From Rhizophagus irregularis (Eukaryota > Glomeromycota > Glomeromycetes > Glomerales > Glomeraceae), in assembly GCF_026210795.1 (NCBI RefSeq), contig NC_089455.1:2666001-2730000 (forward strand): a stretch of 64,000 bases of DNA, in the 5' to 3' direction. The position numbers and the translations under genes are program-made. Shown here one piece after another: positions 1 to 64,000 of the stretch. How positions within the stretch are numbered: the first letter of the stretch is position 1; the number at the start of each line of letters is the position of its first letter. The notes beneath the pieces were generated by a model. That model worked only from the letters and a program-made list of their open reading frames with translations. It was not told where the DNA came from and did not search any database.

Positions 1-360
1 GCTGAACACTAACAATATAAGACTTTAAATTAAAACAAAAAATATTTTCACCATTATATAATAAAAAAAAATAAAAATAAAAATACATATATGTATATTT
101 TCAAATACAATTTAAATCTCTTAAAAAAAATTTCCTTTTTTATTTTATTTGTATAATTGTATTGTAAAATTTTAATTATTCTTATAGTTTTAATGGTTAA
201 ATAAACTATTCATTAATTTAAAGAACAATTAAATAAAGCTCCGAACGGGTCAGTTCGGTTCAGTTTTTTTGCGGTTCGGGTAGAATCGAAAACCGAAATG
301 GAACCGAACCGGAACTGTCCGGTTCGGTTCGGTTCTATCCGAAATTAAGAAAAATGCGAA

Positions 361-925
361 AAAATGAATACACGACTATCCAGTGATTGTACAAGGACGA
401 GCCATAGCTCGTTGGAATCCTCTCATCGAGACGCGTCGAATGGTGGTAAAATCAAGTCTCTAGCATCGATAGATCACGAGATAGAACATGGTGAGTGTTT
501 CTTAAAAAAATTGTATTAGAAAACGATCCATTGATGCTAGAGACATGAATTTACCACCATTCGACGCATCTCAGTGAGACGAATCCAATGAGCTAAAATT
601 CGTCTTTGTGTGATCAATAGATGGCGTTTAATCGCTTGTATCGGAATTTTAATTTTTGACGTTCGAAAATTTAAAAAAAATGCGAAAAAATGAATACACG
701 ACCATCCAGTAATTGTAAAAAGACGAATTATAGCTCATTAGATTCGTCTCGTCGAGATGCGTCGAATGGTGGTAAATTCATGTCTCTAGCATCAATGGAT
801 CATTTTCTAATGCAAATTTTTTAAGAAACACTCATCATGTGCTATCTCGTGATCTATCGATGCTAGAGACTTGATTTTACCACCATTCGACGCATCTCTA
901 TGAGAGGATTCCAACGAGCTATGGC
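361..925. repeat. Alternating inverted copies of a four-motif unit
   Basis: The core of the outer hAT MITE holds one unit in alternating orientation: reverse at about 370-480, forward at about 525-620, reverse at about 690-800, forward from about 860 and continuing after the nested element at 5612-5640. Motif order in a forward unit is: GCTAGAGACATGA, then ACCACCATTCGACGCATCTC, then GACGAATCCAATGAGCTA, then a block like TACAATCACTGGATGG. The same order recurs at 19480-20260 and 26935-27320, so the unit is not private to this MITE. Confidence 0.8.
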
Positions 926-1139
926 TAAAGATGGTCATCGGTCCTAAAGACCATCAGTCTCCCCGGTCCTACATGCAAAAAGACCGGACCGCGTAGGACC
1001 GCAGTCTTTTGCGGTCCTCGTGATCATCTAATGGATCAACAAGACCGACGGTCTTTTTTAGGACCGCAGTCTTCAAAAGACCGATCAATATTATTAATAG
1101 ATCAGCTAAATTATCTGATCTATTTTTTTATTTTTTTAA

Positions 1140-1960
1140 TCACTTTTTTTAGTAGAGAACGAAGAAATGCCCCTATAAGTAGTTTCCTTAGTTACTTTGA
1201 CCGTGACTAACTCTTCCTTCCTTCCTTTTTTTAGAATTGTTTTTTAGAAAGGAGGAATAGGACTAAATGCCTCGGTAAATGGATTGTTTTCTTTCTTTTT
1301 ATTTTCTTTAATCATTACTAATTTTTTCTTTTTCTTTATTATTAGACTACTTTTTTTAGATAAAAAAAGTCGATTCATTTTTATATTCCATCTTTTTTCC
1401 GTAAAAGGCTCATATTTCCGGAATTAATAACCTTATATCACGGAATTTATCAAATTATTTACATTTCGTGAATGGATTCGTGAAAGACTCATTTTTATGG
1501 AGTTTTTTCAGAAATAACAGATAAATTTTTTATGGGTAGGAATGGAACTAGAAACGTCTTGGTTTCTTTAGCCGTTACTAACCCTTCCTTTCTTTTTTTT
1601 TTTAGAATTGGTTTTTTTAGGAAAGACGAATGAGGACTAGAAATGAAATTTTTTTCTTTTTTTTTTTTAGGTTTTTTAGGAAGGGGAATAGGACTAAATT
1701 CCTCAATTTCTTTTAGTTTCTTTGTCACTAATTCTTTCTTCTTTTCTTTTTTTTAGGGCCACTTTCTTTTAAGAACCAGGATGGGACTCCAGAGATGGGA
1801 TTATAAAACAAAAGATAGAGGAAAACTTAACATTTGGAAAAAAAAAGTCTTGGTAAATGATTTTTATTCTTTTATTTTTTATAGATTCTTTAACCGTTGC
1901 TAATTCTTTCTTTTTTTTAGAATCAATTTTTTTTTTATGAAGGAGGGATAGGGTTAGAAA
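1140..1960. repeat. Left subterminal polypyrimidine repeat block of the hAT element
   Basis: Several diverged copies of a unit read roughly as GTTACTAACCCTTCC, a T-run, TTTAGAATTG, a T-run, then GGAAGGA and a GGACTAAATGCCT-like segment (near 1190-1275, 1560-1640, 1665-1735, 1870-1950). The mirror-image block is at 4440-5300. Subterminal repeats of this kind usually bind hAT transposase; that role here is inferred. Confidence 0.6.
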
Positions 1961-2173
1961 CTCCTTGACGCAATTTCAATGTTGTATTTTATATTTTTCA
2001 TAACAATATTAAATAGCATTAATAATTTGAAAGGATAATAGTAAAAACAATTATAGTATCATTAAATAAAAAAAATTAAAAATTTAGCACTAACAACAAT
2101 AACAAATATTTATTGATAAGTTTTACTTTATTTAACTACACCTAAACATTAGTAAGATAGCTAGTTATTTGAA

Positions 2174-4064
2174 TTATTCAACCTTTCCTTGTTCTAACCA
2201 TGACTTTAAACACAAACATGCCCGTGCTGTTTCTGGATGCAACCGATTTCGTGTCTGAGTTATCTGTTTTCCAGCGACCGAAAAAAATTGCTCACAAGGA
2301 ACAGAGGTAGACATTATAGTTAGATAATCCCGAGCCATTTTTGCCAATACTGGAAATTCAGTTGCATGAATTTTCCACCAGTCTAATGGCATTACTTCAT
2401 TACCAGGAGGATGGGAATCAAAGTAAATATCTAATTCATTTGAAACTAATTGTTGAGTTTGATTAGGCATGAATAAGTCCTGAAAATAGCTTCGTATTTC
2501 CAATAATGATAAACTAGCAAGTCGACGTCGTACAGTAGTAGTTTGAGAAACAGGTGTAGTTAATTCTTGATAATTAGCCATTAATTCTTGAATTGGCTGA
2601 AATACTTCCTCTCGTGACATATTTCCATATGATGATTTTTTGTATCTAGGATCAAAAAATGCTGGAATATGTAAGGACTTGTTAAATTGCCCAAAATAAT
2701 TATTAAAAACACGTTTCATTTCATTTATTTGGGCTTGCAACTTATAATCATCATTTCGAGATTTTTCCAAGTGATTTTTAATACCAAAAAAAAGCCATTT
2801 AACTTCCCCAATTGTTGGATAACTGGAAGCAGATATAACTTTTGTTATTAACGCAAATGGTGCTAATAATTCCAATAAATCAGCAAGAATTTCCCATTCT
2901 TCTTCAGTTGGCCAATTATTTGTTAATGTTTGGAGATTTGAAACCAAATGCGCTAAAAGTGGCTTAATTTCCAATGCCCTTTCAATCATATAATATGTAT
3001 AATTCCACCTTGTTACAATGTCAGGAAGTGGAGTTTTAAAATCAATATCCTCAACTCTAAAATATTCTTTTAACTTATCCATTTGTTTGGGAGAATTTCT
3101 AACTGTACTAATAAAATTACGTAACTTTTTGACAGATTGAGGTATAATATGTATTTCAAGTGCTGCACTTACAACTAAATTTAAGATGTGAGCAGCAAGC
3201 GATAATGTTGAAAAGTTGACAATTCAAGAGTTTCTTTAATTTGACGAGTTGCAGCTATCATTTTTGCTTCATTATCGCTGGTAATTCCAATTAATTGATT
3301 TGTAACTTGAAATTCATTTGTAATTTCTAAAACAGCATCTTTAATCGTGGGTGCATCATGTGGTGAAGGAATATATAAAACATCTAAAACAAAATGCTCA
3401 AATTGCCAATTATCATTGATAAAATGAATAGTTACGGCCAAAATACCTAGTGCATTAATGGAAGTCCACATATCCATTGTGAGTGAAACTTTAGATGTTA
3501 AAAGTTGAAGATTATTAGAAACTTCCTCTCTTGATTTTTTAAATTTTGAAATTATCATTTCTTTTAAAGTATGTCGTGATGGTAATTTATATCTAGGCTG
3601 AACTGCTAACATAAATTTCTGAAAACTTAGATTTTCAACGAGGGTAAATGGCTGCTGATCAATGATGACCCAATTAATCAAAAATGCGTGTTTTTCCTTT
3701 TGTTCTTCAGCTGACCATGGTTCTAAAGCTACGTCGGCAAAATTATGAAGATTTACATATACATTATTGTGTTTTGCTTTTAGGTGACGTTCGAAGTAGT
3801 TGTAGAATTATTTGCTGAAAGAAAACATTCACCAATATTGCAATGAATATATTTTATAAGTTGTTCATCTCCCTCTTGATTTTTTTCAATTTTTTCTTTT
3901 CGTGTGAAGAACTTCCATATTGGCGAAATTATAGGGCTAGCCACCTTTATATCTGTTATGGTTTCTTCTGCTTCATCTATACTTTCATCATCTTCAATAA
4001 AAATATCAGAAAAAGCTTCATTTTCACTTTTATCTATAATTTCTATTAAAGATGAATCTGCCAT
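2174..4064 (-). pseudogene. hAT (ZBED-type) transposase, frameshifted
   Basis: The gene reads on the minus strand from 4064 to 2174 in three frames. The N-terminal part (4064-3780) begins a BED zinc finger: the IWKFF aromatic start and a Cys pair are present. The finger's RHLKAKH part lies in another frame after a one-base shift near 3785. The middle part (about 3681-3181) holds the hAT catalytic core start, with LTMDMWTS and the TSDNEAKM segment. A second shift near 3195-3220 precedes the last part (to 2174), which ends in the hAT dimerisation domain with ATEFPVLAKMARDYL and STSVPCEQFFSVAG. No splice signals explain the frame changes, so the copy is inactive unless the shifts are assembly errors. 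Confidence 0.88.
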
Positions 4065-4439
4065 CTTGAAATAAAATGATGTGGCGAGATGTAAATTTTA
4101 GATCTCGTTAATCATTATATCGATAAAACTTAATTAAGTAAATGAAATTTGTCAATCATTAATTGGACAATTTTTTCCGTTCAAAAAAAGAATTGATCGA
4201 TTACTTATTTATTTTGGAGCTAAATAAATTACATCTATTTTAATATTCCCAAAATTAATTTTTGCAAATTTTTTAACTCAGATGATTGATAAATGTTTAT
4301 TATATAATTCATAATTATTAAATGTAATCTAAGAAAAGAAAAAAAATTATTAGTAATCTGCTGTTGCTACAAAACATTATTATATTGAATGTTTGAAAAA
4401 AAAAATCTCACAAAAATTACTTACTGAAACTAAGATTCT

Positions 4440-5300
4440 GTATGGTTTCTTAAAAAAAGAAAGGAACACCTATCAAATCAAGGCGTTTATAGTCCTAATA
4501 ATTTCTAAAAGAAGAAAAGGTTAGTGATGGCTAGCTAAAGAAACAGAAAAGAAATAAGGAAACATTTACTCACAAAATCAAATTGTTTTTAGAGTACGTT
4601 CCTAAAAAGAAAAGGAAGGTTAATAAAGGTTAACGTTAAAAAAACAAAAAAAAGTGTTTTTTAGAGTTATTAATGATTAATAATAGAAAAAAAATAAATA
4701 AAATATTACCAACCAAATCAAAAAATCTTTCTACAGTTCCTAAGAAAAGAAAGAAGGTTTAGTAACGGTTAAAAAAGAAACTAAAAGAAAAAAAATTCTA
4801 CTTACCGACGCAAATATTCCACTTTCCAAGGCAATTCTAGTCCCATTTCTGCTTCCTAAAAATACGAACCTAAAAATAAGAAAAAGGGTTAGTAATTGTT
4901 AAAAAATCAAAAAAAATTAAAACTAATTAAAGGTGAGACAATTAAATTTTACTTCCCTAATCACAGACGAGTGGATGTAATAAATCGAAGTAATAAGAGA
5001 ATGATATTCTTTTTGGCAAGTAATTAATAGTGCTTAGTGAGTTAGTTACTTAGTTTCCTTTCCAGTTCGTTGGGATTTATTTAACCCTTCTTTGTCATAT
5101 TATATTATATAGTTTTATTTATTTCGCCATTATCTTTTATAGTCATTTTTAGAGTCCCGAATTGTTCTTAAAAAAAGAAAGAAAAGGATTAGTTAGTGAT
5201 GGTTAAAGAAATTACTAAAAAAACAAAAAAAAATCCACTCACGAAAGCTACATATCTAAAGTCGAATAGTTCCTAAAAAAAACAAACGGAACTATAAAGA
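4440..5300. repeat. Right subterminal polypurine repeat block of the hAT element
   Basis: Five or more imperfect copies of a unit containing CCTAAAAAAGAAAAGGAAGG, GTTAGTAACGGTTAAAGAAA and a short pyrimidine-poor spacer occur near 4495, 4605, 4740, 4860 and 5160-5210. This is the inverted counterpart of the block at 1140-1960, so the two ends carry long, imperfect inverted arrays beyond the TIRs. Confidence 0.6.
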
Positions 5301-6283
5301 AATCTAAAATAAAGAAATTAAAAATATAAAAAAAAAATAGTCTGTAGGTACTAGTACCTTCTTAGTATATAATATAAATATATATATTTTTTTTGTTTAA
5401 TACAAGAAACATTTACTAGAGTAAAAAAAAAAAAAAAAAAATTATAAGACGGACCGATGGTCTTTTGGTCGGTCTTAGGTCGGTCTCAAAGCAAACGGTC
5501 CTCTTGCGCCACAAATAATCAGGACCGTGGTCCGGTCTTACGAAGACCGGGACCGGTTGAGACCGGACCACGTAGGACTGAGTAGGACCGTTGACCATCT
5601 TTAGCTATGGCTCGTCCTTGTACGATCACTGGATGGTCGTGTATTCATTTTTTCGCATTTTTTCTTAATTTCGGATAGAACTGAACCGAACCGGACGGTT
5701 CCAAGTCCAAAACCAAACCGAGAACCGAACCGAATTTTTTGCCGGTTCCGGATCGGTTCCCGGTTCAAACCGGAACCGTTCGGAGCTTTACAATTAAATA
5801 TTAAAAAAATTTCTTTTTTACAATTAAATTACCAAAAATCTAATATTGAAATATGATTGAATTGAAATAAATAAGTTAAAAATAACAAAAATTTTGTAGT
5901 TTATTTAATTAAAAATAATGTACTGTCCAAAAATAAGTATAGTAATGTTATGTACTTCTTATTTTCAATAATAAATAAAATTTTGTTATTATTTCATATT
6001 GAAAAATTGAAAAATATTGATAGATTCAATAATAACTAAAAATTCAGTTAGGTAACTAGCTTTATTATCTTAATAAAAGTTATTTATTTCATAAAATTAT
6101 GACTAAAAATAATATGTTTATTATTAGTTAAATATTTTTATTTAAAGTTTTATTATGTAAAAAAATGTTATTTTTTATCAAAAAACTACTTTTTTTTGTA
6201 TTCAAATGAGAATTACTTGAAAAATTGATCTTACAACCTTAGAAAATCTTTCTTCTCATACAAAATTACATGTATTTTTTGCT

Positions 6284-6715
6284 ATGGTGGCTGTCACCTA
6301 TAAACAACAATAGTCCGAAATTTTGAAATTTATTTATTTATATTGTGTAACTTATGTTTTAAAGTACTTTGTCAAAATATTAATTGCCGTGTAAGCGGCA
6401 AATTTTTTTTTTGCCATATTACATGAAATTCTTGTGGATTTCCATGGAATTTTTGTAAAATCCATAAAAATTACATGAAAACTAGTCCGAAATTTTATAT
6501 TTTTATTATTGCTACTTATTAAAATTATCCAACTTTAACCCATAATATTAATTAAAATTCTTATTAAATTCTATAAAATAATCCGATAGAAATGTTCAGT
6601 ACATGTTGCTATATCATTTTATCAGTTTAGTTTTTTCTTTTTACTATTCAATTTACAATTTATAAAAATTTGAAGTCACTTAATATTAGTGTGGTTTATA
6701 GGTGACAGCCACTAT
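6284..6715. mobile_element. MITE candidate with GTGGCTGTCACC termini
   Basis: A left repeat GGTGGCTGTCACCTATAAAC (from 6287) is the inverted complement of GTTTATAGGTGACAGCCAC at 6694-6712. The interior is AT-rich with no ORF, and the phrase TAGTCCGAAATTTT occurs twice (6311 and 6483). I could not define a convincing target duplication, so the exact ends and superfamily are uncertain. Confidence 0.6.
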
Positions 6716-6806
6716 ATTAGAATTATATATTTATCCATACTTTCAAAAAAATCTCAAAAATGTTAGTTTTCTAATGTAAATTTTATATATATGTGAAGAA
6801 AAAAAA

Positions 6807-6999
6807 TACCATAAAGTCCCGATTATAAGCACCCCAAATATAAGCACCCCCAGATTTTTATATTACCCGAAAGTAAGCATCCTTGACCAACACTATGATA
6901 ATTTTAGCCAATACTACAATATACCAAATATATAAATTTACCCAAATATAAGCACCCCTATAACAAAAAAAAGTTGCTTATATTCGGGACTTTACGGTA
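6807..6999. mobile_element. Mariner/pogo-like MITE, 193 bp
   Basis: Termini TACCATAAAGTCCCGATTAT (left) and the reverse complement of TACCGTAAAGTCCCGAATAT (right) match closely, and both begin at a TA dinucleotide, as expected of Tc1/mariner-superfamily insertions. Inside are at least three direct copies of TATAAGCACCCC (near 6825, 6839 and 6946). No coding capacity. Confidence 0.75.
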
Positions 7000-7716
7000 A
7001 TTGTAAAAATGGAAAATGAAAAATTGGTATTAAAAATTTGTAGAAATATATGAAATTACTTAATTTGTGTAGAAGTTGTATATTATTAAAATTAATGGTT
7101 AGTTATAAAATGATAATATTCAGCCAAAAATAGTAAATGTTGAACTAATAAAATATTTAAGATCAATATGAATTTTTTTTGGCTGGATGTTGTTGGCTGA
7201 AAATTTACTATACCTTCGGCTGAATTTTTTGGCTAAACTATACTATTATCAAATTTTGCAGTTTTTTACAAATCTGCACCCTAAAAAATTTTCTGATAAT
7301 ATAAAAAATAAACTTATATTGTACTTAAATTTTAATTTAAATATATTATAAGAATATTTTAAATATATAAAAATACATTTATCTTGTATTTAAATTTTAA
7401 TTTAAATATATTTTAAGTATATTTTAAATATAATTTAAGTACTTGAGCAAAAATAATTATATTTTAAAAGTATTTTAAGCATATTTAGGTATATTATAAG
7501 TATATCACAAATTAAAATTGATATTTATTTTAAGTATATTTTAATAAAATTTTAAGTATATTTTAAGTATAAAGGTTTTTTATAAGGTAAATAGCTTAAC
7601 TGATACATTTAGAATTTTATTTGTACTATAACAGACTTAATTAATAATTAGTATTTTGATTTTTCAAAAATTTTTATAATAGACATATTATTGGATAAAT
7701 TTATTGCCATATTTTT
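7000..7716. other. AT-rich DNA with a degenerate TTAAGTATATT repeat
   Basis: Nothing coding. From about 7275 to 7575 there is a low-complexity run of imperfect TTTAAGTATATTTTAA units. Around 7110-7250 the words GGCTGAA and CAGCCAAAA recur in both orientations, perhaps an old fold-back remnant. Confidence 0.4.
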
Positions 7717-7906
7717 AGGATCCTGCCTACTATTAATCTTACCTTAAGATTTGCTTAAATTCTATTGGTTAATTAATTAAAAAGAAAAAAATCATAATAA
7801 TATAACATAAAATTTTCTTTTATAATGGGATCTTTAAAGAGTTTATATGTAAACTTTATCTTAAGTCATAAGGTGACCTATTTTATTTAATAATAGATGG
7901 AGTTCT
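7717..7906. mobile_element. Small MITE (AGGAYCCTGCCTACTATTAA family), uninterrupted copy
   Basis: 190 bp from AGGATCCTGCCTACTATTAA to a diverged inverted end near 7890-7906. It is flanked by ATATTTTT (7709-7716) and ATATTCTT (7907-7914), an 8-bp duplication with one mismatch. It is the reverse-oriented relative of the MITE at 19228-26340 and gives the empty-site sequence for the composite element inserted there. The 8-bp duplication suggests a hAT- or P-type source; the superfamily is an inference. Confidence 0.75.
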
Positions 7907-10437
7907 ATATTCTTGTTAGCTAACTTTTTTTCTATGGTTTATTTGAACTTTAACTTCAATAAGTTTTTTCAAGAGTTAGTAAAAACATAAAGTATATGAA
8001 ATATTTGTTATTGTTTATTCCAAGTTCTTTCAGTTTTTTTTATATGTTTTTTTAATAGCTATAAATTTGTTAAAAGCATTTTTGGAAAAACATTTAAAAT
8101 TTTGATATATATCAAAAAATATTAGTATTTTAAAGGCTTAATAATCCTACTTTAAAATTTTCTTAGATAATATAAACTATGCGATTAATGGTAAAAGTTT
8201 TTTGTTTTTAATACAATAAAAAATATTATAAAATATATATACTATATAATAATTTTATAAATGCCTTTAAAGTTTAAATGTTTAAATTATTTTAGTTTAG
8301 TCAATTAACTAAGTATTTTAGTTTTGCTTAGAATTACTAGTTGTATCATTATTTTTAATATAAATAATATAACCATATAAATAACAGGTTAACTTTTTTT
8401 TTCAGAATAATAATTATATTTTATAATACTTAATTTTCAGATTTTATATATATTTATTTTTCTTATTTGTATAAATGTATCTATAAAAAAAATAAAAAAA
8501 ATTAATAAATAAATATATATATATAATAATAATGAAAAATTTTTTGATAGGAAATCCTTATCAGTAGCTAGAGAAGATTCTTTATTAATGATCTTTATTA
8601 ATTATAAGATTTTTGGAATTCCTAAGGATTTGCAGTTCTGTATCCCAAAAAATTTACTGAGAAAGTTAAAAATTTTAATATTTAAAGTAGTATTATAGCC
8701 TACAGATCGCTTACAATATATTGTAATTATTACTGGTAAAATTTAGCAATATTTTTTTTAATTAATTTATAAATAAATTATATTGTTAATTAATTAAATA
8801 TTTAAAGAAATCTATATTTGTTTGTACAGTCTAATCCCAATATACTGATATTTGATATACTGATATACTATCAAAGAATTTTATTTTCCCTCTATATGTA
8901 AGAACTATATAAATATCACTATAGCTTTAATATAACAATATTTTCTAAAAATTTTATATATGTTCTGATATATTATTATTTAAATAATATAACCTTTTTA
9001 TAATGACTTTTAATACTAGGTTTTATTAATAAAATAATATTTATGTTTTTTTACATAGTGGAGAAGTAAAAATTTTATCATTATATCAAGTTTTAAAAAT
9101 ATATTGGTATATCAAATATCAATATGCTAAGCAGTTGAAAAAATTGTACACTATTAATATCTTTTTGGTTGTTTGCAAGCATCAATTTAATACTTAAAAT
9201 TGCATTTCTAAAAATCTCAATAACTTTTATATTACAAAAAACTTATTGCTAATTATTATAATTATTAGAATATTTAATAATATAATATTATTTATATTAT
9301 TTAAATTATTTATTTATTTTATATAAAAATTTTCATCTTGTTTATCATTTAAAATTAAAGAAGATTATTAAGTAATATAACATTATAAAAAATAACATTA
9401 TATATCATTTATAACCTTTAGGTTCGTACCATTTAATAACCAAAAAATAATTGTTTATAATTAATTTATTGAACCAATTATAAATAATTTAAGAAATAAA
9501 GAGAAAAAAGCATTCACATCCTATCTATACTTAATAGGTAAATTTGACACATATTTTATACTATTTAGATGACTTGCACTTCATTAATCACATGTCATTT
9601 TAAATTCAAATCGTTAATATCCATATTTTTAAACAAATTTCTGACTGACTCCAACAATTCACATAGCGCAACATTCGGGAAATACTCCGCCGTGTTAGAT
9701 AGTTATCGGATGTCAATGCTTAAAATTTTAATGTTTCTTTGTTTCTTAATTTATTTGACAAATAAAATCGGGGATTCTATAAATTTTTTGTCCGGAATTG
9801 TCACTTTTTGGCGCGCACCGTGCAATCCTGGATCTTGACGCATGTAACATTATAACGGTTGAACTAATTTCTATTACAAGTAAAAATTTTTTACAGACTT
9901 TATCACGATATATGATAGAAAATTACTAAATATATTAGCTAATCTATGAACTAACCATAATTCGTTGGCTAAAATATCCTGGGGTAATTATATCAAAAAA
10001 TATCGTTTTTTCTTGCTTTCTACTTATCTAGCGTGATAATTTATGCGGTGATATTTAAAGTTTATTTGTTTATGCAACTTGACATCATTGTATACATGAT
10101 GTCATCGTGTGTGTCCATCCGTAATTTAAGATTTAATTAGACTAGCCAATAACTGATAACGAATAATCTCTAAATTAAAACGATTAACTGCGCCATAAAT
10201 TATATAATTCCTTTTTTTTGTACTGTATATCTCATATGAGAAAAAACGAGGGGCACTGACAAGAAATAATGATAAATTTGTAATAAAAAATTAAATACAA
10301 GTAAAAGAAGATATGTTCGTATTTCATTACAATTTTTATGCCGTTCGCATACTATTTTGAAGTGAAATATTTTAATAAGTTCACTTTATCACCAATTGTT
10401 TTTAGTTTCCGTGATAATAATTAAGCCTCGACACGAA
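7907..10437. other. Long AT-rich intergenic DNA
   Basis: No supportable gene. 7907-9560 is very AT-rich with short homopolymers. 9600-9850 is less AT-rich, including a GC patch around 9805-9835 (TTGGCGCGCACCGTGC), which may be a transposon relic. A perfect 9-bp inverted repeat TGACATCAT/ATGATGTCA with a 7-nt spacer lies at 10080-10104, about 335 bp upstream of the MIR gene. Confidence 0.4.
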
Positions 10438-11698
10438 ATGGGAACCACAGAAAATTCTGAAGATGTTGGTAACTCCGAAGAAAAAAATATATTTATCCAA
10501 CCTACAACTACTCAAGAATCTTCATTGCAAATACAAAATTTTTCACATTTTCAACCACAGACGTCTATACCTCCCGGGTCAAGCAACTCTAGTTCAACGA
10601 CTGACGAATATATAAGATTTGGCTCCTGTATTGCTTTACAGCATAGTACCACATCAAGACATTTATCGAGTAGATCGCCTGATAATAAAGAATCGTCAAA
10701 GGGAAACAAAGACCAGGTTTGTTTGAAAGCCAAGAACATAATTAGTACTTAATTCAAAGAATTCAAAGGTCTGAATTGAAAAAAATCAAATTGCTTTAAA
10801 TAGCTATAAATTATATAAATATCACGTCATTTTGTGAATTGAATGCCATTGTTAGGGTATTGAAAAGAACCTTGAAAATATAAAATTTGTTGCACATTGC
10901 GATCCCATTAAATTGTAGTCGCGATTTGAAAAGAGTTGATTACCTTACTCATGAGCTGATTCGTCATATCAAATATATCAAATGCAAATTATTATCATAT
11001 TCTAAGATTGTTGATTTTATTGAATAAAGAAATAATAAATTTTATATTATTTTGAATAATAATAAATTCTCTTCTCTTCATCTTGACAGGTATTTGCAAC
11101 TCGGCGGAAATCAGAAAACGAACTATGGATGGTGTTACAAGCCTATGGCGAACGACGTCGTCTAAAAAAGGGTGATGCTGTTCCATATAATGCCCAAATT
11201 CGACTTGGCCATATTGTATCACGGCGTAATCTACGCTCACATCCGGACTATATCTCTCCCATAAGCAATCAACAAGAAGGTAAAGCAACATATTATTTTA
11301 ATTATTAATTAATTTATTTTAAGAGTATAATATATAATTACATATTTCAGTTATTTGTCACGACGAAAATACCAGTGATTTGAATGATAACTGGTTAGTT
11401 CAGAGACATAGTTATACCAATCATTATGATAATTCTGGATACTGGCTGGCTGACGACGCGATTACATTAAGGCACATTCAAACCGGGGCGACCCTGCACA
11501 GCCATAGCATAATGTTAGACAATGACGATAATCAAGAAGTTACGTGTTATGGGCCAGGACATGAGGAAAACGACAAGGTAAGATACTATTATTCAGGATT
11601 ATTTCGTAATTGTTTTATTAAATATATACATTTTTCTTATAATAAATTAGTGGAAGGCCGAACATAATGATATAAATGATTTTATTAGAAGTTCATAG
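10438..11698 (+). CDS. MIR-domain protein
   Basis: Four exons: 10438-10716, 11090-11279, 11351-11577 and 11651-11698, all with GT-AG introns and consistent phase, giving 247 residues. The start is the first in-frame ATG after an upstream stop at about 10363. Residues 1-57 are Ser/Thr/Gln-rich and disordered. From about residue 58 the YIRFGSCIALQHSTTSRHLSSR-type start of a MIR (mannosyltransferase/IP3R/RyR) beta-trefoil repeat is clear. Later repeats include LRSHPDYISPIS and the LHSHSI block near the end. MIR domains are usually found in ER mannosyltransferases or SDF2. Here there is no signal peptide or membrane segment, so a cytosolic or nuclear stand-alone MIR protein is likely. Function is not known. 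The first intron (373 nt) is unusually long for this window. Confidence 0.85.
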
Positions 11699-12555
11699 AA
11701 TAAAAAAAAAATTTTTTTTTTATTGCTTTTCTCAGTTGGTTTTTTAGTGAAGAGAAAATTTTTTTGTAAATTCTGAACATCACTATGTATTTATTACAGA
11801 AAGATTGCATGTTGAGGCCTTAATAGGAGAATATGTGATACTATAACTTTGTAAAACAAAGTTGCCCCTTTTCTTATTCTTAAATATTGTTGGTAATACG
11901 ACATCCGAAAGCGAGGAAATCTGAAAGTTTTCACGTTAAAACCAGAATTTTCTCGAAGTTTACTTTATTAGAATATCATTATACATTTACTTGATTTCCT
12001 TATCTCTTTTCAAGAATATTATTGTAGCAACAATCGCATTATCGTGGTACAAAAACTCCGAGTTATAGATAGAGATAAAATACAATAATAAAAATTTACG
12101 ATTTAAAACGGTTACACTTTTCACAAGCCACTTTACCGCTTTCACGAATATATTCCGATTTTATAGTTTACACGTGTTTCTTCCAGGTGGGCGTAGATCT
12201 TAAATGTGCGCCAGGATTTAATTGGATAAAAAATTATTACAATCGTTTTTTAGTCGTTTTTTTTTGTGCGCGAAATGATGAATTAAATAATTTATTTTTT
12301 CAAATAATAAATGACTTACCAGTATACCACAAATACTAAATTAATAATCGTATAATATTACTCCTACCCTTTCTATCATATCTTGCTTCATTTCGTGACG
12401 GGCACTCGAAGAAATATCTCTGAGTGTGGAACGCTAACTTTATTTTATCAAAAAAAAAAACGGCTAATCCTAATTCATGTTTGTCAAACTTTGCAGCACG
12501 TGACAATTTTAGATTATTTAGATTTTGCCATTTTTTTTTTTTGAAAAGCATAAAA
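11699..12555. other. Intergenic DNA between the MIR gene and Dbp4
   Basis: 857 bp separating two plus-strand genes. It holds the MIR gene 3' region and the Dbp4 promoter. CACGTG-like and CACGTGA words occur near 12171 and 12497. No gene, RNA or repeat that I can support. Confidence 0.4.
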
Positions 12556-15500
12556 ATGTCAATTCAACGTCGTAAGAAACATAATAGATCTAATGAACGT
12601 CGTAAGCTTAAACGCGAAGAAGCATTAAAAGAGTTGGAGGTTTTGGAAAAGAATTGCCAAAATCTGGTAATTCCCAATAATTTTTTTAAATAATGCTACA
12701 CTAAACTTTCCAAACAATCAACTTCTGTATTCGCGATCTTATAAGTTTAACGCGTTTTCTTTTAGCCATTAAATTTAGAATATGAAAGTTTTAAGGAATT
12801 GCCTTTATCACTTTTGACCCAACAGGGTCTACAGCAATCCAATTACATTGAAATGACGAAAATTCAACGTAAAGCTATACCTCTTGCTTTACGTGGTCGT
12901 GATGTTTTGGGTGCCGCTAAAACTGGAAGTGGCAAGACGTTAGCTTTTCTTATTCCAGTAAAGTTACAAATTTTATAATATTTCTGTCGATTGATATTGA
13001 TTAATTAGCATAATATTAATCAACTATTATAGGTAATTGAATCATTATACAGGAAAAGTTGGACACAGTTGGATGGATTAGGTGCTTTAGTTATAGCACC
13101 AACGAGAGAATTGGTAGTGTTAAGTATTTGATTATTTAGCTCATTAAAGAAGATATAATTGATTTTTCTTTTTCGATAGGCTATTCAAATTTTCGAGGTT
13201 CTCCGTAAAATAGGAAGAAAGCATTCTTTGTCAGCTGGTCTTGTGATAGGTGGTAAAAACGTAGACGTAGAACAGGAACGTATAAATAGAATGAACATTC
13301 TTATTTGTACTCCTGGACGTTTGTTACAACATATGGACCAAACTGCAAACTTTAAATGTGATAACATTCAAGTATTAGGTTAGTAATTATTTTGTTGTAG
13401 CCCTTCAAGTTCATTTGTACATAACAATTTTAAATTATTAAGTTCTTGATGAGGCGGATCGTATACTTGATTTGGGGTTTGAAAAGACTATAAATGCCAT
13501 AATTGAAAATTTGCCAAAAGAACGTCAGACTTTGATGTTTTCTGCTACTCAAACAAAGTCTGTTAAAGATTTGGCACGATTAAGTCTTGAGGTATATGTT
13601 ATTTTTATAAATAAATTTCAATTAAAAGCATCTCAAATTTTATATTAAATTTTATATAAGGATCCCGAGTATGTTTCTATAATTGAAGATTCGGAACATA
13701 GCACACCGATTAGTTTATCACAGCATTATTTAGTTTGCGAGTTACCGCAGAAACTGGATATTTTATTTTCATTTATTAAGTCGCATTTACAAGCGAAGGT
13801 TCTTGTATTCTTATCCAGCTGCAAACAGGTAAAAAAATTTTCACTATATTATTTATTTTTTATTTATTATTAAGTAAATTTTCTTAATTATCTTAGGTTC
13901 GATTTGTATTTGAAACTTTCTGTAAATTACATCCAGGAGCTCCGTTACTTCACTTGCATGGCAAGCAAAAGCAAACCAAACGATTAGAAATTTTTAATAA
14001 ATTTTCTTCTATGAAACATGCTTATCTGTTTGCTACTGATATTGCAGCGAGAGGTTTAGATTTTCCTGCTGTTGATTGGGTAGTGCAGGTAGATGCTCCA
14101 GAAAATGCAGAGACATATATTCATAGAGTTGGACGAACGGCAAGATATGATGCTTCAGGTCATGCTCTATTATTTTTATTAACAAGCGAAGAACAAGGGA
14201 TGAAAGCAGCTTTGGATAAAAAAAAAGTGCCAATTGATAAAATTAAAGTAAAATCCAGTAAGACAATCAGCATCCAAAAACAATTGCAATCATTATGTTT
14301 TAAGGATCCTGAAATTAAATATCTCGGACAAAAAGTATGTTTTTTTATTATTAAACATTATACGTATACATATAATAAATTTTTTTTTTTTTATTGTTAG
14401 GCATTTGTATCATATATACGATCGATATATCTTCAAAGTGATAAATCTATATTTAAAGTAGATGAATTACCTATAGAGGAATTCGCTGCTACTCTTGGAT
14501 TACCTGGTACTCCTAAAATTAAATTCGTTAAGGTTTGTAATTAATAATAATAATCTATTATAATAACCTTTAGTGTTCTTAAGTTTTAATTATCTCTTTA
14601 CTTAGAAGGCACAATCTAAAAATGCCACTCGTCAGAAACCAAAAAAAGTTCCTGGATACTCATCATCTGATGAAGATGAAGGGAATTCTGTTAAGATTCT
14701 TGAAATGAATAGTAACACTTTACCTAATTTAGATGTACAAGAAAAAAAGAGAAAGGAAGCTAACCCGAAATCTAAGCTGGATAAAATGTTCAATCGTAAA
14801 AATATGTCTGTCCTTACAGATCATTATAAAAAATTGGTCGATCAAGAAGCAGACAATATTACGAGCGAAGAAGAGTTGATTACCCTTAAACGTGCTAACC
14901 ACGAATTATCAGATGAACTTAAACAACCGGTATTCTTTTATGCTGTATATTCAATTATAAGTTCAATAAACTAAAGACATTTGTTTAGGGCCGTGATCCG
15001 TTATCAAAACGTAAGCTCATGAAAGCTACGTCAAAAAAATTTATTATTAAGAATGCGCCTAGAGGAAAAAGATTAATATTCGACGATGATGGAAATGTAA
15101 GAATTTAACATAAAATCATTTTTTTAATATCGCTATATTCTATAATTTATTAACTATTCAATCGTTTGTATTAGCCTCACCAAGTATATGAATTTCAAGA
15201 TGAAAAAGCTTTTCGTTCTGCAGGAGATATAGCGTCTCAAAAGAAAGAATTTATAGAGAAAGAATTTGAAGTCATGAAGAAAGAAGATATTACAGATAAA
15301 ATTATTGCAAGAGATAAGAGGCAAGAGAAAAAAATTAAGAAGAAGGTTAAATTAAAAGAAGAATTGGAGGAAAATATGAAATCTGTAGTTACCTTATCAA
15401 CAACTTTACCTATGTATAAAGAATTTCATGAAGATGAACTAAATAAAAATGCTGAAAGAGACTTTGAGGAATCATCAGATGAAGAGTACGAGAGATTAAG

Positions 15501-15654
15501 TAATAAGAGACAGGCTGCTTCTCTGCCAGATCACACTGATTTAAATGGTGGCGAGGCTCTAATTAATAAGAAACGAAAACTACTGGAAATTGAAGAACCA
15601 AAAACTTTAGAGGATCAAGAAGCATTAGCATTAAAATTATTGAATCGTTTATAA
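12556..15654 (+). CDS. DBP4: DEAD-box RNA helicase Dbp4 (DDX10/Hca4)
   Basis: Eleven exons: 12556-12666, 12766-12957, 13033-13113, 13180-13378, 13443-13591, 13661-13828, 13897-14334, 14401-14532, 14606-14929, 14989-15096 and 15175-15654. Together they make 793 residues; yeast Dbp4 is 770. All helicase motifs are present: Gln71 of the Q motif, AKTGSGKT at 88-95, PTREL, TPGR, DEAD at 197-200, SAT at 228-230, [11 protein letters not shown] near 346-356 and HRVGRTAR at 376-383. The C-terminal third has the DUF4217-type region ending [13 protein letters not shown], then long Lys/Glu-rich charged segments, as in Dbp4. In other fungi this nucleolar helicase acts in early 18S rRNA processing by releasing U14 and other snoRNAs from pre-rRNA. 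The start ATG is in a Lys/Arg-rich N-terminus typical of the family. No odd residues seen; a housekeeping gene. Confidence 0.96.
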
Positions 15655-16240
15655 TACATTAAAATATAAATTTTGCTTTTTTATTTAAATAATATTCATC
15701 AATCGACCAGCAACTTTTCTACAATATTACAATATTTCAATATACATTTCAATTAAAAATTGTCGGAATTATCTAGGTATCTCTTGGATGGTTTTACCAC
15801 CACCATAAAAATTTAAGATCTTTGCTTAATAGTGTATTATGTACTAACTAATTACCTAATATTATTCATAAACATTCACTCGAGCAATAAATAAGTAAAT
15901 GAATTTAGACCCTTATTTTTCATTTATTGAGATTTAAAGATACCAATATTCTTATAAAATCGATTTTTGTCTTCAGCTTCCTGATTCTCCAATCGTTTAT
16001 TAAATTCTTTTATTTATTTCTGATCACTTTTGTGAATAAAAGAGTCTGTAGGGTGAAAAAGCTATCAATTTCTCTTCTTTCAGTCCCTCTCAATATCTCT
16101 TTCTTTTGTTGCTAATTTTAATTTTATTCTTCTATTTATATTGGTACTTCTTTTGATGCGATCTTCCCATGTGGATTTACTAATGATTTACTGGTAATCA
16201 TTTAGATTTTTTAGTATTTCTTTTATTTCTTTTGCAACAT
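15655..16240. other. Intergenic DNA, Dbp4 to Josephin gene
   Basis: 586 bp, pyrimidine-rich toward 16100-16235. It probably carries the Dbp4 3' end and the promoter and 5' UTR of the Josephin gene. Nothing else supportable. Confidence 0.4.
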
Positions 16241-17298
16241 ATGGGAGAATCCGAACGAGTTATAAAGAAAACTGCCCGAGAACCATATCATGAACGTCAA
16301 AGTTTGTGGTTCTGTGGCCAGGTAAATTTTCATATATAATTTCGGTAAAAAGAACTATTTATAAAGTATTAATCTTTAACTTAATAAATAGCATACACTA
16401 AATAATCTAGTAAGTATCATAGTAAGTTCATATATTAGTACTTTTTCTGCTTAATAATTTATGTTATACATAGCTCCAAGGTGATGTTTTCACAAGGGAA
16501 CAACTTGAAAATATCGCTCTAAAGTTGGCCAAACAAGGAGGTCTGACATGGCGCTCTTATATTTTTAATCCACACAAAAGTATTTTGTAAGTTTATTTTC
16601 TAAATGATTATATGTGATTATCATATTTTTATATACATTTTGGTACTTTCTTTTTGAACATTATTAGCGGAGCGGGTAATTATGATATTAATGTTTTGGA
16701 GAAAGCTTTAATGAATGAAAATTTAGAAGTACAATGGTTCGATGTTAGAAAAGGTATCTCAACTAGAAAAATTATATATTTTCCTTTCAACCTATTTATG
16801 ATTATCACTTATTGTATGAAGTGAGTGCGACAAACGACAAGTAAAAAAATCTTTTTGTTTCACGCCCATAAAATCGAGGAATGGAATATTAATTATTCAG
16901 TTATTTGAAATAGTCTTCTAATAATTTTAATTTAGATATTCGATCCGTTATTCAATTCACCGATGAAACGCTTTTTGGACTTATTCTGAATGTTCCAACT
17001 TTACGTTTTTACCTTTGGACATCTTATCATTGGATTGCCATTAAACCCTTTTTTATTGATAACAAGCTTACTGGAGTTTACAATTTGGATTCGAAACTAA
17101 GCAGGGCCGAAAAATTTGAGAACGTGGAAGAGGTGAGAACATAATTATTGCTCACGTAATAATTGTTAAAAATATGTATGTTTATTCAATTTATATACTT
17201 ATGTTTAGGTTTATAAGTTCCTTGAATCTGTCGTATATCAAAATGGGAATATTCTACTTGTAAAAAAGATGGGGAAGATATTAAATAATGGCTTTTAG
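16241..17298 (+). CDS. Josephin-type deubiquitinase (JOSD1/2-like)
   Basis: Six exons: 16241-16321, 16392-16409, 16474-16586, 16668-16753, 16936-17132 and 17209-17298, giving 194 residues, the usual size of a stand-alone Josephin protein. Exon 2 is only 18 nt and encodes HTLNNL. It completes the catalytic-loop block CGQHTLNNLLQ, which is otherwise unreadable. The triad is visible as Cys25, His131 (in YHWIA) and Asn149 (in YNLDSKL). The Josephin-specific GAGNYDINVL segment is at 72-81. These are cysteine proteases that remove ubiquitin; JOSD1/2 lack the ataxin-3 ubiquitin-interacting tail, and none is seen here. The gene follows Dbp4 in the same orientation with no functional link apparent. 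Confidence 0.93.
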
Positions 17299-18784
17299 TC
17301 TGTTAAATATTAAGGAAGTCGTAGTTTTTGCATAGATTGATCAGATTAATTACATTATTACGTGACTTATGTGACACGGTCAATTTTCCAGCGCAACTCG
17401 CAGTCTATATGAAAGTTGTAATCGAATATGCAATAAACAAATGCGCAGTAACGTTAGACATCATGTATTCTGGTTGCATATAATTTATATTTAAAGCTTT
17501 TTACGTATAATAAAAAAGCGGATCTGTTGATCAGATTTTTGCGATGCGATCATATTAACGTAATTTTCCCAAAGTGTATTACAAGATCGATTCTGGGAAT
17601 TAATGTCCTTGTTAGTGAATCCTTTATCTATCTTATGCAAGTAAAACAAAATCAAATGAAAATTTCAAAACCGATCAAACTTACCATTATTTACATCACC
17701 GATAACAACAATCAAACGAATGAGTACAATCCGCAAAGTAATAATAAGGTATGTTTGTTTATTGCTCGGTTTGCTTCTTGGAATATGTCATCATGATGTT
17801 AACTGATTTCCCACCTCTATAGATGTAAAATAAAACGGACATATTATATATGTCAGCATTTTGATCTAGTGTTCCGCAAATTTTGGATCAATCCGAACAA
17901 GAAAAATAGAGAATGGAGTATACATGAAACCGAAATTGGTTAATTTCGACCTCCGAAATGGTCAAAATGGTCAAAATGATTTCGACTTGGGCCCCTCCAA
18001 AAGTTGAAATGGTCGAAATTATGTTATAGTCATGTGATTTTATAGTAAACAATAATATTAAAATTCAAAGTTAATGAACTCCGCATCCAGTGATTCGATT
18101 TTTATGATCTTTACGTGGTTGGATTCAGCTCATCGAGAGGATTCCAATGATATGTATATCATGTTTCTGTTGTATAGATCTATATTCTCACATTTTTAAT
18201 AAATTTAACAAGCATTTTGATTGTGTGTATAAGATTCCCGTCCCTACTATTATTTACATCGCTGAAAGCTTCAAAATTCCATTGTTTACAAGTGTAAGAT
18301 CATCCTTGATGATTGCAGATAAAATATTTTCACTTATTTCAACTCTCTTGATCACTTGAATTTTGGTTGTTCTAAATACATACAATCAAGCTTTACTGTT
18401 AATATTTAATTTATATATTTAGAATATTGATCGTGCTTGTTACCTTCGTTACTTTTTTCAGATGATATAATAAGAGTTTTTTTGCTTCTGGTTCTAACTA
18501 TAAAAAAGACAAATGATTTAAGTAAATAATTTGAGTAAATCATATTATAATAAAATTAATATACTACTTTTCTTAATAGCCTTTTCAATCATTTTTGATT
18601 TTTAAATTTGCATAAAATACTAGGAAGAAATTAATAATTGATTTTTGAATTTGCATAAAGTACTGAGAAGAAATTAGAATAAAAGTATGAGTTTATATAT
18701 GGCAGATATCTAATGAATCAAATCATATTAATCATTACTTAATATTACTCAATTTTTGGTCAAATAGCGTACATAGTTAAACTA
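17299..18784. other. Intergenic DNA with a degenerate repeat fragment
   Basis: No supportable gene. Around 17935-18020 the word AAATGGTCAAAATGG and related GAAATGGTC blocks repeat in both orientations. At 18065-18150 there is a partial copy of the four-motif unit (CATCCAGTGATTCG, then CATCGAGAGGATTCCAATGA), related to the outer hAT MITE. The rest is AT-rich. Confidence 0.45.
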
Positions 18785-19196
18785 CTCCAGTGAAAATTTA
18801 GTGATCACATGACCAATTTTGTTGATCATTCCCAAAAATGGTAAGCAGATTTAATGAAAAAAATTATTGTTTTTTTTTTGAATAAAACTTACTACAGAGT
18901 ACAGATATTTTCTAATTTTAAATTTATATGCTATATCGTTTTTTAAATACAGGTTTTTGTAAAATTAATTATTTACAAATTATTATATAAAAAGTCAAAA
19001 TTTATATTTAAAATGTATTTTTCTTGTTTAGGTAAATTTGTAAAGCATTTAAAAATACACATACCATGTAAGTTTAAAAAATGTATGGATTTATATTATA
19101 TTTTATTCTTATTATTTATTTTTTCATTAAATTTGCTTACCATTTTTAGGAATGATCAACAAAATTGGTCACGTGATCGCTAAATTTTTATCGGTG
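18785..19196. mobile_element. MITE with about 75-bp inverted repeats
   Basis: Left arm (about 18788-18866) contains AAAATTTAGTGATCACATGA, CCAATTTTGTTGATCATTCC and AAAAATGGTAAGCA. The right arm (about 19119-19196) is its inverted complement with a few mismatches. The loop is AT-rich and non-coding. The outermost bases differ between arms and I could not fix a target duplication, so ends are approximate. Confidence 0.75.
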
Positions 19197-19325
19197 CTGC
19201 AAATATATTATTTTTATACAATCAGATAGGACCTGCCTACTATTAAAATAAGTCACCCTGTAGCTTAAGATAAGGTTTACATATAAAACTCTTTGAAGAT
19301 CTTACTATAAAAGGAAATTTTATAC

Positions 19326-20418
19326 ACTGGTCAAAAACCAATATATCGGGTAGCAGATATGTATCAGATATATACCCAATATGTGTAGTATTAATGCAGA
19401 AAATCAGGTACCCGATATGTGTAAGATATGTGTAAATATATTGCCAAAAGTATACGTGACTTAAAAAATGACCATTAAATCACATTATTTTGACATCCAG
19501 TGATCAGAATTTAATGATTTATGATTCATTGGATTCGTCTAATTGAGACGCATCTAACTGCAGTATTTTCAGTCTGTAAGTTCAATATATAGAAGTTATC
19601 ATTGAATGTCTAAAAACAGTAAAATGCAAATAACTTTTGATCCATCAATCCTAGAGACATGAAAATAATAGATACAATGTACCTTAACAAGACAAATCTA
19701 ATGAGTTATATTTCATCTTACTAGGTTTAATAGGGAAGAAAACGTTATGAAATTTGTATTTGCTAAATTTTTAAAGATGAAAAATGAATTATTTGCATTT
19801 TACTGTTGAGAATAACATCTGATTCATCAAATTTAGAGACAGAAAAATACTTCAATTTGATGCATCTTGATAATATGAATTCATTAAATCATAAATAATT
19901 AAATTCTGATCACTGGTTATTGAAATAATGTGATTTAACTTTATGAAGTAATTCATTTTTCGTCTTTAAAAATTTAGCAAATACAAATTTTATAACGTTT
20001 TCTTCCCTATTAAACCTAGTAAGATGAAATATAACTCATTAGATTTGTCTTGTTAAGGTACATTGTATCTATTATTTTCATGTCTCTAGGATTGATGGAT
20101 CAAAAGTTATTTGCATTTTACTGTTTTTAGACATTCAATGATAACTTCTGATATATTGAACTTACAGACTTGAAAATACTGCAGTTAGATGCGTCTCAAT
20201 TAGACGAATCCAATGAATCATAAATCATTAAATTCTGATCACTGGATGTCAAAATAATGTGATTTAATGGTCATTTTTTAGAAGTGCCAGATACTTTTGG
20301 CAATATATTTACACATATCTTACACATATCGGGTACCTGATTTTCTGCATTAATACTACACATATTGGGTATATATCTGATACATATCTGCTACCCGATA
20401 TATTGGTTTTTGACCAGT
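19326..20418. repeat. 1.1-kb near-perfect palindrome (fold-back arm pair)
   Basis: Left arm 19326-about 19800 and right arm about 19945-20418 are inverted copies with few mismatches; a diverged spacer of about 145 bp lies between them. Each arm contains ACCCGATATGTGTAAGATAT-like outer sequence and then copies of the four-motif unit; the spacer is another copy of that unit. The inner arm end lacks the final G and any ATA duplication, so it is not an independent insertion. Confidence 0.9.
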
Positions 20419-23400
20419 TCCCCAACTCATTTAATATTTCCTCCTTTAATGTTAATGGCCTTAAAATGTATGGTCGTAAATTAGAAGAAATTTCCTCTTT
20501 CTTTTCCTTAAAACATATTTCCTTTGGTGGTATCGTTGATACTCATCTCCACCCTAAACAAATGAAGTTTTTATCCAAACGTCTTTCTAATTATACTGTG
20601 TTTTCCTCGAATTTGGATACTTCTAAACAAATTCTTTCTTCTAGGTGTGTTTCCTATTTATAGAAAATTCTCTTGCATCACATGTACAAGATTTTAAATC
20701 CCATTCTTCACGACTGCTTTCTGTTGATTTATATTTCAAAGGCAATGTTAAATTGCGTATATTTGTTATTTATATCCCTCCTCCTGCTGAAAGTGTTCTG
20801 CGCACTGACACTATCGATTTGCTTATTCAACAACTTATCCTTACTAAACAAGCTGGTTTTTATCACGCTGTTTGTGGCGATTTTAACATGCATTTAGATA
20901 AATATTATCCTATTTATTTTAATCAACCCCAAATTGCTTCAAAACATATACACCGATTACTTTTTCATCTCCTTTCTCACGGTTATGAAGATCTTACACC
21001 CATTAATCTTTCCGACTCTTTAGGTACCTTTCATCGCAATGACCACATTACTCGTGCTTGACATGTCATTGGACCCAGCCCTCCCTTCTCAAAGGATTTG
21101 CTCTTACTGCTTGTATTTTTAATGCTCAAGACATCTGCACATCTGATCACAACCCTGTCATCACATATTATGATATGTCTTTACCTTCGCTCTACCAAAT
21201 TGGCTCGCGCTCGTCAACTTAAGCGCCAAACCCGTCGCGTTTTCAAATTTGATTCTGTAACTGATACTCAATGGACGGAATTTGCGACAAAGCTGATGCC
21301 TTATGTGACGTTTCACCATCAACCTTTTCCTCCTGGCATATCAATCAGATGTGCGAATATCTTCAATCGCGAATCCTTAAATCCGCCAACGCTACTTTAC
21401 CTTCTTCTACTGTTGGCAATAATTATACTCCTAAGGTTCCTAAAGATCTGGAAATTTTAACTCAAAATTATCGGTTTTTAAATCGCCTAATGCATTCGAT
21501 ACGTCTATTGCGCAAATATCCTTTAACTTATTCTGCTGCTCATGAACATAAGTGGTCTATACATTTGCATCGACTTCAAAACATTCTTCAATTATATAAG
21601 AAAGTTTTTACTTTCATTCCTACACTGCCCTTTTCTCTTTCATCATGTCGACAAGATAATTTCAAGTCACTTCTTGAAGATTTATCCAATATTTCAAAAT
21701 CCTTACGGGGATTTCATTTACTTCAAGAAAAAGAATTCCAAGACTCCTCCATCCGTGCTCACTTGGACGATAGAAATAATAATTTTGAAACTGACCTTTC
21801 CTCCTTTATTGATTCAGCGCTTTCTCGCACCCGTCGCCGTATCACTTTGGACCGTGTCTTCATCGACCATCCTTCTCAACCTCAGTTGTTTAACTGCTCC
21901 TATGACATAGATGATGCTGTTGTTAACCATTTCCAAAACTTTGTACCTATAAAGTCCACTCCTCCTGTATCTATTGATACACTACCTGATAGATGGTCTT
22001 CTGCCTATCAACCTATGGATGATGTGTCCTCCTCCATCTATGATTCTTTAATGAATCCCCTACCCTTGATGAATGGTTATCCACCGTTTCTTCTACTCCT
22101 AACGGTAAAGCCTCTGGTCCTTCCATGATTACCTATGAGATGCTCAAACATCTCGGATCTCGTACCTCGGCTTTACTCCTCATTTTGATTCAATCATGCC
22201 TTTCCAAAGCTGATATTCCTGACTTATGGCGACAAGCAATGGTTTTTCCTATTCCCAAACCTCACGAATGGAAGTGTCAATTAAAAAATACTCGCCCTAT
22301 CACCCTACTCGAAGTGATTAGGAAATCTCTTGTCAAACTTTTTTATAATCGCCTTTCTACCATTATGGCTTCACATGATGTCCTTAAAGGTGGTAACTTC
22401 GCTGGTCTTCCTGGAGGTTCTTGCCGCGACCCTATTATTACTTTAGAATCTATTATCCATGATGCTGATATCAACAAAAACCCGCTTTGGATTCTTTCCC
22501 AAGATATTTCTAAAGCTTTTGATTCAGTTGATCTAACGATGTTACGTTTCGCTTTAGAACGTATACGTCTTCCAGCCTCCGCTGTTAAGTTCATCCTTTC
22601 ACTTTTTATGAAACGCACTAATCGCGTTCTCACTGCTCATGGATCTACACCTGCCTATAGGGTTCGCATTGGTATTGACCAAGGCGAAGTTATCTCTCCT
22701 CTTTTATGGGTTATTTATATTGATCCCTTACTTACTGTTTTAAAGAATGAGATGATGGACCCTTATGTTCTTTCTACACCGTCTTTAATTGATTCTTCAA
22801 GTCCTTCTCTTGATTTGAAGATTAATAATTTAGTATTTATGGATGACTCTACTCTTATTTCCTCGTCAAAAGCTGGCATGGAATTTATGCTATCCATTAC
22901 TGAAGAATTTTATCAGATCAATAACACTTCCACCAATCATAACAAATATGTGTTAATTACTAATTCGTTGCCTTTGACTTCAAATTCCACTTTACCCCCT
23001 ATTACTTTTAATTTGGATTTATCCTCTTTAAATAGTGTTCCTTCCATTATTATTACCCCAATTTCCATGACAACTTCTTTTCGTTTTTTAGGTGTCTGGT
23101 TCAACATTAAAAGCTCCCGGGATTTTGTCAAAAAGCAACTTAAACGTGAATGCTGCTTATTCGCTGCGACTATTCGCCCCGCAAAGCTCTCTTCCAAACA
23201 AGTTGTATATTTACACAATGCCGTTCTTATACCGAAACTTGAATACCGGATGCAAGTTACTCACTTATCTGAATCTGACTGTCACCTAATAACGAGAAGT
23301 ATACGATCTGTTGTAAAACATAAAGCAAATTTTTCTCGTTCTTTACCCAATTCCATTTTATTTTTGTCTCATGCCTTGGGCTTGATTAATTTGTTTGCTC

Positions 23401-25943
23401 ATCAACGACAATGTCATATTACTAATTTATTTTTAATGGCTAATTCTTCTTCTGTTTTTATTCAATCTCTTTTTATTTATAGATTGAGTTTAATTCAATA
23501 TAATTTTTTGATTCCTATTTCTCCCCTTTTAATTAAAGATTGGTCTATATGGTCTTCTTTATTTTCTTTTAAGAAAGATTATATCGCATGCACTATTGCT
23601 CTCTTGTCTTCTACTCCTTTTCGTTTGCTTCATACTCAACTTTCGAAGCTTTCCGAATTTGTCCTTGTTAGATGGACGCGTTGCCTTTATTTGAATGCAT
23701 GACGCCTAAAGCCTTTAAAGCCTATTTTCCCATCCTGCGTAAACGACAACTGTTTTATTTATCTCAGCTTGTTACTCCCCAAGGAACTCATTTAATTTCC
23801 TGGAAGGCTTACTATGACAATTTGGTTGGACGACGTGGCCGCAGCCGTAGTCCACTTATTGGTACAAAGATATTCAACAAGCTACCACTATTCCCGACTC
23901 CAATAATCGTTTGCTGGACCAATTTAATTTTACGCCTACGATTGACTCTTCCTTTTATGATTTGACTCCTTGTTTATCTTCTCCTCCTACTACAAAAAAT
24001 TGGATTGTCACGTTGGATGATTATGGTTCTCCTTTTTTTGGCAAACAACTTCTAGTCCAAGCTAGTCGTGGTACTTGTTCTATTGTTCACTGGATTTCTC
24101 CTGATTGTGAATCCTCACCTGGTGATCTCATCAGACTTTCTCCTTGTCCTGGTTGTGCTGCTCATATTCCTCTGCCTCCTTCCAAAAAATGGAATGCTGA
24201 TTTAACCCTTTGTACACCTACGGTCTCTCTACAACATTCGCTTATTCTGCCCACCACCAACGAGCGGATTAAACGTACTACTTCTGAAGTGACTTCCCCT
24301 TTTACTTGGGCTGATATAGAAGATGGTGTCCGTCTTTATTATAGTAGACTGGAATTTGACATTGATTCTTCTCCAGCAAATACCACTGTAGCTTCCGTTA
24401 CTCCTGTTACTATTGAATCATCGGCTACTGCTGTTTTTGCTAACTCCCCGTTGGTCATTTCTTCAGACTCGCGTTACATCTTTTTCACTCGATTGGATCT
24501 CTTACAATTTAGCACTCCCCGATGTTTCTATGGGTCGGCTTGGTTCAATGCAAATAGTCCCCTCCCTGATGCAGGCTTTCCCAACTCCATCGCCACCTAT
24601 GCTCACGGTCTTATTCGTGATAACCCTTCTTCTTCTCGAGCTGAAGCTGCTGCTATTTACGCTGTTTTAACTATCTCTCCTCGCGACTCTGAAGTTACTA
24701 TTTATACTGACTCACAAACTGCCATTGATGGTCTTCGAAGTTGTTTTTCCTCTATCTACTCAAATAGTCGTTTGTACTATAAAACTACAAATTTTGAACT
24801 TTGGGCTATTATCGAGCGAACCATCTTCTCTAAAAATTTGACTGTCCTTCCCGTCAAAGTTAAAGCTCATTCTGGCAATTATTTAAACGATTTTGCTGAT
24901 TCCTTGGCCAATACCGCCCATACCGCGTCATCCAGTATATTGATCTCTGGAATAGACCTGGCCTCTGCCCATGATTTTGTCTTAATTTATGACAATGATG
25001 TTGTCTGTGAATCTAATCCGCGACACCTTCTTCAACAATACTATCAAACGCAGTTAATGCGCGATTTGTTAAGCTTAACGCGATTTCACTTTATTTCTTT
25101 ATTATCAACTAATATAGATTATATTGTTGACTGGGAACTTACTTGGTTCACTCTAAATTTCAAGCCCTCTCATGACGCGTCCTTTACTCCTGAGCACGCT
25201 TCAAGACACCTAACCTTTAAATTCAAACTTTTCTTAGATGATTTGCCTACATTGGAAAAGCTTAAACGGACCCGACCCTAGTAACATACATGGACGAATT
25301 AACTTGCCGTTCTTGTATCGACCGCTTGGAAGACCTGATGCACCTTTTTATGTGCAAAAAGCGACGTCTGCCTATGCAACAAATTCTCCAATCTTATCAA
25401 AATCATTTGATTTCCAAACTTCTGGAAGCGAGCAATTTGGCTGATATTGATCCTTCTCCATTCATAGCTAAACTTACTTCTTTCTTTATGCTCGGTCCCT
25501 TTTCATCTACAAATTGGTCCTCCTTTGCCCTTATCCGTGGTTGCTTACCCAAACTCTTCATCGACTTATTTGTTGATCTATCCATTCCAAGAACTTCTGC
25601 GATTAAAGTTATCGCTGCTATTCATAACAATTTTGTCCAGAAATTCAGAAGACGAATCTGGAATCTGCGTTCTTATGAAAAAAGTAGATGGGAAAACGCG
25701 ATGAACATTACCTATAAGTTGAAAACTACTCCGAAGCCATCTAATCTGCCATTGTCGACGTACATACCTTACTCATCTTTACCACCTCCGACCCTACACG
25801 TTTCACGTGACTCCGGAACCGATTGGTTTACGAACTCGATGAAATATGGTTTGCCATGGTTTAATCACTTTTCGGGTTTTATGGGTCGTCTAACGGTGCT
25901 ACTTAATAACAGCTTTTGCAGGATGGTGTGTCGATTTTTATAG
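20419..25943 (+). pseudogene. Non-LTR retrotransposon (APE, RT, RNase H, CCHC), broken
   Basis: One polyprotein is spread over several frames. An APE-type endonuclease comes first: FNVNGL near 20450, GDFN near 20880 and SDHNP near 21145. A reverse transcriptase (about 22090-23300) follows, with DISKAFD, GIDQGEVISPLLW and the FMDD catalytic box. RNase H I (about 24500-24940) has RAEAAAIYA, IYTDSQTA and the late NDFADSLA. The C-terminus has a C-x2-C-x8-H-x3-C knuckle near 25300. Frame breaks lie near 20660, 21061 (TGA), 21140, 21270, 22080, 23700, 23900 and 25280. The first RNase H aspartate is Tyr (FYGSAWF). The copy cannot make an intact protein unless some breaks are assembly errors. The reading frame starts right at the palindrome's inner end. 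The 3' part to 26191 is T-rich, non-coding, with an AATAAAG near 26161. Confidence 0.9.
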
Positions 25944-26348
25944 TGGGCGTGCTATTTGTTATTTTGTTAGCATAGTTGCTTCTACTTTGGTTGGAATATA
26001 TCGGGAAGATCTGGGGAAATTTAGTGTAATGCGATTTTTCTTTTTTTAGATTAATTTTTTACTTTATTTTTTCTTAGGAGACTATATAGCTTTGTTTTTA
26101 GTTAGTTTTATTTTTATCTTTTTTTTTATTTTTGTAAATTGTATAAGTTCGAATAATTTTAATAAAGATAAAGGCTACTATGCCACGTTTGCCTGGTTTT
26201 TGACCAGTGATATTACATTATTATGATTTTTTTTTCTTTTTAGTTAATTAACCAATAGAATTCAAGCAAATCTTAAGGTAAGATTTTATATAAAAGTAAA
26301 ATTTCTACTGGTAATATATCTTAATAGTAAGCGAGGTCCTAATCAGGT

Positions 26349-26934
26349 GCTATAGGACCCCAAATTATTATAATTGAAGTCATATATTACTATGTTTTAA
26401 ACTTTATTTTTCTTTTAACATGTAATTTTATTAAGTTAATATTATTTTTTACCATAGAAAAAAATGTTTCTTTTAAAGAGAAGAATCTTTTAATACCAAA
26501 ATCTTGTGAATCTACTGATTAGAATTTGAGATAAGTATCATTATACAGGCAAAATTTGGCAAAAAAATATACGCTTTTTCACTACAAAAAAATAAAAATT
26601 ACTATTATTAAATATTACTTTTTAAGTAACAAAATTATAGATAATAGGAGGGCAATTATTATTACAAAGTTTTGTATCTATAGCTTTAAAAGTAAGTTTA
26701 AGATGACAAGGGTAAATTTTTAGCATAGAAGATATAATCTTAATTATAATTGTCTGAAGTCCTGATGCTATACAGTCAACTCTTTATAATCACATATTTG
26801 GACAGTCCATATTTGGTGATTATAAAGAGATGTGACTATATAAAAAATTTCTTATATTAGTATATCATAATTCCGGCCAAAAATTAACATAATTTTGGAC
26901 AAAATTATACTTAAAATTTTATTGTAACATAACT
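26349..26934. other. AT-rich DNA with a pogo-like inverted repeat
   Basis: No gene. At about 26772-26850 CAGTCAACTCTTTATAATCAC is followed, after a short loop, by GTGATTATAAAGAGATGTGACT. This is like the two ends of a pogo/Tigger-type MITE brought together with almost no interior. Boundaries and superfamily are uncertain. Confidence 0.45.
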
Positions 26935-27325
26935 CTGCCAATATTAATCGTAGAGAGATGATATTACTGCCATTTGATTCGTCTTGATAAGATGGTTCTA
27001 ATGGTATAAAATACATTGAAATCCAATCACTAGATTAATTTCTAAAATTAAAAAAATATTAATAGTTTTTGTGTAATAACTCTGCCAATATTGATCCTAA
27101 AGTGACGATCTTACTACCATTCGATTCATCTTAATGCGACAAATCTAATGGTATAAAATACATCGAAATCCAATCACTAAATCAATTTCTGAAATTAAAA
27201 AATATTAAATAGTTTTTAAGTAGTAACTCTGTTAATATTAATCACAGAGAAATGAGCTTATCACCATTTGATTCGCCTTAATGAGGTGATTCCAATGAGC
27301 TATTAATCGTCCTTTTACAATTACT
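26935..27325 (+). repeat. Tandem array of a unit of about 145 bp
   Basis: Three diverged tandem copies begin at about 26930 (AACTCTGCCAATATTAATCG), 27078 and 27223. Each has, in the same order, AGAGATGA, ACCATTCGATTCGTCTTAAT, a GGTTCTAATG or ATTCCAATGAGCTA block and CAATCACTAGATTAATTTC. This is the forward order of the four-motif unit found inside the hAT MITE (361-925) and the CACTG palindrome. Confidence 0.75.
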
Positions 27326-27589
27326 AGCTAGGTACTGAGAAATTTAGCAAAATGTTAAATAGCGCAGTAAACGTAAATCAAGAAATATAATAATATCGAT
27401 GCTTAATATTTTGTTGAATAACTTATCAGCTAGTTATCGTAAAAAGATAAAACTCATGACCACGAAAATAAAAAGGATTTTACTGCGGACACTACAACCA
27501 ATAGCATGAAGGTACAGGGATTAGTGTAATTAGACTGCATTATGGTGAATTAGTGTGTACGGTTAGGCCGCACATTTCAACTAAGGGTT

Positions 27590-27725
27590 ATGGTTAGTGT
27601 TTTGAATGGGTCAGGTCAGGTTGAGTAATCTGTCTTACCCGACCTGACAAAAAAAATTGGATCAGGTAACCCGTCTTATCTGACCTGACCTATTGATCCG
27701 TTAACCTGTGTATCAAAAATGACTA
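27590..27725. mobile_element. Solo end of a hAT-like MITE (GACCTGACC array)
   Basis: After TAGTGTTTTGAATGGGTCAG the DNA has a GC-rich run with repeated GGTCAGGT, CCGACCTGAC and TGACCTGACC. This looks like the subterminal arrays of the hAT elements in this window, but no matching opposite end was found, so it may be a truncated end. Confidence 0.4.
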
Positions 27726-28640
27726 AAAAAATAAAAAAAACCTGGGTTTTTTAATTGAAAACGTCTAACCTGACGTTTTTAGTTAAAGAAAAGTTTTTTT
27801 TTAATGAAAAATGTCGAATCTGACATTTTTTAGTTAAAAAAAAACAAAAAACGCTAAATTTGACATTTTTCTGTTAAAAAAGTAACGTTTTGGCATTTTT
27901 TTTAATATTTATTATCCCTTGACTTAAGGGTCATTTATGGACATCAGTCATTTTGAAAAATTTCTATACGGGTTTTGGGTTTTAGAGCGGTCTTAGTTTC
28001 TCCTTTTTTTTCGTCTGCAGATTTTAAATTTTATGATAGATGTATTGTCTTTATCCTTCCATTTATGATCAAATAACTTGCTTTGCGTGTTTATTTGAAA
28101 TATATGCTGGACTTTTCGTATTTACTCGCAGAATATTGGGTTTTCTGCATCGTATTTATATAGTATCATTTTTTATTAAATTTCTTTTTATAGCTAATAT
28201 GCGTTACTCTTTCTTAGCCGATGTGCTTCCTTTCTCGCTACAAATTTGTGCTCCTGGTCTTTCTAGGATTTTATTATCTGCTGGGATCGTCAGAGTAGTT
28301 AAACAGTCCTCGTCTGAACTTGTATGTTAACCTTCGTTATTGTGAGTTGAGATTGTTTAAACCTGGGTAGTTGACCTGAAATTTTGCTATTTGTGGTTTA
28401 AAGTTGAGGTATATGAATTTGGTTTTTATAGATTAGTTTCTTCTCTATATGTACTTTTTCATGCAACTATTTCATTTTTGTTTTTTCTTATGTTTGTTAT
28501 CTCTTGTATAGTATGTTTTGAGTGCACATAATAATAAATAAAGTATGACGGTTAGTACTTCAAATGTGAGTTGTGAGGATCTTTATAACTCTTTTCTCGT
28601 GGATTACCAGATTAGTCCCAAACCAGTTAGAGCTTTAGTT
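27726..28640. other. Intergenic DNA of unknown content
   Basis: From 27745 to 27900 there are four diverged direct repeats containing AATCTGACATTTTTAGTTAA. From about 27990 to 28560 the DNA is less AT-rich and T-rich on this strand, possibly part of an old transposon. I could not identify coding sequence with family motifs. Confidence 0.35.
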
Positions 28641-29790
28641 TATTCATTTTAACTCCTCTTTTTTATTGTTTTTTCATTTTTGACGTCCTCTTTTTATTGT
28701 TTTTCATTTTCATTCCTGATGCCTCCTTTTTATTATTTTTTATTTCTAAGGTTTCCTTTTACTGTTTTTTGATTTTTTTCATTTATAATGCCTCTCTTTT
28801 GATATTTATTCATTTTTAACTCCTCATTTTTATTGTTTTTCAGTTTTGATGTTCTCTTTTATTGTTTTTAATTCCTGATACTCTTTTTTTTATTGTTCCT
28901 ATTTCTGATGCTTTCCTTTTATTGTTCTTTGATCCTGATACCTTTCTTTTGCTGTTTTTTCATTCCTAATTAGGGATGTCAAAAGTTCAGTTATAACCGA
29001 TTATAACCAGTTTTTATCAGTTCAGTTACAGTTCGGTTTCAGTCCACAGATCGACCGGTTAACCATCGGTTTTATATATAAAAAAAACTGACAAAAAAAC
29101 CGATCAGTTAATCATATATTCCAAAAGAAAAAAATGTTTCTTTCGTTAATTATATTGAGAATACTATTAAAAATTATGATTTTGGTGTTTATTTATATAT
29201 ATAGTATTCTTATTTTTGAAATAATAAGAAAATTTTTTATGCGTCGATCACGTGATTTTTCGTTCTGCTGAAAAAAAAAAAATCACAAAATTGACATTAT
29301 TATTGTAAAAAAAAAATTATAATTTTAAGGAATATTATCAAATAAAATTATAATTAACACTTTCTAACATTAGTTCATTCAATTTTGCAGTAATTTTGCG
29401 ATCAGTTTTGCAATTCGGTTTTATCGGTCGGTTTTGCAGTCAGTTCAGTTTCAGCTGAAAACCACGGTTTTAAAACCAAAACCGAACCAAACTGACTGTT
29501 GGCATCCCTATTCCTAATGCCTTTTCATTTTTGACACTCTCCTTTAACTGTTGCTTTCTTTTTCTTATTTTTCATTCCTGACATCTCTCTTTTGCTGTTT
29601 ATTCATTTCTAACTCCTTTTTTTATTTTTAATTTCTATATTCTTTGCTCTGATGCTTCCCTTTTTATCATTCTTCATTCCTGGTTTCTGTTGTTTAATGC
29701 CTCTCTTTGTTATTTTATTTGAAACACTTTCCTTTTACTATGGTTCCTTTTCATTGTTATTTATCATCCTTATTTTTATCATTACCTTCT
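28640..29790 (+). repeat. Degenerate minisatellite interrupted by a hAT MITE
   Basis: Imperfect units of about 30 bp, of the type TTTTATTGTTTTTCATTCCT plus GATGCCTCC, run from about 28640 to 28970 and resume at about 29519-29790 on the other side of the MITE at 28971-29510. Unit order and spacing vary. No coding potential recognised. Confidence 0.65.
28971..29510. mobile_element. hAT MITE, 540 bp
   Basis: Ends TAGGGATGTCAAAAGTTCAG and the inverted complement of TAGGGATGCCAACAGTCAGT are flanked by a perfect 8-bp duplication TTCCTAAT (28963-28970 and 29511-29518). Inside the ends are repeated CAGTTCAGTT, AACCGGTT and GGTTCGGTT-like words, a subterminal array. The core is AT-rich and non-coding. 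The insertion target is the minisatellite, which also supplies the duplicated bases. Confidence 0.93.
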
Positions 29791-30169
29791 TTTTTATTTT
29801 TCTAGATTCAAGAAGATGATTCCTAAATATAAAAAATGTTAGATTAATCATAATTTATGAAAAGTTCACCTAGAAATAAAAAATTTTAAGAAAATTGGTT
29901 TTAAATTAAAAAGTAATGTAAATAATCAGTTATAAAATATAGTAGTAAATAAATTTTTTTTTTTTAAATAAGGAGTGTGAATTGTACAATTTTGAATTAA
30001 AATTTAAATTTATTATAAAATAAAATTGAGCTAATTAAATAATTGGTATTATTATGTACTGTACGAATTTGATACAAAATTTTGTACGTTACTAATTATA
30101 TATGTAAATTTTTTAATTTTATCAGTTATACGCAAATATAATATAAATTATAGGTATAGTGATAAACTA
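29791..30169. other. AT-rich DNA
   Basis: 379 bp, over 80 percent A+T by eye. A TGTACGTTAC and a GTACTGTACGAATT word near 30055-30090 resemble the GTAC element that follows. Nothing else supportable. Confidence 0.35.
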
Positions 30170-30240
30170 AGTATAGTGATAAACTGTACTGTACGAATTT
30201 TTTTAATTTATCGTACAGCGCTTTATATAGTACTGTACTA

Positions 30241-31456
30241 GGACCCCGGAAACTATATATATAGGTTGTTTCAAAATTTAAAAATTTACTATGATCTTTA
30301 CCCAAGTTAAGCCAAAAATTTACTAATAACGTTACCCAGTTTACTAGTAACCTTAAATCTTTCCTATAAGTGTTACCCAAAATAAAAATAACCTGTTTTG
30401 GTTTTTATAACCTGATTTTATTATTAATTATTATAGAAATTAACCAAATATTGTTACTATAACACTAATTACATGTTTTTGTGAAAAAAAATTAAAAATT
30501 TCCCAAGAATTTCCTTCCAAACATAGACGATCAGGTAAACTTGCAACATTATTTATATCCAAGCAACTGTTATTAAAATGATAAATAACTTGCTTTGGAG
30601 TTATATAAGCAAATTTATTACCACCAGATTTACATATTTGAGAAAATAAGTTGTCATCGGTATTGACAAATGTAGCAACTGAAATATAAAATAAAGAATC
30701 TATGTTTTGAGAAAAAGAAACATAAGCATATCGCATAGATATTAATCTATATAGTGATAATATTTTTCCTAAAAATATACTTTCCTTTGATATATATAAA
30801 ATAAATCAGTTTTCTCTTAATGGATTATTATCAGTTACATTTGCACGAGAAATGTTTGGGACTATAATGAAAATCTAATAAATAATAGAATAAATTATTT
30901 ACTATTAAAAACTCATTAAATATACCATTAATATATTGAGGTAATCCAATATTTTCTAAATTTTTCCTTCCTATCCATCTTTCTTTTCGCAATCTAATTG
31001 TTAGTTCTGAAGTACCATCTTTTCGGAAAAATTCTGAAATTAACAAATTTTTGATTTTATTTTAAAAAATGCAAGCTGAAAGTTCCAAAAATAGTTCTAC
31101 TTTTCCAAGTTTAGAATATTTTTACCTGATAATGAATATGATTCTGATGATTTTGATTTTCTAGGATATGAAAAAAAAAAAAAATTTTCGATCATTTTTA
31201 ACATTTATATGATATATATAAAATACCCCCTTAAAAATATATATATAATTGTTACCCACTATAGTAACAACCGAAAAATGAATCATAAGATCATTACCCA
31301 TTTTATATAATAACAATCTGGCCCTTACCCAATTTAACAAAAAACCTAAATCATGTTTATAATAAAATTACCCGACTTAAGCAATAACAATTTTTGATTT
31401 TTTATAATAACTTTACCCAGTTTACCGGTAACCTTTATATGAAGTTTCCGGGGTCC
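30241..31456 (-). mobile_element. TA-flanked element with GGACCCCGGAAACT termini
   Basis: The ends GGACCCCGGAAACT and AGTTTCCGGGGTCC are perfect inverted repeats, flanked by TA on both sides (30239-30240 and 31457-31458). Near both ends there are many TTACCC words: at least three from 30295 to 30380 and five from 31250 to 31430. All are in the same orientation rather than inverted. The interior holds degraded minus-strand reading frames (30440-31200). The TA duplication would fit a Tc1/mariner-like or related source, but no transposase motif is recognisable. Confidence 0.75.
30440..31200 (-). pseudogene. Unidentified gene fragment inside the TA-flanked element
   Basis: On the minus strand, 31046-30831 reads a 71-residue segment containing RLRKERWIGRKNLENIGLPQ. 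An AG acceptor just upstream could join it to an earlier exon near 31200-31115 that contains YPRKSKSSES. A second frame, 30736-30440, reads 98 residues including NNSCLDINNVASLPDRLCLE. I do not recognise a family. It may be a captured host gene fragment or a decayed transposase. Confidence 0.4.
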
Positions 31457-31520
31457 TACTGTACTGTACTGTACGATAAATTTTTTAAAAAATTCGTACA
31501 GTACAGTTTATCTCTATACT

Positions 31521-31845
31521 GGTCGTACACGTATAAGAAAGATACATTTGCGTCGGTGCCACTGGGGTAGTTACACAGTTATAGTACAGTAGATCAAACG
31601 CGTCGCGTCTGTCACGTGATTTTAATTTCTATCTATTTTTATTTATTTGTTTCCAACTAGTTGTCTTAGGACCTTTTTTTACTCCGAGAAATAAAAGCGT
31701 TGTCTCTGAAACTTGTTTACTCTGAAATAAAAATATAATCCACAACCATTTTTAACTTTTGTTATCGTTTCTTTGATATTTGTCAAATATTTTAAAGAAC
31801 AGTATTTAATTACCTTCAGAAAAAAATTGAGCTTGTTCTGTTAAC
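31521..31845. other. Intergenic, promoter side of the 87-nt-repeat gene
   Basis: 325 bp. It contains CACGTGA at about 31613 and a pyrimidine-rich stretch toward the start codon at 31846. No further feature. Confidence 0.35.
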
Positions 31846-33468
31846 ATGGAAGGAGAACTTAGTACCACAAAAATAGAGACATCACAATCATCTCAACATG
31901 AATTTAAAGAAGTAGTTCACGAAAAAATTGATGATTCTCCAATAAAAATAGTGACATCTCAATCATCTCAACATGAATTTAAAGAAATTGAGGCTGAAGT
32001 AGTTCACGAAAAAGTTGATGATTCCCCAATAAAAATAGAGACATCTCAATCATCTCAACATGAATTTAAAGAAATCGAGGCTGAAGTAGTTCACGAAAAA
32101 GTTGATGATTCCCCAATAAAAATAGAGACATCTCAATCATCTCAACATGAATTTAAAAAAATCGAGGCTGAAGTAGTTCACGAAAAAGTTGATGATTCCC
32201 CAATAAAAATAGAGACATCTCAATCATCTCAACATGAATTTAAAGAAATCGAGGCTGAAGTAGTTCACGAAAAAGTTGATGATTCCCCAATAAAAATAGA
32301 GACATCTCAATCATCTCAACATGAATTTAAAAAAATCGAGGCTGAAGTAGTTCACGAAAAAGTTGATGATTCCCCAATAAAAATAGAGACATCTCAATCA
32401 TCTCAACATGAATTTAAAGAAATCGAGGCTGAAGTAGTTCACGAAAAAGTTGATGATTCCCCAATAAAAATAGAGACATCTCAATCATCTCAACATGAAT
32501 TTAAAGAAATCGAGGCTGAAGTAGTTCACGAAAAAGTTGATGATTCCCCAATAAAAATAGAGACATCTCAATCATCTCAACATGAATTTAAAGAAATCGA
32601 GGCTGAAGTAGTTCACGAAAAAGTTGATGATTCCCCAATAAAAATAGAGACATCTCCATCTCAACATGAATTTGAAGAAATCGAGGCTGAAGTAATTCAT
32701 GAAAACAAATGTCTCTCTCTTATCCCGTATGATGGATCTTTATTCTTTAACTCGTATGAGAAATCTTTATTCTTTAATTTGGCTGAGAAACAAGGAGGTT
32801 TGTAATTTATTATGTTATATTATTTTTTTTATATATTTACTAAAAACGTAATTTTAGATAATATGGCCGAGCCAAAGAAAGATGAGATGGAAGACGTGAA
32901 CATAGATTATCCGCGAACTTCTGAAAACGAAATTACTATTTCTGTTCACAAAGAATTGGAAGCAAGAGTCGCCATGTTAAAAGCCTTGCCGTCCCCCGAA
33001 CGCAAGAGAATTTTGGGGCTAACTCCTCGAAAAATTAGTGAGGCTTCAATTAAACAAACTAGTTCATCATCTGTTAACCGTTTTGCGAAAACGCACGAGA
33101 AAGCTTTTTCACAAATGCCGTCAATTATGACGCATTATGCTGCTCAAAAAACAAAAAAAGCTGAAGAAATTCAAGATGAAATCAATAGGAAGCGCAAAGA
33201 TCTAGGTGGTATGCAGCCATTAATTAAAAAGCGAAAATTAGCAAATAGTACTGCAAAGGAGGTCGCTAAGTCATCAGTTCGTCTTGGTGGTATGTCATAT
33301 ATATCTTTTATTATAGAATTTAATCTTGTATAACTAATAATATCTTCTTTAATTGAAGTTACTCAACATGTCTTAAAGAAGAAGACGAAAGAAGGTGTTG
33401 CAAAGAAACCAAAGCCATCTTTATTACCTAGAAGAGTGTCAGGAATACAAAAGAAAATGTCAAAATGA
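31846..33468 (+). CDS. Repeat-rich charged protein with a basic C-terminal half
   Basis: Three exons: 31846-32797, 32858-33289 and 33359-33468, with GT-AG introns and continuous phase, giving 497 residues. Residues about 9-285 are nine copies of a 29-residue acidic unit of the type KIETSQSSQHEF plus IEAEVVHEKVDDSPI. The coding DNA of the copies is almost identical. The C-terminal half is basic, with ALPSPERKRILGLTPRK, FAKTHEKAFSQMPSI and a Lys-rich tail ending GIQKKMSK. The FxxxHxxxFxxMxSI pattern resembles a motif of NuSAP-like spindle proteins, but this is a weak, tentative link. No membrane segment or signal peptide. A nuclear or microtubule role would fit the basic half; function is unknown. 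Confidence 0.8.
31870..32690 (+). repeat. 87-nt coding tandem repeat, nine copies
   Basis: The word ATTCCCCAAT recurs exactly every 87 nt at 32021, 32108, 32195, 32282, 32369, 32456, 32543 and 32630; the first and last units are more diverged. A single-base difference (KEIEAE against KKIEAE) alternates in units 2-5, which suggests one duplication of a two-unit block. Confidence 0.95.
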
Positions 33469-34100
33469 TCGGCAATTTATTAGAAACCGGCTTAACATTA
33501 ATGATAATGTATGAAAATCGTATGAAACATATGAACATCAATATGCATGTAAAGTTTTAGTTGGTGGAAAATTATTTTAATATGCAAATGGTTCATTATA
33601 AACAGATAATTATGAAAGTCCAAGTTCATTGCTAGGTATTATTTCACATTTTTCTAGTCAGAATTCTTTAGCAATTTTTAGCAGTCTAATACTCTAATTA
33701 CATCGGCTGAAAAGTCATTCCATATCAGCTTATTGTTTGAATTTAGTATGTTTCATTTGAAATATCTTCATGAAAGATGATGTGCAATCAAAAAATGTTA
33801 ACGTATTTTGCTTCATAGAAGTGAACTACTTGTAATATTTTTTGTTGTCCCTCATAATGTTTTGCTCTTTGCCAATACTTCACTATTATTCTTTGTGATG
33901 GACTAATCCGTTATCAATATTTATTAGAAAAAGATAAATAATCATACCCCTCTTCTTGTTATGTAATTATTGAAAATAAGGTTCATATATCATTTCTTGA
34001 ATAAAATATAATACTTTGAGTTTCCCATCATATCCAATTTCTTGTATAAAAATCATATTTTAATAGAGAGTCCATTCTCACGGGGTCCTGGGGACAAAAA
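33469..34100. other. 3' flank of the repeat gene
   Basis: AT-rich 3' region with AATAAA-like words near 34005. Nothing else supportable. Confidence 0.35.
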
Positions 34101-34835
34101 ATTTGAGCATCCTTATCTCTGGGCCACGGTCCAGATGCTTATCCTGGACCAGCAAATCTAATTGGATGAGATTGTTTTGTGTAACATTTGTCTTGGAAAA
34201 AAAAACAATTCGCGTTTTTTTTAAAAAAAAAGTTACAAAATGCCTTTTTTTAAAGCATTTAATACTACCGTTTTAAAGTAATATGTTATTTAAAATTTGT
34301 ATTTTGGTATGCATTTTATTAAACTTTATTAATAAATAAGTAAAATTGCATATATAACTTTATAAAAAAGGTCTTTACATTATTTTTTACTGTAATTTTA
34401 TTATTAAAATTATTTTAACGTTAATATCAAAACAAAAGTACAAAGTAATAGTATTATATTAGCTTTAAAAGTTTTGTTATAAATGTGTAATTTAGAACAA
34501 CTTTGCTTAACCCCAAAACTTAAAAAAAAAACACTTGATTTCCAGAATAATATCAATATATCATAAAACTCTTCAAAAAGAAAATAAAAAACATTTAGTA
34601 TTATCATAAAACTACAATAAATACAATTAAAATTAAAATATACAAACTGAAATGAAATATGAAATACTAACCACAAAAAAGAATAGAGAAAGAGTGAAAG
34701 ATAGGAAGAGTAAGAGATAAAATAAATTATGCTGGAGTTATGTAATAAAAGGGCTGATTAGCCAATCAAAAGTTGACTGGTCCAGAATAAGCATCTGGAC
34801 CGGTGGATCAGGTTAAGGATGGCCACCTTAAGATG
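34101..34835. mobile_element. MITE with GGTCCAGATGCTTAT inverted repeats
   Basis: The left arm GGTCCAGATGCTTATCCTGG (from about 34130), preceded by CATCCTTATCTCTGGGCCAC, matches in inverted form the right arm CCAGAATAAGCATCTGGACC (34782-34801) followed by GGTTAAGGATGG. The middle is AT-rich with no gene. The outermost 20 bases differ and no target duplication was found, so ends are approximate. Confidence 0.7.
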
Positions 34836-34982
34836 TGTCATGTGGATTTTCCGATAAAATCAGATCACGTGCAACATAAAGAGCTTTTTTAGTAAACAAA
34901 ATTCGACTTTCAAAATCGTTTATTTATATAATATTCCACTAAATTAAACTGATAACAAAGACACGGAAAGCAAACTACAAAT

Positions 34983-35865
34983 ATGAATGATGGGGAAGAA
35001 AAGTTATCGCTCAGCGATTGTCTAACTGTGCTTGTTGATACATATATTTCACTAGATTTGAATAGCTGGCAAAATATTATAGGCTGTTATGTAGCCTTTT
35101 TATTGAATATTATTCTCATTATAATGAGATACTTGTATGTAGATAGATATTCTACAATTGAATATATTCTGCTGACATTTAGTATTCTAAACGTAATATA
35201 TCTGTGGTGGTGGAGTTATAAGATATATCATTTTTTTTCTCAAAAGAAGGATGAAATTCCGAATAACCCAAATATTAATCTAGTTGGTATAAACTTGCCG
35301 TGGTATACTCGAAATCGCCTTGGATATTTTATGTGGGAAGATTATTTAATTTTGTTTTTAACTTAAAAGATGATTCAATATCTTAATAACAATTCCTTTT
35401 TTTTTTAATAGACACCAACAGTATTATGAGTTGAGTTATGACGAACCATATAAAGAAGGACAAAAAGTTTGGGAAATCTGTATTTGGAATCCAAATAAGT
35501 TTTCTCTTAATTTACTCTGTGGATTCTCACCAGTACAAGTCGGGATCCTTATGCTCATGAATAAGGGTACTGAAATATACAGCATAATATTGGCTGGATT
35601 CTTGGCTTTACAGATGTATTTCTATGCAGAAAAATTTATTACACTTGTCCGAGACAAGGAAATTGTATTTAGAGAGATCCAACGTGAATATGATATGAAA
35701 TTTGTTAAACCAAGATTATCCCGACGAAAGAAAAATGTTGAAACTCAAACAATGTCACAAGAAGAGATGATGAAAGAATTGTTATGTATCAAGTCGGATT
35801 ATGAACATTATAAGTTTCCGAGGAAATTCGATAATCCGTGGGTTACTAATTTTGGTACAACATGA
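34983..35865 (+). CDS. NUR1: Nuclear rim protein 1-like (Nur1/DUF2418)
   Basis: Two exons, most likely 34983-35353 and 35412-35865, giving 274 residues. The acceptor and frame are clear; the donor could instead be at 35333, which would drop seven residues. Hydrophobic segments lie near residues 30-50, 57-80, 155-172 and 178-196, as in the family. The diagnostic block is VWEICIWNPNKFSLNLLCGF at 143-162, followed by SP. In yeasts Nur1 is an inner-nuclear-membrane partner of the LEM protein Heh1/Lem2 and acts in rDNA tethering and peripheral silencing. Family assignment rests on this block and topology. It lies 4 kb from a Clr2-like silencing gene. It converges with the acyltransferase gene downstream. 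Confidence 0.75.
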
Positions 35866-36461
35866 AAGTACGGCACTACATATTACAAATTAATTTTGGT
35901 CGGAAGTTGATTAAGATAATATTTGATTTAGACTTTTCAGTAGAATTTGCGGTATCCACTTAAAATATATTTTGAGTATTCAATAAAATTGTTATGAAAC
36001 GAAAAATATTAGAATAAATATTCTCCATAAAATTGATGATTTAATTAAGATAGATTTATTGTACACAAAATTGTACTTCGGATACCCGGATACTAAATCT
36101 ACGGATCATAATCAATGATTTAACGGTACAAACTCTATATCACAGAGAGTTGTTCAGAGTTGTTTCAAGAAATTTTATGTGAATGGATGAAAGTGGATAT
36201 AAATTTATAATATATACACCCTTATTTAAAAATTTATTCAGAAATCAAAGATGTAGTCATCAAAAATATAAACAAAAGATGTAATACAAATATATAATAA
36301 ATAAAATACAAAGGGAAAACAAAGGGAAATAATTGTAAGAAAATAATACATGTATAAATATATAAATAAATGCTGTAAGTCTCAAAAATATATAATTAAT
36401 TTAATTTTGTTCAATTCTAGGGTTTTCTATCTAATCAATAATAAATAAATATGAAAATAAT
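35866..36461. other. Convergent 3' region, Nur1 and acyltransferase
   Basis: 596 bp between two genes that point at each other, AT-rich, with AATAAA-like words on both strands. No gene. Confidence 0.35.
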
Positions 36462-38572
36462 TTATTCTCCATTATCAACCCATCTGCAAACTCTAATAGT
36501 TAACTCATTTCTCCAAGAAGTTAATGATTTACGTTCTCTTGGATTAAATAAACTCCAAACACCAACCCAGGTTCTTTTACCAACCCAACACAATCTTTCC
36601 CATAATAAAATCGTAGCATAAGCAATAACAGTCCAAAAAAATGCAAATATACAAAAACCAAGTATGAAAATATCTTTACGACCGTGAAATTCATACAAAT
36701 TACATTTTTTAATGAAGTGTACCATAATAATAGAATATATTATATCAAAAGTAATGAATAATACCAATCCTGACATCATTTTCCATGTTGCTATAACATC
36801 TCTACCCGGCCATCTTGTTATTGCTAATGAATTATCATCATATAACATTGCATTTTCTCCTTGTTTTTTACCAACATATTTCGCTATTAACCCAATTGGC
36901 GAAAATAAAATTAATCCTGGCATTGTTAATATAAAAAGAATTACGAGTAATGGTAAATATAAAAATAACGATACTGGCGTCGTGGACATGTGTGGTGGTG
37001 ATAATCGATGACTACGAAGTTTTTGTATATACATAACAACTTCATATTTTAATTTACGTGCTTCATCCGTTGGTGGTGTATTCGCTGTATATTTCTATTT
37101 ATGAGGAAAACAAAAGGAAATTTAATTATATATGTAATACAGATGAGGAAGAAAAAAGAAAATCTTTTACTAACTTTAGCTATTTTCCTTAACAATGCTA
37201 ATTTTTTAGAAAAACTTAATTCACTTGGTAAATTTTCTCGATATAAACGTGAAGCAGTCTTAAAGAACAAAAGGGTATTATAATCTGGAGCATTAACAGT
37301 TAATTCAGTCAATGAAGTTTGAATAGTTTTCAAAAGTTCTTGACAAGCTTGACGCTTTCCTTCACCACCAGATCTATATAAATCAACTAATCTTTGTTCA
37401 ATTTCAATCGGTTGACCAACATCAACAAACACACGACTTCTAAATCTATGACGATTAAAAAAATTCAACCCGCAAGGTACAATTTTTAATTTCCTTTCTT
37501 TACCAAAAGCATCAGGTTCTTTTGAGGCCAAATAACCTAAACTCATTACAGCACAACCATATTTTAATGATAACATATGTTCATTATCATGTGAAGTTCC
37601 TTCAGGAAATATTGCAACACATTGTGATTTTGAAAAATGATTATATACTGCCGAATATACTTCTGAATGGGGTGGCATATGAATATAAGAATATGTTGTG
37701 GGTATGTCTGGCACAGAAGGAAAATTTGGTTTATAAGTTGATGTTGGTCTGGATGAAGATTGAGTTTTATGATATGAAGAAGATTCACTAGCATTTAACA
37801 GAGGTGTTCTTTCTGTTGCTTCAGGATTCTGTGGACACACTACAATTTCGTCAGGTTGGTCATCGTTGATTGGAAAAGGTAATTTACCAGGTGAAGATGA
37901 TAACCTATCCCAACTTCTGCTTACGCTTTGTGTTACTGATTTTGGTATAAAATTTAGCCCTTCCAACGTTTTCATTGTATTACCTCTTTCAACTCTAATA
38001 AATACATTGCCGTATTCAACTAATCTTCTAAATTTTCCTTTTCTTCTTCCTTTTGTCAACCATTTCATTCCGGGTTCTTTTATACGTACTAAATCATCAT
38101 TAATAATTTCTTCTACTGTTCCACTAGCTTCTTTTAACATTTCGTTATCATTAGGTCTTTCAAATTCAACATAAAGTGTATCGCCTACTTGTAATACTTT
38201 TCCAAGTCCTTCTCCCGTTACTTTTTTTCCTTCATCTATAACTTTAACTAACCCATCCCCATTAATTCTTTCTGCGTCTTGTGGTCTCGTCACTGGTATA
38301 CATCCAAGTATCGTTATAATTGTTCCAAATATTGGATAATTAAAATTCGCTTTTGCACTTAAGAAATACATATTTCGTGGACAAGCTACAAAAATTGTTA
38401 TTGCATCCATTAAAAAATTTCCATGTGGTGCCGCTATAAATAATATTGGTGTGCCATCGTCTTTCGGAAAATTTTCTCGATGAAATGCTCCATGGTCTCG
38501 ATAAAATATTGTAAAGATTATTTTTGCAAAAAACCTTATTATTGAGTAAAGTATCTTTCTTACTATTGACAT
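36462..38572 (-). CDS. GPT2: Glycerol-3-phosphate/DHAP acyltransferase (Gpt2/Sct1 type)
   Basis: Two exons on the minus strand: 38572-37175 and 37094-36462, giving 676 residues. The PlsC-type domain has the acceptor box APHGNFLMD (His50, Asp56), TRPQDAERI near 95-103, and the FPEGTSHD box at 322-329. About 200 residues between these boxes are inserted and partly disordered, as is usual in fungal Sct1/Gpt2. Three hydrophobic segments follow in exon 2: LFLYLPLLVILFILTMPG, SGLVLFITFDIIYSIIM and FILGFCIFAFFWTVIAY. These enzymes of the ER make lysophosphatidic acid, or acyl-DHAP, the first step of glycerolipid synthesis. Gpt2 and Sct1 cannot be told apart from this sequence. Confidence 0.9.
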
Positions 38573-39560
38573 TATGTTAATATAATTTACAAGAAAAAAA
38601 ATTTTTTTTTAAAAAAAAAAATATGCTCATAGAACGTCTTAATATAAATGACTGAATGAAGGAAGAATGGTTTTTTTAGGTTGAAAAAAATCAATAGATA
38701 GATATAGTCGATTTTAATCTAAATTATATTCAATTACCGAATTAGAAAAGTATACTTTGGCGTTATCGATAATACCAAGTTAAAAAATTACACAAATTAT
38801 GACACAAGAGCTAAAAGTATTGTATGTTAAAAAAGACCCCTGAAATTTCTGCACATTTACATAAGTCAAGCTGATTTTAGGCAACTTTTTTTTCTTATCG
38901 CCAACTTGCAGAATGCATAACACGTTTCCTTCCATTATTATCCATTATTATCTTAATAGGTATATCCCTATCTGTTATCAAGAAAACATTTGAAACGCGA
39001 TTGATGAAAAAGAAAATTATTATTATTGTTTCCAAAAAAATTATTTTTTAATTATTTTTACAGGTTTTTTACTACTTCGATAAAATTTAATTAATTTTAA
39101 TATAAATCTATTTAAACAAAAATAATTTTTTCACGTGATTATCGTGCTATCGTGTTCATCGTGTTTATATATATCAAGATTATCTCCAAATTCTCGCTCC
39201 GCGACTAATTTGGCGTATGATTTGTGGTACAATCTTGAAACCTTCAATTTTGCGGCCGAGCTTCCCATAAATTTTAGCCTTTACAGTATTTTTGAAACGA
39301 TAATTCGATTTAATTACTATATCATTATATACTGATTGATTAGAGATTGAAAATGCGCCAAGTGACTAATTTCAATTGAATGATAAATGCTAAATATGAA
39401 ATTATTAATTGGATAAGTGATCGACATATATTACGCGATATATTGATACACTGATACACAACCCTATTTTGTAAACAATTTCATTTACATAGTTTTTTTA
39501 GGTCTTGATAAGTTGGTTTAAGATCTATTAAGAATAAAAACCATTGGAAGTTTAGAAATA
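38573..39560. other. Divergent promoter region, acyltransferase and Clr2
   Basis: 988 bp between two divergently transcribed genes. A homopolymer-rich AT stretch is next to the acyltransferase start. CACGTGAT occurs at 39133. No RNA, repeat or gene recognised. Confidence 0.4.
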
Positions 39561-41554
39561 ATGTACAATTTTGTTAATGTAAAAGTCGTATCAGCAGGCC
39601 TGACAATTACTGCAACTGATGCTACCAGCGACCATTTACCAACTAATATCAGTCCCGGTACTCCCGATGAAGAAGGAAGGCAATTTTATTATAGACCTGT
39701 CAGAAGGCGGGAAACAAAATGGGATCTTTACTGTACCAAGCTTGGCGCTGCATTAGCGCGTGAGTTAAAAAAGGCTAACAAGAATATTGTAATTAACAAT
39801 GGTAGGTTCAATTGTAATAGTGTCTCAACTGGAATTTATTTTATTAATTATCTTTCCTATTTAACCATTTAGAAGTATTAACCGATTTACCTGAAGGTTA
39901 TAAACTTTTCGAACATGTCAAGCATTATGTTCATGAGCCAAAAAAATATAGGACGGACACGTATTTGTTCGGTGAGTATTGAATGAACGCTTTCAAAAGA
40001 ATATTTATAATAGTATTCACTATCAATTTATATATAGGTTTTGGCTCGATTAAGTTTCGATCTCCTGCGGAATTTGAAGACCATTTATTATGGTTATCGT
40101 CAGATCAATCTACCAATTGTTTATGCAAATATTGTTCTAAAGAATCAACTCCAAGGAGGAGAGCGCAATCTAAACGATCTACACAATCTACACCACAAGG
40201 ACCTAACCAACGGACGCCAAAAAAAAGTTCATCTGACCAAGTGGAAAGGAATGAGCGAGAGTCTCATGAAACTTCATCACCTATTACAACCCCTAATCAA
40301 GTAGTTTTATATTCAAGATCAAAAATACAACTTCTTCCTGATGCGAATCATTCTAGTCGAAACGGAGAAATAGTATGGATTAAGACGCCACTCGTTCTAT
40401 CCGAAACTTATTTAGAAGAATTGAAAAAGAGCAAAGTAAAGATTGAACACTGGCCAGGTTATGTTATTGAACGACAAAAGTTTTCGCAAGTCGTAAATAA
40501 TGTGTCTTTAGGACCGATGATTGATAATCTATACTATAAAGTGCAGCCTCTCAATATAGCAGGAACTCAAAAAGTGTCAGGAGAGCAAATAGCTCCTTGG
40601 CTACTTTTATCATCAGAAAGCCTTGTAGAGAAAATTTATAAAATGAGAGATGCAAATCGAAGAACAAGTTCTCCGTTACTAATGCGCATCATCAACTTAT
40701 TCTGTTCAGCATATGATACTGCTAAGAGAATTAGTAAAACTTATACTCCATTAGATTCTTATAAGTATATATTGCCTCCACATTTTCTATCAAATATTGA
40801 AGATTCGAATGAAAGGCGATTACTTCAGGAGATGGAAAATTATACGCATTACAAAACGTTATGTTTTGGTACTGAAATTCTGAAGGAGGATGATCACGTT
40901 AGAATGAATGATGTTGAGTCCAAAGGGGATAATATCAGGATTTTCAAGATTAACACGATATACAAAAATTTTGATAATAAGTTATTATTTAATGGAGACA
41001 TTTACTTAAAAGCGTTTACTAAAGGTGATAAGACCAGTTGGAGCAAGTTGAATGATGAAGATAAAGAATATTTTATTGAACTTAAAGACATTTCCGGTCG
41101 TTATTATGATGAGTTTCCACACATTAATAAGAGTATGGAAGTTAATGAATCCGTTAGCCTTAAAGAAAGGAAGAAATTAATAGAAAGACAAGAGACAAAC
41201 AAGTCTGAACCTAGCCCCTCTCAACCTATAGCTAGGAAACAAACGGCTAAGCATTCAATATATTTTGATAAAATACCTTATACTCCTACAAAGAAACTTA
41301 AAGTACAAAATGAAAATGCGACTTCCCAACACGTGAAACAGGACATCCAGCAAGAGAAAGATAATCATACAAATAACGACGAGTTGGATCATATGGACGT
41401 AATAGAAGTTCAACGAGAAGTTGATCCGATAATTATTTCACCGACTATTCCATTCTTAGATGAATTTGATGATGAGATATCAGAAAAAGAGAGTGATTTG
41501 TTTGAAATGCTATCTAATAATAATCTTGAGAATTCCCAGCTTATTTCAAGATAA
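39561..41554 (+). CDS. clr2: Clr2-like transcriptional silencing protein
   Basis: Three exons: 39561-39801, 39873-39971 and 40038-41554, phases continuous, 618 residues. Residues about 86-145 hold the Clr2 N-terminal signature: LPEGYKLFEHVKHY, TDTYLFG, KFRSPAEFEDHLLWL and the cysteine cluster CLCKYC. A second region near 225-310, with GEIVWIKTPL, WPGYVIERQ and EQIAPWLLL, fits the Clr2 C-terminal domain. The tail is acidic and disordered. In fission yeast Clr2 is a subunit of SHREC, the heterochromatin repressor complex with a histone deacetylase and a Mi-2 remodeller. The role here is inferred from the family. It is divergent from the acyltransferase gene. Confidence 0.82.
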
Positions 41555-42111
41555 TGGTGGATAATTATTATAAAATTATTGTTACATTAATAAATAATTC
41601 TTTTTATAATGAATTTATATAATAAATCAATATTTTTGTAGCTTTTTTGTAACTTGTTATTCGAAGTTTTTATTCATAGTATTTTATAGTACTAGAGTCA
41701 ATTTATAGTGTAATGGCATTTAGTTTTATTGCTTAATTATATGAAAATTTTGTGAATACGTCATACGTGGACGATCAGTTTTTTCATCCACTAACACACG
41801 TTAAATATCGACGATCATTTTTTCCAAATTCGGTAAATTCGGTATTTGATAATATATATATATTCGTTTATTTAAACCTGACTCATTTAATTTATCGATT
41901 CCAATGGACAACGAAGGTACTATTTGTTAACAAAATATTTACAAAAAAAATTATTAGTTCTAACGACATGGAAAAAGAGCTTTTTCTTTTTCTATATTGT
42001 ATAGGTTTTGATTTTTCTCTTTTGGAGGAAAATATCTGTAATATAAAAAAATAATAAAATAAAATAATATCAAAATTAAAAATAAAAAAAAACAATTTTC
42101 TCTATTAAATA
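41555..42111. other. Intergenic DNA between Clr2 and exportin
   Basis: 557 bp. It likely holds the Clr2 3' end and the exportin promoter. ACACGTTAAA near 41794 and an A-rich run just before the start at 42112. No gene. Confidence 0.35.
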
Positions 42112-45100
42112 ATGTTAGTATTACAAAATATTGTTCAAGCGTTGGATATAATTTATAATCCATCGGTTACAAATGAAGCAAGGATCAAAGCCCAAGAGGT
42201 TTGCTTTTTTCATTTTTTAATCATTTTTAAAAATTTCAATAAAAAATAACGGAATATTTATTTTAAAATATATAAAGTATTGCGATTCAATTAAGGATCA
42301 TTTAAGTTCACCAATTTATGGAAGATATTTGGCACATATAGAGAATAATCAGTCGCTAATATTACGTCATTTTGGATTGCATTTATTAGAAAATGCAATT
42401 AAATTCAAATGGAATGATAGAATTTACAACAATGATGATAAGCAACAAATTAAACAAGCTATTATTGAATTGGTTGAAAGGGTATTTAGAAAATAATCAA
42501 TTAAACTTTCGATTTTTTTTTGTGCATGATTTTTTTTAATTCAACTTATATTCAGGGAACTCTAGATATATTGACAGAACAATCATTTATTAAAGAAAAA
42601 GTTGCAAAATTATTTGCCGAAATAGCAAAGAAAGAGTGGCCATCAAGATGGAATGACATGGACAAATTATTACACAGACTTTATAGCGAAAGTGTACGTT
42701 TTTCATTACAGAATGATGCAATTTTATTTTGCTTTTCTTTATCAATCAATAATTCATTGTATAATTTGATATAGCCAACTAGACAAGAAATTGTGTTATT
42801 TATATGTCGTTATTTAGCGGAAGAAATGGAAGTACGAGACTCATTACAATGTGTATTCGTAAGTTCAAATATATTAAGAATTCAATATCCTGATGGATTG
42901 AAAAAGGAAAATAGACGAGAAGATTCAGGAAATGTCATTATTATGTCTGGAGATGATCCGAATAATGAGGGCTGGTTAATCCGGTGGACAAGAAGTTTAG
43001 AACAAATCGTTGGTGAATGGCAAAATCAAGTAATAAGCCAAAAAAAATTAATGTTAATTTAAATAAAATTAACTTAATATAAACTTATTAATTCTGTTAA
43101 TTATAGAAACAATTGATAAATCCAAATCCACAATTAATTTTAATACAAGAAAAATTAGCTATCGCTATTTTAAATACTTTAGCTGCTACTTTGGATTGGA
43201 TTCTTACAAAGTATTAAATTTAAACATATAATGAACATTAATTAGTAAATTGCTTTTTATTATGTGTTGAATTTATTTCAATATTTCTTGTTATTCAATT
43301 AGATCAATAGTGGAATCAAATACTGTGTTTATTCTATGTAACTGTTTATTAATCGATTGCCATGGAATAAGGATGGTAAATAATATTTTCGTATGTTTTC
43401 AAAAATTTGAAGTTCAAGTTACTAGTTTGTATACAAACTTTTTATTGAACTACATTATAGGAGGCAATCGAATGTCTTGCGAAAATTTTTTTACGAAATT
43501 TTCAGACAGCAGAAGATCGTGCGATTGTTTTTCAACCATTATTTGAAGGAGAATGTATGGATTTATTATATAATGCATATATTAAAATACAACCCGTTGG
43601 AAAAGAAGTAGAAGTATTATTGGAGAATGATGAATACACATTTTTGAAAGGATTTGCCGAAGTTCGTATTATTTTCATCATAATTATCTTTATTTTAAGA
43701 ATTATTTCATTTATTTTATATATGTAGGCTATAACAGCTTTGGGAGTAAGACACATTTGTTTTAAGAATATTTCAGTGATGCCGAAACAATTTCCAAAGT
43801 AATATTTATATATATATTTAATTATTATTTTTTAAAAAGATAATTTGATTTATGGTCTTTTTTTTTTTAGATATTTAGAATTAATTTATATAATTTCGAA
43901 ACATCCATCAAACGTGATAACATCTATATCATTAGAATTTTGGCAAGCTGCAATGAAAAATAATTTTATCTCAAGGGTAAACGGAATTTTTTTACTTGTT
44001 ATTCTTAATTTAGATCTAATCTGAGTTTTTATTTATTAGATAATAAAAGAACAAGAAAGCGTATTAATAATGTTGCTGGAATTATTGGCAGAAAGGCTTT
44101 CAATTGTAATTACTACCAGTTCTTCTATTAAATCATTTTTTGAAGATTATTATATTTTAAGTAATTAATTAGCAACTTTTTTAATAAGTTATTCCGACCT
44201 TCAGAGTTTACTGAAACTCCCACATCGTTTTATATGGATCTTGATTTTGATTCAGATAATGACTGCCGAATATTTGGTCAAGCATTACGTTCAACAAAAA
44301 TTATTGAAATTATAAAAAGTTTATCAGTTTTAAGACCTATTGAAGTTTTTAGATGGATAGTTAATAGAATACAAATTACATTCAACGTGAGGCCTAATGT
44401 CGAAAGTTTAGATAGTAAGCAAATGTTAAGACTCTAAAAGTTGTTTATTTTATTTCTTATTAATCATTTAAAAAATACGGTTTTTTAGTTAACGGAGTTG
44501 TTAAACTTGATTCTGGATTTTATATTAAATTTGATGCTGAAATGATTTTAATGGAATCGATTGTTATTGGATTAGGAAGATTAATTAAAAATCTTGATTA
44601 TAATGATATTAATAGTGAGGACAGAGAACAAATTATAAGTGGAATGAATAATTTATTACAAATGTTGTTAGAAATTAATTATGAAGTAAGATATAAATGA
44701 GAATGTCTATTTTTGAGAAATTTCTTTTAATTAAACAATTTTTTTTATCAGGATGTGCTTATGATACATAGATATCTAACAGCATTAGAAGCATTTGAGG
44801 GTATTTTACAAATTGATTCAAGATTACTTCTTCAAGTGTTACAAAAGGTGATAATATACGTTTTCTTTTTTTTATATTTAACATTTTTATTAAACCAATT
44901 GTAAATATTTATGTTTATTTTTTAGATATTTACATTTGTAACATTTTGCCCACCAGGACATAATATTTCGGCAAATCCTTTATTACCTCTTCCAATAAAG
45001 AGATTAAGATTTGGAGCCGTTACTACCTTAATTAAATTTGGAGTTGCTATGCCTGACATTTTAATTGTAATTAAAAAACATTTTTATTTTGATTAGTTAA

Positions 45101-47855
45101 TTATTGTATAAGTGGATTAAATAAGATTTATTTTTTCTTTAGAATATATATTCCGATATCAATAGTTACATTAATGAAATAATCGATAAGGATAAACATC
45201 TTGTTACTGGAAGAGAAAAAAGTTGTTTGCTGGAATTTTTGCTATCGATAGTGTAAGTTCTTATTGTTATCATTAATTTCATCTTTTAGGGATCCCCTTA
45301 CTCATCTAAAAATTTAATTTATATAGGTATTTTTCTAATATTTCGTTAGAACAAAAAAAGCCATTGTTTGATTCAATAGTTAATCCAGTTATTAATAATT
45401 TCCAAAAAAAACCAGCTATAAAATCAATTCAAGGATTCTTGGACAACACTGGTTTTAGTTCTTTAGCTAAAATGGGTAAGTTATTTTTTTTAAAAAAAAT
45501 TATTACGTCTGTTCAATTAATATTAATTAATAATAATAATATTTTTTTTTTAAAAAAAAAAAAGTCAATGAAACTAAACAAAAGGCAAATGTATATAATT
45601 TAGCATTCGAAGAAGAGCGTATTTCTAAATCGAAAAGAACTATAACTTGGTTTTTGACCACTATTTTAAATTGGTTGAAAAGAACTACAGATTATTCTTC
45701 CAAGGTAATAAATATGCGTTAATTTGGGTATAAGTTTATTTATAATAATTATTTATAATAACTTTTATTGTAGGAAGGAAATAATACAATAGTGACTGAA
45801 GCATCAAAATTATGGCGGCAATATATACCTTCCATATTAAATATAACACTTGATCTTATAAGGTAAGTTATTATAAGAGGCTTCACATCGAGTTTTTTTT
45901 TATAGAATTAATATTTTTATGGTTTCTTTCTCGCTTAGAGTATTACACCAAGTTTGGAATATTGAAACTTGGAGGGAATTTCCCGTCGAATTACATTCTA
46001 TTATATCATTTTCTAATGAAGATAAAGCTAAAATTATTGGTATACACTTATACGTTTAAATAATTAATAAATTACTATGAATTCAATTGTTAAAATATAA
46101 ATTTTTAATAGGGGTGCCACAAAAATCTACAATGATAGATTCACAACGTTCATTTGATGAGATTATTGATTCACTTAGAAAATGGCTTTCAAGTATAAGA
46201 ATTGACTGGTAATTAAAAAAGACGCTTTTAATTTATAACAAATGATTGCTTATTTTTATTATTTCTTTATTATATTAAGCTATTACGTACTTGGTCGATT
46301 GCCACTTCTTGGTTCCAACTTTTACACAGCATTGCCAAACGTAAATGAACTAGTAGCCCAGTCACTATTTGAAAACGTTGAATGGATTAATAATATTCAT
46401 TGGAAATATTTACTAAATATCCTTAATTATCATTATTATCATTGAAAAAAACTTTCATTATCACAATCCTTAATCTGGTGAAATTTTTTTAATTGATACA
46501 TATAGTAATGAAACCATATATATTAAATTGCCCTACACCTTCAATACTTTCAAGTTTTTTACCACAATTATTTAAGTATATGGACGAAAAATTATCAAAA
46601 GAATGGAATGATTTAATAATAAATGGTGTACATATTTCTACTTTAGAAGAGTAAGTAAATTAATTTAATCTATTACATATTATCATTTTAAAAGATTATT
46701 TAAATAATATATTTTCATAATCTTTTTATCAGAGCGAGTGCATTTGAACAAAGTTCATTAGATATAAACAGTAATGAATTTGAAGAAATATTTAACGAAA
46801 AGGTTTTAAGAGATTTAACAAGGGCTTATGTGGATTTATTAGAACCTATCTTCGGATCTGGTGCTAGTAGTAAGTTAATAAGTTAATAATTGATCAACAT
46901 AAATATAAAATTAAAATATATTTATTATTTATTTATTTTATTTAAATCTATTTTCAAAATCAATTAGAAAATGACGAATTAAAAGAATATATGCTGGATT
47001 ATATGGTAAAGTCTCAAAATCGTTTTTTTTTAACAAATAATAATAACAATAACAATAATAATAATAAATAATTTTTTAAAAATAAAACTGTAGCCTATAA
47101 CGGAATATTTATTAAGAAGTCTATGCCATTTAATGACATGTAAGGACTCTGTGTCATGTATACGGACAACTCAGCTATGTGTAAGAATATTGCCAAGTTT
47201 AATAAAACGAGAAGCACTAAGGGAATTTGTCGGAAAAGAATTATTATCTTCAGCTTTACAAGTAAGTTATACGAGTATTCAATTATCTGTTATTTTCTTA
47301 CAAATACCTTCCAAAAAGCGGATTAACTTGGTCAATTTAGGCACTTCATGATGGTTATCATAAAGAATCACATCCTGTCATAATATCTTTAATAACGGAT
47401 ATTTATATCGATTTGAGACCTATTTCTACTATACCTTTTGAAACTTTTGCTAACTTGTTAAATATGGACTATGGAAAGTTACAAGTAAGAAACAAGTTTA
47501 TTTATTAGTTAGATTTTTTGGATTATTCTTAATTTTAATTTTTTTTATAGAAATTCGAAGTTGATTTAAGCCGTGCGTCTGAACTTAAGATAAGAAAAAA
47601 TATTGTAAAAAAATTTTTAGAAGGAATAACTGGGGTAATTATACATTAAATCAAAAATTATAATTAACATAACCCAGAAAAATTATTTAATGTTTTTCCT
47701 GCAAAATTTAGGTTTCAAAAGGTGAATGGTTTAAAATAAATATTACAGGAGAACAAAAAAGTACAAAGAGAACTCTTGCAGGAAATTATATAAAACCTAA
47801 AATTGGAGTATTAGATGTAGATGATCCAACAGGATTAGTTGATCTGTTCGATTAA
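42112..47855 (+). CDS. MSN5: Exportin-5/Msn5 karyopherin
   Basis: Twenty-eight exons: 42112-42198, 42278-42481, 42556-42693, 42775-43029, 43107-43210, 43303-43375, 43461-43661, 43728-43798, 43871-43976, 44040-44105, 44189-44414, 44489-44685, 44752-44847, 44926-45066, 45143-45252, 45327-45475, 45565-45704, 45774-45862, 45939-46039, 46112-46208, 46280-46416, 46500-46650, 46733-46869, 46968-47005, 47094-47261, 47341-47484, 47551-47634 and 47712-47855. The sum is 3654 nt, 1217 residues, against about 1204 in human exportin-5 and 1224 in yeast Msn5. Family signals are the N-terminal RHFGLHLLENAIKFKW, KKEWPSRWNDM, SLFENVEWI before KPYILNCP, and the C-terminal FVGKELLSSALQ. It is a Ran-GTP-dependent nuclear export receptor; in yeast it exports phosphorylated transcription factors. 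Intron 21 looks minor-spliceosomal (46417-46499). Confidence 0.94.
46417..46499 (+). other. Likely U12-type AT-AC intron in the exportin gene
   Basis: No GT donor can keep the frame between exons 21 and 22; reading through hits TGA at 46443. The sequence starts ATATCCTT, the minor-spliceosome 5' consensus. It has TCCTTAAT at 46467-46474 as a branch-site match and ends GATAC. With this intron the frame runs KYLLN then IVMKPYILNCP, the same spacing as in animal exportin-5. The distance from branch to 3' end (about 26 nt) is longer than typical. Confidence 0.8.
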
Positions 47856-48770
47856 TAAAAATCATGATATTAGCGTAATGATAGAGGTAAGTTGATAGCA
47901 ATTCAGATATCAGTTCTAAAACAATAGTGGCATTATCTGAAAGAATAATGCATAGCACTGAATAGCAGAGTATTTGAAAACAGAAATTGATTACTATAAA
48001 TTACTTTATAAATCTATCCCATATATTAATTTTTTTTTTATTTCTTCGATAGTTTTTCTTCGGGTCCTAAAAGATTGTTTTGTTAAGAAATTTTAATGTC
48101 AAATGATTTCACATTTTATGAAACTATAAAACTCTACCAGTTATTCAAAACCAGTTACTGAATCTTTAAATTCCTGATATCATACAATATGTGTCTCTAT
48201 TAAAATTTTTGGTTGTGTCTAGTGTAGCAAAGCTTAAATAACAATATAATGATAAGTTTTTGAGGGTACTAAATTATTGTCAAATTTACTAACACTCAAT
48301 GATAATTCCACTTATGATTATTCTGTAGTAATTGATAAGGGATTTAAAAAAAATTTAACAATTAAACAATCTGAAAGATATCATCGAACAGAAAAAATAT
48401 TTTTATGTATTGTCCCTAGTATGATAAATAAAATATCCTGTATAGTTCAAGAAAATAAATATTAGAAGACGATATAAGACATCACCGAATTATAATTTGA
48501 AATGTAACAGCTACTATATAAAGCATATTTTTTTCATATCATCCTTTTCTAGTATATTTCTAACTCCAATATTGTATGCTATGTAAAATGATGGACCAAT
48601 CAATCATAATACAAAGTATGGCCTGTAGACTACAACTCACGAAGCGGATTTGTCTTAATTGTAATATAATTGCTATACAAAATTTTTTTATTAAATGTTC
48701 AATAAAAAAAAATAAAGAAGATATAAAAATGTATAAATACTATCAACTTTTAGATTTTTAGATGTAGAAT
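47856..48770. other. Convergent 3' region, exportin and F-box gene
   Basis: 915 bp between converging genes. AATAAA-like words near 48425 and 48700. No gene or RNA recognised. Confidence 0.35.
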
Positions 48771-50687
48771 CTAATACATTATGTCACCGACATCATTATA
48801 ATTAACGGTAACATTATATTTATATTGTAATTCTTTAATAACATCTAATTCGTCTTTATCAAAATCATTTCTTCCACCAATTCCAAAATATTTCAAAGTT
48901 CCTTTGACCATTGCAAAATCTCTTACGATCATCAAATGAGAAATATCTAATCTTAAATAATTTATAATTAATACCCTAATTGGAGCCACACATTCATCAC
49001 TTAATAATAATTCACATAATTTTCTAACAGAATAACCACATTGTAATTCTAAATACCAACAACTTGATGGTAAATCTCTAGCATGAATGTTTAATTCTTC
49101 ATAATCACTATTCTTTGGACTAATAATAACGGTTAACCTTTCTAATAATAAAGCATGAAATAAATTATATAATAAAGAATTAGATGTAGATGAAGAAGAA
49201 GATGATGATGATGATTCTGTTGTAATAATATCATCATTGCTAATGAAATAATCCCGAAGTTTTAATGTGGTGATATTTTGACAACGATTCTTGATGGCAT
49301 TAATAATTTCTGGAGTAATTAAATCCAAACATAATTCTTGACATGTTGTAGAAAGTAAAGATTCAAGAATTAATTTTGGAATTTGAGAATTTTTTGGAGA
49401 ACATCCAATATTTAAAGATTTTAATCTCATACCACCATTATAATGAGAAGAATTAAAATCTTTTACTAATAAAGGTAAACTAGATTTAGTTAAACCAGTA
49501 CAATGATAAATTGTAAGATTTTTTAATTTTTTACAAGAAATTATTGAACGTAAATTAACTTTATGAAAATTAATATTTTGAAATTTAATTGAAATTAAAC
49601 TATTATAATGAAAAGAAAAAAGGATTGGTATAATAAAATTTGCACCAATTCTAGCACCAGATAAATTAAATTCTTGTAAATTTTTTTGAGATTTAATAAT
49701 AGAAATTAATAAATCTATTATAATTTGATTATTTTCAAAATAAGGTAAAGTTATATCTAAATGATATAATCCTTTACATAAAGTAGGAAAATATTGTAAA
49801 AATTTAAAAAGATTATCAGAAATTGGATTATAATAATTAAGAGAGAATTTAGTAATTTGTGATAAACCAGGATAAAATTTTGTAAATAATTCAATATTAG
49901 GAAAAATATCATCAATTTGTATAAAATATTTATCTATTTTAAATGATTGTAAATTATAAGAAGGATCAGTTATATTTTTTGTTAAAAACATTTTACATAA
50001 TGATTTTGTTATTAAATAAGTTAATTTATAAGTATTCCTTCCAATAAAAGATTTACGATAATATTTTATACCAGAATCAACTGATTGATATAAATCAACG
50101 TATGATAATTCTTTTAAATAAATTGAATAATTAAATAAACTATTTTTATTATTAGGTATTTTAAATCCATATTTTAAAAGTTTTGAATTTAAAAAAATTT
50201 TTTCTTCTTCTGATAAACAAGTTATATAAGTTCTAATAAGTTTATATCTACAATCTTTTGATAATTTATCAAAAGGGTTTGACCATAATATAGGAATAAC
50301 ATTCCTACACCAAGAACGACAAACTAATAAACATGAAAATAATCCTGAAAATCCTACATTTTTAAATATTTGTGTAAGACATTCCATTGGTAATGATGAT
50401 AAATCTGTTGTTGTTATTGTTGATGATTTTGTTGAAGAAGAAGAGGAAGAAGAAGATGATGATGATAATTCTAATGAAAAATCTTCCAATTTTGATTTTT
50501 CTAAAGAATCTAATCTTACATTTTCATAATTTCCTAAATCATTAAATAATTCTTGTTCACATTCAATTTCATAAAATTGTTTATGTTTTTTAACTGTTGT
50601 TGCTTCTTTAGATTTTAATTCTGTCTTTTTTGATCTATGATTTATTATATGGATTATACGACGAAGTAAAAAACAATATTGTCCCAT
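48771..50687 (-). CDS. F-box/LRR-like protein
   Basis: A single open frame of 638 residues. The F-box is at about 96-139: LSSLPMECLTQIF, then SCLLVCRSWCRNVIPILWSN. Two poly-Ser runs lie near 75-86 and around residue 490. The rest has irregular leucine-rich repeats (LKNLTIYHCTGLTKSSL, LKSLNIGCS, ITTLKLRDYF). By family such proteins bring substrates to SCF ubiquitin ligases; the substrate is unknown. Single-exon F-box genes of this form are numerous in Glomeromycotina. The start is the first ATG, just after an A-rich stretch. Confidence 0.9.
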   Translation of the reverse strand: MGQYCFLLRRIIHIINHRSKKTELKSKEATTVKKHKQFYEIECEQELFNDLGNYENVRLDSLEKSKLEDFSLELSSSSSSSSSSSTKSSTITTTDLSSLPMECLTQIFKNVGFSGLFSCLLVCRSWCRNVIPILWSNPFDKLSKDCRYKLIRTYITCLSEEEKIFLNSKLLKYGFKIPNNKNSLFNYSIYLKELSYVDLYQSVDSGIKYYRKSFIGRNTYKLTYLITKSLCKMFLTKNITDPSYNLQSFKIDKYFIQIDDIFPNIELFTKFYPGLSQITKFSLNYYNPISDNLFKFLQYFPTLCKGLYHLDITLPYFENNQIIIDLLISIIKSQKNLQEFNLSGARIGANFIIPILFSFHYNSLISIKFQNINFHKVNLRSIISCKKLKNLTIYHCTGLTKSSLPLLVKDFNSSHYNGGMRLKSLNIGCSPKNSQIPKLILESLLSTTCQELCLDLITPEIINAIKNRCQNITTLKLRDYFISNDDIITTESSSSSSSSSTSNSLLYNLFHALLLERLTVIISPKNSDYEELNIHARDLPSSCWYLELQCGYSVRKLCELLLSDECVAPIRVLIINYLRLDISHLMIVRDFAMVKGTLKYFGIGGRNDFDKDELDVIKELQYKYNVTVNYNDVGDIMY

Positions 50688-52378
50688 AATTTTGAATTTT
50701 TACAAAAAAAAGGAAAGAAAAAGGGGGAGGGAAAGAAAAACGAAAAAAAAAAAAAATTTTGAAAGACGGAAATAAATAAATGAATGAATGAACGTATATA
50801 TTATATGAATAGCCTCGCCACATTCTTTTTGTAATTGTTGCCTTTCTGAACACGTTTTTTGTTTGCCCAACCTCAACGGGAACGGATATAATCATTTATT
50901 ATTTTTTAATTATGAACAAATTTAAATATGATTATCATCAAATTAAGTAAAGATCTAACGAAAAATCAAGAATTTAAAAATTGTCATATACAAATAAATG
51001 TTATTTTGAGTGGCTTAGTAAGAAAATCTTATTAATCAGCCCAAAGCCCAATTGCTAAGCAATAATATTTGTGAATCGATTGTAAAAGCTTGGTCATTAT
51101 AAGCCATATCCTCTTTTTCATGTAACTATATTTAAAAAGAGGTTTTTTTTTTTTTGGACCAATGTTTACGATTCGGTTAATATAGATTTGACAATTTGTC
51201 AAATATTTGGGATCGGAAGTAGCAATTTAGAACATTCCATTTGAAGACGTGGATATTACATGTAATTATACGTGTGCTTAACCGGCTCGTTCGAGGCATG
51301 TGACAATATAAAATAATAATTTATTATAATGATTAAAAATGAATTATAATTAAATTATAAATAAATAGACACGCTATAATTAGCATTATATGATAGTTTC
51401 CTGGTTTGTTGGTATTATGTTTTTCTGGTGTCCCGAAAAAAACTAAAAATGTATCCTGTTTTTTAATGTTATAAGAAATATGCGTGTTTCACCAAAAACG
51501 GGTGCATAAGGCCAGTGATACCTCACGCACGCGCCCACGCCCCTTACAGTAGATTTATAAAACAATATTTGTTACTTTTGATATATTGCTTTGTAACAAT
51601 TTTAGGTATGTATAAAATCGAAGATAGACACTAATAAACTGGAAAGAAAATATAAGTATTGATATTGAGAGAAGTATAAAATCCACTGTAAATTTATGTT
51701 GTAATACGACAGACATATTGCAGGCAAATCATCTGCACCCATCATAGATCAGCACACAATGTAGTGTTTGCTATCGAATATTTTCTTCAAAGAAATATTT
51801 TTTTTAAAAAAAGAGTGCTTTTCAAAGGGAATTTTTTGGAATATTTTGGGTAAAGAAGTATAAGAATTGTCAATTTTATAAAGCATCCTACATTCTTACC
51901 AGGAAACCGATAAATTCCGATGATCTATATAATTTGACCTTTTTAAATCCGCGTGTCTATCCTATCTATCCTATAATATTTATATTGTGTCGACGTCATA
52001 AAATAAAATAGAGTGAATTCGTGAGTTCTATATCTGAGAACTTCACAGAAAATTAATTAATTCTGTGCCTAGATATAAAAAAATAACGATTGGATGGTAG
52101 TAATTATAATTAGTAACAAAGCATTACAGAAATAATACTATATCATCAATATCATCATAAATTTCATAAATTATAAATTATGAAATTCACAATATGTACA
52201 ATATCTCAATATTACGCAAATATTACAAGGGATAATCCGAGAAATTTGGGCAGTTAATTCTTACTAAACGTAAAGAATCTTTAATTTAGACAATAGTTGG
52301 AAATTTTTGTAAAAACACGTTAGCGTTTCAATTTAATCCATTTATTATTAAATAATAAGGATCTAAAAATTTCGAGAC
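50688..52378. other. Intergenic DNA upstream of the F-box gene
   Basis: About 1.7 kb with no gene that I can support. A purine-rich run at 50700-50755 precedes the F-box start. A GC-richer patch near 51515-51545 contains CACGCACGCGCCCACGCCCC. The rest is AT-rich. Confidence 0.4.
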
Positions 52379-52853
52379 AAAATTCAAAATGTTATTCACG
52401 TGAAATTATTACTCATAATGTTTTTTTTTTCTATTTTTTAAAGATGATTTTTCTGTGCGAAATAAACAATAAAATAAAGTAAAATAAAACTTCATTATTA
52501 TTTTGTCAATTCAGTATGATTTATTAATTTATATCAAAAAGATTAATAAAAAAAAACAAATTAATAAAAAAAAAGATTAAAAAAAGAAAAAAAAACAAAT
52601 CAATGAAAAAAAAAGGTTAAAAAAAGAAAAAATAACAAAAAAAAATTTCAAAAAAAATTATATCAATTTGTTCGTAAAAAAATAATTCAAATCCCAATTA
52701 TTTTTTGATTGGAATATGCAGTATTTTAATAAAATATTTTATTATTCGAGATTAGAACGGCCATGACAAGTTGGCTATGGAAAAAAAAACCCCTTATCAA
52801 TAGGTTGCTTTACATTGATATTGCCACAAGAAAAAATGAATGATAAAAACCTT

Positions 52854-53069
52854 TTATGGTGTAGGTGCTAACATGGCCATTGAAGTTAATTGGGCGAGAA
52901 CAGAACCTGCCGCAACATTTCCAACGAATGCTTGAGCGCCGGCCGCCACGCTCCCAGCGACGATGCCAGATTGAGAGATTCCGAAGAGTCCAGCTGCAAC
53001 AGGGCCAGCTCCGACAGCAATAGCTGCACCACCAACGACATAAACGACTGCAGCTGCCAATAAACCCAT
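52854..53069 (-). CDS. IFI6/IFI27 (ISG12)-like mini-protein A
   Basis: 71 residues, single exon, Gly/Ala-rich and very hydrophobic. The pattern GGAAIAVGAGPVAAGLFGIS, then GIVAGSVAAGAQAFVGNVAAG, then SVLAQLTS fits the IFI6/27 (6-16) domain: a hydrophobic N-terminal helix, a Gly-Ala linker, and a second helix pair. No signal peptide is separable from the domain. In animals these proteins sit in mitochondrial or ER membranes and act in cell death and immunity; in fungi their role is unknown. The paralog at 56677-56892 is about 75 percent identical by eye. Confidence 0.85.
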   Translation of the reverse strand: MGLLAAAVVYVVGGAAIAVGAGPVAAGLFGISQSGIVAGSVAAGAQAFVGNVAAGSVLAQLTSMAMLAPTP

Positions 53070-53194
53070 CTTTTCTTTTTTTTTATAAATAAAATAAAGC
53101 GAAAACGAGAAGGGAGCTTTAATAAAGATGTATAAATTGACTTAAAGAATGTATATCGGATGATAGATATAAAGATTATTAAATTGATTGCTGA

Positions 53195-53232
53195 AGAGAG
53201 GGAGGAAAATGGCGAGTTTTTAAAGCATTCTG
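53195..53232 (-). promoter_or_regulatory. Conserved proximal block, IFI27-like A
   Basis: The stretch GGAAAATGGCGAGTTTTTAA and AGCATTCT (plus-strand view), about 145 bp upstream of the start, is identical in copy B. On the coding strand it reads GCTTTAAAAACTCGCC, with a TATA-like TTTAAAAA. The conservation against diverged neighbours suggests a core promoter element. Confidence 0.55.
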
Positions 53233-53335
53233 CTTATCGAGAAAGTTTCACAATAATTTGTAGAATATTCTCAGGCGTTTTTTCAAAAATAGGCTTAAAA
53301 AAAATTTATATTGTTTGTTGTATCACGCAATTATA

Positions 53336-53442
53336 ATTCCGGAATCCTAATATCCGAGTACTATCCCAAAAAGTTAATATATGGGAATGTTAATAAGCGT
53401 AAGCCCTATTTACCCACTTTTTTTTTGGAAAGATGTGCGGAG
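53336..53442 (-). promoter_or_regulatory. Conserved distal blocks, IFI27-like A
   Basis: ATTCCGGAAT at 53336-53345 and GGAAAGATGTGCGGA at 53428-53442 are both kept in copy B (57137-57146 and 57242-57256). ATTCCGGAA contains TTC-nn-GAA, the dimer form of a heat-shock element. Binding by Hsf is only inferred. Confidence 0.4.
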
Positions 53443-53700
53443 TATTTGTATTTTGATTATTTTAAATGTGTTCTTTGATAACTTTATAAGACTAAATTAT
53501 TTTTTATGATGCAATGTATCATGTAAAATTGTGAATTAGTGATATAATTATTATCTTTTGGCGAATTCCTGACGATAAATGATTTGAAATAACGCGTGGA
53601 ATTTTCTAGATCAATTTATTTCACAATATCTCTCATATTGGAGTCTCTGGAACTTTTAATATTTGTACTGTATATGAGCCGAGATAATTAGAGTTTCAGA

Positions 53701-55358
53701 TGAAATTCTGTGTCACTTTTTCACGAATTTATATAATTTCTAATTCATCTAAAGCATTTAAATCTAATGAAATTAATGTTATATTCCAATGATTTTTTTT
53801 TATCGATAAATGAAAAGATTATCACGTTTTCTCAGCACTTTTTTTTTTGCGAAACAAAAGATTTCCCAATCAATTATGCAGATACAATTATGATAAATTG
53901 AATATTACCAAAGTCAACATAATCAATCAAAATTGTAATTTTTGCGTATTATCATACAAATATATACCTAATAAATATTAGGTCAGTATCAGGGCAAACC
54001 ACTATTAGATTAATAAGATTAGATCTCTGACTAAAGATCTCTTAGTTCCTTCTTATCAACTAACTACGCTTGATTATATACTGAACCAAAATTTCTTTTC
54101 TAATTTCTTCAATATTAAAAACTGATCCGTTTTTTTGATTCCTGAACTAATGACGTGCGGCGTGATGTAATCACGTTCTGCACTTCATGACAAATATTTT
54201 TTAAGATCTCAAGAAGGAGTCACACGACAGCCGACAACATTGACATCGCAAAATTCCTCGGAGCATTACTCTCAGTTATAAAATTTTTGAATTGTTAACT
54301 TATATTGTTCAAATCAAAAATGTATGTACTGTACAGTAACCCTTAAATGATGCCTTGATTTTTCGACAACAATGAACGAAACCTGGAATAAAATCTTTGA
54401 ACAAATGATCGATATGCTTGAACTGCTTAGTGAGAAATTAAAATTTGTGGATGATAAAGTAAACTTTGTGAATAATCAAAGTAGGCCTTGTAAATAATGA
54501 AGCAAAAGCAAAATGGAGTATTCTAGACAGTAAAATAGAAGATAAAATTCGATATATTAAAAAGATCCCATAACACAAACTTTCCTTCTTTTTAGTAAGA
54601 CTCTTGAGAGTCACATTTTTCCATGTAAATAATTTTGTAATCCTAAACTATTCCAATTACAGGGCTGGTCTATTATATGGGGCTCGTATTACTCGTATTC
54701 ATCTTTATCTTTATTTATCACATTTATGTTATAGTAGTAGTAAGGGTGACCTATCACTTAACGGCATTCAACAATTCAATAAAAGTTTTTCATATCTTTG
54801 ATGAGTCTTATTTTCTTAAAATTATTTGACTCATTTGATGGCGAACCTTGGGTATGCATCCAGGGTAGTACCTGGGATTTTTGTCCAATTACCCGGTACT
54901 CTCCTCATTTATAAAATCGACTTTCTGCAGATATCAGATATACAATAAAATTCTACTAAATATAGTTGCCGCACAAATACATTATCAAAATAAATAATTT
55001 GTCAAAAAAGTAGTAATTCTTTCTATTAAATAATTTAAAAGAAAAAGATGAAGGTAAAAATACCAATAGTTTCAATAGTTTTTTCATTTATCAAGATGCG
55101 TACCTTTTTTTTGATTAATTCTTTTATTCACATATTATAAGTAAGGAAATAATCCTCAATTATTCACAAATAAGACATAACATTAAACATTATGTAAGAT
55201 AATTACTGTATATAATATGAAGATTTTAATTATCACATCATCAAATCTTTAAATCACACAATTTACGATAAAGTTTGAATTTTATTAATGAACAAATTAC
55301 AACAGAACGAAATTGATAGGGTTAACAGAACAAAATCTTAGGTTCTTTATACTTTCAT
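53701..55358. other. Intergenic DNA upstream of IFI27-like A
   Basis: About 1.7 kb. A short open frame at 54372-54503 reads MNETWNKIFEQMIDMLELL, with a coiled-coil look, 43 residues, then continues in another frame after a shift; it may be a gene relic. At 54840-54910 a GC-richer patch (ACCTGGGATTTTTGTCC, TTACCCGGTACTC) may be a transposon remnant. No other supportable gene. Confidence 0.35.
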
Positions 55359-56254
55359 TTAAAGGATATCTTCCATATTAATTACAAATCCATCAAGAAC
55401 TTTTGACGCAATTTGAGAAGGATTTGAGTGTGTTAACCAAACGATTTGATTAGTATTAGAATCAAAGCTATAGATTCTTACTTCAAGTGGATTTACAAAT
55501 CGATCAATTGATATTCCTTCCTAAATAAAACCAATAATTTAATATAAAGATTGATAAACAAAATAGTCATCATAATTTTTTTACTTACTTCAACTCCACC
55601 GTCAATCCATCGCAACATTTTATTATGAAAATATTCAGGTGAATCAATCCTTGAACGGAACTCCACAACGAAATTTGGTGCAACTGGTGGATATGCTCGA
55701 TATTTTTGAACATCTGTTAGAGCGTTCCACCTGCAATAATAAAAAAAAAAAAGTTTTTTTCTTAAAATAAAATAATTGCAAAAAATGAAATTATTTTATT
55801 TTGATTATGTTTAGAAACCTGGCATTAAGAACAACAGCAATACTAGGGTTTAGAATATCACCATTTGGTAAAGTAACACATGTCTATAATAAACAAAAAG
55901 ATATGATGTCAGAAAATAATAAAAAAAAATCAACGAAACTCTTTCGTAATGTACTGTACCAAGGAAGGAATAAAGGTTCCAACCAAGTTGGAGTTAGTAT
56001 TACACCACTCAATAACTCGAAAATTCATTTTTGTTTCTCTTTGAGCTAATACATACGATTTTAATACAGAAATGTAATATTTTAATTCGATAAAAACTGT
56101 CTTTAGCAAGCGACATACCAGTTTCAAATTCTACCGCTGGTAATATATCAAGCTGGCCATCAATAAGATTCATTCGAAAAGACTTAGGATTTTTGTATGA
56201 AGTTTCCTCAAATTGTTCGATATTACTTTTAGGAACTAAAGAACGTGGAAACAT
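55359..56254 (-). CDS. Uma2-like restriction-endonuclease-fold protein
   Basis: Five exons on the minus strand: 56254-56119, 56045-55960, 55883-55819, 55730-55589 and 55520-55359, phases continuous, 196 residues. The pattern LPNGDILNPSIAVVLNARWNALTD, then PPVAPNFVVEFRSRIDSPEYF, then KMLRWIDGGVEEGISIDRFV fits the Uma2 (PD-(D/E)XK) family, which is bacterial-like and expanded in Glomeromycotina. The usual metal-binding Asp of SPDAA/RPDV is a Ser (NPSIA), while the Glu of FVVEF and the Lys of KM remain. The nuclease may therefore be inactive. It lies between the two IFI27-like copies, and lacks a paralog on the other side of copy B. Confidence 0.7.
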
Positions 56255-56676
56255 TTTGGAAGTATAAAAGAAGAAAAATCAGACAAATGGCGAGTCAAGT
56301 TAAATCATATCACGTTCAACGCAAAATTTTATTCACGTGAAAATTATATATTCAAACTTTTTTTTTTTATTTAAATAGATTTTTTTCTGAAAATAAACAA
56401 TGAGTAAAAATGGGGAAAATAAAAAAAAATAAATGAAATAAAAAAATGAAACAAAAAAAATGAGTAAAATAAAAAATGTAGGATAAATATATTATACAAA
56501 AAAGTAAATATTATTTCACTATATAATTTTTGAATAGCTTTAATATAATATAATATTTTTTAAAGCGGCCATGAGACGAGAATAATGTAACGGCTACTGA
56601 AAAAAAAAACTATCAATAAGTTGCTTTATATTGATATTGTCACAATAAAAAATGAATGAAAAATGGTAAAAACCTT

Positions 56677-56892
56677 TTATGGAGTAGGCGATAACATGGC
56701 AATTGAAGTTAACTTTGCGAGAATAGAACCTGCCGCAACGTTTCCAACGTATGCTTGAGCGCCGGCCGCCAAACTTCCAGCGACGACGCCAGTTTCAGAG
56801 ATTCCAAGGATCCCAACTACAATAGGGCCACCTCCGACAGCAATAGCGGCACCACCAACGACAGCAACAAATGCTGCTGAAAAGAAACCCAT
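56677..56892 (-). CDS. IFI6/IFI27 (ISG12)-like mini-protein B
   Basis: 71 residues, the same length as copy A with no indel. Segments GGAAIAVGGGPIVVGILGIS and VAAGAQAYVGNVAAGSI, with LAKLTSIAMLSPTP at the end, mirror A. Substitutions are mostly conservative among small or hydrophobic residues (Ala/Ser, Val/Ile, Phe/Tyr), which suggests purifying selection and a working protein. Function in fungi is not known. The start ATG directly follows an A-rich leader, as in A. Confidence 0.85.
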   Translation of the reverse strand: MGFFSAAFVAVVGGAAIAVGGGPIVVGILGISETGVVAGSLAAGAQAYVGNVAAGSILAKLTSIAMLSPTP

Positions 56893-56987
56893 TTTTTTTT
56901 TGTAACAAAAATTGATTTTTAAGAGAGGAGATGGAGATTAAAAGACTGTATGTATAATGAATATAAAGATTAAATTGTCTGCTAAAA

Positions 56988-57022
56988 AGAGAGAGGAAAA
57001 TGGCGAGTTTTTAAAGCATTCT
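56988..57022 (-). promoter_or_regulatory. Conserved proximal block, IFI27-like B
   Basis: Same GGAAAATGGCGAGTTTTTAA and AGCATTCT block as in copy A, here about 110 bp upstream of the start codon. Confidence 0.55.
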
Positions 57023-59028
57023 AACTGACACAGTATCACACAAAATTTTTTGGTTCATCAGCAGGTGGCGTTCGGAATAGAATAGACTTAAAAAACAAGT
57101 AAAAAAAATTTTATATTGTTATATTACGCACTCAATAATTCCGGAACTCCTCATAATAACCGAGTACCTATCCCAAAGAGTTAATTTATGGAATGTAAAT
57201 TAACTTCATGTGTGTGAAAAGCACCAATTATCCTTTTTTTTGGAAAGATGTGCGGATATTTGTAGCCTAGAAATTCTATATAGGTTATGGCATTGAGTCA
57301 GACAAATAAACTTATCGTCAATATAATTTTGGTTGGTGACCGACGATAAAATGAAAATAAATAAAAATACATCAGATGATATGATTTATAGTAGGACTGG
57401 GATAGAAAATGATTTAGTGCGTATAGAAGAGATAAATTGAATGGTAATAAAAAGGAGAAATCACAGATCTATGTTATTACAATACAATAACAATATATAT
57501 ATATATATATATATTCAACAAAACTAATAAGAACTACATAATACGAACTCTGAAGAAAAGAGATTTAATTTATTTAATTTGATTAATTTAATAATATGCC
57601 CCTTTTCACGATAATTATCAAAACATCTCTCATATAACTTAAGGAGTCCCTGGAACTTTTAATATTTGTACTGTAAATGACTTGAATATGAAGATTAGTC
57701 ACTATTTTTTTTTTTTGAACCAACCAAATTTAGCTAAACTAAAACGGAAAAAAAATTCCCAAAAGGTTAGATCAATATGGTAACAATTATGATGATTGAT
57801 GAAATTGGTATAATGATCTCTAAACTTACCCATATACAGATAGTTATCTTAATAATAAGATCCCTAATTAATATTCCGTTTAAGGATACCAAAGTAAATA
57901 TTTTTAATCTTAAATTTCAAAATAGTCAAATGAGTATTACATAACAATACAATATTTATTTTACTGAACGTTTTCTAATGATTTAACAACTTTACTTTAA
58001 TGCTCTTATCATTCCAAGCATTTTCGACGCTATTGAATTCATTAGCTCGTTATTTAAATGGTTTCTTTGCTTAATTCTAAATAATCTCCCGATGTGTGGT
58101 TTTAATCTCCACGGGAGAGACTAGTTTAAACAATTTCCTGAATATTTGCAGCCGGTTCACATTCTAAAAATTAAATATAAATTTAATATAGTAAGTATTA
58201 CCTCTATGCAAGTTCCAATACGCGACAATTCGGGAGATTGATGGTAATTTTTCTAATCTTATCTTTTTTTTTCATTATTATTATTATTATTTTCCCGTTT
58301 TAATAACTTTGTATATTTTTTTTAAATTATAATTAACTTGTACAAAAAAGTTCCGAATTGAGTAAATATGCTAGCCAAAATTTAGGGTCGTGTTAAATTC
58401 TTGGAAAATGATAAAAGAAATATCACTATTAAAGTGAAGCTGAAGACTTGAAAGTAAAAATGAATTTATTGAAAAAAATTATGCAATGAATTAAAAAGAT
58501 ATTCTCAACTATCATCAAGGTTTATTTATGTTTAAAATAATTTTATATTCGGTTTAGATGCATATATAAAGCTTACAATAAAACGTCCATAGAAGGGCGA
58601 AGAAGATAATAGTGATACTGAATGTTTTGAAGAAATAGATAACAATGAGGAAGAAGAAGAGAAGGAACAAGAAATCGAAGCGAAAGAGATAAAAAAAGTA
58701 ATAATATTTTTTTGTAAACATTTTAACTTTTTATTAATTTTATGTGTTAATAGAGTAAGAGAAGACTATAATCTTTGAGAAAAAGAAAAAACGGTAGCAT
58801 GGTATTTTGGATGGTTATTCGCTAAAATCTGATAACAACATTTACTTTCTAGTTAAAAAATAATTTGAAGGTATTATAATATCTGATATTTTTTAGTAAC
58901 CACGGGTTAATTTTTAAAATCTGCTAACATTTTTTTTTTTTGATGAAGCTTGATTCGATTTTAACATGAAGTTAGCATAGGATTACCCACCAAAAAAAGT
59001 CTGCTAATACCGGAATGATTGTATACCA

Positions 59029-59361
59029 ATACCAATCCGAGGATCGACGGATGGAATTTTGATAGATTTAACAAGATTTTTTTTTGAGATATCTTCGGAT
59101 TCTACTCCAATACGCAATATAGTAAAATTAAAATCCGTTTCAATTATAAAATGGAGAAGAAATTCAACTCGGATCGAAAATCCATCCGATCGGATGAAAA
59201 ATTCAATCTGAACCGAATTTCTCTTTTTTTTTATTATTAACAACACTTAAATTTACTATATTGTGTATTGAGATATGGTCTTAGTGTATCCGAAAAAAAA
59301 TCCTTACCTTTATTAATTAAATCCACATGAAAATATTCCCATCCGTCGATCCTCGGATTGG
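59029..59361. mobile_element. MITE with CCAATCCGAGGATCGACGGATGG ends
   Basis: CAATCCGAGGATCGACGGAT near 59034 and its inverted complement ATCCGTCGATCCTCGGATTG near 59341 bound a 330-bp AT-rich body containing CGGATCGAAAATCCATCC and GATCGGATG words, as in subterminal arrays of hAT MITEs. No target duplication found. Confidence 0.6.
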
Positions 59362-60760
59362 AACTCTACCGCTGTGAAAGTTCGAATCCGCTTGATCTTA
59401 TCAGTCTCCAACTCACTAGACAAATCATAAATATTCTAGGCCCTCTTTTTTTTTTCGGAGCAAGTTTTCACTCTCATAAAATATTTATATTGATCTTTAG
59501 GCACTTTCTGAAATGAAAATAGCAAGCCTGAATTTTTTTTTCTTCAATTCAAAAAAGCAAATCGATCAATGGATTAACAAATTATCACAAGGAACCCGAT
59601 TACCATGTGAAAAAGTGATATGGATAAAATTATTATTGCAACATAATTTTGTTGATGAAAAAATAATATAAAATCTATTATTACGCGGAACTAGAAGATT
59701 TGTACATTAAGAAAATATGTATAAAGGGGAATGGTGTCAAAACGTACGCAAATGCTCTGAATCGTCTAGCACGAATATGACATAAAAGGACATGTTGGCT
59801 ATCAGGCAAGACATACGCATAAATATCGTGAAATTTGGGGACAATATCTTAGATGTTCATTTCATGATGCGGGACATAATTTTATCTCTCCTTCTTTTAT
59901 TCTTTTAGTTCTTTATACCTTCTAACCGCACCCTTCACATTTAATCCAATGATATCATTCAAAAGGCCTGAAATTCTCAAATCGTTGAACATTTTGTTCA
60001 TGTTTCTTGTTTGAATGGAAAATTTGACCGGTTCTAGCAGTTTTACTATGATATTGATAGTCTTCACTTCCGGCGGTTGTGGCTTTTTGGTTTGAGCAAT
60101 AAACCATCTTCCTTTCCCGGCTCATGAGAACATCGTCCGGAATTTTTGTAAGAAGCGCCTACATGATCGTGACTTCTCCCTCCATTCGTCCGTCACCTTA
60201 AAAATTAATAAGTTCGGTATTATTATTCACATACATGAATAAAATAATAATTCATTAGGCTTACCATCTGATGTTTTATTAGCAACTCCATTCTGATTTA
60301 AAAACATTAAAACTTTCGTTGTGTTCTTCATAGGGTTATCCCTTTGCAACCTACTTAACAAAAGCAGTTCAATTGAAAGATTTTCTTAACTCCTCTTTCG
60401 CTTTTTCAAACACTTCCTTTGTTTTCTTTAGGCAAATTAAAGAAACTCTAAACTATAATTTTTAGGTGAGTTTCCTCCATTTTTTAAGCTTTTATTCTAA
60501 TTCCTTGACATTAGACATTTTAGTGTTAGCAGTGAGTTTTACGAAAAATACGCAGTTCAGTAAAAGGACTATGACTCAATTAGCTCATGATTAATTTGGT
60601 CAATTTATCAATTTAGCGGGAATAACGGAATTTCTTTTTACTTTTGATTGAACCATCGCTGCATCGCAGTAAAATCAACTATTTGTCGTGAACTGATAAG
60701 AAAAATCATGATTTATGATAATTTTATTAGTTTTATCAAAAAAATAAATTACAAATCAGG

Positions 60761-60972
60761 ACGCAGCTTGTGATACATGGCGTTGCCACTTACAAAGTTT
60801 TCATTGGAAGGATTTAATAATTATGACTAATCGTCATTTGTCCACATTGTCGTTTTTGCGCATTGCAAGTTTTTCCGATATTGAACATTTGATACGAAAA
60901 TGCGAAACACCCCTCAAACAATTTATTGATTTGGTAAAATTATTCCCAATTAATTCTTACCCGGTATCATGA
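60761..60972 (+). pseudogene. Fragment of a protein-coding gene
   Basis: An open stretch of about 70 codons without a start reads DAACDTWRCHLQSFHWKDL, then LSTLSFLRIASF and IEHLIRKCETPLKQFIDL, to a TGA at about 60970. The leucine-rich look suggests an F-box/LRR-type gene remnant. Not certain. Confidence 0.35.
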
Positions 60973-61240
60973 TATAAATTTAAATCCAAAAAAAAAATTT
61001 AAAAGTCATTGAATGCCCAAGAATTTTATTAAATTTCTTATTATGTTTAAGTATTTATAATTCAAACTTGGATATTTGGCGTGAAAAATGAAATTTTATG
61101 TAACAATCAATTCCCCAATTATTGAGTTTTCGTAATTATTTAACATTTCAAAAACTGCATCTAAATTGGATATTTTATATTACACAATAATTAAAATCGT
61201 TTATAAAAGAGAGGATAGGTTTTCTTCCGAAATTCTAAAT

Positions 61241-61267
61241 TTAAAATAAAATAAAATAAAATAAAAT
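61241..61267 (+). repeat. (AAAAT)n microsatellite
   Basis: About five copies of AAAAT lie ten bases upstream of the start codon of the Asn/Pro/Thr-repeat protein. Confidence 0.9.
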
Positions 61268-61277
61268 ACTGTAAATC

Positions 61278-61730
61278 ATGACCGGAGAAAATCTTCAACA
61301 ACATTGTTATATGTGTATGGTTGAATCAATGATGTGTATGATTCAAAACGCAAATTTCAATAATCCTAATAATCCTAATAATACTAATAATCCTAATAAT
61401 TCCGCCAATCCTACCAATTCTACAAATCCTACCAATCCTACCAATCCTAATAATCCTACCAATCCCATCAATCTTAATAATCCTACCAATCCTAACAATA
61501 ATAATCCCGCCAATCATATAAATAATTTAAATTTCTTACAAAGAAATTTATATCATAATATAAATTTTTCTATTAATAATCAATTACACGCAATCTCTCC
61601 AACTTTCTCCAATAGTCATCATCATTCCCATCAAATCCATGACGTCGCTATGCAAATAATATCACAATCGACCACAAATAACAATAACAATGCACAAACA
61701 AGTTCAAATAATGTTAATAATTCTGATTGA
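61278..61730 (+). CDS. Asn/Pro/Thr-repeat low-complexity protein
   Basis: 150 residues, single exon. After [20 protein letters not shown] there is a run of [12 protein letters not shown] triplets (residues about 28-80), then a less repetitive tail with a His-rich patch (HHHSHQIHD). Coding repeats are built from AATCCTACC and AATCCTAAT units and are thus prone to slippage. No known domain. No signal peptide. The start and its leader fit a real gene, but expression cannot be judged. Confidence 0.55.
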
Positions 61731-62116
61731 AGATTTGTCGTAAAATTATAATTAACATAAACGCATTTTTTTTTAAAAAAGACCTTTGCATTAATTTGAT
61801 TTTCTCGAATTTTCTGATGAAAACGGACGTTTACTCGTTTATATATACGTACTTAAATTTACCACCGTTTAAGCTTTTAAGTCGAATTTTTTTTTATATT
61901 ATGTAAAGTTAAGAACCTTAGTCAAAATTCAGGATTTTCTATTATGCTATATTTTTATTATGTTGTATATGTATGTCTCTTAATTTTAATTTATTTTTTT
62001 ATGTACATTATGAACCAAATTTTATATGAATAAATTTTTATGGTCTAAAATATATAATTGCAAGAAGTACTGTATATATTTATTTATAAATTTTAACGAA
62101 TGAATGCAAAGAATAA

Positions 62117-62189
62117 GCCCGGCTAGCTCAATCGGTAGAGCGTGAGACTCTTAATCTCAAGGTTGTGGGTTCGACCCCCACGTTGGGCG
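62117..62189 (+). tRNA. tRNA-Lys (anticodon CTT)
   Basis: 73 nt. The acceptor stem GCCCGGC pairs with GTTGGGC (one G-T pair), and the discriminator is G. The A box TAGCTCAATCGG and the B box GGTTCGACCCC are intact. The anticodon loop is CTCTTAA with anticodon CTT. No intron. A T-run at about 62218-62228 may end Pol III transcription. Confidence 0.97.
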
Positions 62190-64000
62190 CATAAATCTTC
62201 CAATTAAAAATATAAAATTTTTTTTTTTGAACGGTCCGTACTCTACGACCGTACTGCATTATATTTTTTGCGAAATTAATCGTACAGTACTGTACAGTGC
62301 TTTAATAATATCAAATTAACCTTAATAGGCCCTTTTTACTGGTCAAATTTTTTCGCCCATTATTTCGTACAGTTGATATTCGTCACGTGATCTTAATATC
62401 ACATGATTTTATATTTATATATTGTAGTCGCGTACTGCAAAATTAATTTTCTGATTAACTATAGATTCATTTATGAATTAAATTTCGGTGAATTTTGAAG
62501 AATGTCGAGAACCAGTTTAAGCAATGTTTCCTTTAAATACAATTTCAACAACTTCTGCCAGTATGTTCACTGACCGTGTAAAATAGTATGGCGATTTAAT
62601 ATAATAATACGCTTCTGATGCGGCGGTTGTGTTGAAGAAGAATTAGTGGCGTTTTATAAGTCCAGCATCAAAAGTAGTTATAGCTGCCCTAGTAAAGTAA
62701 GTACATGTGATACAACCATTAATTTTATCTAATAAATTAAATGGTTTCTTTTTATAACTAATATTCTGTTAAATGAATTTAACAAACGATATAATTTGAA
62801 TTAAATCATACTATCAAATTCTTAGAAAATCAAGCAAAGGGCAAATTTATTTATGGATTGGGATATTCCGCATTATAATGACGATTATATTGAAAAAAAA
62901 ATCTGTCTGATGTATTAATAGTTCTCGCGTAAGTGGTAGTGTGACTATCACGAAACCTATTATCCTTGATTCAGATTCATGTGAAAATATAATTCAACAA
63001 GTTGAATTTTCAAAAATAGACAGTAGACTGTAGCAGTTTGCGATGATGGTGGAAATCGAATGCTGATACAAAATTTCAAGATTCAACTAATAAAGATTAA
63101 GATGATAAAATAGTAATAAAAGGTTCGGGAAGTGATATAAACTAATAAAAATTGATTATATATTAATATATGCTCTTAATAAATATCTGTGTGATTTGTT
63201 TTTTTTGTTTTTATTATACTCTGTTTATTCTAATGCCCTGATGATAATGTTTCTTTTTACATACGTTATGAACGCGAAAAAGAGTCTGCTGTTACTACCA
63301 TCCGAAATCGGAAGTGCGGTATGAACTGAAAAGAGTACAAGTTAATGATGTCGTTCAGTAAGTTATAATATTTACATTCGTGTTATTAGTGCTTGTTCAA
63401 TAACCATCAGAACTCTGGAAGAAACGAATATAAGGCTTAGGGAAAACAAAACAAGTTATCACACATAACTATATTTAATAATCAGATAATGAGATGATCG
63501 TTAACAACGCTTCCCTGTTGATTCGCTATATGAAATCCTGCCGCAAATCCTTCATTAAAATTCTAAATACTGTACATTCATAAATATAGATTTTGATCCT
63601 ATTGCTTTGATTAATAAAGTTTTGAAAACTAATCAGTAATCACTTATCATATAACATCTAGTATTGTATTAATCATAAATCATAATAATAAATAATAACA
63701 ATTATAATAATAATACCATATATCATGAGCCATAGTACCCTGAATATTTTGCAAAAATTGGGGGTTTGATCCTATACCCCAAGTACTAAATAAAACTTAA
63801 AAATTCCATTTTTGCAAATATCTTACGATCTACTAGTCCAATTTGAGTGATCTTTTTTTTTATTTTGAAAAGCTCAATGAAAACTATTAAACAAAAAAAG
63901 ATGATTTAAATCTGATTACTGAATCACAAGATAAATGTAAAATACCCTTCTGAGTACTATTACTACTATACAATTTTATAAAATTTCTCAAGAGGAATAT
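62190..64000. other. Intergenic DNA after the tRNA gene
   Basis: At 62230-62300 there are GTAC-rich words (CGTACAGTACTGTACAGTGC) related to the MITE at 30170-31520. No gene with recognisable motifs to the end of the window. A GGGGTTTGATCCTATACCCC inverted pair lies near 63755. Confidence 0.4.

What the first reader, a model, noticed from the sequence alone, without database searches (positions are those of the whole stretch)
19325..26209. DNA-transposon ends around a LINE, with an in-window empty site
CACTG ends, a 3-bp ATA duplication and a gapless join when excised show that a 6.9-kb block inserted as one unit. Inside is not a CACTA transposase but a palindrome and a LINE with APE, RT, RNase H and CCHC parts. 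Either a LINE was captured by a CACTG element, or a retroelement gained inverted ends. Both are unusual.
Basis: partly seen in the sequence, partly recalled or inferred. Interest (0 to 1): 0.75.

Follow-up and report, generated by a model that had tools for sequence, protein, structure and literature searches.

The report
LINE that homes to transposon ends
A copy-and-paste mobile element in this genome inserts mostly at one 15-letter sequence at the tips of a small cut-and-paste transposon, which explains the odd nested block in this window and shows one genome parasite using another as its landing pad.

Summary
In detail: CACTG ends, a 3-bp ATA duplication and a gapless join matching an in-window paralogue. 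But the block is nested, not one captured unit. A palindromic non-coding CACTG element (MITE A, 295 bp elsewhere) inserted first; a 5'-truncated LINE then entered one base from its right end, duplicating the terminal 15-mer TGGTTTTTGACCAGT. Genome-wide this is a rule. Of 39 full-length LINE 5' ends read, 37 directly follow that 15-mer: 22 at MITE A tips, 13 after another LINE copy, 2 after a non-coding element. Of 80 distinct LINE 3' junctions, 60 carry it. The two 15-mers flanking one LINE are identical in 22 of 25 pairs (permutation mean 5.4), and an off-target copy has its own 15-bp duplication, so the 15-mer is duplicated target. The LINE is therefore site-specific for a DNA transposon's inverted-repeat tip. 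A sister lineage uses another fixed 15-mer (split supported 100/100); rarer copies use a site inside another palindromic MITE. It works like frog Tx1L in Tx1D (recalled), but has RNase H; its clade was not placed.

The parts
19322..19324 (.). left copy of the 3-bp target duplication (ATA) of the CACTG element
19325..20418 (+). MITE A: palindromic CACTG-ended element (outer 117 and 116 bp match the 295-bp MITE A found elsewhere), with a second palindromic core
19442..20302 (.). core B, a second palindromic element in place of the ~61-bp MITE A centre
20404..20418 (+). 5' copy of the LINE's 15-bp target TGGTTTTTGACCAGT
20419..26193 (+). LINE, 5'-truncated relative to other copies, frames broken; ends ...GTTTGCC
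22044..23699 (+). reverse transcriptase frame of the LINE
   Evidence: Pfam RVT_1 7.1e-22
23851..25278 (+). RNase H frame of the LINE
   Evidence: Pfam RNase_H 7.2e-11
26194..26208 (+). 3' copy of the LINE's 15-bp target duplication
26209..26209 (+). last base (G) of MITE A, left outside the LINE's duplication
   Evidence: the same G follows the 15-mer in 27 of the 29 MITE A-type junctions where no LINE or fam2 follows
26210..26212 (.). right copy of the 3-bp target duplication (ATA)
7735..7885 (-). paralogue of the flanking repeat without the insertion (empty-site model)

Best explanation
A CACTG-ended palindromic MITE inserted first, with a 3-bp duplication. A LINE then inserted into its inverted-repeat tip by target-primed reverse transcription at a fixed site, duplicating the 15-mer TGGTTTTTGACCAGT; the LINE family is site-specific for that tip. 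Shown: the site, the 15-bp duplication, the fixed orientation, tandem and head-to-head arrays, and at least one copy with a full-length open ORF2 frame. Inferred from the junctions: the first nick is CACTGGTCAAAAACCA^ATATAT, where cDNA is primed, and the second strand is cut TGGTTTTTGACCAGT^G, one base from the transposon end. Also inferred: that the LINE's own endonuclease sets the specificity, and that its RNA brings a few target-like bases (AGT) at its 5' end. Each insertion leaves a complete 15-mer on both sides, so the landing site is renewed and a next LINE can insert in tandem; MITE A has two inverted tips, so LINEs sit on both sides pointing outward.
For: 5' side: of 39 full-length 5' ends counted, 22 follow a MITE A tip with the 15-mer, 13 another LINE's 3' end with it, 2 fam2 with it; the fortieth, in L025, also follows a LINE 3' end with it. 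3' side: 60 of 80 distinct junctions carry the 15-mer; LINE end plus exact 15-mer occurs 64 times, reversed control 0. Duplication: 22 of 25 paired flanks identical, permutation mean 5.4, maximum 15 in 100,000. Off-target copy with a 15-bp duplication TAGATCACTTTTAAC and no CACTG end. MITE A copies free of full-length LINE at both tips: 21 of 40 best, 14 of these with identical 3-bp flanks. Outward LINE sequence on the other side of at least 7 of 23 LINE-bearing MITE A copies.
Against: Two of the 39 5' ends are not clearly on target: one decayed tip (L048), one off-target (L057). Of 80 3' junctions, 20 have other sites, 17 of them falling into three other recurrent 15-mers. Three of 25 pairs differ, and tandem neighbours share a 15-mer, so pairs are not all independent. 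Pairing of ends rests on strand and ~8.2-kb spacing. The loci are the best matches to the window copy plus the first places listed, not a random sample. No biochemical evidence.
Confidence: 0.94

Rival explanations
1. A CACTG transposon captured a LINE and the 6.9-kb composite inserted here as one unit.
For: Outer 3-bp flanks match in the window and in 7 of 8 MITE + LINE composites tested, window included; the outer CACTG/CAGTG tips stay complete after LINE entry.
Against: The window junction occurs once in the genome. LINE copies sit at many different MITE A copies, and flanking 15-mers follow the local MITE variant. Matching outer flanks are equally expected if the MITE came first.
Confidence: 0.04
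2. The LINE itself carries the inverted end sequence as part of its 3' end (a retroelement that gained CACTG ends).
For: Most LINE 3' ends read are followed by the 15-mer (60 of 80).
Against: The off-target copy ends at ...GTTTGCC and has TAGATCACTTTTAAC on both sides; variants of the 15-mer go with the locus, not with the LINE; sister copies with the same LINE end have other 15-mers.
Confidence: 0.01
3. Specificity comes from a host or MITE-bound protein that tethers the LINE machinery, not from the LINE endonuclease reading DNA.
For: Not tested here. Tethering is described for elements such as TRE5-A and Tf1, which insert near and not at a fixed base (passage of PMC3706591).
Against: Insertion is at one base position, also in tandem arrays where the 15-mer lies next to another LINE and not next to the MITE body (13 of 39).
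Confidence: 0.1

Closest known systems
Tx1L in the DNA transposon Tx1D of Xenopus (Tx1 clade)
   Same: An APE-type LINE with a fixed site inside a DNA transposon. The Tx1L/Tx1D relation is recalled; seen here: a passage that lists other TEs among LINE targets and cites the Tx1L endonuclease paper by title (PMC8869645), and a passage that Tx1-clade target-specific LINEs carry APE (PMC4640811).
   Different: Here the site is the tip of the inverted repeat, one base from the transposon end, so both tips serve and are renewed. ORF2 has RNase H, which Tx1 elements lack (recalled). Host inferred to be a fungus.
R1 clade (R1, TRAS, SART)
   Same: APE-type, target-specific LINEs (PMC4640811 passage); tandem insertion and ~14-bp duplication as in R1 (recalled).
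   Different: Their targets are rRNA genes and telomeric repeats (recalled); RT phylogeny not tested here, so kinship is open.
LINE families listed for Rhizophagus irregularis (L1-Tx1, L1-R1, I, and others; PMC11075540 section 10; LINE R1 in a passage of PMC8647823)
   Same: Probably include this LINE, if the host is that fungus (inference).
   Different: The words target site do not occur in either main text; site specificity is not described in what I read.
CACTA/CMC DNA transposons and their MITEs
   Same: CACTG ends and 3-bp duplications of MITE A.
   Different: No transposase partner with these tips was found; frames seen between MITE A halves look hAT-like (motif recall) or integrase-like and like later insertions.

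Membership tests
Target-specific non-LTR retrotransposon (LINE) | reverse transcriptase of LINE type | tested here: met
   RVT_1 3.8e-21; best PDB matches are R2 and LINE-1 ORF2 proteins
Target-specific non-LTR retrotransposon (LINE) | apurinic-type endonuclease | tested here: inconclusive
   Exo_endo_phos_2 E = 3e-4, 21.1 bits, below the curated cut-off 27.4; no PDB match for that region
Target-specific non-LTR retrotransposon (LINE) | insertion at one base position of a repeated target | tested here: met
   37 of 39 5' ends; 60 of 80 3' junctions at one site and 17 at three other recurrent sites
Target-specific non-LTR retrotransposon (LINE) | target-site duplication | tested here: met
   22 of 25 pairs identical; off-target 15-bp duplication
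Tx1 clade | RT phylogeny | not tested
   no reference set of LINE clades was at hand
Tx1 clade | no RNase H domain (recalled) | tested here: not met
   RNase_H 3.3e-11 in ORF2, 7.2e-11 in the window
R1 clade | RT phylogeny | not tested
   as above
CACTA/CMC DNA transposon (MITE A) | CACTA/G termini in inverted repeats | tested here: met
   CACTGGTC...GACCAGTG in MITE A copies
CACTA/CMC DNA transposon (MITE A) | 3-bp target duplication (2-3 bp in this superfamily, recalled) | tested here: met
   identical 3-bp flanks in 14 of 21 MITE A copies without full-length LINE or fam2 at a tip; the other 7 have diverged or unreadable ends
CACTA/CMC DNA transposon (MITE A) | CMC transposase partner with the same tips | tested here: inconclusive
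   three tip-flanked intervals read, none with a CMC transposase recognised; no genome-wide transposase search made
Composite CACTG transposon carrying a LINE | same composite junction at more than one locus | tested here: not met
   window junction found once

The most novel reading that the evidence does not exclude
A LINE lineage has radiated by switching among 15-bp landing sites in other mobile elements: one group uses the tips of a CACTG MITE, its sister a site beside ORFs of a multicopy element, and rarer copies a site inside the inverted repeat of another palindromic MITE. By inserting one base from the end and regenerating the 16-bp tip, the LINE leaves the DNA transposon's outer ends complete, so the LINE + MITE composite might still be mobilised and the LINE would ride on its own target.
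Probability: 0.3. Interest if true: 0.8.

Novelty: new variant of a known kind. Interest (0 to 1): 0.64.

Why it matters
Targeting high-copy, expendable DNA is a known survival strategy of LINEs, with RNA genes, telomeric repeats and microsatellites as the usual targets and other TEs only as a mention in what I read. Here the landing pad is the end of another transposon, which multiplies by itself and is renewed by each insertion. Related subfamilies with different fixed 15-mers in one genome, with ORF2 proteins 68% identical, would make the evolution of LINE target choice directly testable. It also explains palindromic and tandem LINE arrays that would otherwise be read as odd composites.

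Tried and rejected
Capture of a LINE by a CACTG element, and a LINE that gained inverted ends: rejected (see rivals). Autonomous partner of MITE A: three 3.0-5.0 kb tip-flanked intervals (L174-L176) were read; their frames look hAT-like (motif recall; BED finger 9e-4 in L175) or integrase-like (rve 0.0074 in L176) and like later insertions; no CMC transposase was recognised and no genome-wide transposase search was made. Clade of the LINE: PDB sequence search gave R2 and LINE-1 proteins plus weak reverse transcriptase-like hits and nothing relevant for the endonuclease; left open. Rfam found nothing in the five X-site loci given. Paper searches showed me no LINE specific to a DNA-transposon end in a fungus; I saw listings and, of six papers, passages or one section. 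This is not proof that it is unpublished.

Full report
OBSERVATION. CACTGGTCAAAAACCA begins at 19325, TGGTTTTTGACCAGTG ends at 26209, and ATA lies on both sides. The joined flanks match 7735-7885 (minus strand) at 88% with no gap at the junction; that copy reads ATG where the window has ATA. It is a paralogue of the surrounding repeat and so models the empty site. A third copy of the end sequence lies inside the block at 20404-20418, at the far end of the palindrome and directly before the LINE. The LINE, 20419-26193, is thus bracketed by two copies of TGGTTTTTGACCAGT.

LAYERS. (1) A CACTG element: the outer parts of the palindrome match the arms of a 295-bp palindromic MITE (MITE A) found in full elsewhere. 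I looked at the 40 best-scoring MITE A copies (475 candidates in its first look, 40 scored). Of these 40, 17 have a full-length LINE 5' end at a tip, 2 have fam2, and 21 have neither; truncated LINE neighbours were not assessed in this count. Of the 21, 14 show identical 3-bp flanks. (2) A second palindromic core, B (19442-20302), stands in place of the ~61-bp MITE A centre. (3) The LINE, 5'-truncated at 20419 relative to other copies. The order of (2) and (3) is not known.

THE LINE FAMILY. The window's LINE 3' end gave 43 matches from 40 scored of 279 candidates; a general 3'-end pattern occurs 176 times (first 100 places listed). A full-length copy is about 8.2 kb. The copy at C5 (L129) has a 1898-aa ORF2 frame with RT (3.8e-21), RNase H (3.3e-11) and a weak endonuclease match (3e-4, below the curated cut-off), and a 475-aa frame with RRM (2.1e-9). 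The window copy is broken across several frames.

SITE SPECIFICITY, 5' SIDE. One search scored 40 full-length 5' ends (of 150 candidates). Thirty-nine were cut as L028-L066 and counted: 22 follow a MITE A tip with the 15-mer, 13 follow the 3' end of another LINE copy with it, 2 follow fam2 with it, 1 follows a MITE A with a decayed tip (L048), and 1 is off-target (L057) (up to 3 mismatches allowed). The fortieth lies in L025 and also follows a LINE 3' end with the 15-mer. At least 7 of the 23 MITE A copies concerned have LINE sequence in the opposite direction on their other side (L039, L048, L051, L060, L061, L065, L066), so LINEs point outward from both tips.

SITE SPECIFICITY, 3' SIDE. All loci held were scanned for the LINE's terminal motif, whatever follows it: 102 raw junctions, 80 distinct. 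Sixty carry the MITE A 15-mer (up to 4 mismatches), 11 carry TTGACAAGGACTGAT (X), 4 CAAAAGTGTGACTTA-like (Z), 2 TATAGTAAAATATCA (W), and 3 are other. Identical flanks were collapsed, which under-counts X. After the 60 come: terminal G and then flank without a LINE or fam2 match, 27; a LINE 5' end, 17; internal LINE sequence, 10; fam2, 4; other, 2. The exact 23-base pattern of LINE end plus 15-mer occurs 64 times in the genome and the reversed control 0 times. The loci are best matches and first-listed places, not a random sample.

THE 15-MER IS DUPLICATED TARGET. For 25 LINE copies whose two ends I paired by strand and ~8.2-kb spacing, the flanking 15-mers (the upstream-most copy was taken on the 5' side) are identical in 22, including rare variants. 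Random re-pairing gives a mean of 5.4 and a maximum of 15 in 100,000. Tandem neighbours share a 15-mer, so these are not all independent; three pairs differ (L060, L038, L048). The off-target copy on C11 has TAGATCACTTTTAAC on both sides and no CACTG end (L057, L071). The LINE itself therefore ends at ...TTTGCC. Its 5' junction still carries AGTAGT although the local target does not end in AGT, which suggests that these bases came with the LINE RNA (inference). Of the 37 on-target 5' junctions, 31 hold extra bases between target and LINE, mostly target-like: AGT, GACCAGT or a nearly whole second 15-mer.

COMPOSITE UNIT? The outer 3-bp flanks of MITE + LINE(s) agree in 7 of the 8 composites for which I had both sides (window; L063/L185; L054/L086, using the inner of two left tips; L052/L007; L035/L181; L045/L098; L096/L100) and not in L040/L184. 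This fits MITE first and LINE later; alone it would also fit a moving composite. The window's palindrome/LINE junction occurs once in the genome, so nothing shows that this composite moved.

SISTER LINEAGES. A tree of 32 rows (30 different; last ~800 bp) splits into a side with all 13 MITE A-type insertions and three copies at other sites (L156 with Z, L173 with W, L172), and a side with all 15 X-type insertions plus L150, which is X-type but was labelled other because of a 2-base offset; the split has support 100/100, and none of 500 shuffles needed as few label changes. ORF2 of the X copy L177 is 68% identical to that of L129. X lies in a multicopy sequence, present without LINE in L152 and L153, next to frames with weak 2C_adapt-like and F-box-like matches below the curated cut-offs. 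The Z pattern occurs 387 times and, in the four LINE-free loci read, lies in a ~297-bp repeat that is 77% self-inverse, another MITE-like element.

MECHANISM. Target-primed reverse transcription at a fixed site is the most likely process; nick positions follow from the junctions (first strand CACTGGTCAAAAACCA^AT, second TGGTTTTTGACCAGT^G). A passage of PMC6895275 says APE LINEs generally make 10-20 bp duplications, which fits 15. Each insertion restores the 15-mer on both sides, which explains the tandem arrays.

COMPARISON. [quoted passage not shown] PMC8869645 (passages) lists other TEs among LINE targets and cites the Tx1L endonuclease paper, which is not held. That Tx1L sits in Tx1D is recalled. 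RNase H speaks against filing this as Tx1; the clade is left open. PMC11075540 (section 10 and passages) lists L1-Tx1, L1-R1 and I LINEs in Rhizophagus irregularis, and PMC8647823 (passages) lists LINE R1; neither describes site specificity in what I read. That the window comes from this fungus is my inference from genome size (146.7 Mb in 32 contigs) and low GC (28%); no call names it.

The count of 5' ends was mended (39 counted plus one in L025), the split in the tree restated, and the confidence of the main reading set at 0.94.

Noticed in passing
L152, L153 (X site without LINE); L150, L151 (with LINE): The sister LINE lineage inserts at TTGACAAGGACTGAT beside ORFs of a multicopy element with weak 2C_adapt-like and F-box-like matches; the target core occurs twice, 52 bp apart, in the LINE-free copies.
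   Followed up: partly
L195-L198: The Z target CRAAARTGTGACTTA (387 exact places) lies in a ~297-bp self-inverse repeat, a further palindromic MITE-like family that hosts LINE and fam2 insertions.
   Followed up: partly
L025:4165-5421; L027; L055: fam2, a ~1.25-kb element without similarity to the LINE ORFs, with a LINE-like 3' tail, sits at the same 15-mer and also at the Z site; it may be a non-autonomous partner moved by these LINEs.
   Followed up: partly
G000:C2:2323175-2366703 (L138-L140, L162-L164, L177, L192): Six LINE 3' ends on one strand, 8.2-9.5 kb apart: a tandem array of the X-type LINE.
   Followed up: partly
window 19442-20302; L020-L024: Core B occurs elsewhere with other tips, CACCCACC...GGTGGGTG or close variants flanked by TA, while in the window it begins TTGCC and ends GGCAA between TA and TA inside MITE A.
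   Followed up: partly
window 18793-19188: A further foldback repeat (70-nt arms, 94% complementary, 256 nt apart) lies just left of the block.
   Followed up: no
L174, L175, L176: MITE A halves separated by kilobases that hold hAT-like, BED-finger and integrase-like frames; MITE A itself seems to be a target of other transposons.
   Followed up: partly
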